From Sulfurovum sp. (GTDB taxonomy: Bacteria > Campylobacterota > Campylobacteria > Campylobacterales > Sulfurovaceae), in the NCBI GenBank assembly GCA_027062365.1, contig JAMOTK010000036.1, positions 1 to 36,224 of the forward strand: a DNA stretch of 36,224 bases. The letters run 5' to 3'. The position numbers and the translations under genes are program-made. Below, piece after piece: positions 1 through 36,224 of this stretch. Within the stretch, counting starts at the first letter, position 1. Each line of letters opens with the position of its first letter. The notes beneath the pieces are model-generated. The model did no database searches, had not been told where the DNA came from, and saw nothing but the letters and a program-made list of their open reading frames with translations.

Positions 1-53
1 ACAAACCACGGTTCTGTTACATTTAATGCCATTTGGAATAATTCTTTTGTCAT
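1..53 (-). CDS. ISL3-like transposase, N-terminal fragment cut by the window edge
   Basis: Reading leftward from an ATG at 51-53, 17 codons are visible before the window ends. They encode MTKELFQMALNVTEPWF. This resembles the opening of ISL3-family transposases, which commonly start with an ELFxxAL...PW pattern before the zinc-finger region. A purine-rich AGAGAAGAG stretch directly precedes the ATG as a ribosome site, and a TATAAT box lies about 30 bases upstream on the same strand. The rest of the gene is outside the window, so completeness and family membership rest on a short peptide. Confidence 0.6.
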   Translation of the reverse strand, partial: MTKELFQMALNVTEPWF

Positions 54-83
54 CTCTTCTCTTTTAGTGAATTTTATATTTTG

Positions 84-89
84 ATTATA
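84..89 (-). promoter_or_regulatory. -10 box of the ISL3-like transposase
   Basis: The minus strand reads TATAAT here, about 30 bases upstream of the transposase ATG. No convincing -35 hexamer is present. The spacing is suitable for a short leader carrying the purine-rich ribosome site. Confidence 0.45.
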
Positions 90-135
90 GCTGATTTTGG
101 ATTACCCACAGTTTTTTAGAAGGAACCGATTGTTT

Positions 136-1389
136 TTATCCCAAATTTCCTGCTAAATATCCAGAGGCAAATGACCATTGTAGGTTATAGCCTCCACATG
201 GTCCATCTATGTTCATGACTTCTCCACAAAAATATAATCCTTTTAGTTTTTTGCTTTGCATGGTGTAGGGGTCTATCTCTTTTAGGCTGATGCCACCTCT
301 TGTTATCATTGCCATTTTGAAGCCATCGTGTCCATTGATAGTGAGGGGAGTCCATGCTAAAAGTTCTATAAGATGGTCTCTGTTTTTGCCAGATAACTTT
401 GTAAATCCTATGCTATGGTCTATCTGGGCTATGTCGCATAAGGCAATGGCTACCGAGGAGGGAAGTAGGGTTTGTATGAGGGCTAGTGTGTTACGGTGGG
501 GGTCTTTAGCCAATGCATCTTTGAAGTGTGTGCGTAGTTGCTCTTGGTTCATGCCTTTGGTAAAATTGGCTAAGATAGGTACTTCGTCAAATTTGGAGAG
601 TAAAGGGGTAATCTCACGAGAGAAATCAAGTACCACAGGCCCACGTATCCCTCCTTTTGTAAATATCAAATCCCCTTTGGCTGAGCGTTTTTTATATTTT
701 TTTAGATTGACGTACATGGAGACTTTGGGGAGAGTATCGGCTCTACAGTCTGCTACCCATCTCTCTTTGACTTTAAGAGGCATCATCGCAGGGAATAGGT
801 CTGTGACCGTGTGTCCTACAGAGGTAGCCATAGGGTAGCCATCTCCTTCTGCTCCGAGCATCGGGTAGCCCATACCTCCTGTAGCGATAATCACAGCATC
901 GGCATAGAACGTATCACTTTGTGTCTGTACACCTTTGACCTTGCCTTCATCATGTACCAAAGTATCTACTTTTTGAGAGCATAAGACGTGGATACCAAGG
1001 TTTTGCATCTCTTGTTGCATTGCGTTGATAATCGTAGAGGAAGAGTGTGTGATAGGAAAAACCCTATAGCCATCAGGGGCATGACTTTCTACGCCTAGTG
1101 CTGTAAAAAATGCCATCAATGCTTTATAATCAAGAGCCTCTAAAGCAGGAGACATAAAGCGTCCATCACGTCCAAATCGTGCCATAAAATCTTCGTTGCC
1201 GAGGGTATTGGTAAGGTTACATCGTCCTCCTCCTGTGGCTTTGAGTTTGGCACCGATTTTAGAAAGTTTTTCTAGGAGTAGTACAGAGCGACCCTCACGA
1301 GAAGCTCTAATAGCCGACATCATACCAGCAGCACCTGAGCCTATGACGATAAGTTGATAGTGTGATTGGGTTATATCTTTAGGTTTCAT
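136..1389 (-). CDS. NAD(P)/FAD-dependent oxidoreductase, BaiN/HI0933 family
   Basis: A flavoprotein of about 417 residues, normal for the HI0933/BaiN family. Near the N-terminus is the Rossmann dinucleotide fold VIGSGAAGMMSA, followed by EKLSKIGAKLKATGGGRCNL, the family hallmark that contacts FAD. A second conserved block, GGMGYPMLGAEGDGY, lies mid-protein. The C-terminus has FCGEVMNIDGPCGGYNLQ, which closes the FAD site. The family is cytosolic and its physiological substrate is usually unknown; some members act in bile-acid or redox metabolism. I chose the ATG at 1387-1389. A GTG 27 bases upstream is possible, but a TATAAT-like sequence lies between the two, so the upstream codon is probably promoter DNA. 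No strong Shine-Dalgarno precedes the ATG. The gene is transcribed divergently from the methyltransferase beside it. Confidence 0.85.
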   Translation of the reverse strand: MKPKDITQSHYQLIVIGSGAAGMMSAIRASREGRSVLLLEKLSKIGAKLKATGGGRCNLTNTLGNEDFMARFGRDGRFMSPALEALDYKALMAFFTALGVESHAPDGYRVFPITHSSSTIINAMQQEMQNLGIHVLCSQKVDTLVHDEGKVKGVQTQSDTFYADAVIIATGGMGYPMLGAEGDGYPMATSVGHTVTDLFPAMMPLKVKERWVADCRADTLPKVSMYVNLKKYKKRSAKGDLIFTKGGIRGPVVLDFSREITPLLSKFDEVPILANFTKGMNQEQLRTHFKDALAKDPHRNTLALIQTLLPSSVAIALCDIAQIDHSIGFTKLSGKNRDHLIELLAWTPLTINGHDGFKMAMITRGGISLKEIDPYTMQSKKLKGLYFCGEVMNIDGPCGGYNLQWSFASGYLAGNLG

Positions 1390-1464
1390 AGTGATATTAT
1401 AAAATAATCTATACACTTTAAGTTGAAATCTATAAAATATGTTTTACTTATGAGGAGAAACAAC

Positions 1465-2409
1465 GTGAGATTTACCACCCAAACGATGCAAGAGATATTG
1501 CCATGGCTCAAACAACGCATCCACACAGAAGAAAAAGTAAGCTTTTTAGTACTCAATCCTGACCTCAGCGAAGGCTACGCAGGGCATACGGTCGTACTTG
1601 ATGAACAATACTATCTCTACCGTGGATACAAAGCATGGGTAGACTTAGCAGAGTTACTAAAATGTAAGATACTAACCCCTAGTATAGACGAGTATCCTTT
1701 TGTGAGACTCACATTTGTTAAGCTCAAAATGGATTCTTTTCATCATGATATATCGTTTGAGCATAACAAAAAAGAAGATGAAAAGTACGGCATGACATCA
1801 CACTTTTCTAAGATACACAAGATGGAAGAACCAGCATTTTATTATTATTACCTACAAGCACTTGAAAATGTAAAAATTTCTAAAAGAAAACGGGTTTTAA
1901 ATCTAGGTGTCAATAGGGGAGATGAGTTTGAAGTGATTCAAAAGCATGTAAAAAAAGAGGTGTATCAGAAGATTGACTTTGTAGGCATAGACCATTCTAA
2001 AAGTGCTATAGAATTTGCACAAGATAAGTATAAAAAATATACAAATATGACATTTTATACCCATGACATCAATAGGCTAGAGCATCTGTCTATAGGTAGA
2101 TTTGATATGCTCATTAGTATCGGCACACTCCAAAGCCCTAGTATTGCGTTCAAGCCTTTTTTTATGCAGTTGGTTCAAAAATATTTAGAAGAAGATACTG
2201 CGATTATTTTGGGTTTTCCTAACAGCCGTTGGGTAGGTGGAGAGCTACTCTATGGAGCAAAAGCACCCAATTATGCTATGTCTGAAATGAGTTTGGTGTT
2301 CAATGATATTATCTTTTGTAAAAAATATTTACAACAAAAACGATACCGTGTTACGATAACGGGTAAACAATATCTATTTTTGACAGCAACTAAGATAATA
2401 AAGAAGTAA
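1465..2409 (+). CDS. Class I SAM-dependent methyltransferase-like protein with an extra N-terminal domain
   Basis: The C-terminal half is a class I methyltransferase fold. Motif I is RVLNLGVNRGDEF (around residues 158-170), a degenerate form of the usual DLGCGxG. The acidic end of strand 2 is DFVGIDHS, and MTFYTHDIN and DMLISIGTL match the later strands. The N-terminal roughly 125 residues are not a standard methyltransferase part; I do not recognise them. I chose GTG at 1465 because AGGAGA ends 6 bases upstream, an ideal ribosome site. The in-frame ATG at 1450 and TTG at 1423 would place that site inside the gene. Predicted length is 314 residues with no signal peptide. The substrate is unknown. 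Confidence 0.65.
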   Translation: MRFTTQTMQEILPWLKQRIHTEEKVSFLVLNPDLSEGYAGHTVVLDEQYYLYRGYKAWVDLAELLKCKILTPSIDEYPFVRLTFVKLKMDSFHHDISFEHNKKEDEKYGMTSHFSKIHKMEEPAFYYYYLQALENVKISKRKRVLNLGVNRGDEFEVIQKHVKKEVYQKIDFVGIDHSKSAIEFAQDKYKKYTNMTFYTHDINRLEHLSIGRFDMLISIGTLQSPSIAFKPFFMQLVQKYLEEDTAIILGFPNSRWVGGELLYGAKAPNYAMSEMSLVFNDIIFCKKYLQQKRYRVTITGKQYLFLTATKIIKK

Positions 2410-2478
2410 ATCCATAAATACTTTAATGAAAATTTAGGCATACTTATAACTAATGTAAATTTTTTAAAAGGAAATAAA

Positions 2479-2865
2479 ATGAAAATTATTATTTTTATTA
2501 TTATTGTTGTAGGAGTGTGGATTAGTATACCCTTGTGGAGACCACAACCTACTAGCACTTTATCATCAAGTATTGTGCGTGATAGCGTCTCTTCTGTGCC
2601 AACAAAGAGACATGAATATGAGACCGATGATGAGATAGAAATTGTTACCGTACAAGATAAATTTGGTAAAAAATCAGCAGTAATGCATACCTTACGAAAC
2701 TACTGGAACTATACCTATAATAAAATAGATAATTTTGAATTTTTAAGATGTAGTAGGGCAGAAGAAGGAGAAAACGGATGGGAAATTACCTGTTCATATA
2801 GAATCAACTCAGGCATTACCCAAGATGAATATATTGTCAATAAAGGTGTCGTCACAAAAAGATAG
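2479..2865 (+). CDS. Small membrane-anchored protein of unknown function
   Basis: A 128-residue protein with an AAAAGGAAATAAA ribosome site directly before the ATG. Residues 3-19 are a hydrophobic helix (an I/V/F-rich run after MK), so the protein is either anchored by its N-terminus or exported. The rest is polar. A serine/threonine-rich linker (about 24-40) leads to a compact C-terminal region with two cysteines (LRCSRAEEG and EITCSYRIN), which could form a disulfide outside the cytoplasm. I do not recognise a family. A perfect stem-loop overlaps its last codons, so it is probably a single-gene unit. Confidence 0.7.
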   Translation: MKIIIFIIIVVGVWISIPLWRPQPTSTLSSSIVRDSVSSVPTKRHEYETDDEIEIVTVQDKFGKKSAVMHTLRNYWNYTYNKIDNFEFLRCSRAEEGENGWEITCSYRINSGITQDEYIVNKGVVTKR

Positions 2866-2881
2866 ACATCGCTATCTTTTT
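2856..2881. terminator. Bidirectional intrinsic terminator
   Basis: A perfect 10-bp inverted repeat, AAAAAGATAG / CTATCTTTTT, flanks a 6-base loop (ACATCG). The arms carry an A run on one side and a T run on the other, so it can terminate transcription both ways between the convergent genes. The left arm includes the last codons and stop of the small membrane protein. Confidence 0.8.
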
Positions 2882-2887
2882 CTATAT

Positions 2888-3568
2888 CTAAGGCTTAGCT
2901 ATCAGTCCCTCATACAACCTCTTTACTTTTTTTAAGTCTTCAAAAACTTCTTTTTTCTTGCTAGGGTTTTTGAGGAGGTAGGTAGGGTGATAAGTAGGGA
3001 TAACGGTGTACTTCTCGCTTTGGTGTAGCGTACCATGTATTTTGTCCATAGGGCTATCATCATTACTTAGGTACTGATAGGCTAATTCTCCAAAGGCTAT
3101 GATAATGCTAGGTTGGATGAGTTCTATCTCTTTGAGTAGGTAAGGGTAGCAAGTGTGGGTATGGGTAGGAGAGGGGTCTTGGGTATCTAGGGCATGACAT
3201 TTGAGTAAATTGCTAATATACACTTCATCACGACCTAATCCCAAAACTTTTTCTAGCATATTGGTCAGTATCTCTCCTGTACGTCCTGTAAATATCTTGC
3301 CGATACTATCATCGCTATTGTTAGGAAAATCACCAATAATCATGAGTGTGGCATCCTCTGACCCTTCTCCAAAGACAACATTATGTCTACTTTTACTTAG
3401 TGTACAAAGATGACACTCTTTGGCTTGTTTCTTCAATGAATCCAGAGTATTGGGTAGGGTTAAATCAGGTTCTTTTTCTTTGTAAGGATGTATAGAAGTA
3501 TAGGCATACCCCAATTGTTTGAGCTGATAGAGATGTTTGAGTAAAAGTGCATTTTTAAGATTTTTCAT
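2888..3568 (-). CDS. Uracil-DNA glycosylase, family 4-like (iron-sulfur type)
   Basis: A base-excision repair enzyme expected to remove uracil from DNA. Four cysteines are placed as in the [4Fe-4S] family: C52 and C55 (ECHLC), C124 (LLKCHAL) and C140 (HTCYPYL). The uracil pocket region is GEGSEDATLMIIGDFPN then GKIFTGRTGEIL, and the C-terminal HPTYLL corresponds to the family HPxxLL loop. The usual GEAPG motif is written GDFPN here, so the first catalytic-region glutamate is an aspartate. Residues 1-45 precede the family core; length 226 is within the usual range. It is convergent with the gene to its left and shares the terminator there. Annotators may call it uracil-DNA glycosylase family protein. 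Confidence 0.8.
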   Translation of the reverse strand: MKNLKNALLLKHLYQLKQLGYAYTSIHPYKEKEPDLTLPNTLDSLKKQAKECHLCTLSKSRHNVVFGEGSEDATLMIIGDFPNNSDDSIGKIFTGRTGEILTNMLEKVLGLGRDEVYISNLLKCHALDTQDPSPTHTHTCYPYLLKEIELIQPSIIIAFGELAYQYLSNDDSPMDKIHGTLHQSEKYTVIPTYHPTYLLKNPSKKKEVFEDLKKVKRLYEGLIAKP

Positions 3569-3597
3569 AAGTAGAGTATAACTTATTTTATATCATA

Positions 3598-4419
3598 TTA
3601 ATATTTTAATTTAAAATTGAAGTTAAAATAAGATTGAATCGTTCCTTCGTTTTCTGGAATGTTTTGTAGTTGGAAGTTATCCATATCTTGATTGTAGGCA
3701 TAATCAAGAGAAATTTCGATATTGGCTGAATGAAAGGCATCACTAAAAATGGCATTCATCTCTCCTATGGGATTGAGTAACCCTCTAGCAATACCACCTA
3801 AGAGAGCAGAATCATAGATTTTCCCATCATTATACATCAGACCATTATAGAGATAATTGCTTCCTTCTCCTAAGATAGAACCTAAAATCGGGGTGATAAA
3901 TAGGTCTTGTGTAGAGGGTACTTCGGCAAAAGCTTCCCAACCGTATTCCCAATAAAATGTAGACATCAGTGTGGTAAGTATGGCTGATTCTTGCCAAGAA
4001 AGTCCAGATTGTCTTCCCCATATATAAAAATAAGACCCAGCCACAGAATGCCCTACATAATTAATCATAAGGTCATCATTATCCATCACAGGACCTTTGG
4101 CAATATTTTCTGCATGTTTGCCTAATAGTACCTTGGCACTGCGTACCTCTTTGTCTTCTTCTGTCCAGTTACTAACCTCTTCAGGCAAGAGGGCAATTAC
4201 CCCTATGGTAGCAATAGCAAACACTTGTAAATAGGCTAATTCTATGGCTACTTTTTCATATCTTGGGTCTAGTTTATTTTGTGCTTCTACATCTTTTACT
4301 TCGATGTCTTGGATAGAGTATTCAAAATCATTCATCTCTTGATATGTTAGAGGGGTATACTCAAAAGAATAAGCATTTAAGTAGAGTACCCCAAAAGTAA
4401 AAAGTAAAAAATGATACAT
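3598..4419 (-). CDS. DUF3943 domain-containing protein
   Basis: A 273-residue protein with a short hydrophobic N-terminus that looks like a signal peptide (cleavage plausible near residues 16-19, LNAYS). The central block from NYVGHSVAGSYFYIWGRQSG through FYWEYGWEAFAEVPSTQDL to PILGSILGE is the DUF3943 signature, found in envelope proteins of unknown function. A hydrophobic helix at about 62-80 and the glycine-rich middle suggest membrane association. The C-terminal stretch alternates polar and aromatic residues and ends FNFNFKLKY, which would suit outer-membrane beta strands. It follows the vWA-like gene by 15 bases and is probably the last gene of that operon. No clear Shine-Dalgarno was seen. 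Confidence 0.75.
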   Translation of the reverse strand: MYHFLLFTFGVLYLNAYSFEYTPLTYQEMNDFEYSIQDIEVKDVEAQNKLDPRYEKVAIELAYLQVFAIATIGVIALLPEEVSNWTEEDKEVRSAKVLLGKHAENIAKGPVMDNDDLMINYVGHSVAGSYFYIWGRQSGLSWQESAILTTLMSTFYWEYGWEAFAEVPSTQDLFITPILGSILGEGSNYLYNGLMYNDGKIYDSALLGGIARGLLNPIGEMNAIFSDAFHSANIEISLDYAYNQDMDNFQLQNIPENEGTIQSYFNFNFKLKY

Positions 4420-4434
4420 ATTATTTTATATTTT

Positions 4435-5244
4435 CTAGCGTATGTTTTCTAATAACATTGGCGTACCAAATTCTTTTAGATTAGCATGGGTTAGTATAAA
4501 ATACTGTTCCCAAAAGTGTGTAAGTTGTTTGAGTGTTTTTGCATCTCTATATCCTTTGTGTCCTATGATACCTGCCCCAATGACATAAATATCAGCAGAA
4601 GCAAAATCGGCTATATGTCCTGATTTTTTTATTTTTTGTATTTCTGTTTTTGTATTGATTTTTTTGAGATTACCTTTGCTGTAAAATGAAATAATAGAAG
4701 AGTGTTCTATCATATCTGATACGAGTAATACGGTTTTACTTGATGCTTGTGAAGGCTTGATAATGTGCTTTGAGATGTCATTTAATGATTTGACAATATC
4801 AGAATGAGGCAATTTTTTATTTGCACCTTTGAGTACCCCTACAAGAGCCTTGGTCGCTTTTTTCTTTGCATATTTATATTGTCCATTCATACACCCTTGG
4901 TACTTACGTAGTACCTTTTTAGCGATGTCATGTTTAGACCCATCAGGCAAAAGTGCTTCTAGTTTACCCGAATAAGCTATATTGGTGTATTTACCATTGG
5001 CATTGGCAGAAAAAGAAGCAATCGTCACGGCGTAACCATTTTTAATAAATTGCATCATATTTTTATAGGTATATATCATCATATTTTTATCAAGAGGTGT
5101 GGTCTGATCAACTAAGATAAAAAGCTCTTTTTGCACAGTAGGATTAGGGTTTGTAATCTTTAGTGCATCATAACAACTAGGAACATCATTACGTGCAAAA
5201 ACAGCTACACTTAAAGCGAGTAGTGTTAGTAATAATTTTTTCAT
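4435..5244 (-). CDS. Secreted von Willebrand A-like protein, unknown function
   Basis: A 269-residue protein with a clean signal peptide (MKKLLLTLLALSVAVFA, cleavage after about residue 17), so periplasmic. The mature part starts like a vWA/integrin fold: strand KELFILVDQT with D46 at the MIDAS position, helix, strand YAVTIASFSA, and later TVLLVSDMIEH (D177). The metal-site DxSxS is degenerate (DQTTP), so metal binding may be lost. C24 and C118 could form a disulfide. The ATG shares one base with the stop of the upstream membrane-protein gene, so the two are translationally coupled and probably partners. The fold is inferred from motif order, not a firm family match. Confidence 0.65.
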   Translation of the reverse strand: MKKLLLTLLALSVAVFARNDVPSCYDALKITNPNPTVQKELFILVDQTTPLDKNMMIYTYKNMMQFIKNGYAVTIASFSANANGKYTNIAYSGKLEALLPDGSKHDIAKKVLRKYQGCMNGQYKYAKKKATKALVGVLKGANKKLPHSDIVKSLNDISKHIIKPSQASSKTVLLVSDMIEHSSIISFYSKGNLKKINTKTEIQKIKKSGHIADFASADIYVIGAGIIGHKGYRDAKTLKQLTHFWEQYFILTHANLKEFGTPMLLENIR

Positions 5245-6596
5245 TATCTATCCTCAAATGTAAGGTATTGTTTAAACGTTCTATCTTTGTTATTACGCAA
5301 TATAGCCGTTGTTTCTGCATCTGTTCCAGAATTATCATTGATAATGTTCATTTTATGTTGTAACTTCTGTAACTGACGTTGTGCCACACGTGCTATGTGC
5401 GTTTTGGCTCTTTCATAGTAGGCTAAGAATGCCTTTTTGGTACTAAAGCCTTTAAGACACTCAAATGCTTCTTTAGACTCACGTCCAGCAAAGTCCCAAT
5501 GCATACCAAAGAAAATACCCAAGATTTGGATAAACACAAACATAAGTCCCAAGATGACAAAAGTGGCTTCTCCACCTTTACGGTTGGTTTCATCTTCTAT
5601 AGACTCTTTATCGTTTGCACTAGTTTGGGTTTCTTTACTTACATCTTCACCAAAGAGGGATGAGAGGTCATCTTCTGCATTATCTGTAGCAGTGTCACCA
5701 AAGAGTGAAGCTATATCATCCTCTGCACCACTGTCTGCACCCCCAAATGGAGAAGCATCATCATTAAAGATGTTCATGGCACTTTCATGAGAAGAGGCTA
5801 TCTCTTGTGTGAGTACTTGATGTCGTATATAGGTTGCCCCAATAGCCACAGCAAAGATGAAAATAAGTGTTAAAATCGTCTTTGTATATGTGGTTTTTAC
5901 CTTATCATTTGCATCTACACGGTTAAGCATACGGATATAATTGGGGGATTTTTCATCATCGAAGGTATTGTCAATAGAGATGAGTTGGTCATCTGGCTTT
6001 AAGTCTCTCCAGTTTGTTCCACCTGCATTGTCATTTTTGTACCAACGGCGTATCTTTTGGATGAGTGTGTTTTTGTGTAGCTCTTGCCCTGTCATGTGTG
6101 TAAGCCATACGAGGAGTATCGCCAACATTGCTGCCACACCCACAGCTCCTTTTTGTTGTGTCGCTTCACTAGCCCCTGGTATGGTAAACCCTGCTAAAAC
6201 ATAGGCAAACCCAAATGCTTCTACGATAACAAGTACAAATATCATTACCCATATAAAAGTTGGTGTTGGTTTCCGTCCTAGTTCGCCTACAGAGTGCAGA
6301 TAGGCTTTGGCTTCATCAAAACTCTCAGAGTCTTTGTCTACTTTTTCATAGAAATTATAGTAATCTCTACAAAGTCTCTCTTCGGAGTAAAACCATTTAT
6401 GATTTTCATCAAAACCTTCTATATCTTTGGCAAGTCCTGATACATTCCCAATAATTGGTAAATTATAAAGTAAGTTGAGCCACCAAAATTTAACTTCTTG
6501 CCAATGTGTAATAACAAATGCCAATATAATGATACCAAAAGACAATATAATTGACTCCATCTTATAGAGGGTAAGAAATTCGATAATTTCATTCAT
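5244..6596 (-). CDS. Five-helix inner-membrane protein with an acidic SLFG-repeat loop
   Basis: A 450-residue protein of unrecognised family. Hydrophobic helices are near 14-30, 113-137, 149-167, 239-257 and 344-364. By the positive-inside rule, loops 31-112 and 168-238 and the tail 365-450 are cytoplasmic. Loop 258-343 is then periplasmic. That loop is strongly acidic and holds three copies of a short motif: DDASPFGG, DDIASLFGD and DDLSSLFGED (residues about 279-318). The tail has a basic, coiled-coil-like stretch (about 395-420). AAGGAG precedes the ATG at good spacing. The next gene overlaps the stop by one base and encodes a secreted vWA-like protein, a plausible ligand of the periplasmic loop. 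No ATPase or transporter motif is visible. Confidence 0.7.
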   Translation of the reverse strand: MNEIIEFLTLYKMESIILSFGIIILAFVITHWQEVKFWWLNLLYNLPIIGNVSGLAKDIEGFDENHKWFYSEERLCRDYYNFYEKVDKDSESFDEAKAYLHSVGELGRKPTPTFIWVMIFVLVIVEAFGFAYVLAGFTIPGASEATQQKGAVGVAAMLAILLVWLTHMTGQELHKNTLIQKIRRWYKNDNAGGTNWRDLKPDDQLISIDNTFDDEKSPNYIRMLNRVDANDKVKTTYTKTILTLIFIFAVAIGATYIRHQVLTQEIASSHESAMNIFNDDASPFGGADSGAEDDIASLFGDTATDNAEDDLSSLFGEDVSKETQTSANDKESIEDETNRKGGEATFVILGLMFVFIQILGIFFGMHWDFAGRESKEAFECLKGFSTKKAFLAYYERAKTHIARVAQRQLQKLQHKMNIINDNSGTDAETTAILRNNKDRTFKQYLTFEDR

Positions 6597-6647
6597 AGAT
6601 AACTCCTTGAAATATTTTATGCTTATTATATCTAAAAATAATTATCT

Positions 6648-7265
6648 TTATAACCCTTTCATAACAACGCTAAAAAGATATTCTACCTCATCATCTTCTA
6701 AGAATGTACTCTTTTTACTCGCAAAAAAATCAAATATTTTTTTGCTAGGGAGTGAGGGGCTGTAGATACAAGAGGGGTGTGCTGGTCTAAATCCTTGCAT
6801 AAGGGCGATGTCTTCTTCTATCTTTTGTTCACAGATAAAACAATTTTCTTCAGGATAGAGTCTGCCTTCATGTGATAGTAGTGTAATGTAACACTCACAG
6901 ACAAGGCGTTTTGGGTTTTGTTTGTCCCATCTTTTGGCTGCGTAGAGGAGTAAATCAAAATAGAAGCTTTCTAACTCTTGGGTATCTTTGAGATGGGGTT
7001 CAAACTTTTTGATAAAATTGTGCCATACGAGAAGTTTGTTTTTATCAAATATCCATGGAAATCCCATGTGAGAGAGAGAACGCAAACGGGGCATGAACCG
7101 TCCATCTTCGCCTTCTACTTCAAAGTCTACAAGATGACCTAATTGTAAGATAGAGTGCCTAGCCCCAAAAAAACGATAATAACTTCGTATATTAGAAGCT
7201 GTCAAAACAGTAGCAATAGAGTCTTCATTTTTAGCCCTATTGACGCAGAGTATAAAACCTTTGAT
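6648..7265 (-). CDS. recO: DNA repair protein RecO (Campylobacterota type)
   Basis: RecO loads RecA with RecR during gap repair. The sequence has the family stretch SYYRFFGARHSILQLGHLVDFE, then RLRSLSHMGFPW, and a C-terminal cysteine region (CFICEQKI ... AHPSC) where a metal site sits in many members. Starting at the TTG at 7205 would delete the first strands of the N-terminal OB fold. The reading frame continues upstream and encodes KGFILCVNRAKNEDSIATVL, which matches RecO N-termini. No ATG, GTG or TTG exists between that segment and the in-frame stop at 7290-7292. The best start is ATC at 7263-7265, with AGAAGG 7 bases upstream; ATA at 7269-7271 is an alternative. From ATC the protein is 205 residues. 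Confidence 0.75.
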   Translation of the reverse strand: MKGFILCVNRAKNEDSIATVLTASNIRSYYRFFGARHSILQLGHLVDFEVEGEDGRFMPRLRSLSHMGFPWIFDKNKLLVWHNFIKKFEPHLKDTQELESFYFDLLLYAAKRWDKQNPKRLVCECYITLLSHEGRLYPEENCFICEQKIEEDIALMQGFRPAHPSCIYSPSLPSKKIFDFFASKKSTFLEDDEVEYLFSVVMKGL

Positions 7266-7299
7266 GTGTATGCCTTCTTGATTTAAATGCTAAGACCTT

Positions 7300-7305
7300 A
7301 TTTTA
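7300..7305 (-). promoter_or_regulatory. -10 element of the recO promoter
   Basis: The minus strand reads TAAAAT here, preceded by two tandem copies of AATTTTTG. That T-rich periodic upstream region is typical of Campylobacterota sigma70 promoters, which often lack a -35 box. Transcription would begin near 7293, leaving a leader of about 28 bases before the inferred ATC start. Confidence 0.45.
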
Positions 7306-7366
7306 TCTCAAAAATTCAAAAATTCAAAGGATTAAAGTCTTAAAGAAAGCTTAATGAGTTTTTGGG

Positions 7367-7372
7367 TATAAT
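7367..7372 (+). promoter_or_regulatory. -10 element of the gltB promoter
   Basis: TTTTTGGGTATAAT ends here: a T run, an extended region and a consensus TATAAT with no -35 hexamer at the expected distance. The same TTTTTGG(N)TATAAT pattern recurs upstream of pyrD (29683). It lies about 57 bases before the gltB ATG. Together with the recO element, it makes 7266-7428 a divergent promoter region. Confidence 0.6.
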
Positions 7373-7428
7373 CCACACCTTTACAAGCATGATTTTTTAT
7401 GCTTTGATACACTATTAAAAGGTTAGAT

Positions 7429-10400
7429 ATGCAAGATTTATTTACTTCATTTAAAGACAATTGTGGGTTTGGTTTGTTAGCGTCTATTGACAATACGCCT
7501 TCACATAGAAACCTAGAAGATGCTGTGACATCTTTATCACGTATGATGCATAGAGGGGCAGTAGCAGCCGATGGTAAGACAGGAGATGGAGCAGGTCTTT
7601 TACTCTCTTTACCTAAAACATTTTTTGAAAAAGTTGCCAAAGAAGATGGTATAGAATTGCCTTTATCCTATGCTGTAGCTATGGTATTTTCCCAAAATGA
7701 ATCAGATTTTGATGTCATTACTAAAATATGTAATCAAAATGATTTAGAAGTAGTGTATACACGTGTTGTACCAGTAGATACAAAAGCTCTTGGAGAACAA
7801 GCATTGGCATCTCTACCGATGATTAAACAAGTTTTTGTCAGACCCAAAGGTGTGGTGGCATCAGAACGTTTTGAAGCATTGGTGTATCTTTCTCGTAAAG
7901 AGATAGAGTTTGAACTCTTGGATGATAGTGACTTTTATATCCCTTCTTTTTCGAGTTCAGTAGTCTCGTATAAAGGGCTTGTGATGCCTACACATATTAA
8001 GGAATTTTATACAGACCTTGGCAAAGATAGTTTTGAAATTTCTTTTTGTCTTTTTCATCAACGATTTTCTACCAATACCTTACCTCAATGGAAATTGGCA
8101 CAACCTTTTAGAATGATTGCGCATAATGGAGAGATAAATTCTGTTACGGCAAATAGATTTAATGTCAAAGCCAAAATGGCAGCAGTACAATCAGAAGTAT
8201 TTTCTGATGATGAAATGAAAAGACTTATTAATGTGATTCAAGATGACATGTCTGATTCTGCATCTTTAGATAACTTTATGGAATTTTTACAAATTAATGG
8301 TATGGACTTTTTTAAAGCAGCACGTTCTTTGGTACCTGCTCCTTGGCATAATGCCCCTCACATGGATACAGATTTGAGAGCTTTTTATGAGTATGCAAGT
8401 ACCTGTTTTGAGCCTTGGGATGGTCCTGCTGCTGTGAGTATGACCGATGGGCGTTATATCGGTTGTGTGATTGATAGAAATGGGTTAAGACCTTCTAAAT
8501 ATATTAGAACCACAGACAATAGACTGCTTATCTCTTCGGAATATGGTGTACTTGAAATTCCAGAAGATGAGATAGTCGAACGTGGAAGACTACAATCTGG
8601 TGAAATGATGGGGATTGACTTGAAATTTGGAAAAGTCCTCACAAGCAATGACATTGACAATTATCTCAAAAAAATTCACCCTTATGATAAGTGGTTATCT
8701 GCCAATATGGATTATTTACAAGAACATGTTCCCAATGCTTCTGTAGAAAAATGTTCTATAGATCACAAAAATATGGAAGAGAGACAGCGTTACTTTAACA
8801 TTACTTTAGAGGTCATTAGAGAGGTCATCAAGCCTATGATTGCTGAAGGTAAAGAGACAACTGGAGCGATGGGAGATGATACCCCTATCTCTGCTTTTTC
8901 TACAGAACAGCGTAATTTTACAGATTTCTTTAAGCAAAAATTTGCCCAAGTTACCAATCCTCCGATTGACCCAATTAGAGAAAAAACAGTCATGAGTCTC
9001 AATACTGGTTTTGGAGAAATGCAAAATATTCTTTCAGATGGTGCAGACCATGCCAAACGTTTGAAAACAGTCTTACCTATCATGTCAGCAGAAAAATTTT
9101 GTATCTTACAAGAGTTTGGAGACCCTAAAAGTGACAAATACGATGCAATTTATAAAACAGGAAAATATAGCACTGTCTATGTCAATGATTTAGAAAAAAG
9201 TCTCAAAACATTGGTCGATACGATTATCGTAGATGTAAGAGACCATGGGGTAAGAACCATTATCTTAGATGATAGAGGCTTAGACAATAGCAATAAAGTA
9301 CTTCCTATGTTGATGCTTGTAGGGCGTTTGAGTCAAGAACTTCTAAATCATAAACTTAGACATCTCTCTTCTATTTTGGCAGTCACAGGAGAGGTATTTG
9401 ACCCTCATTCTGCTGCATGTATGATAGGATATGGTGCTACGGCGATTTATCCTTATTTACTTTACTATACAGTCCAACAGTTAGAAGAAGGTTCTTTGGC
9501 AATGAAATCCACACTCAAACGATTTAGACGTGCGATGGGTGCAGGATTGATGAAAATTATGTCCAAAATGGGTATTGCTACTATTTCTTCTTATAGAAAC
9601 TCTAGTTTATTTGATGTGATTGGTTTGGATAAACTAATTGTATCTGATTGTTTTTCAGAATCAGAATCTTTTTTACATGGTTTAAGTTATAGTGATATTG
9701 ATATGAGACTTAACAGTAACCATCAACGTGCCTTCACTTCAGACTTTGATGGCAAAAAAAATACACTGTATAAAGGTGGATATTATAAATACAAAAGAGG
9801 AGAAGAGTTTCATGACTTCTCTCGCCCAACGATTACAGCTATTCAAAAATCAGCAGAGAGTGGAGATAAAGAAGACTACGCAGAAGTAAAAAAGCTTGTG
9901 AATGAAAGAGATAAAAAGTTTATTAGAGATTTTTATGAGCTTGACTCAAACAAAGAGGCTATCTCTATTGACGAGGTAGAACCTTTGTCAAATATCTTCA
10001 AGCGTTTCTCAACAGCAGCGATGTCTATGGGTTCTATCTCACAAGAAGCCCATGAGACGTTAGCAGTAGCCATGAATAGATTGGGTGGAAAATCAAACTC
10101 AGGTGAGGGTGGAGAAGACCCTGTACGCTATGGTACAGAGAAAAACTCTTCTATCAAACAAGTAGCTTCTGGACGTTTTGGTGTCACCCCTGAGTATTTA
10201 CGCTCAGCTACAGAGATACAAATCAAAGTTGCACAAGGGGCAAAACCAGGGGAGGGGGGGCAACTCCCTGGCTCTAAAGTCTCGCCACTGATTGCTAAAC
10301 TTAGATTTACCAAACCAGGGGTCACGCTTATCTCTCCACCTCCTCATCATGATATTTACTCTATTGAGGACTTGGCACAGCTTATTTTTGATTTAAAACA

Positions 10401-11844
10401 AATCAATCCTAATGCAAGAATAGCCGTGAAACTAGTCTCTACAGCAGGAGTAGGGACTATCGCAGCAGGTGTAGCAAAAGCCTATGCGGATAAGATTATC
10501 ATCTCTGGTGCAGATGGTGGAACGGGTGCAGCCCCTATTGGTTCTATTCGTTTCGCAGGAAATCCTTGGGAACTTGGACTCATTGAAGCACATAATGCTC
10601 TCAAAGCCAACAACCTAAGAGGACAAGTGAGCCTAGAGACAGACGGTGGACTCAAAACAGGTCTTGATGTAGTCAAAGCTGCTATCTTGGGTGCAGAAGA
10701 GTATGCCTTTGGTACGGGTGCATTGGTGATTGTGGGTTGTATTATGCTTAGAGTGTGTCATCTAAACACTTGTGGTGTGGGTGTGGCAACACAAGATGAG
10801 CATCTTCGTAAACGTTTCTCTGGAAATGTTGAAAAAGTGATGAATTACTTTACCTTAGTTGCACAAGATGTACGTGAGATTTTGGCTTCTTTGGGCTATG
10901 CTTCTTTGGAAGAAATTGTAGGACAAAATCATTTACTTAAAGTTATTGACGATGAATTTGCACAAAAGTTTAACTTTGAAGAGATGCTTTATAAGATAGA
11001 AGGTGTCAATACCTGTCAAGTAGAATCTAATGAACCTTATGACAAAAATGAGTATGAACAAGCACTTGTAAAAGAACTTATGGCTACGATTGAAGACCCT
11101 TCAACCCCTATTGTGTTGGATAAAGAAATCTCTAACCTAAACAGAAGTTTTGCTACAAGAATTTCTGGTGAAATTGCTTCACGTTATGGTAATACTGGTT
11201 TGCCAGAAGATACTATTACACTCAATATGAGAGGAACAGCAGGACAATCTTTGGGTGCATTTATGTCCCAAGGAATTAGCATCAATATTGATGGAGCAGG
11301 AAACGATTATATCGGTAAAGGTATGAATGGTGGACGTATTGTTATTTCAGCCCAAAAAGCAGGTGCAGAGTTTGCTTTAGGTGGAAATACTTGTCTTTAT
11401 GGAGCAACAGGAGGCACACTGTATGTCCATGGTCAAGTAGGTGAGCGTTTTGCTGTGCGTAACTCTGGGGCTACTACGGTCGTTGAGGGTACGGGTGATA
11501 ATCCTTGTGAATATATGACAGGTGGAATGGTGGCTATTTTGGGTCATACAGGTGTAAACTTTGGTGCAGGAATGACAGGAGGAAAAGCCTTTGTCTATGA
11601 TATTGAGGGAGGATTTTACGAAAAAGTAAACCCAGAACTTGTTGAAGCACTTCGTATTGATACCGATGAATGGGATACAGAAATGTTTGAACTTAAAGCC
11701 CTTCTTCGAGATTATGTAGCCAAAACAGCATCTAAAAGAGCCACATATATCTTAGAAAATTGGCGAACAGAGGTACGAAAATTTTGGATGGTTGCACCTC
11801 GTGGTGTAAAGCCAACGATTGAGCTTGACAAAAAAGGTGAGTAA
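7429..11844 (+). CDS. gltB: Glutamate synthase large subunit
   Basis: GOGAT large subunit: it transfers the glutamine amide nitrogen to 2-oxoglutarate to make glutamate. Length 1471 is normal. An 11-residue propeptide precedes the nucleophile Cys12 (DNCGFGLL), followed by the class II amidotransferase domain with MMHRGAVAADGKTGDGAG. FHQRFSTNTLPQW and AHNGEINSV are further glutaminase motifs. The synthase barrel includes SNSGEGGEDP and GAKPGEGGQLPG. The [3Fe-4S] ligands are C1104, C1110 and C1115 (CIMLRVCHLNTC). The C-terminal GXGXG beta-helix includes GGRIVIS and FAVRNSGATTVVEGTG. The electron-donating small subunit GltD is not in this window. AAAAGG lies just upstream of the ATG. The IMPase-family gene starts 1 base after the stop. 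Confidence 0.97.
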   Translation: MQDLFTSFKDNCGFGLLASIDNTPSHRNLEDAVTSLSRMMHRGAVAADGKTGDGAGLLLSLPKTFFEKVAKEDGIELPLSYAVAMVFSQNESDFDVITKICNQNDLEVVYTRVVPVDTKALGEQALASLPMIKQVFVRPKGVVASERFEALVYLSRKEIEFELLDDSDFYIPSFSSSVVSYKGLVMPTHIKEFYTDLGKDSFEISFCLFHQRFSTNTLPQWKLAQPFRMIAHNGEINSVTANRFNVKAKMAAVQSEVFSDDEMKRLINVIQDDMSDSASLDNFMEFLQINGMDFFKAARSLVPAPWHNAPHMDTDLRAFYEYASTCFEPWDGPAAVSMTDGRYIGCVIDRNGLRPSKYIRTTDNRLLISSEYGVLEIPEDEIVERGRLQSGEMMGIDLKFGKVLTSNDIDNYLKKIHPYDKWLSANMDYLQEHVPNASVEKCSIDHKNMEERQRYFNITLEVIREVIKPMIAEGKETTGAMGDDTPISAFSTEQRNFTDFFKQKFAQVTNPPIDPIREKTVMSLNTGFGEMQNILSDGADHAKRLKTVLPIMSAEKFCILQEFGDPKSDKYDAIYKTGKYSTVYVNDLEKSLKTLVDTIIVDVRDHGVRTIILDDRGLDNSNKVLPMLMLVGRLSQELLNHKLRHLSSILAVTGEVFDPHSAACMIGYGATAIYPYLLYYTVQQLEEGSLAMKSTLKRFRRAMGAGLMKIMSKMGIATISSYRNSSLFDVIGLDKLIVSDCFSESESFLHGLSYSDIDMRLNSNHQRAFTSDFDGKKNTLYKGGYYKYKRGEEFHDFSRPTITAIQKSAESGDKEDYAEVKKLVNERDKKFIRDFYELDSNKEAISIDEVEPLSNIFKRFSTAAMSMGSISQEAHETLAVAMNRLGGKSNSGEGGEDPVRYGTEKNSSIKQVASGRFGVTPEYLRSATEIQIKVAQGAKPGEGGQLPGSKVSPLIAKLRFTKPGVTLISPPPHHDIYSIEDLAQLIFDLKQINPNARIAVKLVSTAGVGTIAAGVAKAYADKIIISGADGGTGAAPIGSIRFAGNPWELGLIEAHNALKANNLRGQVSLETDGGLKTGLDVVKAAILGAEEYAFGTGALVIVGCIMLRVCHLNTCGVGVATQDEHLRKRFSGNVEKVMNYFTLVAQDVREILASLGYASLEEIVGQNHLLKVIDDEFAQKFNFEEMLYKIEGVNTCQVESNEPYDKNEYEQALVKELMATIEDPSTPIVLDKEISNLNRSFATRISGEIASRYGNTGLPEDTITLNMRGTAGQSLGAFMSQGISINIDGAGNDYIGKGMNGGRIVISAQKAGAEFALGGNTCLYGATGGTLYVHGQVGERFAVRNSGATTVVEGTGDNPCEYMTGGMVAILGHTGVNFGAGMTGGKAFVYDIEGGFYEKVNPELVEALRIDTDEWDTEMFELKALLRDYVAKTASKRATYILENWRTEVRKFWMVAPRGVKPTIELDKKGE

Positions 11845-11845
11845 C

Positions 11846-12571
11846 ATGACAAAATTTATACAAGCATGTATCGATGCCAATGAAGAGATAGCATTGGCAC
11901 TTAAAGGAAATTTTGACCCTACTTGGTTTGAAAAAACAAAAGTGGGTGCAGGAGGAGATGTATCTTCTAAGCTAGACTTAATGGCAGAATCTATCTTTGT
12001 CAAACACTTAGGTTCTTTTGGACAGATAGAATCCGAAGAGTCTGGTATCATCGGTGAGGGTAAGGTCAAGATTATTATAGACCCTATTGATGGCTCATCT
12101 AATGCACTTTCACTCTTTCCTTATTATGGTACATCTGTAGCCAAAGTCAATGCTGAGGGTATCTTAGATGAAGCAATGGTTGTCAATCTTGCCAATGGTG
12201 ACGTTTTTTTAACCTCTCCAGATAAAGGTGTCAGACAAGGTAAACTTTTTAGCAATCATTTTCATCTACCCCATAGAGTAGAAAATGCTGAAATAGGACT
12301 GTTTGAAAAAGCCTATAGTAATCCAAAACTTGTAGCATTATTTAGTGAAGCCAATCTAAAATTTAGAGCACCTGGTGCTGTAGCACTTTCATTGGCGTAT
12401 GCCTATTCTGTGAACTATGTTGTCTTTATGGGAACGTTTCGTATTTATGATTTTGCCGCAGGTTTAGCACTTTGTGAAGGGCTTGAAGTCATTGTTGAAG
12501 AGGATTATGTTATAGTATCAAAAGATAAACTTATAGCACAAAAACTAGAAGAACTAATAAAACAATTATAA
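11846..12571 (+). CDS. Inositol monophosphatase family phosphatase (SuhB/CysQ-like)
   Basis: A Mg-dependent sugar- or nucleotide-phosphatase of 241 residues. Metal-site motifs are present in order: ESEESGIIGEG (first acidic pair), DPIDGSSNALSLFPYYGTS (the DPxDG(S/T) signature), and near the C-terminus RIYDFAAGLALCEG, the counterpart of the family WDxAAG motif with D retained. The substrate could be inositol phosphate, fructose-1,6-bisphosphate or PAP; the sequence does not decide. The ATG at 11846 was chosen because AAAAAGGTGAG precedes it. An upstream in-frame start at 11819 would lie within gltB. In Campylobacter a related gene sits next to accD, and accD follows here by 16 bases, so the pair is conserved. 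Confidence 0.85.
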   Translation: MTKFIQACIDANEEIALALKGNFDPTWFEKTKVGAGGDVSSKLDLMAESIFVKHLGSFGQIESEESGIIGEGKVKIIIDPIDGSSNALSLFPYYGTSVAKVNAEGILDEAMVVNLANGDVFLTSPDKGVRQGKLFSNHFHLPHRVENAEIGLFEKAYSNPKLVALFSEANLKFRAPGAVALSLAYAYSVNYVVFMGTFRIYDFAAGLALCEGLEVIVEEDYVIVSKDKLIAQKLEELIKQL

Positions 12572-12587
12572 GATACAGGAGTAGAAA

Positions 12588-13493
12588 ATGTTTGGAAATT
12601 TATTTAAAAAAGATGAAGTGGTACATGAGACACCCAATCAGTGGATAAAATGTCCAAAATGTACTTCATTGATGTACTACAAAGAAGTAGAAGTACAACA
12701 AAATGTATGTCCCAAATGTAACCATCATTTTCGTATTAATGCAGAAAAACGTATCGCCTCTATTGTGGATGAAGGTTCATTTGTAGAAATGGATGATAAT
12801 TTAGCTCCTGTAGACCCATTAAAATTTTCGGACAAAAAATCATATAAAAAACGTATCGAAGAAGCCAAAGCCAAAACAGGTAAAACCTCTTCTGTTATGA
12901 GTGGTTCATGTACTATAGATGGACTTGATATTGAGATAGTTGTCTTTGATTTTGCTTTTATGGGTGGAAGCTTAGGGTCAGTAGAGGGTGAAAAAATCGT
13001 GCGTGGTATCACACGAGCGATAAAAAAAGAGTGTGGTTTCATCATCGTTTCTGCCTCAGGTGGTGCAAGAATGCAAGAGAGTACCTACTCACTCTTACAA
13101 ATGTCCAAAACATCAGCAGCACTCAATAGATTACATCATAAAGGTTTGCCGTTTATCTCTATCCTCACAGACCCTACTATGGGAGGAGTATCGGCTTCAT
13201 TTGCCATGCTAGGAGATATTATCATGGCAGAACCAGGGGCATTGATAGGCTTTGCAGGACAAAGGGTTATTAAACAAACTGTTGGTGTAGATTTACCAGA
13301 GGGCTTTCAGCGTTCAGAGTTTTTACTGGAACATGGTCTGATAGATATGATAGTAGACCGTGAAAATATACGTGAAACTTTAGCAGGACTTTTTAAGCTT
13401 TTCAAAAAAGAAAAGAAAGTCATTGAGGTAGAAAAAGTACAAGAAGATGTACAAGAAAACGAAGAAGTGTTAGAAGAGACTATAGAAGCATAG
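12588..13493 (+). CDS. accD: Acetyl-CoA carboxylase carboxyltransferase subunit beta
   Basis: Catalyses carboxyl transfer from carboxybiotin to acetyl-CoA with AccA, the first committed step of fatty-acid synthesis. The N-terminal zinc ribbon is C22, C25, C41, C44 (KCPKC and VCPKC). The crotonase-fold carboxyltransferase domain follows, with FMGGSLGSVEGEKI, SASGGARMQES and LTDPTMGGVSASFAMLGD, then EPGALIGFAGQRVI. Length 301 is slightly above average because of an acidic tail rich in E, V and Q (last 25 residues), a low-complexity extension. AGGAG upstream of the ATG is a good ribosome site. accA is not in this window. Confidence 0.96.
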   Translation: MFGNLFKKDEVVHETPNQWIKCPKCTSLMYYKEVEVQQNVCPKCNHHFRINAEKRIASIVDEGSFVEMDDNLAPVDPLKFSDKKSYKKRIEEAKAKTGKTSSVMSGSCTIDGLDIEIVVFDFAFMGGSLGSVEGEKIVRGITRAIKKECGFIIVSASGGARMQESTYSLLQMSKTSAALNRLHHKGLPFISILTDPTMGGVSASFAMLGDIIMAEPGALIGFAGQRVIKQTVGVDLPEGFQRSEFLLEHGLIDMIVDRENIRETLAGLFKLFKKEKKVIEVEKVQEDVQENEEVLEETIEA

Positions 13494-13541
13494 TCTGTAT
13501 TTATTAAAATAATTTATATACGATAAAATCCATAGAACTAC

Positions 13542-13570
13542 TTGACATTTAAAATATTTTTGGTTAGAAT
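13542..13570 (+). promoter_or_regulatory. Sigma70 promoter of the DUF4395-Rrf2-metY operon
   Basis: TTGACA at 13542-13547 and TAGAAT at 13565-13570 are separated by exactly 17 bases, with a T-rich TTTTTGG just before the -10. A short AT-rich inverted repeat (ATATA-T-TATAT, about 13577-13587) lies around the expected start site. It could be an Rrf2 operator, though in AT-rich DNA this is weak evidence. Confidence 0.75.
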
Positions 13571-13600
13571 ACTATTCATATATTATATCGAAGGAATATC

Positions 13601-14056
13601 ATGGCTCAGGCATGTCCTATATCTTTTAGAAGAGTTGATTCAAATATCGCAAGAGGTATCTCTTCTCTTGTTGTATTGTTTACACTGTTACTTATCATTA
13701 CGCAAAACAGTATGTTTGCACTTATTTTACTTTTTGATTTTGTGATGAGGACATTGCGTTATACACATCTTAGTCCTTTTTATACTATCAGTAAATTTAT
13801 ACTCACAGGGTGGGGTGTTGCACCTAATCTATGTGATGAATCTCCTAAGCGATTTGCACTTTATTTAGGTTTGGTTATATCACTTTTATTGCTTGTCTTT
13901 TATATGTCAAATTTTATTTTACTTGCAACGATTATTTCTATTGTCTTATTGTTTTGTGCATTACTCGAAAGTTTATTTGATTTTTGTATAGGATGTAAGA
14001 TATATTATGCCATTCAAATGGGAAAAGGTTTTTTTAACAATGGTCGGAATATCTAA
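13601..14056 (+). CDS. DUF4395 family membrane protein
   Basis: A 151-residue integral membrane protein, good match to DUF4395. The N-terminal ACPISFRRVDSNIARG is the family opening, with a conserved cysteine (C5) and asparagine. It continues with helices near 21-48 and 86-122. PFYTISKFI and a C-terminal C129-x2-C132 (DFCIGCKIYY) are also typical. The cysteines suggest a thiol redox or sulfur-carrier role at the membrane, but the family has no established function. GAAGGAA precedes the ATG. It is the first gene after a strong promoter and its end overlaps the Rrf2 start by 17 bases, so the two are co-transcribed. Confidence 0.8.
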   Translation: MAQACPISFRRVDSNIARGISSLVVLFTLLLIITQNSMFALILLFDFVMRTLRYTHLSPFYTISKFILTGWGVAPNLCDESPKRFALYLGLVISLLLLVFYMSNFILLATIISIVLLFCALLESLFDFCIGCKIYYAIQMGKGFFNNGRNI

Positions 14057-14453
14057 TAAAACAATTTATGCGTTAGCAGCACTTCAAGAGCTGGGGAATA
14101 TAGATGAAAAGTCTGTATTAAAGATAAAAAATATTGCATCCAATGCAAATATCCCTCAAAACTTTTTAGAACAAATCTTATTGGAACTCAAAAAACAAGG
14201 ATTACTCATCAGCATCAAGGGTGCGTATGGTGGGTATAAACTTGCACGACCTCTCAAAGATATTACACTTAAAGATGTTGTAGTAGTTTTGGAATCAGAT
14301 ATATTTTCTGATATTGCACAAGCAGACAATCCTGCACTTAAACTTTTTTGGGAAGATATAAAAGACAATGTTTCTAAAGTTTTTGAGATACCTCTTTCAG
14401 AATTAAAAAATTATGAATTAAAAGCAACACAAACACTTAATTATTCAATATAG
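14040..14453 (+). CDS. Rrf2 family transcriptional regulator without Fe-S cysteines
   Basis: A 137-residue winged-helix regulator. The Rrf2 pattern is clear: ISNKTIYALAALQELG, then a recognition region with IKNIASNANIPQNFLEQILLELKKQGLL, and the wing KGAYGGYKLARP. The C-terminal part has no cysteine at all, so it cannot bind an IscR/NsrR-type iron-sulfur cluster through Cys ligands. Cysteine-free Rrf2 proteins include CymR, which controls sulfur-amino-acid genes by binding cysteine synthase. Here the next gene is a MetY-like enzyme, so a sulfur-status sensor is a reasonable inference. ATG at 14040 gives the usual Rrf2 N-terminus; the in-frame ATG at 14007 lies within the DUF4395 gene and adds an atypical leader. 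Confidence 0.85.
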   Translation: MVGISNKTIYALAALQELGNIDEKSVLKIKNIASNANIPQNFLEQILLELKKQGLLISIKGAYGGYKLARPLKDITLKDVVVVLESDIFSDIAQADNPALKLFWEDIKDNVSKVFEIPLSELKNYELKATQTLNYSI

Positions 14454-14464
14454 GAAATACTAAG

Positions 14465-15724
14465 ATGCATGAGCCAATAGATTTTGACTACTTTAACACA
14501 CAGCTGGTACATAATGTCGGCTCACGTGTAGGTGCTATCGCTCCTACTATCACTCCTTCAGCAGCTTTTGGATACCAAGATGCCCAAGAAGCAGAAGGTA
14601 TCTTTTCGGCTACTGTCAATAAGCCTCTTTATGCTAGAGTAGGCAACCCAAGCAATGCCAAGCTAGAAAAGATTGTGACCGATTTTGAAGGGGGCTTTGG
14701 GGCGATTGCTACGTCTTCTGGTATGGGTGCTATCTCTATGGTGTGTACAGCATTTCTCAACGCTGGAGATGAGATACTTTGTATTGGTGGATTTTTTGGT
14801 GGGACGTACTCCTTGGTCAATGAAACATTGGCACGTTTTGCGATACGCAATAGCTTTTGTACCGTAGATGATTTTGCTCATATTGAAGCCACACTAAAAC
14901 GTGGTGTCAAGATGGTGATGTTTGAATCGGTAGGAAACCCTAGCCTTACGCTTCCTGATATACAAAGAATTATAGACTTATGTAATCAGTATGAAACGGT
15001 GGTAATGATAGACAATACCCCAACACCTTTACTCATACGCCCTTTGATGATGGGTGCAGATATAGTAGTACATTCTAGTACCAAAAATATGTCTGGACAC
15101 TCTTCGGCTTTAGGGGGTGTTGCAGTTTTTCGAGCTGTCAAAGAAGAAGGAGAGAAGCTTCTCAATGAAAAATATAGTGATTTACATAAAATAGTCAAAA
15201 AAATGGGCAAAAAAGCATTTATTCCTATCTGTAAAAAAAGAGCCTTGCGTGACTATGGCATGACAGCCAATGCTTTTGGCTCATTTATGACCATGATAGG
15301 ACTAGAAACCTTATCACTTAGGGTAGAACGTGTCAATCAAAGTGTGGCTAAAGTAGCATCTATTTTAGATACAGAACTTCCTAATGGGGTCAGTGTCAAT
15401 CATCCCTCTTTGGCTTCAAGTCCTGATAATGCACGGTATCTTTCTGATTTTGCTCAAGGATGTGGTCCTTTACTGAGCATTGACTGTGGTACAAAAGAAC
15501 GTGCTTTTGTCTTTTTGAATGCCCTCAAATTGGTTATACTCACGGCAAATATTGGAGACAATAGAAGTCTCGCTCTACACATGACAAGTACGATTTATTC
15601 TGATTTTGATGTGGATGCACGTAGGTTTTTGGGTGTGCATGAGGGGCTAATTCGGGTATCTATTGGGTTAGAAGACCCTAAAAGCATCGCCGAAGACTTT
15701 TTACAAGCAGCCCGTAATCTCTAA
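14465..15724 (+). CDS. Cys/Met metabolism PLP enzyme, O-acetylhomoserine sulfhydrylase-like
   Basis: A fold-type I PLP enzyme of 419 residues. The PLP lysine is K207 in VVHSSTKNMSGHSSALGG, the trans-sulfuration family signature. YARVGNPSNAKLE near residue 56 is the partner-subunit motif, SSGMGAI binds the phosphate, and MIDNT holds the pyridine-contacting aspartate. C-terminal IRVSIGLEDP is the substrate-carboxylate site. The best guess is O-acetylhomoserine aminocarboxypropyltransferase (MetY), which makes homocysteine from sulfide. Cystathionine gamma-synthase or a lyase remain possible. AGGAAATACTAAG is the ribosome site. It is 11 bases behind the Rrf2 gene and likely a target of that regulator. 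Confidence 0.8.
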   Translation: MHEPIDFDYFNTQLVHNVGSRVGAIAPTITPSAAFGYQDAQEAEGIFSATVNKPLYARVGNPSNAKLEKIVTDFEGGFGAIATSSGMGAISMVCTAFLNAGDEILCIGGFFGGTYSLVNETLARFAIRNSFCTVDDFAHIEATLKRGVKMVMFESVGNPSLTLPDIQRIIDLCNQYETVVMIDNTPTPLLIRPLMMGADIVVHSSTKNMSGHSSALGGVAVFRAVKEEGEKLLNEKYSDLHKIVKKMGKKAFIPICKKRALRDYGMTANAFGSFMTMIGLETLSLRVERVNQSVAKVASILDTELPNGVSVNHPSLASSPDNARYLSDFAQGCGPLLSIDCGTKERAFVFLNALKLVILTANIGDNRSLALHMTSTIYSDFDVDARRFLGVHEGLIRVSIGLEDPKSIAEDFLQAARNL

Positions 15725-15736
15725 GATTTTTTCTTA

Positions 15737-16948
15737 ATGTCTTATTTTATTGTCTTTGTTGTCTTTTTTACTACACTTTTTGCAGGGGGTAGTAAAGAGG
15801 GATTAGCCTATATCAATAGCCTTCGTACACATGCAGGTCTTATCCCTTTTCATACAAACAGTATACTCACTAAAACAGCCAAATCGCATGCCAAATATCT
15901 CATACGAAATCAAAAAATGGGGCATTTCCAAAAAAAAGGCAAATCAGCGTATAGTGGCAAAACACCGAGCCAACGTGCTACCCATTTTGGCTATGCCTCT
16001 TCTATCGTTATGGAAAATATCTCTATCAATACAAGAAATCAAAAACATGCGATAGACAATCTTTTCTCAGCTATCTATCATCGTTTTACTTTTTTGAATC
16101 TAATAAGCAATCAAATAGGCATGAGTCACTCTATAACAAAGAAAAGAACAAAGGTGAAATCTGCCTATGTCTATAACTTAGGGTCTTCTAAACTCTCTAC
16201 ACTGTGTAAAAGAAACTTTACTTTAAAAAGTGGCAGATATTATATGAAAGATGTATGTAAAAAATCTAATAAAATGATACCTCTTTCCCTTTTTGATGCA
16301 AAAAAAGAAGAAATACAACGAAAAAATGCAAAAATAATCCTCTACCCCTATCAAGGACAAAAAAATATTTGGCCTGCGTTTTATAATGAATCACCAGACC
16401 CACTACCTCGATATAAAGTAAGTGGATTTCCTATCTCTGTACAGTGTAACCCTGCGTACTACAAAAAAGTACAGTTAAAATCATTTCGTTTATATGATGA
16501 AACCACAGGTAAAGAGATAAAAAAAACCAAGATACTCCATGCCAAAAATGACCCACATCATCTCATCAAAAAGCTAGATTTTGCCCTTATGCCTTTGGCT
16601 AGATTGTCATTTTCTCATACCTATAGAGCTGTGTTCAAAGCCAAAGCAGATGGGGTAAGTATCAAAAAAAGTTGGAAATTTAGCACCACTGTACCCAAAG
16701 AAAAACTCTATAGAATAGCTAAAAATCATAGCACAATCAACGTACGTTCAGGAAGTACAATTTTAGTCTATATCGTACCAAACAATCGCCGAGATATTAT
16801 CACATCATACAGCACCAAAGCAGGGCTAAAAGCCATTTTTATGGATAGAAATACACTCAAAATTACCATCCCAAAACAAAGATTAAGCAGTCATCTCAAA
16901 ATAACATTCTCAAATAAAAAGAGCTTGACTTTAAAGATAAATCCTTAG
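15737..16948 (+). CDS. CAP-domain secreted protein
   Basis: A 403-residue exported protein. Residues 1-17 form a signal peptide (FIVFVVFFTTLFA then GG). A CAP/SCP-PR1 domain spans about 20-150: YINSLRTHAGLIPF, then LTKTAKSHAKYL with the first histidine, GHFQKKG, the segment TPSQRATHFGY, and VMENIS with the acidic position. Bacterial CAP proteins are usually secreted and of unclear function. The region from about 190 to the end is basic and beta-rich, probably an Ig-like or wall/polymer-binding module, which I do not recognise. No good Shine-Dalgarno is seen before the ATG. Its stop overlaps the end of the convergent deaminase gene by 4 bases. Confidence 0.75.
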   Translation: MSYFIVFVVFFTTLFAGGSKEGLAYINSLRTHAGLIPFHTNSILTKTAKSHAKYLIRNQKMGHFQKKGKSAYSGKTPSQRATHFGYASSIVMENISINTRNQKHAIDNLFSAIYHRFTFLNLISNQIGMSHSITKKRTKVKSAYVYNLGSSKLSTLCKRNFTLKSGRYYMKDVCKKSNKMIPLSLFDAKKEEIQRKNAKIILYPYQGQKNIWPAFYNESPDPLPRYKVSGFPISVQCNPAYYKKVQLKSFRLYDETTGKEIKKTKILHAKNDPHHLIKKLDFALMPLARLSFSHTYRAVFKAKADGVSIKKSWKFSTTVPKEKLYRIAKNHSTINVRSGSTILVYIVPNNRRDIITSYSTKAGLKAIFMDRNTLKITIPKQRLSSHLKITFSNKKSLTLKINP

Positions 16949-18159
16949 AGGTATCTCTCTCCTTCTATATAAAGTTGTGTCACTTTTTTGCTATGAAGTA
17001 TCGTCCATAGGGCTAGTTCTTCTTCTCTCTTGGGTTTCTCATCTAGGGTAATGATGGCAAAATCAGCCAATCTTCCGACCTCTATCCTCCCACAGTTTAA
17101 GCCCAAAATATCTGAAGCTTTGCTCGTAATGGCATCGATGAGTTGGAGTGCTAGGGTATTCATTGGGATGTCATGGTGCATCATCAAGATGGCTCTAAGT
17201 TCATCTAAAATACTCAATGAATCATTGGAGCTTAGTCCATCGGTGGCAATAGTGTAGGGTAGGTTTAGATTTTCTATAGGCAACCTACCACAGCCCAAAT
17301 AACGGTTAGAACGTGGACAGTGTGCGATACTATGCCCCTTTTGGGCTAAGTAGTCTAATTCATCTTGTTTGGCTTGGGTACAGTGGGTAAAGTGGGTAGG
17401 GTGGGTATCAAAAGCATACATAAATTCTTGTATGGTACTAACAGGGGTAGAGGTGTTAAAGTATTTTTCAAAAAATCCTTTGAATGCTCCTTTGCCTTCT
17501 TCTAGCCAGATACGTTCTGCTTTAGATTCTAAAAAATGTGCCGATAGGGGAAGCTGGTGTTGTTTGGCTACAGTAACAGCCTTTTGCAAGATAATAGGGT
17601 GTACCGAATAGGGAGAATGTATCGCAATAGCAGGGCTAATTCGTGAAGATTTTTCACAAGACATAGAGGCTTTGACACGCTCCATAAAATCACCATAAAG
17701 CATATCGGCATACATTGCATTTGAGCCTATAAGCTCATTGAAAAACACCACTCGTTGAGGGGTCTTTTCGCAGACTTCAAGCTCATTACCAAAACTAGAA
17801 ATCGCTCCAAAAGTAGTCACACCTGATGCCATCATCTTTTGACATTGTTGCATCATTACAGCATTGTCACATTCTCCTACCAATGCTTCACGGTGTTGGA
17901 TAACTGAATCCAACCATGGCATAAAATCACCATATTTAAGAGATGTTTTATTGCTAGAAAATTCTAAATGTACATGGGTATTGATAAAGCCAGGATAGAG
18001 GATACTATGGTCTTGCATTTGGATAATCTCAGCATCGGGGTAGGTGTCTTTAAGTGTATCAACCTTGGCAATCTCTTCTATCTTATCACTAAAAGCCACA
18101 GCTTGATGATGGATATACCCATTGGGTGTATAAATATAATCTGCTTGTATGATTTTCAT
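16945..18159 (-). CDS. Aminofutalosine deaminase-like amidohydrolase (menaquinone biosynthesis)
   Basis: A metal-dependent amidohydrolase of 404 residues in the aminodeoxyfutalosine deaminase group of Campylobacterota, which converts 6-aminodeoxyfutalosine to deoxyfutalosine in the futalosine menaquinone route. Visible ligands and motifs are the N-terminal HxH (H62, H64 in NTHVHLEF), H208 (SAHFLES), H280 in HCPRSNRYLGCGRLP, and the catalytic aspartate D307 (ATDGLSSND). In Campylobacter jejuni the equivalent gene is next to aroQ and divergent from it. The same pair is split here by a two-gene ATPase/TOPRIM unit. The start is 11 bases after the TOPRIM stop, with AAAGGA beginning right at that stop codon, so it may be expressed as the last gene of that unit. 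Confidence 0.82.
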   Translation of the reverse strand: MKIIQADYIYTPNGYIHHQAVAFSDKIEEIAKVDTLKDTYPDAEIIQMQDHSILYPGFINTHVHLEFSSNKTSLKYGDFMPWLDSVIQHREALVGECDNAVMMQQCQKMMASGVTTFGAISSFGNELEVCEKTPQRVVFFNELIGSNAMYADMLYGDFMERVKASMSCEKSSRISPAIAIHSPYSVHPIILQKAVTVAKQHQLPLSAHFLESKAERIWLEEGKGAFKGFFEKYFNTSTPVSTIQEFMYAFDTHPTHFTHCTQAKQDELDYLAQKGHSIAHCPRSNRYLGCGRLPIENLNLPYTIATDGLSSNDSLSILDELRAILMMHHDIPMNTLALQLIDAITSKASDILGLNCGRIEVGRLADFAIITLDEKPKREEELALWTILHSKKVTQLYIEGERYL

Positions 18160-18170
18160 TTTTTATTCCT

Positions 18171-18812
18171 TTATATGTTTGTTGGCAAAGTATTGATGAA
18201 GATTTCAAAACTTTTATTTTTACTTATAATTTTTTTAAGTTCTTTTTGTTTTAGGAATTTTTGACTTAATTTATCATAGACTTTATAGGTTTTTTCTACT
18301 TTTATTTTTTTAGATTCTCTTTGCAATGCTTCAAAACATCCTGATACTTTTTCAGTTTTTAAATCTTTATAAAAAGGTAAAATCCAACATTCCAAAGAAT
18401 GCACAGAGATAGCAAAAATGATTTTTTCTTTATATTTTTGATAAAATATTTCTTTTTCATCAATCTTTTCTATCATTTTTTGCATTACACATTCAATAAT
18501 CTCTTCAATCGTTTGATTTTGATTGATAGAACAATTAAAACCCTCTGCAATATCCGTATCTATCTGAATAATAACATATTCGCTATTTAGCACATCATCT
18601 CTAAATCTTTTTTCACTAAGATATGAAAATATCGCTGTCCAACCTAAGCCAAAATCACTATGAGCTTGTTTCTTATCTGTTTCATCACGAGGAGGTTCAA
18701 GAGCAAAGATTTCTTCATCTAAATCCTCATATTCTTTATAAAAACCACATAAAATATTTTCAAGCACAATTTGGTCGGTAATCCCCTCTGTAATTAGTCC
18801 AAATTTTGCCAT
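18171..18812 (-). CDS. TOPRIM-like protein coupled to an AAA15 ATPase, candidate defence effector
   Basis: A 213-residue protein with the pattern of small TOPRIM nucleases. There is a glutamate after the first strand (GLITEGITDQIVLENIL, E9), a DxD after a hydrophobic strand (VIIQIDTD, D85 and D87), and SVHSLECWILPF (H138, E141, W143). The last resembles the ExW motif common in DUF4276-type and OLD-associated TOPRIM proteins. The C-terminal 60 residues are lysine-rich and probably helical. Its ATG shares one base with the ATPase stop (TAATG), so translation is coupled. Base composition looks more AT-rich than the flanking housekeeping genes, with many poly-A/T codons, suggesting transfer. I could not match it to a named family; nuclease activity is inference. 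Confidence 0.6.
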   Translation of the reverse strand: MAKFGLITEGITDQIVLENILCGFYKEYEDLDEEIFALEPPRDETDKKQAHSDFGLGWTAIFSYLSEKRFRDDVLNSEYVIIQIDTDIAEGFNCSINQNQTIEEIIECVMQKMIEKIDEKEIFYQKYKEKIIFAISVHSLECWILPFYKDLKTEKVSGCFEALQRESKKIKVEKTYKVYDKLSQKFLKQKELKKIISKNKSFEIFINTLPTNI

Positions 18813-20002
18813 TAAAAGCCTTTAGGTAATCCACCTAGATAACCTCTTAAAAATGCTTCTGAAAGTTTTAAAGGCTCATCATCTGAAGATTTTGGTTTAT
18901 TTTCAACGGTAATATTTTTAGTGCGTGTATAACCCTTTTTATTCCGAGAAACTACAAATAATTTCTGCTCTTCATCATTGAGATTAATCCCATCCAAAAT
19001 AGCAGGATTATGTGTGGTTAAAAATATCTGTTTGTCATATTTTTTGGATAATTCTGTCAAAATAGTCATAAGTTTGGTACATAGTTTTGGATTAAGTGAG
19101 GCATCTATATTGTCAATGGCAAAGGCTTTGGGGGTTTCTTTGGCTACGATAAGAGTGATATAAAAGAGAATAAATAAAAAGCCTTCATTTGCACTTCTTT
19201 GGGTAAATTCTTTATATAGGTATTTATCTTTTATCATGACTTTGTCTTCTTGGGGAGTATCCTTCGGAATATTTATATCTTCAAACCAATTAAAGAGTTG
19301 AAGAGATTCTATAATAGTTTCAATATAACTTTGATCTTCATACTCATTAATAACTGTTAGAAGTTTTAAGAGCCCTTCTCCATTAATCCCTAAAGGTTGG
19401 ATTTGTCCTTCTTTTTGGAAAATTCTTAAAGCTGTATTTTCTGGGGAATAAATAATAAAATTAAAAAAATCTATATTATTTTTCAATGTTTTAATTAGTA
19501 AATTTAATTTATCTTTTGTTTCTTTTTGAAATGTCTTTAAAACTTCTTTTTTCTGTGAAGAATTTAATGGTTTTTCAAGATCTTCTTCAATATTTTTTAT
19601 TAACATTAATTTTATGTGTTCATATAATTTTGATTCATCAGTTTCAAGATTATATATTTTTTCTTTTTCTACTTCAATCCAAGTTGTATATTCTTGATTA
19701 TCATGTTTAAAAATAAATTTTTTAAAAGTTTCTTTAAAGTTTAGATTAATTTCAATATTCTTATCCCTCTCCCCCTCATCAAAAGCACTTCTCATCAACT
19801 CAGGTTCAGGTACTCTCATCCCACGAGGAAATAAAAACTCATTAGATAACATATTAGACTCACTAGCCGAAACAAAAACCAAAGCTTCTAAAAGATTGCT
19901 TTTCCCACTTCCGTTTTCTCCGATAAAGACATTGATACGTCCAACTTCTATTTCTAGGTCATAGATGGACTTAAAATTTTGAATATGAATTTTTTCTATC
20001 AT
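18812..20002 (-). CDS. AAA15 family ATPase (OLD/RecF-like), candidate defence sensor
   Basis: A 396-residue ABC-type ATPase of the AAA15 group. It opens with IEKIHIQNFKSIYDLEIE, as OLD and RecF proteins do, then Walker A GENGSGKS (28-35). A long helical insertion follows (about 80-180, rich in K and E), which replaces the coiled coil. A signature-like RSANEG lies at 269-274, Walker B is AFAIDNID (D297), and the switch histidine is H331 (FLTTHNPAIL). The residue after the Walker B aspartate, normally catalytic Glu, is Asn298. There is no fused TOPRIM domain; the next gene supplies one. Related ATPases occur in PARIS, split OLD and other two-gene anti-phage systems. It could instead act in DNA repair. 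Confidence 0.8.
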   Translation of the reverse strand: MIEKIHIQNFKSIYDLEIEVGRINVFIGENGSGKSNLLEALVFVSASESNMLSNEFLFPRGMRVPEPELMRSAFDEGERDKNIEINLNFKETFKKFIFKHDNQEYTTWIEVEKEKIYNLETDESKLYEHIKLMLIKNIEEDLEKPLNSSQKKEVLKTFQKETKDKLNLLIKTLKNNIDFFNFIIYSPENTALRIFQKEGQIQPLGINGEGLLKLLTVINEYEDQSYIETIIESLQLFNWFEDINIPKDTPQEDKVMIKDKYLYKEFTQRSANEGFLFILFYITLIVAKETPKAFAIDNIDASLNPKLCTKLMTILTELSKKYDKQIFLTTHNPAILDGINLNDEEQKLFVVSRNKKGYTRTKNITVENKPKSSDDEPLKLSEAFLRGYLGGLPKGF

Positions 20003-20037
20003 TTTATACTACTTTTATTTATATTTTTATAAAGATA

Positions 20038-20060
20038 ATTATATCCTTAACTCATTGAGT
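20038..20060 (-). promoter_or_regulatory. Promoter and possible operator of the ATPase/TOPRIM unit
   Basis: TATAAT on the minus strand (20038-20043) lies about 36 bases before the ATPase ATG. Just upstream of it, at 20050-20060, is the perfect inverted repeat ACTCA-T-TGAGT, which would sit in the -10/-35 spacer. That position suits a repressor. The region 20003-20142 holds nothing else obvious except the aroQ leader on the other strand. Confidence 0.4.
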
Positions 20061-20142
20061 ATAAGATTTTATAAGAAAATTATATATATATTAAACCTAT
20101 TACGCTAAAATAATATCAAATTTATATATAATAAGGTATACA

Positions 20143-20619
20143 ATGAAAATAGTCGTTATCCAAGGTCCTAATCTTAATATGCTCGGTATTAGAGAACAAA
20201 ATGTTTATGGTCCAATGAAATTAGAAGATATTCATGTACAAATGAAGGGTTTTGCTGGGCAAAATAAGATTGATATTGAATTTTTTCAGTCCAATTTAGA
20301 GGGTGAAATTGTTGACCGTATTCAAGAATGTTTAGGCGATGCTGATGGAATTATCATCAATCCTGCTGCGTATACACATACCTCTATTGCGATTAGAGAT
20401 GCTATCTCTGCTGTACAAATACCTACACTTGAAGTACATCTTTCAAATATTTACCAAAGAGAAGAGTTTAGACATACATCATTAACAGCCCCTGTATGTG
20501 CAGGACAAATCACAGGTATGGGACCATTTGGGTATCACTTGGCTATGGTGGGTATGACTCAAATACTCAATGAAGTAAAAATGATGAAAGAGCAACAAGC
20601 CAAAGTACAACAAAAGTAA
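20143..20619 (+). CDS. aroQ: Type II 3-dehydroquinate dehydratase
   Basis: Converts 3-dehydroquinate to 3-dehydroshikimate in the shikimate pathway. [16 protein letters not shown] holds the catalytic tyrosine Y22 and the lid-loop arginine. [16 protein letters not shown] carries the substrate-binding Asn, and [15 protein letters not shown] holds the general-acid histidine H99 and R110. The protein has 158 residues, normal for the dodecameric type II enzyme. AAGG lies 6 bases before the ATG. A likely -10 is TAAAAT at 20106-20111. It leads a run with the M24 peptidase, folK and flhF, with 12, 6 and overlapping spacing, a gene order characteristic of Campylobacterota. Confidence 0.97.
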
Positions 20620-20631
20620 AAAGTATAGACT

Positions 20632-21651
20632 ATGAATTATATGCTCAAAGATGAAAATGCTATCTATTATGAATGTGGCTATAGCTGTGACAATGCACTA
20701 TATTTATGTTTGGGTAAAGAGGCATATTTTATTACAGATAGTCGCTACACCCTAGATGCCAATGAGCATATCCAAAATGCAAAGGTCATCATAGGGGGTG
20801 ACTTGTATGGGGAAGCTGTGAAAATCCTCAAAAAATCTAAGGTTAAAAAAGTTATCTTTGACCCAAAAGAGTGGACAGTATATGGCTTTGAAAAAATAGA
20901 TCAAAATACCAAAGTTACATTTAAGCCTGAGCTTGATTTTTCTCATAAAAAACGTATTATCAAATCAGATGAAACATTAAAAATCCTTGCCAAATCGGCA
21001 AAACTAGGTGCAAAAGCATTTGCTGCTTTGGCTTCGGAGTTTCGTCAAAATGGTTTTGGCAAAGATGAATATACCTTGACACATATAGCAAAAGGGATAT
21101 TGGGTAGTTTTGGAAAGTATGATTTGAGTTTTGACCCTATCGTAGCTATCAATAAAAATGCTGCCAAACCTCATGCACTTCCTACTTCTACACTCTTAGA
21201 AAAAAATGATTTACTTTTGGTCGATGCGGGGCTTAAATATAAGCGTTACTGCTCCGATAGAACACGTACCATTCAAGCAGATAAGTATTTTATGTTTGAT
21301 ACCCATCAAGAATTTAAACGTAAAAAAATACAAAAAGCCTATGATACAGTACTCAAAGCCCATGACCATGCTATAGCTAAGGCACGTTCTGGCATGAAAG
21401 CCAAAAAAGTAGATGCACTGACACGTAATATCATAGAAAAAGCAGGATTTGGAGCGTATTATATCCATTCTACAGGACATGGGGTAGGGCTTGATATTCA
21501 TGAAATGCCTTATATCTCCAAAAAGTCCGATACAATTATCGAAGATGGTATGGTCTATACGATAGAACCAGGTATTTATATCCCCAATGAATTTGGTATA
21601 CGTATAGAAGATATGGTCGCAATGGTAGATGGTAAAGCCGTGGTATTATAG
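20632..21651 (+). CDS. M24 family metallopeptidase (Xaa-Pro aminopeptidase/dipeptidase-like)
   Basis: A pita-bread-fold peptidase of 339 residues that should cut bonds next to proline. All five dinuclear metal ligands are in place: D198 (LLVDAGLKY), D209 (CSDRTRT), H283 (STGHGVGLDIHE), E312 (TIEPGIYIP) and E326 (IRIEDM). The N-terminal roughly 110 residues form the creatinase-like domain (YFITDSRYTLDA). It is shorter than E. coli PepP (about 440) and similar in size to Bacillus-type YqhT/PepQ enzymes. The annotation Xaa-Pro peptidase family protein is safest. It is located between aroQ and folK, almost certainly in one transcript. Confidence 0.88.
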   Translation: MNYMLKDENAIYYECGYSCDNALYLCLGKEAYFITDSRYTLDANEHIQNAKVIIGGDLYGEAVKILKKSKVKKVIFDPKEWTVYGFEKIDQNTKVTFKPELDFSHKKRIIKSDETLKILAKSAKLGAKAFAALASEFRQNGFGKDEYTLTHIAKGILGSFGKYDLSFDPIVAINKNAAKPHALPTSTLLEKNDLLLVDAGLKYKRYCSDRTRTIQADKYFMFDTHQEFKRKKIQKAYDTVLKAHDHAIAKARSGMKAKKVDALTRNIIEKAGFGAYYIHSTGHGVGLDIHEMPYISKKSDTIIEDGMVYTIEPGIYIPNEFGIRIEDMVAMVDGKAVVL

Positions 21652-21657
21652 CCCGTC

Positions 21658-22140
21658 ATGAAAAAAACACTCAACGCAAAGCATACCTTGATTCGGAGAC
21701 TCTCTTTCCCTACTAGCAAAATAAATAGGGGTGGATATAAGGTTTTACTTGGTATTGGTGGTAATATTGGCGATGTATTACGTCGTTTTGAGCATCTTTT
21801 GGTGTATCTACAGCGTGATGGTCTTGTCCATATTTTGGAGACAGCACCTATACTTAAAAATCCCCCTTTTGGATATACAAAACAGGCTGATTTTTATAAT
21901 TCTTTGTTGTTGATTGAGACAGACCTTACAGCTAAGGCATTATTGCGTTATGTACTGCGTGTAGAAAAAATATTTGGACGGAAGCGTTCTTTTGCTGATG
22001 CACCTCGTACACTTGATATTGATATTATATTTTATGAAAATATAACACTAGATACAAAAAGATTGACACTGCCTCATCATGGTTGGATGAAACGGGACTC
22101 TGTGTTGATACCACTTTCTTATATGAAGAGGCAACTGTGA
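21658..22140 (+). CDS. folK: 6-hydroxymethyl-7,8-dihydropterin pyrophosphokinase
   Basis: Transfers pyrophosphate from ATP to hydroxymethyldihydropterin in folate synthesis. The core begins at about residue 28 (KVLLGIGGNIGDVLRRFE), includes ETAPILKNPPFGYTKQADFYN for pterin binding and ends in the signature RTLDIDIIFY with the Mg-binding D120 and D122. A basic N-terminal extension of about 27 residues is common in Campylobacterota FolK. The stop TGA overlaps the GTG start of flhF. No folP or folB is in the window. Confidence 0.92.
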   Translation: MKKTLNAKHTLIRRLSFPTSKINRGGYKVLLGIGGNIGDVLRRFEHLLVYLQRDGLVHILETAPILKNPPFGYTKQADFYNSLLLIETDLTAKALLRYVLRVEKIFGRKRSFADAPRTLDIDIIFYENITLDTKRLTLPHHGWMKRDSVLIPLSYMKRQL

Positions 22141-23246
22141 TAACTGAAACATTTATAGCAAACAATCCTAAAGATGCGTATAATGATGCCTTAGATACCT
22201 ATGGCTCTACTATTACACTCATCTCTGCAAAGCAAGTAGAGTCTACACAGAGTGAAAGTAGCCATTTTGAAGTGACAGTGGGTATCCATGATGAGATATA
22301 TGAAGCCAAGGCATTGAGTATACTGCTTAAAGAAGCCAAAGAAGAAGACAAACACGAAGAACAAGTACTCTTAAGTGAAGTGGATAAACTCAAAGAAGAA
22401 CTCGCACTTATGAAGAAAAAAATGACCTGTGCGCAAAGACAAAGTGTACTAGATAAAGTAAAAGAGTTGTTTAGACAAAAAGGTATTAGTGACACATGGC
22501 TAGAACCTATCTGTGAAATTTTGTATGCTAAAAGTATGATGGAGACGAGTATCTTAGAAGATGATACACTTTTAATCTCTTATATATTAGCAGAAATGGA
22601 TGCAACGCTCAAAATAAAAGAAGAATCTCTTAATGAATCTAAAATTATCATGATTGTAGGGCCTACAGGCGTAGGAAAGACTACCACTATCGCCAAACTA
22701 GCAGCTAGATATACTTATATGATGGACAAATCGTATAAAGTAGGGTTTATCAATCTTGATAACTACAAGATAGGGGCATTTGACCAATTAGGACACTTTG
22801 CAGAAGTGATGGATATAAAGCATCTACCCATAGATAATGTACAAGATTTTATTGAAGGACTCAAAGTATTGACAGACTATGATGTACTTTTTATAGATAC
22901 CACAGGCATGTCTCCTTATGATACGCAGAGGTTTATCCGTACGGTTGAGTTTGTACAGTCAGATATGGATAAAAAACTAGAAGTTAATCTTGTCTTACCT
23001 GCCACCATCAAATATGAAGATATGCACGATATTTATAATAACTTTTCTTTTTTAAATCTCAATTCTGTTATTATCTCCAAATTTGATGAGACCAAGTATT
23101 TGGGTACGTTACTCAATTTCATGTTACTCTATAAGATACCTATGAGTTATTTTTCTATAGGACAAGAAGTACCTGATGATTTAATAGTGGCTTCTAAAGA
23201 GTATTTATTAGAGCGTTTTATCGATGATTTAAGTCACTCTTCTTGA
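22137..23246 (+). CDS. flhF: Flagellar-type SRP GTPase FlhF
   Basis: An SRP-family GTPase that positions polar flagella. From GTG at 22137 it has 369 residues. The N-terminal B domain has VITETFIANNPKDAYNDAL and a charged helical linker (around 95-125). The NG domain has P-loop IVGPTGVGKTTTIAKLAAR (about 172-190), INLDNYKIGAFDQL (G2), LFIDTTGMSPYD (G3; more usually DTAGRS) and ISKFDETKYLG (G4). GTG was chosen over the TTG at 22083 because GAAGAGG lies about 6 bases upstream and GTGA overlaps the folK stop. The usual downstream neighbour flhG is missing; mnmA follows instead, and no other flagellar gene is in the window. Confidence 0.88.
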   Translation: MITETFIANNPKDAYNDALDTYGSTITLISAKQVESTQSESSHFEVTVGIHDEIYEAKALSILLKEAKEEDKHEEQVLLSEVDKLKEELALMKKKMTCAQRQSVLDKVKELFRQKGISDTWLEPICEILYAKSMMETSILEDDTLLISYILAEMDATLKIKEESLNESKIIMIVGPTGVGKTTTIAKLAARYTYMMDKSYKVGFINLDNYKIGAFDQLGHFAEVMDIKHLPIDNVQDFIEGLKVLTDYDVLFIDTTGMSPYDTQRFIRTVEFVQSDMDKKLEVNLVLPATIKYEDMHDIYNNFSFLNLNSVIISKFDETKYLGTLLNFMLLYKIPMSYFSIGQEVPDDLIVASKEYLLERFIDDLSHSS

Positions 23247-23274
23247 GAGTGTCAAATAATAAAAAAGGCGTATA

Positions 23275-24306
23275 ATGGCAAAGGCAAATGGTAAAAAAGT
23301 ATTGGTAGGTATGAGTGGAGGGGTAGACTCTACCGTAACAGCGATACTCTTGCAACAAGAGGGCTATGAGGTAGAGGGTGTCTATATGAAACTCCACCAT
23401 AAAGCTGGTTACCATGAAGAGAATTTTACCAAAGCCCAACGTGTCGCAGACTACTTGGGTATCAAAGTACATTTTCATGACCTCTCTGTAGCCTTTAAAG
23501 AAGAGGTGTATGACTATTTTGTGCAGAGTTATAAAGAAGGACTTACCCCCAATCCTTGTGTCATGTGTAACCGTACCATTAAGTTTGGTAAGATGGTAGA
23601 TTTTGCTGATAGTATAGGGGCAGAGTATGTAGCCACAGGACATTATATCCAGTGTGATGGAGCGTTCATCTATGCTGCAAAAGATGCCAACAAAGACCAA
23701 AGTTACTTTCTGTGTGAAGTCAAAAAAGAGGTACTTCCTCGCCTTATCTTCCCTTTGGGTACATGGGTCAAATCAGATGTCAAAGCCTTTGCTTCCAAGA
23801 TAGAAGTACTTCAAGACCTTGCCACACAAGCAGAAAGTTCTGAGATATGTTTTGTAGAAAATAGTTATGATGAAGTACTAGCCAAACACATGGATATAGA
23901 CATCCCTGGTGAGACAGTCGATACAGAGGGCAATGTCATCGGCACACACAAAGGCTATATGCACTACACGATTGGAAAGCGTAGAGGCTTCTTTGTCAAT
24001 GGTGCGCATGACCCTCACTTCGTCTTAGCCATCAAACCTGAGAATAACCAAATCGTAGTAGGCACCAAAGAAAAACTAGAAGAACACCAATTTAATGTAA
24101 AACAGCTCAATCTATTTGATGAATTAACAGAGTTTGATTGCCACGTCAAAGTACGCTACCGTACCACAGCAGTACGTTGCCATGTACACATCAAAGATGG
24201 CATAGCCAATGTCACCCTAAAAGAACCAGTCTTCGGACTAGCCAAAGGACAAATAGCTGCCTTTTATGACAATGATAAATTATTAGGTGGTGGGGTGATT
24301 TGTTAG
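23275..24306 (+). CDS. mnmA: tRNA 2-thiouridine(34) synthase MnmA
   Basis: Thiolates uridine 34 of the tRNAs for Lys, Glu and Gln. The PP-loop [13 protein letters not shown] (about 11-23) binds ATP. C95 in [13 protein letters not shown] and C192 in AESSEICFV form the catalytic disulfide pair. YATGH-type motif VATGHYIQ and KDQSYFLCE are conserved. The C-terminal beta-barrel ([12 protein letters not shown] onward) is complete. Length 343 is slightly short of E. coli's 368, as in other Campylobacterota. AAAAAAGG precedes the ATG. A 6-bp hairpin without a T run (23235-23251) lies between flhF and this gene and is unlikely to stop transcription. Confidence 0.97.
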
Positions 24307-24321
24307 AGGGGTATTTGAAAA

Positions 24322-24570
24322 CTATATCTCACCTCTATACAAATCATACACAGGAAAGGCAAGGTCATAATCATTCCACTCTAAGTCACCATAGGATAGA
24401 GAGAAGTTTTTAAATAACTTTATATCTCTATATTTTTGTATCTCAGGATGAGTAGAAGAGAGTATAAAATCTCTAAAATCTAAAATCTTTCTCTTACCAT
24501 CATTAAATATAAGTGATATTTTATACCCATCTATATATTTGGCTTTTGTTATGGAAATTATTTTTGACAT
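24322..24570 (-). CDS. DUF2442 domain protein
   Basis: An 82-residue protein with the whole DUF2442 pattern: DGYKISLIFNDGKRKILDF early, and FKNFSLSYGDLEWNDYDLAFPVYDLY at the end. DUF2442 proteins are often the partner of DUF4160 (HigB-like toxin-associated) genes, but none is seen here. The frame stays open for about 30 codons upstream of the ATG (reading AEFIIVEGKIVDIKIG) without a standard start codon. This may be leader DNA or the remains of a longer protein. Convergent with mnmA. Confidence 0.72.
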   Translation of the reverse strand: MSKIISITKAKYIDGYKISLIFNDGKRKILDFRDFILSSTHPEIQKYRDIKLFKNFSLSYGDLEWNDYDLAFPVYDLYRGEI

Positions 24571-24664
24571 GATTACTTTACCTTTGACAGTACCTATTTT
24601 AATATCAACTATCTTACCCTCTACTATGATAAACTCTGCATTTTTTATTTTTCTTCTAGAGTTT

Positions 24665-24670
24665 ATTATA
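24665..24670 (-). promoter_or_regulatory. Possible -10 box upstream of the DUF2442 gene
   Basis: The minus strand reads TATAAT, overlapping the stop codon of the RDD gene. It lies about 95 bases before the DUF2442 ATG. No -35 is clear, so it may be chance in AT-rich DNA. Confidence 0.3.
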
Positions 24671-25121
24671 CTTGATTTTCAAATTTAACAGGTTCAGTTA
24701 AATTATTTCTGATTACTACTGTACCAGCAAGTTTATCGTGCCATCCTTGTTTTCGTTTATCAATACCAACCCATATTATTCCAAGGAACAATGGAATTAT
24801 TGAAACATAGTAACCTAGATAGCGAATTGTGAATTGACGAGTGGAAGGTTTAGCTCCAGTTTTTGCATCAACTATGGTTAATTTAGTAGCCATTTTCCCT
24901 GGTGTAGCAGATTTATAAGCCCAAAAACTAATGACAACTACTGCAGGTACTATATAGTTAAACATAATATCCCAAAATCCTTTGATAAAAGACTCGTTTA
25001 GCCAATAATCTACGCCATATATAACGGTAAGTATTGGTCCAATTAATATTAATATTAGAATGGTATCTATGATTGAAGCTCCCGTTCTAATCCAAAATCC
25101 TGCATATTCTTGCTCATTCAT
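24666..25121 (-). CDS. RDD family membrane protein
   Basis: A 151-residue membrane protein of the RDD family. YAGFWIRTGASIIDTILILILIG carries the Arg and Asp of the name, helices run at about 18-37, 52-75 and 108-126, and KSATPGKMATKLTIVDAKTG is the conserved cytoplasmic segment. The last part, WHDKLAGTVVI, is also typical. The role of RDD proteins is mostly unknown; some are ion antiporters or assembly factors. The ATG at 25121 is chosen because AGGAGG sits 8 bases upstream. The ATG at 25154 would have only 1-2 bases of leader after the likely promoter. Confidence 0.85.
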   Translation of the reverse strand: MNEQEYAGFWIRTGASIIDTILILILIGPILTVIYGVDYWLNESFIKGFWDIMFNYIVPAVVVISFWAYKSATPGKMATKLTIVDAKTGAKPSTRQFTIRYLGYYVSIIPLFLGIIWVGIDKRKQGWHDKLAGTVVIRNNLTEPVKFENQV

Positions 25122-25162
25122 ATGTGTATCCTCCTGTATGGTATAACTATTCATTCAACCCC

Positions 25163-25168
25163 ATTATA
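25163..25168 (-). promoter_or_regulatory. -10 box of the RDD gene
   Basis: TATAAT on the minus strand, about 42 bases before the RDD ATG. Transcription would start near 25156, leaving a leader that contains the AGGAGG ribosome site. The gap 25122-25217 is otherwise AT-rich and empty. Confidence 0.5.
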
Positions 25169-25217
25169 AGTATCTACTAATAATATATATTTAGTTAAAA
25201 ATATTATACTTTAAAAC

Positions 25218-25808
25218 TCATGCCCAGAAGTCTTCATCACTCATGCCACCACTTCTTTTTTTGGCTACCATGGAGGTTTTCATTGTTTTGGCTCCTGTAT
25301 AGTCTGTGTCCCACCATTGGGGGATGTGTAGGAGTTCGCATTCGTGGTCAAAGTAGGCTTCTAGTTCTCCATCATTGAGCATGAATGCAGGGTTAGAGGG
25401 GCTTCGTTCGTTGTTGGTATCGTGCAAAAATGTTTCTAGGAGTAGGATGCCGTTGGGTTTGAGTGCTTTTATCATTTGGGGGAAAAGCTTACGTTCTAGG
25501 AAGTAGGTACAGACGATAAGGTCGTATTTATCTTCTTCTAGGGTGTAGGTATCAAAATCTACCTCTTTGGCATGGATAGATGTCTCATGAGCTAAGTGTG
25601 CTATCGCTACAGAAGAGATGTCTAGTGCATCTACTTCAAAGCCCAATGAGACCAAATACTTACTATGCCTACCCATACCACAGGCTATATCTAGGGCTTG
25701 TTTGCCTGTGGATAGTTTGGCGTAGTCTATGATAAGTTTTATGGGTGTATTGGGTATTTTATTGTCTTGGTATTTTTCATCCCATCGTTTTTTATCTGCT
25801 TGAGCCAT
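25218..25808 (-). CDS. Class I SAM-dependent methyltransferase, last gene of the TetR operon
   Basis: A 196-residue methyltransferase. Motif I is ALDIACGMGRHSKYL (about 38-52), the acidic loop after strand 2 is VDALDISSVAIAHL, and DLIVCTYFLER with ALKPNGILLLETF match motifs II-III. The opening WDEKY(Q) is seen in TehB- and thiopurine-type methyltransferases that act on small molecules. The substrate is not determinable. It starts 3 bases after the YjdF stop in the same direction, the fourth gene downstream of the TetR promoter. Confidence 0.82.
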   Translation of the reverse strand: MAQADKKRWDEKYQDNKIPNTPIKLIIDYAKLSTGKQALDIACGMGRHSKYLVSLGFEVDALDISSVAIAHLAHETSIHAKEVDFDTYTLEEDKYDLIVCTYFLERKLFPQMIKALKPNGILLLETFLHDTNNERSPSNPAFMLNDGELEAYFDHECELLHIPQWWDTDYTGAKTMKTSMVAKKRSGGMSDEDFWA

Positions 25809-25811
25809 GGT

Positions 25812-26423
25812 TTATAACTTTTTCTTTATAGATATGTTAGACAATTGCTTATCGTGATATTTAGAGAGTAAAAGTAGGGCGATGATACCACCTAGTAGGG
25901 CATATCCCATGTCTGATTGTGTATCCCATACATAGCCTTGTGTCCCTAAAAATGCTTCGGCATCTTCTCCTGTGCTTAGGGCTACCCACCATTCTATGAG
26001 TTCATAAAATGCAGAAAATGATAGAATGATACTAAGTGTAATATAATTGAGCCATAGCTTAGAAGCCGTCACTACTTCTTTACGGATGAGAAGTTCTCTT
26101 GCTAAGATAGCAGGGATGAAGCCTTGTGCTAAGTGACCTACTTTGTCATAATTGTTACGTGCTTGGTCAAACATCTCTTTGATAGTGTCAAATAGTGGTA
26201 CTTCTGCATAGGTGTAATGACCTCCGACCATCAAGATAATCATGTGTATCAAGATAAGTGTGTAGAGCAAAGGAGTAAGCCTAAAGCTTTTGTAGCTCAA
26301 TGCTAAGATAAGCATACCAATCATCGCAGGAACAACTTCTAAAAACCATGTAAATTGGTCTTTAGGGTCAATAGCTGACCAAACAAATACGAGGGCGTAA
26401 ATATCTAACCATATATATTTCAT
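25812..26423 (-). CDS. DUF2238 (YjdF family) membrane protein
   Basis: A 203-residue multi-pass membrane protein with about six helices. The conserved DUF2238 block is complete: YDKVGHLAQGFIPAILAREL, then FYELIEWWVALSTGEDAEAFLG and YVWDTQSDMGYALLGG, with charged residues (D, H, E, D) inside or beside helices. Function is unknown in E. coli YjdF too. Its ATG overlaps the stop of the upstream methyltransferase (TAATG), so expression is coupled and controlled by the TetR gene at the head of the operon. Confidence 0.85.
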   Translation of the reverse strand: MKYIWLDIYALVFVWSAIDPKDQFTWFLEVVPAMIGMLILALSYKSFRLTPLLYTLILIHMIILMVGGHYTYAEVPLFDTIKEMFDQARNNYDKVGHLAQGFIPAILARELLIRKEVVTASKLWLNYITLSIILSFSAFYELIEWWVALSTGEDAEAFLGTQGYVWDTQSDMGYALLGGIIALLLLSKYHDKQLSNISIKKKL

Positions 26424-27031
26424 TATTTAACTCCTGTCATTAAAAAGACTGTAAAACTAGTATGAGGTTTCTCAATGGTAGAAACCTCAGAAAAAGCGAT
26501 ATTTTTGAACCCTGCTTCTTTGGCACATTGGGCTAACACTTCACGATCAAATCCATAATGAAATACACCCGTATTGTCACTATGAAAATCTCCATTTTCA
26601 CTGTCTAAATCAGCAATGGCTATAAATCCATCTTTGTTGAGCATGGCATAAAACGTAGCAAAGAGGGCTTTAGTATCTTCTATATGATGGATAGTCATTG
26701 ATGAGATAATCCCATCAAAGGTGCGTTCTAAGCTCTGTGTACTTAAATCTTTTTCGATGACTTCTGTTTGACATGCAAACTCTTCGGATTTTGCATGAAA
26801 CTCTTTGAGCATAGACGGAGAATTGTCTACAGCCACAATCTTGGCTACATGAGGTGCGATAAAATAACTAAGCAACCCTGTACCTGCACCAAAATCCATG
26901 ACTTCCATAGAGGGTGATAATGTTATTTTAGCGATAATGCCATCGGCAATCCCTTTGGCATTTTGTACGCGTTTAGAGTTCATGTCCCATGACTTTGATT
27001 TGTTTGCAAATAAATCTTTATTTAGACTCAT
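26423..27031 (-). CDS. Class I SAM-dependent methyltransferase, second gene of the TetR operon
   Basis: A 202-residue methyltransferase with motif I VMDFGAGTGLLSYF, post-I IVAVDNSPSMLKEFH, and DGIISSMTIHHIED plus MLNKDGFIAIADLD, the arrangement of UbiE/Methyltransf_11 enzymes. The ATG at 27031 makes an ATGA overlap with the TetR stop and has AAAGGA 7 bases upstream. A longer start at 27061 would lie inside tetR. Its small-molecule substrate is unknown. Close coupling to a repressor suggests a stress- or xenobiotic-responsive role. Confidence 0.83.
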   Translation of the reverse strand: MSLNKDLFANKSKSWDMNSKRVQNAKGIADGIIAKITLSPSMEVMDFGAGTGLLSYFIAPHVAKIVAVDNSPSMLKEFHAKSEEFACQTEVIEKDLSTQSLERTFDGIISSMTIHHIEDTKALFATFYAMLNKDGFIAIADLDSENGDFHSDNTGVFHYGFDREVLAQCAKEAGFKNIAFSEVSTIEKPHTSFTVFLMTGVK

Positions 27032-27657
27032 AGTGTTTCCTTTATTTGTATAGTATCCCAAAAAAATTCTACATGTTTGCTAAACATAGCAGAGACTTCT
27101 GAGGTGGATTTGTGGTCTAATTTTAACAAAGTAAGTTGCATTTGATAAAAAAACAGAGGGGAAAGAAAACTATTGGCTAATAGAATAGGGTCAAAAGAGA
27201 GGATACGCTTCTCTTGCATCATCACAAAAAATAGCTCTGAAAGCTTGATAACATTTTCTTGGTAAAATTCATCATGATAAATCTCTCGAATACGTTCATT
27301 ACGAAACATCTCTTGCATGAGTAGTCTATAGAGTGCTTCATTTTGACCATCAGAACCAATCTGCTTAAAGGTTAGAGCGATAGTAAACAAAAGTGTTTTA
27401 CCTGTATCCATAGTATTTTCTGAAAACAACGTAGCAATAGCCGAAGAACTAAGCTCTTGAATCAATGTCTCAAGTATTTCATTTTTATTTTTAAAATGGT
27501 TATACAAGGCACTAGGCTTCACACCCATAGCAGAAGCTATATCTCGTACTGTAGTAGATTTGAAACTTTTTTGAGAAAAGAGTTCTAGTGAGACTTGAAG
27601 TATCTTTTGTTTGGTTTGACTGCCTCTAGTAGGCTGAGGTGCAATATCTACATCCAT
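27028..27657 (-). CDS. TetR/AcrR family repressor
   Basis: A 209-residue regulator. The N-terminal HTH is clear: KQKILQVSLELFSQKSFKSTTVRDIASAMGV then KPSALYNHFKNKNEILETL (about 16-65). The C-terminal ligand domain is typical in length but gives no ligand clue. It starts a four-gene operon: TetR, methyltransferase, YjdF, methyltransferase. AGGAG precedes the ATG. An operator-like palindrome lies inside its own promoter, so it is probably autorepressed. Confidence 0.92.
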   Translation of the reverse strand: MDVDIAPQPTRGSQTKQKILQVSLELFSQKSFKSTTVRDIASAMGVKPSALYNHFKNKNEILETLIQELSSSAIATLFSENTMDTGKTLLFTIALTFKQIGSDGQNEALYRLLMQEMFRNERIREIYHDEFYQENVIKLSELFFVMMQEKRILSFDPILLANSFLSPLFFYQMQLTLLKLDHKSTSEVSAMFSKHVEFFWDTIQIKETL

Positions 27658-27674
27658 AAATCTCCTTTTTGCTC

Positions 27675-27703
27675 ATTATAGTGAACATTTGTTCTTTTGT
27701 CAA
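27675..27703 (-). promoter_or_regulatory. Consensus sigma70 promoter of the TetR operon
   Basis: On the minus strand TTGACA (27698-27703), exactly 17 bases, then TATAAT (27675-27680). Both hexamers match consensus perfectly, rare in this window where most promoters lack a -35. Transcription would start near 27668, giving a leader of only about 10 bases containing AGGAG. Such a strong promoter implies tight repression at rest. Confidence 0.85.
27682..27695. promoter_or_regulatory. TetR operator O1, inside the promoter spacer
   Basis: TGAAC-ATTT-GTTCT: half-sites GAAC/GTTC around a 4-base centre. It lies between the -10 and -35 hexamers, so a bound repressor would block RNA polymerase directly. 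Confidence 0.7.
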
Positions 27704-27723
27704 GAACGTATAAATAGACAAAA

Positions 27724-27737
27724 TGAACAAATGTTCA
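27724..27737. promoter_or_regulatory. TetR operator O2
   Basis: TGAAC-AAAT-GTTCA, the same half-sites as O1 with the centre inverted; outward it extends to ATGAAC/GTTCAT. The centres of O1 and O2 are 42 bases apart, four helical turns, so two dimers would sit on one face of the DNA. Confidence 0.65.
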
Positions 27738-28012
27738 TGAAGCTATATTACAAAGAGATATGAGGTATTGTAAGCATAATCATCTCAAACAAAATATCTT
27801 TTCTAAACGTATAGTTCATTCATTATTTTTTCATACAAAATCTTGTATAATCACGATACGTGTAAAATCAGCTCTATATCTATGTAAAAAACAGTCTTAA
27901 AAACAAGCGATTTAACTATTAAAAGAGTAGTGGGATAGAGTTAGTATTATTAGTTAGAATTTACATTATGTTAACCAAATCAAACAAACCCCCAATATTA
28001 AAGGAAAACCCA
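27738..28012. other. Intergenic region between the TetR operon and the zinc-ribbon methyltransferase
   Basis: AT-rich stretch with no convincing gene. TATAAT at 27846-27851 on the plus strand (preceded by CTTG, extended -10) is the best promoter for the methyltransferase to the right and would give a leader of about 155 bases. A CACG-ATA-CGTG inverted repeat (27852-27862) falls on the expected start site. I saw no riboswitch or small protein in the leader. Confidence 0.45.
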
Positions 28013-28660
28013 ATGCTTTGTCATATATGTAATACCTTGGTCAAATCATTTACCCATACTAAAAACGAAATACTTTACTATCATTGTGAACCTTGTCAGT
28101 ATATATTTAAATCCCCTTTGTATTATCAAGACTTCTCTAGCCAAAAAGAACGCTATAATTTACATACCAATCATGAAGAAGACCTAGGCTATATCGCTTA
28201 CTTTCAACGTTTTTTAGATTTTGTACTGCCCCATATAGACATGCCTAAAAATGCCTTGGACTTTGGCTGTGGGCGTAGCTCTTTACTGGCTTCATTACTT
28301 ATAAAATCAGGCATAGACTGTGACTACTATGACCCTATTTATCATCCTAAGACACTTGATGAGAGTAAAAAGTATGACCTTATCGTCTCTACTGAAGTTT
28401 TTGAGCATCTACATCAGCCTCGTAAAGTCTTTGAAGATTTGATACAAAGGCTTACCCCTAAAGGATACCTCGCCATACAAACACAATTTCACCCCAATGA
28501 TGAAGAGGCTTTTAAAAACTGGTATTACCACCAAGACCCTACGCATATTGTCTTCTTTAGAGCCGAAACTTTTAAAATTTTAGCCCATAAATATCACTGT
28601 GAGTATCTAATGGATAATGATAAAAATATGGTTATAATACAAAAAACAAAAGGAATATAA
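28013..28660 (+). CDS. Zinc-ribbon class I SAM-dependent methyltransferase
   Basis: A 215-residue protein. It begins with a zinc ribbon, C3, C6, C25, C28 (MLCHICN and HCEPCQYIF), followed by a methyltransferase domain with ALDFGCGRSSLLASLL, DLIVSTEVFEHLHQPRKVFEDL and LTPKGYLAIQTQ. This is the Methyltransf_23 layout found in sugar- or lipid-modifying enzymes, though the target is unknown. ATG at 28013 is chosen because AAGGA lies 7 bases upstream; an ATG at 27968 would add 15 residues without a ribosome site. The stop overlaps the next gene (TAATG). Confidence 0.82.
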   Translation: MLCHICNTLVKSFTHTKNEILYYHCEPCQYIFKSPLYYQDFSSQKERYNLHTNHEEDLGYIAYFQRFLDFVLPHIDMPKNALDFGCGRSSLLASLLIKSGIDCDYYDPIYHPKTLDESKKYDLIVSTEVFEHLHQPRKVFEDLIQRLTPKGYLAIQTQFHPNDEEAFKNWYYHQDPTHIVFFRAETFKILAHKYHCEYLMDNDKNMVIIQKTKGI

Positions 28661-29010
28661 TGACAATATATGGGATAACAACCTGCTCTACTGTAGGAAA
28701 AGCTAGGAAATTTATGAAAGACCATGAGATAGCATTTGATTTTGTAGATTATAAAGTAACCTCTGTAGATGAAGCAAAGATTAGAGAGTGGCTACAGAAG
28801 ATAGACATGAAAATACTGTTTAATACACGTGGTACAAAATACAGAGATTTAAAGCTAAAATCTCTCAATCTTGATGATGAAGGTAAGATAGCATGGATGG
28901 CAAAAGAAAACTATCTCATCAAACGCCCTATCATAGAATATGCAAAAGGCAAAGTACATGTGGCATATAATGAAGAGGTTTATAAAGAGACTTTTTTATC
29001 ATTTGAATAA
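28660..29010 (+). CDS. ArsC/Spx family thioredoxin-fold protein (YffB-like)
   Basis: A 116-residue thioredoxin-like protein of the arsenate-reductase-related group. The active cysteine C9 sits in TTCSTVGKARKF, the C-x4-KA form of YffB-type proteins rather than the CxxC of Spx. FNTRGTKYRDLKL and NYLIKRPIIEY match the anion-pocket segments. Substrate could be glutathione or another small thiol rather than arsenate. It is translated by reinitiation from the methyltransferase stop. Confidence 0.82.
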   Translation: MTIYGITTCSTVGKARKFMKDHEIAFDFVDYKVTSVDEAKIREWLQKIDMKILFNTRGTKYRDLKLKSLNLDDEGKIAWMAKENYLIKRPIIEYAKGKVHVAYNEEVYKETFLSFE

Positions 29011-29069
29011 GACCTTATAATTTACATTTAACACAAATAAAGATATTATACCCATTAAAGATATTTATC

Positions 29070-29075
29070 TATAAT
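29070..29075 (+). promoter_or_regulatory. -10 box of the small beta-barrel gene
   Basis: TATAAT lies 20 bases before the ATG of the outer-membrane protein and just upstream of its ACGGAGC ribosome site. A second TATAAT at about 29016 could give a longer leader. No -35 hexamer was seen for either. Confidence 0.45.
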
Positions 29076-29095
29076 TTTAATATACGGAGCTATTT

Positions 29096-29674
29096 ATGAT
29101 AAGACTACTTCTTCTCTTGACTTTTTTATTGCACACTTTACATGCTGAGGAATCAACCTATCCTTTTATAGGGATTACTGGTTCTATTCAAACGATGGAT
29201 TTACAACCTATTGTTACGGCTGCACCTAACCGACTCAATAACCCAGAATCAGCAGATTCTACTACATTTGGTATTCAGTATGGTGTACAAACAAGAGATT
29301 ATCGTACTATATTTACCTATGAAAATACGAGTGATTTTCAAACACTAGATGTAGGAGTAGATTATATTTTTATGGATGATATATTTGGTACTTCAAAAGC
29401 TAGACCTTATATAGGTGCGACGATTGGGTATATTATGTATGATGAAAGTACTATTGTTGATTATAATGAAAATACTATTGTAGCCAATGAAGCCAAGGCT
29501 ATAAATACAAGTATTTCTACTTCAGATGGTTATTATGGTTTAGATGCTGGGTTTATTTTTTATATTACAGATAGTATCGATTTAGATATTGGATACCACT
29601 ACTATTTTGTAGATAGACTCGAACCACTCAATACAATGAGTGGTTTTAGTTTTAGTTTACATTACTTTTATTGA
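29096..29674 (+). CDS. Small outer-membrane beta-barrel protein
   Basis: A 192-residue exported protein. Residues 1-17 (IRLLLLLTFLLHTLHA) form a signal peptide. The mature part alternates polar and aromatic residues in segments such as YPFIGITGSIQT, TFGIQYGVQTRDYRTIFTYEN, ARPYIGATIGYIMYD, YYGLDAGFIFYI and IDLDIGYHYYF. It ends SFSLHYFY, an aromatic C-terminal residue as needed for BAM recognition. The pattern is that of an eight-stranded OmpA/OprF-like or porin-opacity barrel. No peptidoglycan domain. Function unknown. It appears to be a single-gene unit. Confidence 0.75.
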   Translation: MIRLLLLLTFLLHTLHAEESTYPFIGITGSIQTMDLQPIVTAAPNRLNNPESADSTTFGIQYGVQTRDYRTIFTYENTSDFQTLDVGVDYIFMDDIFGTSKARPYIGATIGYIMYDESTIVDYNENTIVANEAKAINTSISTSDGYYGLDAGFIFYITDSIDLDIGYHYYFVDRLEPLNTMSGFSFSLHYFY

Positions 29675-29682
29675 TTTTTGGC

Positions 29683-29704
29683 TATAATCACGTAATTTAT
29701 TACG
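29683..29704 (+). promoter_or_regulatory. pyrD promoter with inverted repeat over the start site
   Basis: GATTTTTGGCTATAAT ends at 29688, the same TTTTTGG(N)TATAAT layout as gltB. It is followed at 29691-29704 by CGTAAT-TT-ATTACG, a perfect inverted repeat just upstream of the GGAG ribosome site. The repeat could be a small leader hairpin or an operator. Confidence 0.55.
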
Positions 29705-29713
29705 GAGATTATA

Positions 29714-30778
29714 GTGTCCTTTTTTTCTTACCAAACCCTCAAAAAACTACTTTTCAAACTTGACCCTGAAACTGCACATACTTTAGCAGGTGTAGGATTA
29801 CGTTTTACAGCCCATTGCCCTCCTCTAAAAAAGTGTATTAGCAAACAGTATTTTGTCACAGACCCTAGTCTAAAACAAAAAATATTTGGACGTACCTTTC
29901 AAAATCCAGTAGGATTAGGAGCAGGATTTGATAAAAATGGTCAGTACATTACTGCTATGCCTACGTTAGGGATGGGATTTACCGAGATAGGTACAGTCAC
30001 ACCCCTAGCCCAAGATGGCAATGCCAAACCAAGACTCTTTAGGCTAATAGAAGACAACTCTATACAAAATGCTATGGGATTCAATAATAAAGGCAGTGAC
30101 TATATGTTGAAACGCCTTGAAAAGATAGACTTTTTTGACTATCCTATCGGTATCAATATTGGTAAAAACAAACTTACTTCTGAAGAAGATGCACTCAAAG
30201 ACTATGAGATACTTTTTAAAAAGTTTAAAGACTATGGCGATTATATTGTCATCAATATCTCTTCTCCCAATACTCCAGGATTGAGAGATTTACAAAATGA
30301 AACATTTATTAAAGCTATTTTTGCCATGGGTAAAAAGATAACAACACAACCTATCTTACTCAAAATCGCCCCAGATATGGAAGTATCTGACGCAATTACT
30401 TTGTGTACCACAGCAGTAGAAGCAGGTGCTGATGGGATTATCGCTACAAATACAACCATAGATTATAGCTTGACCCCCTACGCCAAAGACTTTGGAGGCA
30501 TATCTGGAGCGTTACTCACACAGAAGTCGTATACACTTTTTAGAGAGATAGGAAAAGCTCTTTATGGAAAGACCCTACTCATCTCTGTAGGTGGGATAGA
30601 CTCAGCCGAAGATGCCTATAGACGTATCAAAGCAGGTGCTTCACTGGTACAAGTGTATTCGATGCTTGTATATAGAGGTCCTCTTCTTATCAAAGAGATA
30701 AACGAAGGGCTTATTGCACTTTTGGAAAAAGATGGCTACTCACATATTGGTGAAGCCATCGGAGCAGATTGGAAATAA
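29714..30778 (+). CDS. pyrD: Dihydroorotate dehydrogenase (quinone), class 2
   Basis: Oxidises dihydroorotate to orotate with electrons passed to the quinone pool at the inner membrane; it makes pyrimidines. The N-terminal helical segment (1-35) is the class 2 membrane/quinone domain. FMN-barrel motifs are NPVGLGAGFDKNG, EIGTVTPLAQDGNAKPR, VINISSPNTPGLRDLQ with the class 2 catalytic serine around 183-184, and ISVGGIDSAEDAYRRIKAGASLVQVYS. Length 354 is normal. The start is GTG at 29714 after CGGAGATTATA. In Campylobacter pyrD is also followed by an M16 peptidase and dapA. Confidence 0.96.
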   Translation: MSFFSYQTLKKLLFKLDPETAHTLAGVGLRFTAHCPPLKKCISKQYFVTDPSLKQKIFGRTFQNPVGLGAGFDKNGQYITAMPTLGMGFTEIGTVTPLAQDGNAKPRLFRLIEDNSIQNAMGFNNKGSDYMLKRLEKIDFFDYPIGINIGKNKLTSEEDALKDYEILFKKFKDYGDYIVINISSPNTPGLRDLQNETFIKAIFAMGKKITTQPILLKIAPDMEVSDAITLCTTAVEAGADGIIATNTTIDYSLTPYAKDFGGISGALLTQKSYTLFREIGKALYGKTLLISVGGIDSAEDAYRRIKAGASLVQVYSMLVYRGPLLIKEINEGLIALLEKDGYSHIGEAIGADWK

Positions 30779-32088
30779 TGAAAAACTTATTTTATACACT
30801 ATTACTATTTACAGGGGTACTTATGGCTAATTCATTGCCGAAACATTTTACAAAAACGCTCAAAAACGGATTAGAAGTGGTGGTTATCCCTATGGATAAC
30901 CACTCAGGTGTGATTACTAGTGATATTTATTACAAGGTAGGAAGCCGTAACGAAGTCATGGGTAAAAGTGGTATGGCACACATGCTAGAGCATCTCTCTT
31001 TTAAATCTACAGAAAAACTCAAAGAAGGTGAATTTGACACTATTGTAAAAAGCCGTGGTGGGGTCAACAATGCTGCTACTGGTTTTGATAAAACACATTA
31101 TTATATTAAGACAGCTAGTAAAAATTTAGAAATGACCTTTGAGCTTTTTTCTGAACTTATGCATAATCTCAATCTAACAGATGAAGAGTTCCAAAAAGAA
31201 AGAGATGTGGTAGCAGAAGAGAGACGCTTACGTACAGACAATAATCCTATGGGATATTTGTATTTTAGGGTCTTTAATACACACTTTACCTACCATCCTT
31301 ACCATTGGTTGCCTATAGGGTTTATGGAAGATATACTCACATGGAAGATAGAAGATATACGCACATTTTATAAGCGTTATTATCAGCCAAGCAATTCCGT
31401 ACTCATTGTAGCAGGAGATATTGACCCCAAAGAGGTCTTTGCCCAAGCAGACAAACATTTTTCTAAGATTAAAAATGAGAATGAAATACCCAAGGTTATA
31501 GCCGTTGAACCAAAAGTAGATGGGGCAAAACGTGCTATCTTACATAAAGAGAGCAACCGTGTTGATACCCTAGCTATCACCTATTCTATCCCCAATTATG
31601 AGCATGAAGACCAAGTGGCTCTCTCTGCTATCTCTCATATATTGAGTGCTGGTAAAAGCTCATGGTTTGAAAAGACCATTGTCAATGAAAAACAATTGGC
31701 CAATCAAGTCTATGGATACAATATGGAACTAGCCGACCCAGGGGTCTTTCTCATCATGGCGATGTGTGCCCCTGATGCCTCTATCGATATTTTGGAAAAA
31801 GAGATACTTTTACAACTCGATAAGCTCAAAAATGGCGAGGTCACACAAGCTGAACTTGATAAAGTCAAAATCAACACAAAAGCAGAGTTTATCTACTCTT
31901 TGGAGAGTTCTTCTTCTGTGGCTGGACTCTATGGAGAGTATTATGTGAAAGGAAATATCAATCCTTTACTTGAATATGAAGAGAAATTAGATAAACTTAC
32001 ACTCAAAGATATTGAGCGTACGGCTAAAAAGTATTTTGACCATCACTTTTCGACCACTGTTATATTGAAAAAAAATGAGGAACTTTAG
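30778..32088 (+). CDS. M16 family zinc peptidase (periplasmic)
   Basis: A 436-residue pitrilysin-family protein exported by a signal peptide (about 1-17, MKNLFYTLLLFTGVLMA). The inverted zinc motif HxxEH is H68-M-L-E71-H72 (GMAHMLEHLSFKS) and the third ligand E148 is 76 residues on (VVAEERRLR), exactly the family spacing. The C-terminal half is the inactive-type M16 domain with YSIPNYEHEDQVALSAISHIL. Its ATG overlaps the pyrD stop (TAATG). The peptidase may form a heterodimer with a second M16 protein, but none is visible here. Confidence 0.93.
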   Translation: MKNLFYTLLLFTGVLMANSLPKHFTKTLKNGLEVVVIPMDNHSGVITSDIYYKVGSRNEVMGKSGMAHMLEHLSFKSTEKLKEGEFDTIVKSRGGVNNAATGFDKTHYYIKTASKNLEMTFELFSELMHNLNLTDEEFQKERDVVAEERRLRTDNNPMGYLYFRVFNTHFTYHPYHWLPIGFMEDILTWKIEDIRTFYKRYYQPSNSVLIVAGDIDPKEVFAQADKHFSKIKNENEIPKVIAVEPKVDGAKRAILHKESNRVDTLAITYSIPNYEHEDQVALSAISHILSAGKSSWFEKTIVNEKQLANQVYGYNMELADPGVFLIMAMCAPDASIDILEKEILLQLDKLKNGEVTQAELDKVKINTKAEFIYSLESSSSVAGLYGEYYVKGNINPLLEYEEKLDKLTLKDIERTAKKYFDHHFSTTVILKKNEEL

Positions 32089-32089
32089 A

Positions 32090-32983
32090 ATGAACAATTA
32101 TATTACAGGTGCAACCACTGCACTTATCACCCCTTTTAAAAATGGTACTTTAGATGAAGCAACTTTTGCAAAACTCATAAAAAGACAAATAGCCAACGGT
32201 ATAGATGCTGTCTGTCCTGTAGGGACTACTGGTGAATCAGCTACGCTTAGTCATGATGAACACAAAAGATGTATAGAAATTGCTGTAGAGGTATGTAAAA
32301 ATACTTCTACCAAAGTACTTGCAGGTGCTGGGTCTAATGCCACACATGAAGCCATAGACATTGCCAAACATGCCCAAGAGTGTGGTGTAGATGCACTTTT
32401 TTCAGTTAGCCCTTACTATAATAAGCCTAGCCAAGAAGGATTGTACCAACATTACAAAGCCATAGCCTCAGCTGTGGATGTACCTTTTATGCTCTATAAT
32501 GTACCAGGACGTACAGGGGTAGACATATTACCAGATACAGTTAAGAGACTCTTTGATGATGTAGAAAATATTATGGGTATCAAAGAAGCTACAGGGTCGA
32601 TAGAACGAACGGTGGAACTTTTGGCTAAAATCCCTGATTTATATCTCTTTTCTGGTGATGATGCCATAGATTTTCCTATACTTGCTAGTGGAGGAAAAGG
32701 TATCACTTCGGTGACGTCCAATCTACTACCAGATATGAAAGCAGAATTAGCCCATGCTGCACTCAAAGGAGACTTTAAAACAGCCAAATATATCAATGAT
32801 TCACTTTTTGATATAAACAAAGTGCTTTTTTGTGAGTCTAACCCTATCCCTATCAAGGCAGCGATGTATATCGCAGGTCTGATTGATACATTAGAATACA
32901 GACTACCACTCGTAGCCCCAAGCAATGAGAATATGAAGAAAATAGAACAAGTCATGAAACAATATAAAATCGTAGGAGCGTAA
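32090..32983 (+). CDS. dapA: 4-hydroxy-tetrahydrodipicolinate synthase
   Basis: Condenses pyruvate with aspartate semialdehyde, the first step toward lysine and meso-diaminopimelate. From ATG 32090 the enzyme has 297 residues. T47/T48 in PVGTTGES, Y136 and R141 in YNVPGRTGVD, and the Schiff-base lysine K165 in GIKEATGS are all present. GAGG is about 9 bases upstream. It starts one base after the peptidase stop and is followed after one base by the SDR gene. Confidence 0.96.
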   Translation: MNNYITGATTALITPFKNGTLDEATFAKLIKRQIANGIDAVCPVGTTGESATLSHDEHKRCIEIAVEVCKNTSTKVLAGAGSNATHEAIDIAKHAQECGVDALFSVSPYYNKPSQEGLYQHYKAIASAVDVPFMLYNVPGRTGVDILPDTVKRLFDDVENIMGIKEATGSIERTVELLAKIPDLYLFSGDDAIDFPILASGGKGITSVTSNLLPDMKAELAHAALKGDFKTAKYINDSLFDINKVLFCESNPIPIKAAMYIAGLIDTLEYRLPLVAPSNENMKKIEQVMKQYKIVGA

Positions 32984-32984
32984 T

Positions 32985-33764
32985 ATGTCAAATATGAAAG
33001 GCAAAACACTTGTCATCACAGGTGCAACCAAAGGTATCGGTAAAGCCGTCGCAGAGAAATTTGCTAAAAATGGTGTAAATATCGCTTTTACCTATAATTC
33101 AAACAAAGAAATAGCTGATGAAATAGCCAAAGATTTAGAAGCTAAGTATGGTATCAAAGCCAGAGCGTATCCTCTGAATATTTTAGAGCTTGATGAGTTT
33201 AAACCTCTTTTCTTAGCTATTGATGAAGACTTTGATAGAATAGATTTCTTTGTATCTAATGCGATGATTTACGGTCGTCCTGTAGTTGGTGGATATGGAA
33301 AATTCATGCGTTTAAGACCTAAAAAAGGATTAACCAATATCTATACAGCCACCGTTGGTGCATTTGTACGTGGTTCACAAGAAGCCGCTGTACGTATGGA
33401 AAAGGTAGGTGGTGGGGCTATTGTTACACTAAGCTCAACAGGTAATCTTATCTACATAGAAAACTATGCAGGTCATGGTACAAACAAAGCAGCCGTAGAA
33501 GCTATGAGCCGTTACGCAGCAGTAGAATTAGGAGAAATGGGTATCAGAGTCAATGCTGTCTCAGGTGGTCCTATTGATACCGATGCACTTAAAGCATTTA
33601 CCAACTATGAAGAGGTCAAAGCAGAAACCATTAAACGTTCAGCTGTCAACAGAATGGGAAGCCCTAGTGACCTTGCTGGGTCTGTTTATTTCTTGTGTAC
33701 AGAAGAGGCATCATGGATTACAGGTCAAACACTTGTCGTCGATGGTGGTACAACTTTTCGTTAA
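32985..33764 (+). CDS. SDR family enoyl-ACP reductase-like protein (FabL-like)
   Basis: A 259-residue short-chain dehydrogenase. The cofactor site is TGATKGIG (12-19), the classical SDR form. The active-site pair is Y161 and K168, spaced Y-x6-K (YAGHGTNK) rather than the usual Y-x3-K. Y-x6-K is the hallmark of enoyl-ACP reductases such as FabI and FabL, and the combination with a TGxxxGxG nucleotide motif is that of FabL. S150/S151 (TLSSTGN) and VNAVSGGPIDTDAL fit the substrate side. It ends VDGGTTFR. AGGAGCG precedes the ATG. The gene order with dapA is conserved in Campylobacterota. The enoyl reductase activity is inferred from the motif, not proven. Confidence 0.8.
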   Translation: MSNMKGKTLVITGATKGIGKAVAEKFAKNGVNIAFTYNSNKEIADEIAKDLEAKYGIKARAYPLNILELDEFKPLFLAIDEDFDRIDFFVSNAMIYGRPVVGGYGKFMRLRPKKGLTNIYTATVGAFVRGSQEAAVRMEKVGGGAIVTLSSTGNLIYIENYAGHGTNKAAVEAMSRYAAVELGEMGIRVNAVSGGPIDTDALKAFTNYEEVKAETIKRSAVNRMGSPSDLAGSVYFLCTEEASWITGQTLVVDGGTTFR

Positions 33765-33878
33765 TGACATCTTTATAAGTCTCTATGAAAATCAAAGCCC
33801 TTTTAACGATGATACCTATCGTGAGAAGTGCTTTATCTGCTAAATCTCTCTTTTACCAAAAAAAATTTAGGAAATATC

Positions 33879-34430
33879 ATGTTCAATATACCCAATACCC
33901 TAGCCTTTATACGTCTTCTTCTTGCCCCTGTCATGTTTTTTCTTTTGGTCAATCGTGATTGTAGCCTACTGAGTCATATTCACTATACATGGCTAGACTT
34001 TATGGCTGCTTTTATCTTTGTCGTAGCAAGTGCTACAGATTTTTTTGATGGCTATATCGCTCGAACATTTGACCAGATTACTACTTTGGGCAAGATTCTT
34101 GACCCTCTAGCAGATAAAATGCTTACCTTAGCAGGATTTTTAGGACTGATGATGCTAGACCGTGCCAACGAATGGGCTATCTTTCTTATCATTACACGTG
34201 AACTGTTTATCACAGGTCTTAGAGTTTCTGCTGTCAGCCAAGGCTTAGACATCGCAGCATCGTGGATGGGCAAAGTCAAAACAGTCGTACAAATGATAGC
34301 TATTGGTTTTTTACTCATGGAATGGGAGGGGGCTACCCTACTTTTATGGATAGCAGTTGCACTCACACTCTACTCTGGCTACGAATACGTAAGAGATTTT
34401 TTCAAAAATGTACCAATGAATAGCAAATGA
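33879..34430 (+). CDS. pgsA: CDP-diacylglycerol-glycerol-3-phosphate 3-phosphatidyltransferase
   Basis: Makes phosphatidylglycerol phosphate at the inner membrane. The protein has 183 residues from ATG 33879 (AGGAAATATC ribosome site). The CDP-alcohol transferase motif is complete: D-G-YI-A-R, eight residues, G, three, D, three, D (DGYIARTF ... GKILDPLAD). Four to five hydrophobic helices surround it. Starting at 33828 would add 17 unlike residues, so the later ATG is better. The 114-base gap after the SDR gene shows no gene. A weak TGATTAAA/TTTAATCA repeat overlaps its stop and may be the end of the transcript. Confidence 0.95.
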   Translation: MFNIPNTLAFIRLLLAPVMFFLLVNRDCSLLSHIHYTWLDFMAAFIFVVASATDFFDGYIARTFDQITTLGKILDPLADKMLTLAGFLGLMMLDRANEWAIFLIITRELFITGLRVSAVSQGLDIAASWMGKVKTVVQMIAIGFLLMEWEGATLLLWIAVALTLYSGYEYVRDFFKNVPMNSK

Positions 34431-34451
34431 TTAAATTTTAATCAACTCTTT

Positions 34452-34468
34452 GTTAATTATTAATTAAC
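34452..34468. promoter_or_regulatory. Palindrome upstream of the porin gene
   Basis: GTTAATTA-T-TAATTAAC, a perfect inverted repeat with 8-base arms. It lies 45 bases before the porin ATG, within the probable promoter region (a -10 such as TATCAT at 34476 is possible). A dimeric regulator could bind it. AT-rich composition makes chance palindromes more likely. Confidence 0.4.
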
Positions 34469-34513
34469 AAGATGTTATCATTTCCTTATCTTAATTATAA
34501 CAAGGAATTAAAT

Positions 34514-35653
34514 ATGAAATTAACAAGACTAAGTTTGGTTGCAGTATTGGCAATGAGTACAGCATTTGCAGGTGGAAGTGTAACACCTCCAGAAGTAGTA
34601 GAAGTAGCTACAGTAGTAGAAGCATCTGCGACAACTATTTCTGGTAAAGCACAAGCATATTATTATACAACTGATGGTGTTGACCTTTTTGATTCTGATA
34701 GTTCAGCACTAGGTACAGCCGTTACTTTAGATGTAACACACACATTATTTGATGGTATCACAGCAAACTTTACAGCTGTTGGATTTGTAAACCTTATGAG
34801 TGAAGAACCATTTGGTTACTTTGAAAATGAAGAAGTAGGTGCATACTTTAACGTAGCAAATATTACTGCAAAATTTGGTGATACTACATTGGTACTTGGT
34901 CGTCAACTTATTGATTCTCCAATGTTTGGTTCTTTTGATTGGCTACTAGCTCCTGGTGCATTTGAAGCATATACAATCGTTAATAATTCAGTTGAAAACC
35001 TTACTTTAGTAGGTACGTATGTAACTAAACTAAGAACAGTTAATGGTGGAGATAACTTTATCGACCTTACTGACATCAATGGTGGAGATAACTACGCATT
35101 TGGTGCTGTTTATGGTGCTGATGCCCTTTCTGCAAGTGTTTGGTACTACAATATAGATGCTGGTGATTATACACAAGCTTATGTAGATGCTGGTTATAAC
35201 TTTGGTTCTGTAAGTGTAGCAGCACAATATTCTACAACTGATTATGCTACAGGACTTGATTCTGATGCTTACGCAGTAAAAGCTGAAACAACAGTAGCAG
35301 ACATCACACTTACGGCGGCTGTTTCTTCTGTGACTGATGCACCAGCAGGTATGGTTGAAAGAGATAATTTCTATACAAGCTCTTGGAATTCTATGGCTTC
35401 ACAAGTAGGTGTAGCAAATGAAGATACACTTTCATGGAAAGTTGCTGCTTCTACAGAATTAGCAGGATTCAATACAGAAGTATCTTATGCTGCTTATGGT
35501 GACGAAGGTTCAGAATTTGACCTTATCTTAGGATATGATGCAACTAAAAATATTAACCTAGCTGCTATCTATACTTCAACAGATTATGATATTAACCTGA
35601 ATACAGCAGATGCTGAAAATGCTCTTGAAATCATCGCAACATATACATTCTAG
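34514..35653 (+). CDS. Opr-like outer-membrane porin
   Basis: A 379-residue outer-membrane channel protein. MKLTRLSLVAVLAMSTAFA-GG is a signal peptide. The mature part is acidic and beta-rich with alternating strands: GKAQAYYYT, AVTLDVTHTLFDGITANFTAVGF, AKFGDTTLVLGRQLID, and it ends ALEIIATYTF with the C-terminal phenylalanine needed for membrane assembly. The segment LGRQLIDSPMFGS..W resembles the Opr porin family common in Campylobacterota. A repeated NGGDNFIDLTDINGGDNY segment forms an external loop. AAGGA precedes the ATG at 34514 and a terminator follows, so it is its own unit, likely strongly expressed. The substrate is unknown. Confidence 0.8.
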   Translation: MKLTRLSLVAVLAMSTAFAGGSVTPPEVVEVATVVEASATTISGKAQAYYYTTDGVDLFDSDSSALGTAVTLDVTHTLFDGITANFTAVGFVNLMSEEPFGYFENEEVGAYFNVANITAKFGDTTLVLGRQLIDSPMFGSFDWLLAPGAFEAYTIVNNSVENLTLVGTYVTKLRTVNGGDNFIDLTDINGGDNYAFGAVYGADALSASVWYYNIDAGDYTQAYVDAGYNFGSVSVAAQYSTTDYATGLDSDAYAVKAETTVADITLTAAVSSVTDAPAGMVERDNFYTSSWNSMASQVGVANEDTLSWKVAASTELAGFNTEVSYAAYGDEGSEFDLILGYDATKNINLAAIYTSTDYDINLNTADAENALEIIATYTF

Positions 35654-35689
35654 TCTAAAATTGTAAACTCCCAAAATTGTTGAATACAT

Positions 35690-35709
35690 CACTCTCCTTA
35701 GGGAGAGTG
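35690..35709 (+). terminator. Intrinsic terminator after the porin
   Basis: CACTCTCC and GGAGAGTG form a perfect 8-bp GC-containing stem around TTAG, 36 bases after the porin stop, followed by TTTG. The short T run is weak, but no gene lies between it and the stop codon. Confidence 0.65.
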
Positions 35710-35804
35710 TTTGGGCATGTACTCTTAATCTATTCTAAAAATTCTATACTTAATCTTCAGACATATCTATTTCAAAATCAATAGACTTCTTACAAAACTA
35801 ACTC

Positions 35805-36115
35805 CTAACCCATCATATTTCTATCAAAATTAATCAATCCACAGATAAGATTAACTCTTAAATTATATCGTTTTCTACGATTACGATATTTCTGTTTTAA
35901 AATTTGAAAAGTCTTGATTTTAGCATTAATATGTTCCACAAAAATTCTTTTTGAAGCTTTTTCCTGATTCTCTTTTTTATACCCTCAAGGGGTAGCCTCT
36001 CCTCATCTGTAAGTTTATAATTTTTACTATTTTTCTTTGAAATCTCAACATTTAAATGAAACTTTTTGATACCCACATATCCCAAATCTACTTTGACTGC
36101 TAAGTACCTAACCAA
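35805..36115 (-). pseudogene. IS5-family transposase remnant with an A6 frameshift
   Basis: C-terminal third of a DDE transposase. From 36115 leftward the frame reads VDLGYVGIKKFHLN and LTDEERLPLEGIKK. It then leaves the family sequence at a run of six A (35973-35978 on the plus strand). Shifting by -1 restores the family sequence: ENQEKASKRIFVEHINAKIK, then TFQILKQKYRNRRKRYNL, ending DRNMMG and a TAG at 35805-35807. The slip site reads A-AAA-AAG, a classic -1 slippery heptamer. The N-terminal two thirds are absent, replaced by the IS630-like element, so the gene is dead. A probable IS end (AGACTTCTTACAAAACTA) begins near 35783. Confidence 0.75.
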
Positions 36116-36134
36116 AATAAATCATCAAAAATAG

Positions 36135-36140
36135 TATAAT
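36135..36140 (+). promoter_or_regulatory. -10 box of the IS630-like transposase
   Basis: TATAAT ends only 5 bases before the transposase ATG, so transcription would begin at or within a base or two of the start codon. That implies a leaderless or nearly leaderless message. There is no Shine-Dalgarno sequence. Confidence 0.4.
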
Positions 36141-36145
36141 ACAAA

Positions 36146-36224
36146 ATGAGATATATAACAGACCTAAATAAAAAGACAATTGAAGCATTAGAAGAAATCA
36201 TAAAAAATGAAGTACGCTATAAAA
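36146..36224 (+). CDS. IS630-like transposase, N-terminal fragment cut by the window edge
   Basis: Twenty-six codons are visible from ATG 36146: MRYITDLNKKTIEALEEI then IKNEVRYK. This resembles the start of IS630-family transposases, whose N-terminal helix-turn-helix begins with a similar KxLxxxxxxxRxR pattern. The gene continues beyond the window. It begins about 30 bases from where the IS5 remnant breaks off, so this element appears to have inserted into or deleted part of the IS5 copy. Confidence 0.55.
   Translation, partial: MRYITDLNKKTIEALEEIIKNEVRYK

What the first reader, a model, noticed from the sequence alone, without database searches (positions are those of the whole stretch)
3598..6596. 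Undescribed envelope cluster: five-helix membrane protein, secreted vWA-like protein and DUF3943 protein
Three minus-strand genes with overlap or 15-base spacing encode an inner-membrane protein with a large periplasmic acidic loop, a periplasmic vWA-like protein with a degenerate metal site, and a DUF3943 envelope protein. Coupling suggests a trans-envelope complex. No known secretion, pilus or transport motif is visible.
Basis: partly seen in the sequence, partly recalled or inferred. Interest (0 to 1): 0.6.

Follow-up and report, generated by a model that had tools for sequence, protein, structure and literature searches.

The report
Paired membrane and periplasmic vWA proteins
Two always-adjacent, uncharacterised bacterial genes make an inner-membrane protein and an exported von Willebrand-A-type binding protein; in most other species a third gene for a peptidoglycan-binding outer-membrane lipoprotein sits next to them, so the pair looks like the core of an undescribed machine spanning the cell envelope.

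Summary
Three minus-strand genes lie at 3598-6596 as described, but only two form a conserved unit. The five-helix membrane protein (MEM) and the exported vWA-like protein (VWA) occur in exactly the same 10 of 298 Campylobacterota genomes. They are adjacent, MEM first, in every locus examined, including eight Pseudomonadota genomes and plasmids of Pantoea, Paraburkholderia, Caballeronia, Aeromonas, Acidiphilium and Aliarcobacter. No curated family covers either. The vWA fold is confirmed by AlphaFold2 and PDB comparison. DUF3943 is a bystander: it occurs in 60 of 298 genomes but overlaps the pair only here, and its slot elsewhere holds a peptidase gene or nothing. Outside Sulfurovum nearly all loci have a third gene upstream: an OmpA-type peptidoglycan-binding lipoprotein with a conserved C-terminal domain of unknown family. 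Sulfurovum and one relative lack it. Best reading: the inner-membrane/periplasmic core of a trans-envelope tether or sensor whose outer subunit this clade lost. An invariant glutamate inside helix 2 and four of five MIDAS-type positions suggest a working mechanism. Remote alphaproteobacterial relatives sit in operons with Zorya-like motor proteins and exported nucleases, so a defence role remains possible. Function is inferred, not shown.

The parts
5244..6596 (-). MEM: 450-aa five-helix inner-membrane protein, predicted N-out/C-in; invariant Glu126 in helix 2, nearly invariant T166-H167 in helix 3, invariant R258 at the end of helix 4 and Q357 in helix 5
   Evidence: ORF; no Pfam/NCBIfam/PHROGs/PADLOC match at a meaningful E-value; alignment of 27 homologues; topology and conserved residues; AF2 model with no PDB match at E<=0.001
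4435..5244 (-). VWA: 269-aa exported vWA-fold protein; signal peptide about residues 1-17; invariant D46, T48, S148, D177 at MIDAS-type positions; invariant C24 and C118
5242..5246 (-). TAATG stop-start overlap of MEM and VWA (translational coupling inferred)
   Evidence: sequence read
6603..6608 (-). AAGGAG ribosome-binding site upstream of MEM
   Evidence: sequence read
5607..5777 (-). Codons 274-330 of MEM: acidic loop, predicted disordered, specific to the Sulfurovum clade; probably not the conserved interface
   Evidence: pLDDT mostly 33-48; gap in all non-Sulfurovum rows
3598..4419 (-). DUF3943 (YfiM-Griddle lipocone) gene: neighbour, not a conserved member of the unit
   Evidence: PF13084 5.7e-30; distribution; variable slot
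2888..3568 (-). Uracil-DNA glycosylase gene: conserved downstream neighbour within Sulfurovum, probably unrelated in function
   Evidence: PF03167 5.3e-30; family F2 follows the pair in 10 of 12 readable Sulfurovum loci

Best explanation
MEM and VWA are the inner-membrane and periplasmic core of an undescribed trans-envelope complex. In most lineages the operon is lipoprotein-MEM-VWA; the lipoprotein is predicted to sit in the outer membrane and to grip peptidoglycan with its OmpA domain. [quoted passage not shown] Binding or strain would be passed to the helix core of MEM (E126, T166/H167, Q357) and from there to its cytoplasmic parts, which carry zinc ribbons in some Arcobacteraceae. Sulfurovum, the lineage of the window, has lost the lipoprotein and would use another partner or work as a two-part module. 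Shown: pairing, gene order, co-inheritance, vWA fold, export signals, conserved residues, absence of the lipoprotein's C-terminal domain in the three pair-bearing Sulfurovum genomes searched. Inferred: physical complex, metal-dependent binding, tethering/sensing role.
For: MEM and VWA in the identical 10 of 298 genomes and adjacent everywhere. OmpA lipoprotein upstream in 8 of 8 strong Pseudomonadota hits, in all 8 plasmid loci fetched and in 6 Campylobacterota genomes. Its OmpA domain scores 4.7e-18 to 8.6e-21, with glycine zipper and lipobox. Distances of the three families correlate at r 0.90-0.96. vWA fold. Invariant residues. C-terminal domain absent in G000, G221, G264 and G250. The VWA family extends to alphaproteobacterial pairs (hhalign 98-99%) and one MEM branch does too (92.8%, E 3.9e-7).
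Against: No interaction was tested; no co-fold could be run. MEM's model is only moderate (pLDDT 72.5) with no structural match. The window's lineage lacks the outer subunit, so a complete trans-envelope complex is not shown for it. The strict DxSxS motif is not kept. Shared ancestry of loci inflates the distance correlations.
Confidence: 0.5

Rival explanations
1. The cassette is a defence system against phage or incoming DNA, distantly related in plan to Zorya: a peptidoglycan-linked envelope sensor that senses infection and fires an effector.
For: Patchy presence (10/298 and 9/398 genomes) and carriage on plasmids. Remote alphaproteobacterial MEM'-VWA' pairs sit directly before ZorA-like and ZorB-like genes in 8 loci; ZorB-like proteins match PADLOC ZorB at 1.4e-27 and 7.4e-32 and are fused to SNase or HNH-type nuclease domains, or a signal-peptide SNase gene follows.
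Against: The lipoprotein-MEM-VWA loci have no ZorA, no motor-type ZorB and no recognisable nuclease effector as a fixed partner. They sit among unrelated housekeeping or IS genes, not in defence islands. No PADLOC match to MEM or VWA. In Sulfurovum the pair has a conserved downstream neighbour. No relative found in phages or IMG/VR.
Confidence: 0.22
2. The three window genes, DUF3943 included, form one envelope complex.
For: Same strand, one-base overlap and 15-base gap; DUF3943 also follows the pair in L008.
Against: DUF3943 in 60/298 genomes, overlapping the pair only in G000; the slot holds an S41 peptidase gene in 5 Sulfurovum loci and no gene in 3.
Confidence: 0.04
3. Part of the predicted FtsZl1/vWA/OmpA membrane-remodelling systems of Makarova and Koonin 2010.
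For: Those operons combine vWA, OmpA-domain and unnamed membrane proteins (PMC2875224).
Against: No FtsZ-like GTP loop next to any locus; the one hit, in L130, carries the FtsZ signature loop and reads as ordinary FtsZ. No kinase or GTPase partner recurs.
Confidence: 0.06
4. MEM is a channel, transporter or export factor and VWA its periplasmic binding or delivery subunit, the OmpA lipoprotein being an optional anchor.
For: Invariant intramembrane Glu, His/Thr and Gln; pair retained without the lipoprotein in Sulfurovum and G250.
Against: No similarity to a known transporter or channel; no substrate-linked neighbour genes.
Confidence: 0.18

Closest known systems
FtsZl1-associated vWA/OmpA operons (Makarova and Koonin 2010, PMC2875224)
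   Same: Uncharacterised multi-gene envelope systems that combine a vWA protein, an OmpA-domain protein and unnamed membrane proteins
   Different: No FtsZ-like protein, kinase or GTPase in the cassette studied here; whether the vWA proteins are the same family could not be tested
Zorya anti-phage systems (PMC11890865)
   Same: Inner-membrane complex coupled to a peptidoglycan-binding OmpA-type domain; remote alphaproteobacterial relatives of MEM-VWA share operons with ZorA/ZorB-like genes
   Different: No MotA-like ZorA, no transmembrane ZorB and no ZorC/D/E effector in the cassette; PADLOC hits of its lipoprotein (1e-14 to 2e-9) cover only the shared OmpA domain
vWA proteins in motor-driven force transducers (PMC12204202)
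   Same: A periplasmic vWA domain coupled to an inner-membrane machine
   Different: There the vWA domain is fused to a transmembrane helix with an SHLS motif; here it is a separate exported protein beside a five-helix partner
DUF3943 / YfiM-Griddle lipocone family (PMC12419801)
   Same: The third window gene is a member (5.7e-30)
   Different: The family is reported with outer-membrane beta-barrels and lipid-handling genes, not with MEM-VWA

Membership tests
vWA-fold superfamily (for VWA) | vWA/Rossmann-like fold | tested here: met
   AF2 model pLDDT 87.4; vWA/I-domain chains fill the top PDB rows; VIA Z 10.6-12.0 over 148-195 residues
vWA-fold superfamily (for VWA) | MIDAS metal-site residues DxSxS...T...D (common, not required for membership) | tested here: inconclusive
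   D46, T48, S148, D177 invariant in 27/27, fifth position lost; metal binding not testable here
Zorya | ZorA: MotA/ExbB/TolQ-type membrane protein | tested here: not met
   MEM has no PF01618 or PADLOC ZorA match
Zorya | ZorB: single-TM MotB-like protein with intramembrane Asp and OmpA domain | tested here: not met
   No such gene beside the pair in the window; the partner elsewhere is a glycine-zipper lipoprotein with an OmpA domain
Zorya | Effector genes ZorC/D, ZorE or ZorF/G | tested here: not met
   Neighbours at 136-7205 are HI0933-like, methyltransferase, UDG, DUF3943 and RecO
FtsZl1 membrane-remodelling system | FtsZ-like protein with GGGTG(S/T)G loop in the operon | tested here: not met
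   Motif scan of all fetched loci: one hit, reading as ordinary FtsZ in L130
OmpA/Pal-type peptidoglycan-binding lipoprotein (third gene in relatives) | OmpA domain (PF00691) plus lipobox | tested here: met
   4.7e-18, 8.6e-21, 2.1e-20; Cys at lipobox position in 22/23, LSxxRA motif conserved. Not present in the window's own genome as a full-length homologue
DUF3943 (lipocone YfiM-Griddle) | PF13084 above gathering score | tested here: met
   103.8 bits against a cut-off of 27

The most novel reading that the evidence does not exclude
MEM-VWA is the conserved sensor module of a new class of peptidoglycan-linked envelope machines with exchangeable outputs: an OmpA lipoprotein in Proteobacteria and Campylobacterota, and a Zorya-like motor carrying a periplasmic nuclease in Alphaproteobacteria, the latter forming an undescribed defence against incoming DNA.
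Probability: 0.2. Interest if true: 0.8.

Novelty: new variant of a known kind. Interest (0 to 1): 0.5.

Why it matters
A strictly linked two- or three-gene cassette across two phyla and on plasmids, with no entry in Pfam, NCBIfam, PHROGs or PADLOC for two of its proteins, is a testable new envelope system. Its vWA-OmpA-membrane plan recurs in several uncharacterised or defence-related machines. The invariant intramembrane Glu and MIDAS-type residues give point mutants to test, and the remote relatives joined to Zorya-like motors and exported nucleases connect envelope sensing with possible defence.

Tried and rejected
DUF3943 as a member: rejected by distribution and slot variability. Acidic loop as interface: disordered and clade-specific. 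PDB relatives by sequence for VWA, MEM and the lipoprotein's C-terminal domain: none convincing. Structural relatives of MEM: no Foldseek match at E<=0.001 and only helical-bundle noise in VIA (Z<=5.9); MotA/TolQ-type folds simply did not appear, which does not exclude them. Homology of MEM to the larger alphaproteobacterial MEM' group was not significant directly (6% and 27% probability), only through the smaller group A7. Phage, IMG/VR and E. coli relatives: none. FtsZl1 link: no FtsZ-like gene. A full-length lipoprotein homologue elsewhere in the window's genome: only partial matches (best E 3.9e-5), C-terminal domain absent. Literature searches for a described system of this make-up found none.

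Full report
What is there. The window is contig 36 of a 2.3-Mb genome; its nearest relatives by these genes are Sulfurovum, phylum Campylobacterota. On the minus strand lie MEM (5244-6596, 450 aa), VWA (4435-5244, 269 aa) and a DUF3943 protein (3598-4419, 273 aa), followed by a uracil-DNA glycosylase gene and preceded by recO. MEM and VWA share one base in TAATG; a good AAGGAG site precedes MEM; VWA and DUF3943 are 15 bases apart. MEM and VWA match no family in Pfam, NCBIfam, PHROGs or PADLOC at a meaningful E-value.

The pair is real, the trio is not. In 298 Campylobacterota genomes VWA occurs in 10 and MEM in the identical 10; in each the genes are adjacent, MEM first. Ten further Sulfurovum-like loci and one Pseudomonadota locus show the same. 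In 398 Pseudomonadota genomes VWA has 9 strong hits, one of them the already known genome; the other 8 all carry MEM directly upstream. Twenty plasmids encode VWA: Pantoea, Paraburkholderia, Caballeronia, Aliarcobacter, Aeromonas and Acidiphilium; all eight plasmid loci fetched have the pair. Substitution is strongly purifying (dN/dS about 0.04-0.11). DUF3943 is present in 60 of 298 genomes and coincides with the pair only in this genome. In Sulfurovum the slot between VWA and the UDG gene holds DUF3943 (window, L008), an S41 peptidase gene (five loci) or nothing (three loci). DUF3943 is a lipocone family reported with outer-membrane barrels (PMC12419801), so it may well act in the envelope, but not as a fixed partner.

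Outside Sulfurovum the gene directly upstream of MEM is nearly always a lipoprotein with a glycine zipper, an OmpA peptidoglycan-binding domain and a conserved C-terminal domain of about 190 residues with two conserved cysteines. Full-length homologues occur in 6 of the 10 pair-bearing Campylobacterota genomes and are not seen in the others of the sample; ordinary OmpA domains are nearly everywhere. The C-terminal domain is absent from the window's genome, from five others of its genus and from G250. Pairwise distances of VWA, MEM and the lipoprotein correlate at 0.90-0.96 (shared ancestry inflates this).

What the proteins look like. VWA is exported: signal peptides throughout, lipobox-type starts in L028 and in the remote L090, and two invariant cysteines. 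Its AF2 model is good and vWA or integrin I domains fill the top PDB matches. D46, T48, S148 and D177 are invariant, so four of the five MIDAS-type positions are kept and only the last Ser of DxSxS is lost. MEM has five helices, N-out/C-in by charge. Invariant or nearly invariant are E126 in helix 2, T166-H167 in helix 3, R258 and Q357. The acidic loop between helices 4 and 5 is disordered and restricted to the Sulfurovum clade. Some Arcobacteraceae MEM proteins end in cytoplasmic zinc ribbons. MEM's model is moderate (pLDDT 72.5) and matches no solved fold.

Remote relatives. The VWA family extends to Alphaproteobacteria (hhalign 98-99%), where an upstream membrane protein is again present. 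One branch of that protein aligns with MEM over helices 2-4 (92.8%, E 3.9e-7), and that branch is firmly linked to the larger branch (98.9%), although the larger branch does not match MEM directly. In eight alphaproteobacterial loci the pair is followed by ZorA-like and ZorB-like genes. The ZorB-like proteins carry Glu where MotB and ZorB carry Asp; two are fused to SNase domains and one to an HNH-type domain, and in a fourth locus a signal-peptide SNase gene follows. That points to a possible defence role for that branch, but nothing of the kind accompanies the window's pair or the lipoprotein triads, whose neighbours are unrelated housekeeping or IS genes.

Mechanism. The most likely reading is an inner-membrane/periplasmic core (MEM-VWA) of a trans-envelope tether or sensor. 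In most lineages the OmpA lipoprotein would connect it to peptidoglycan and outer membrane; VWA would be the metal-regulated clip; and the polar residues inside the MEM helices would respond to the state of the clip. Pairing, order, fold, export and conservation are shown. The physical complex, metal dependence and biological purpose are inferred. A defence role is the main rival (0.22).

Novelty. The nearest described systems are the predicted FtsZl1-vWA-OmpA operons (PMC2875224), Zorya (PMC11890865) and vWA-tipped force transducers (PMC12204202). The cassette lacks the defining parts of Zorya and of the FtsZl1 systems. Literature searches of the open-access library found no description of it. 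I rate it a new variant of a known kind.

Noticed in passing
L091 5391-10663; L128 1-4726; L130 4463-9307; L131 4561-9612; also L132, L133, L135, L136: Alphaproteobacterial operon MEM'-VWA'-ZorA-like-ZorB-like; the ZorB-like protein is fused to an SNase (L128, L130) or GmrSD_C/HNH (L091) domain, or an exported SNase gene follows (L131). Possibly an undescribed Zorya-like system with a periplasmic nuclease.
   Followed up: partly
L027 11707-13248 (residues about 325-513) and homologues, alignment A11: C-terminal domain of the OmpA lipoprotein: no Pfam family, two conserved cysteines, YR and D motifs; among the genomes searched it is found only with MEM-VWA.
   Followed up: partly
window 3598-4419; L003 5153-6337: Variable slot between VWA and the UDG gene in Sulfurovum: DUF3943, S41-peptidase lipoprotein or nothing.
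   Followed up: yes
L023 3493-5010, L026 9631-11235, L027 10184-11695, L035 7334-8941: MEM proteins of Arcobacteraceae and relatives carry C-terminal zinc ribbons, giving the complex a cytoplasmic output domain.
   Followed up: no
window 6648-7205: The RecO ORF as listed starts about 21 codons late: the NCBIfam match begins at model position 22, so the true start lies upstream, near 7268.
   Followed up: no
window 2479-2865 (+): Small protein (128 aa) with an N-terminal hydrophobic stretch and no family match above cut-off, beside the UDG gene on the other strand.
   Followed up: no
L089 11158-14929: Very diverged lipoprotein-MEM-VWA triad in a Pseudomonadota genome (G549): same gene order although the lipoprotein is barely recognisable (3.5e-33 to the family HMM).
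   Followed up: no

What the first reader, a model, noticed from the sequence alone, without database searches (positions are those of the whole stretch)
18171..20002. Two-gene AAA15 ATPase + small TOPRIM-like unit, a candidate anti-phage system
An OLD/RecF-like ATPase (Walker A, signature-like, Walker B, switch His all visible) is translationally coupled (TAATG) to a 213-residue protein with TOPRIM-type acidic residues (E9, D85, D87) and a HSLECW motif. The layout matches PARIS-like or split-OLD defence systems, but the effector is shorter than typical PARIS AriB and I cannot assign it to a named family. Island-like AT content and position between conserved genes support recent gain.
Basis: partly seen in the sequence, partly recalled or inferred. 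Interest (0 to 1): 0.75.

Follow-up and report, generated by a model that had tools for sequence, protein, structure and literature searches.

The report
Two-gene ATPase–nuclease phage defence candidate
Two overlapping genes, recently inserted between two ordinary metabolic genes, encode an ATP-binding sensor and a small TOPRIM-type nuclease that probably stop phage infection by shutting the infected cell down; such pairs are already catalogued as an untested defence candidate (PDC-M31).

Summary
On the minus strand a 396-aa RecF/OLD-like ABC ATPase (18812-20002) overlaps by TAATG a 213-aa protein (18171-18812). Both match PADLOC's candidate system PDC-M31 (A 1.3e-75, B 1.4e-8). The small protein is predicted to fold as TOPRIM; OLD, PARIS and Gabija TOPRIM chains are among its best solved matches. 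Its conserved residues E9, D13, D85, D87, S139, E141 and K174 reproduce the order and local spacing of the OLD two-metal site. 44 of 46 ATPase loci keep the partner downstream. The pair is rare (4 of 397 genomes sampled from the phylum, A and B in the same four), lies on plasmids, and on 4 of 13 viral contigs abuts a P2-type portal gene, at P2's old/tin defence hotspot. In 16 of 24 same-genus loci read, the flanking genes lie side by side without it. So it is a mobile ATPase–TOPRIM module, most likely abortive anti-phage defence; not PARIS by sequence. One unusual trait: the Walker-B catalytic glutamate is asparagine in 34 of 34 aligned ATPases, suggesting an ATP-held clamp. Defence, trigger and target are untested.

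The parts
18812..20002 (-). ABC/RecF-OLD-like ATPase of 396 aa (PDC-M31A): Walker A 28-35, signature-like SANEG 271-275, Walker B D297 followed by N298, D-loop-position N304, switch H331
   Evidence: PDC-M31A 253 bits, E 1.3e-75; model pLDDT 88.0
18171..18812 (-). small TOPRIM-type nuclease of 213 aa (PDC-M31B, DUF4276/RloB-like); proposed metal A ligands E9, D85, D87; metal B ligands D13, S139, E141; K174
   Evidence: (E 1.4e-8)
18810..18814 (-). TAATG stop-start overlap joining ATPase stop and nuclease start
18160..20142 (.). stretch between an amidohydrolase gene (16945-18159, -; aminofutalosine deaminase is my own reading of it) and aroQ (20143-20619, +); about 60-220 bp and without the module in 16 same-genus genomes

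Best explanation
It is a mobile two-gene anti-phage module of the ABC-ATPase + TOPRIM-nuclease kind, a member of the candidate system PDC-M31. Proposed working: the ATPase forms an ATP-held oligomer that binds the TOPRIM protein and keeps it off (inferred, by analogy with PARIS and the NetFlax AAA/TOPRIM pairs); a phage-made signal changes the ATPase (inferred, trigger unknown); the nuclease is released or activated and cuts nucleic acid by two-metal-ion chemistry with E9/D85/D87 and D13/S139/E141 helped by K174 (conservation shown, chemistry inferred); translation or replication stops and the infection is aborted (inferred; RNA, perhaps tRNA as for AriB, thought somewhat likelier than DNA).
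For: Both proteins match the PDC-M31 models, and 37 of 37 aligned partners match PDC-M31B. 44 of 46 ATPase loci keep the partner directly downstream; the exceptions are a decayed copy (L018) and a partner split by a frameshift (L030); 7 of 7 more distant viral loci have it too. A and B occur in the same 4 of 397 genomes. TOPRIM fold: model pLDDT 88.9; best matches 2p62 Z 9.2, BpOLD 7.6, TsOLD 7.1, PARIS chain 8ux9_A 7.0, XccOLD 6.5, GajA 5.9. The pattern E-x3-D, DxD, SxE, K equals that published for TsOLD (E377/D381, D431/D433, S478/E480) and BpOLD (PMC7049728, passages read). Mobility: plasmids, a P2-type portal gene beside the pair on 4 of 13 viral contigs, an empty site in 16 of 24 same-genus loci, and neither flanking gene beside the pair in other copies of the phylum. 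Analogues: PARIS AriA holds AriB, a TOPRIM tRNase (PMC12409363, passages); NetFlax AAA antitoxins pair with TOPRIM_OLD/RloB-like toxins (PMC10440598, passages); F. nucleatum AbiLii is toxic in E. coli (PMC3985639, passages).
Against: No experiment on a PDC-M31 member was found (searches; open-licence papers only). The match of the window's own small protein to PDC-M31B and DUF4276 is weak (32.8 bits; 26.5 bits, below Pfam's cut-off of 30.2). Structural Z values of 5-9 are modest; Foldseek alone gave nothing at E <= 0.001. S139 is Ser in only 27 of 37 and D87 is Ala in three distant members. Few of 120 chromosomal neighbour ORFs of relatives gave defence hits. L. lactis AbiLii was not toxic in E. 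coli, and F. nucleatum AbiLi did not neutralise its AbiLii; in WonAB the ATPase is required for toxicity rather than being an antitoxin, so the sequester-and-release step may be wrong.
Confidence: 0.78

Rival explanations
1. An activated-complex nuclease: ATPase and TOPRIM protein act together as a split OLD enzyme on phage DNA, the ATPase being the sensing activator, with no sequestration and no tRNA cutting.
For: OLD proteins with the same ATPase and TOPRIM parts cut DNA in vitro (PMC7049728, passages); WonA is needed for WonB toxicity (PMC12137116, passages); the active-site pattern equals OLD; the ATPase fold matches SMC/Rad50 heads, Septu PtuA and retron PtuA.
Against: The two genes are separate in all 44 loci with a whole partner ORF; the closest split relative with known chemistry, AriB, cuts tRNA.
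Confidence: 0.3
2. A toxin-antitoxin-like addiction module that stabilises prophages, plasmids or the locus, with phage defence as a side effect or absent.
For: Carried on small mobilizable plasmids and viral contigs; the AAA/TOPRIM pairs of NetFlax were scored as toxin-antitoxin.
Against: Location beside the P2-type portal gene, in a region where defence systems collect. The two loss states seen (L018, L030) fit either reading.
Confidence: 0.15
3. A housekeeping DNA-repair or RNA-processing pair (RecF/RNase M5-like) unrelated to phage.
For: RecF/SMC family similarity; TOPRIM also occurs in primases, RecR and RNase M5 (general knowledge).
Against: 4 of 397 genomes sampled from the phylum; not found beside aroQ in 24 of 24 same-genus loci read; carried by plasmids and viral contigs; low GC.
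Confidence: 0.04

Closest known systems
PDC-M31 (PADLOC-DB candidate; PDC-x systems are called unpublished candidates from Payne et al. 2021 in PMC11811056, passages read)
   Same: Both genes match, in the same order and adjacent.
   Different: The window's small protein is a divergent member (32.8 bits); I found no function reported for the family.
PARIS (AriA/AriB)
   Same: ABC ATPase + separate TOPRIM protein; the model of B aligns to PARIS chain 8ux9_A, Z 7.0 over 160 residues (taken to be AriB because 8ux9_B is AriA).
   Different: No DUF4435/AriB match; B is 213 aa against 306 residues in 8ux9_A; ATPase of 396 aa against AriA chains of 464.
OLD nucleases (P2 OLD, TsOLD, BpOLD)
   Same: ABC ATPase and TOPRIM, same two-metal residue pattern; some relatives abut a P2-type portal gene, the region where P2 carries old and tin.
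   Different: Two separate genes; Asn after the Walker-B Asp.
AbiL (AbiLi/AbiLii) and NetFlax D29 with D44/M70 partners
   Same: AAA ATPase + RloB/TOPRIM_OLD toxin in one operon; 7 of 37 partners match AbiLii.
   Different: The window's own small protein does not match AbiLii at E <= 1.
Gabija (GajA/GajB)
   Same: The TOPRIM part of GajA is a structural match, Z 5.9.
   Different: No helicase gene beside it; GajA is a single protein.
WonAB of the V. cholerae WASA-1 prophage
   Same: Two-gene ABC ATPase + nuclease carried by a prophage, abortive, stops translation (PMC12137116, passages).
   Different: WonB is described there as a PD-(D/E)xK nuclease; its ATPase needs E300.

Membership tests
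PDC-M31 (PADLOC) | ATPase matches PDC-M31A better than other ATPase models | tested here: met
   253 bits, next best model 99.9 bits (25 of 112 rows shown)
PDC-M31 (PADLOC) | partner matches PDC-M31B and is adjacent | tested here: met
   1.4e-8 and 2.1e-7; overlap by TAATG. The cut-offs used by PADLOC itself were not shown by the tool
PARIS | partner has DUF4435 (AriB) | tested here: not met
   no DUF4435 or AriB among matches at E <= 1, nor in the family tables of the 37 members
PARIS | ATPase hexamer holding AriB, released by phage trigger proteins | not testable with these tools
   -
OLD | ATPase and TOPRIM in one polypeptide | tested here: not met
   two ORFs
OLD | two-metal TOPRIM residue set E/D, DxD, SxE, K/R | tested here: met
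   pattern compared with residues in PMC7049728; by order and local spacing, no residue-level superposition was made
DUF4276 (PF14103) | score above Pfam gathering cut-off | tested here: not met
   26.5 against 30.2 bits for the window protein; 25 of 37 members match at E <= 0.1
RloB (PF13707) | score above Pfam gathering cut-off | tested here: not met
   17.2 against 31.5 bits; 24 of 37 members match at E <= 0.1
AbiL | partner matches AbiLii | tested here: inconclusive
   7 of 37 members match (best 3.5e-4), the window's own does not at E <= 1
Gabija | UvrD-like GajB gene next to the nuclease | tested here: not met
   neighbours are an amidohydrolase and aroQ
any defence system | measured protection against phage | not testable with these tools
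   -

The most novel reading that the evidence does not exclude
PDC-M31 ATPases are natural non-hydrolysing or very slow ABC clamps. The residue at the Walker-B catalytic glutamate position is asparagine (N298, 34 of 34 aligned) and the D-loop position is Asn (N304, 33 of 34), a constitution like that of engineered EQ constructs of SMC proteins. ATP would lock the oligomer that holds the TOPRIM nuclease, and infection would be sensed as loss of the locked state (nucleotide depletion, or a phage protein prising it open), not by an ATPase cycle.
Probability: 0.25. Interest if true: 0.6.

Novelty: new member of a known kind. Interest (0 to 1): 0.4.

Why it matters
It places an uncharacterised candidate system next to PARIS, OLD and AbiL with a concrete active-site hypothesis and a clean history of gain at one locus within one bacterial genus (not named by the tools; the nearest named relatives are Sulfurovum and Sulfurimonas). 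The near-invariant Asn in the ATPase gives a directly testable contrast with WonAB and other ABC-type defence ATPases. Apart from that it looks like other ATPase + TOPRIM defence units.

Tried and rejected
PARIS membership was rejected on sequence (no DUF4435/AriB match), although the fold is alike. Gabija and single-gene OLD were rejected on gene layout. A core repair function was rejected on distribution. A defence-island argument was tried with 120 mechanically called neighbour ORFs (80 aa or more) of 25 loci: the table shows single hits each (Type III restriction and methylation, Type II methyltransferase, an RT-linked model, DolB, PDC-M37B, PDC-S31), and the Pfam families shown are mainly ordinary cellular ones (25 of 54 and 25 of 137 families shown). 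No control set was run, so I do not use it.

Terminal repeats or a target-site duplication around the insert were looked for and not recognised; terminator-like sites: none; promoter-like sites were fewer (9) than in shuffles (mean 15.2). The way of insertion is unknown.

A sequence search of the PDB with the small protein or its profile found no relative (one unrelated hit at E 1.2). Foldseek against viral models gave a weak RloB-like protein first (E 0.059, TM 0.50). AriA is not among the 50 rows shown for the ATPase model, which is no evidence either way. Paper searches for PDC-M31 and DUF4276 returned nothing.

The Asn at the Walker-B position was checked on other ATPases. Of the 12 among the 46 loci that were not in the alignment A4, 11 read DN by pattern and the decayed L018 reads DN in its translation. 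Of 7 more distant viral loci six read DN and one (L158) DS. Distant ATPases of other families mostly read DE or EE where a motif could be picked, but six (L048, L051, L052, L054, L058, L072) read EN, so the change is not unique to PDC-M31. The next acid D300 might replace the missing glutamate.

Full report
What is there. On the minus strand of the window lie two overlapping genes: an ATPase of 396 aa (18812-20002) and a protein of 213 aa (18171-18812), joined by TAATG. They sit between an amidohydrolase gene (16945-18159, -; Pfam Amidohydro_1; aminofutalosine deaminase is my own reading) and aroQ (20143-20619, +; DHquinase_II). The module has 27.7% GC, the rest of the window 36.5%; among 38 non-overlapping ORFs of 80 aa or more its genes rank lowest and third lowest.

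Identity. The ATPase matches Pfam AAA_21 (1.2e-22) and AAA_15 (5e-18) above their cut-offs and PADLOC PDC-M31A at 1.3e-75 with 253 bits, far above the next model at 99.9 bits. The small protein matches PDC-M31B at 1.4e-8 and DUF4276 at 8.8e-6, below the Pfam cut-off. 37 of 37 aligned partners match PDC-M31B; 7 match AbiLii; 8 match the best of the HEC-01B models. PDC-x systems are called unpublished candidates from Payne et al. 2021 (PMC11811056, passages read).

Conservation of the pair. From ATPase loci (window included) were examined: 44 have the partner directly downstream on the same strand, from a 161-base overlap to a 15-base gap in the ORFs as called from the first start codon. The family profile confirms the partner in these 44 (the window's own being a row of the profile); most of them were used to build it. 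In L015 the partner ORF contains a run of unknown letters. L018 is a decayed copy whose ATPase reading frame ends early and for which no partner was found; L030 has a partner split by a frameshift. Seven more distant viral loci, outside the 46, also have the partner. Across 397 genomes drawn from the phylum, the own genome included, the ATPase model finds 4 and the partner profile the same 4; 0 of 14 control genomes ring for the ATPase model. The ATPase tree groups five copies of the phylum including the window's (100/99), next to a gammaproteobacterial copy with weak support (81/80), while L002 of the same order lies in a far clade beside a viral contig, which points to more than one entry into the phylum.

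Fold and active site. AlphaFold2 on 37 family members gives mean pLDDT 88.9 and pTM 0.87. VIA-align 2 on Foldseek candidates ranks PH0156 (2p62, Z 9.2, 171 residues, 3.9 A), OLD C-terminal regions (6nk8 7.6; 6p74 7.1; 6njv 6.5), PARIS chain 8ux9_A (7.0, 160 residues, 4.2 A; taken to be AriB because chain B is AriA) and GajA (8tjy 5.9) on top; other folds such as an esterase and lumazine synthase begin at 5.5. Foldseek itself had no match at E <= 0.001, so the fold rests on this second look together with the motif pattern. In 37 members E9 and D85 are invariant, D13 is Asp in 36 (Glu in one), D87 in 34 (Ala in three distant members), E141 in 35 (Asp in two), K174 in 35, S139 in 27. The OLD work assigns metal A to E377, D431, D433 and metal B to D381, S478, E480 in TsOLD (BpOLD E400, D455, D457; E404, T506, E508), with R487 or K562 as helper (PMC7049728, passages read). 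The local spacing is the same: E-x3-D, D-x-D, S-x-E. Thus HSLECW carries the proposed metal B ligands. This mapping is by order and spacing; a residue-level superposition was not made.

ATPase. The model has pLDDT 88.0 and matches SMC, Rad50, retron PtuA and Septu PtuA heads at Z 18-20. In 34 aligned ATPases Walker A K34 is invariant; Walker B D297 is Asp in 32 and Glu in 2; the next residue, the catalytic Glu of ABC ATPases by general knowledge, is Asn in 34 of 34; N304 at the D-loop position is Asn in 33; H331 is His in 31. The 12 of the 46 loci outside this alignment also read Asn (11, L018); of 7 more distant viral loci six read Asn and one Ser. In the profile alignment retron Eco8 OLD reads E at this position and an SMC1 construct (6zz6) reads Q; that this Q is an engineered change is my recollection. 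WonA E300A, like other ATP-site changes, lost protection (PMC12137116, passages). Distant ATPases of other families mostly read DE or EE, six read EN.

Mobility and context. In 41 genomes of the genus (the window's own included), 39 have aroQ; 24 loci of the 38 others were fetched and read. In 16 the amidohydrolase gene abuts aroQ head to head (about 60-220 bp between them); in one (L110) another gene lies between; in seven no such gene lies within the stretch held; in none was the ATPase or the TOPRIM gene found (sequences). So the window carries a roughly 1.9-kb insertion. Relatives in the phylum (L002, L003, L007-L010, L031) have neither flanking gene beside the pair within the DNA held, which for some is only 1-2 kb. 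Plasmids: 7 records, 6 predicted mobilizable; four were opened and show a gene after the ATPase in the partner's place (annotated DUF4276 in one, hypothetical in three), among them 5.8-kb Paracoccus pMARC2 and Acinetobacter plasmids of 10 and 13 kb. Phage records: one distant match. Viral contigs: of 13 IMG/VR contigs with close ATPases (38% identity or more; two have identical proteins), four (L091, L094, L095, L096) carry the pair about 11-63 bp from a portal gene followed by terminase, scaffold, capsid and small terminase genes; the other nine show no portal gene like that of L094 in the DNA held. The P2 type rests on a gpP-like terminase domain and on the gene order, which I know from memory. 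L094 and L095 are near-copies, so there are about three independent cases. Rousset et al. describe the region between gpA and gpQ of P2-like phages as a hotspot of anti-phage systems that holds old and tin in P2 (PMC9122126, passages). The gpA side was not checked. Chromosomal neighbours give few defence hits.

Working. Shown: gene layout, coupling, conserved residues, predicted fold, patchy and mobile distribution. Inferred: nuclease chemistry, holding by the ATPase, a phage trigger, abortive outcome. Closest worked cases: PARIS, where AriA holds AriB, which on release cuts tRNA with a two-metal TOPRIM site (PMC12409363, passages); NetFlax AAA/TOPRIM pairs (PMC10440598, passages); AbiL, where F. 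nucleatum AbiLii was toxic, L. lactis AbiLii was not, and AbiLi did not neutralise (PMC3985639, passages); and WonAB, where the ATPase is needed for toxicity. I give about 0.78 to an anti-phage ATPase + TOPRIM module; within that, holding-and-release with RNA as target is only moderately favoured over a joint complex acting on DNA.

Verdict. A real, mobile member of a known but, as far as found, untested candidate system. New member of a known kind; interest 0.4, mainly for the active-site assignment and the Asn of the ATPase.

Noticed in passing
L110:514-1452 (genome G403) and L109:1-420 (G406): In two same-genus genomes another gene, probably a phosphoesterase by eye, lies beside aroQ on the amidohydrolase side, in L110 between the two genes, so this spacer may have taken up genes more than once.
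   Followed up: partly
L114:454-1422 (genome G408): A tyrosine recombinase of integron-integrase look (by eye) stands directly upstream of aroQ.
   Followed up: no
G000, contigs C22, C31, C63 and others: The genome holds 13 places, the window's ATPase among them, matching the generic AriA/AAA_21 model at E <= 1e-10, several clustered on C22 (100144-108553), C31 and C63; these may be further defence loci.
   Followed up: no
L168:1-6639: A viral contig starts with the TOPRIM gene, holds a P2-type portal gene about 4.7 kb away and also a short second piece of portal-like sequence at 1871-2011.
   Followed up: no
L026, L027, L034 partners: Three distant partners read DTA in place of DTD and Glu in place of S139, a possible variant active site.
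   Followed up: no
L025:12037-13005, L087:4803-5783, L092:3329-4297: In three loci (one Pseudomonas genome, two viral contigs) the pair lies next to the same opposite-strand gene, perhaps a phage baseplate protein by eye; no Pfam match at E <= 1e-5. A second recurrent prophage site.
   Followed up: partly
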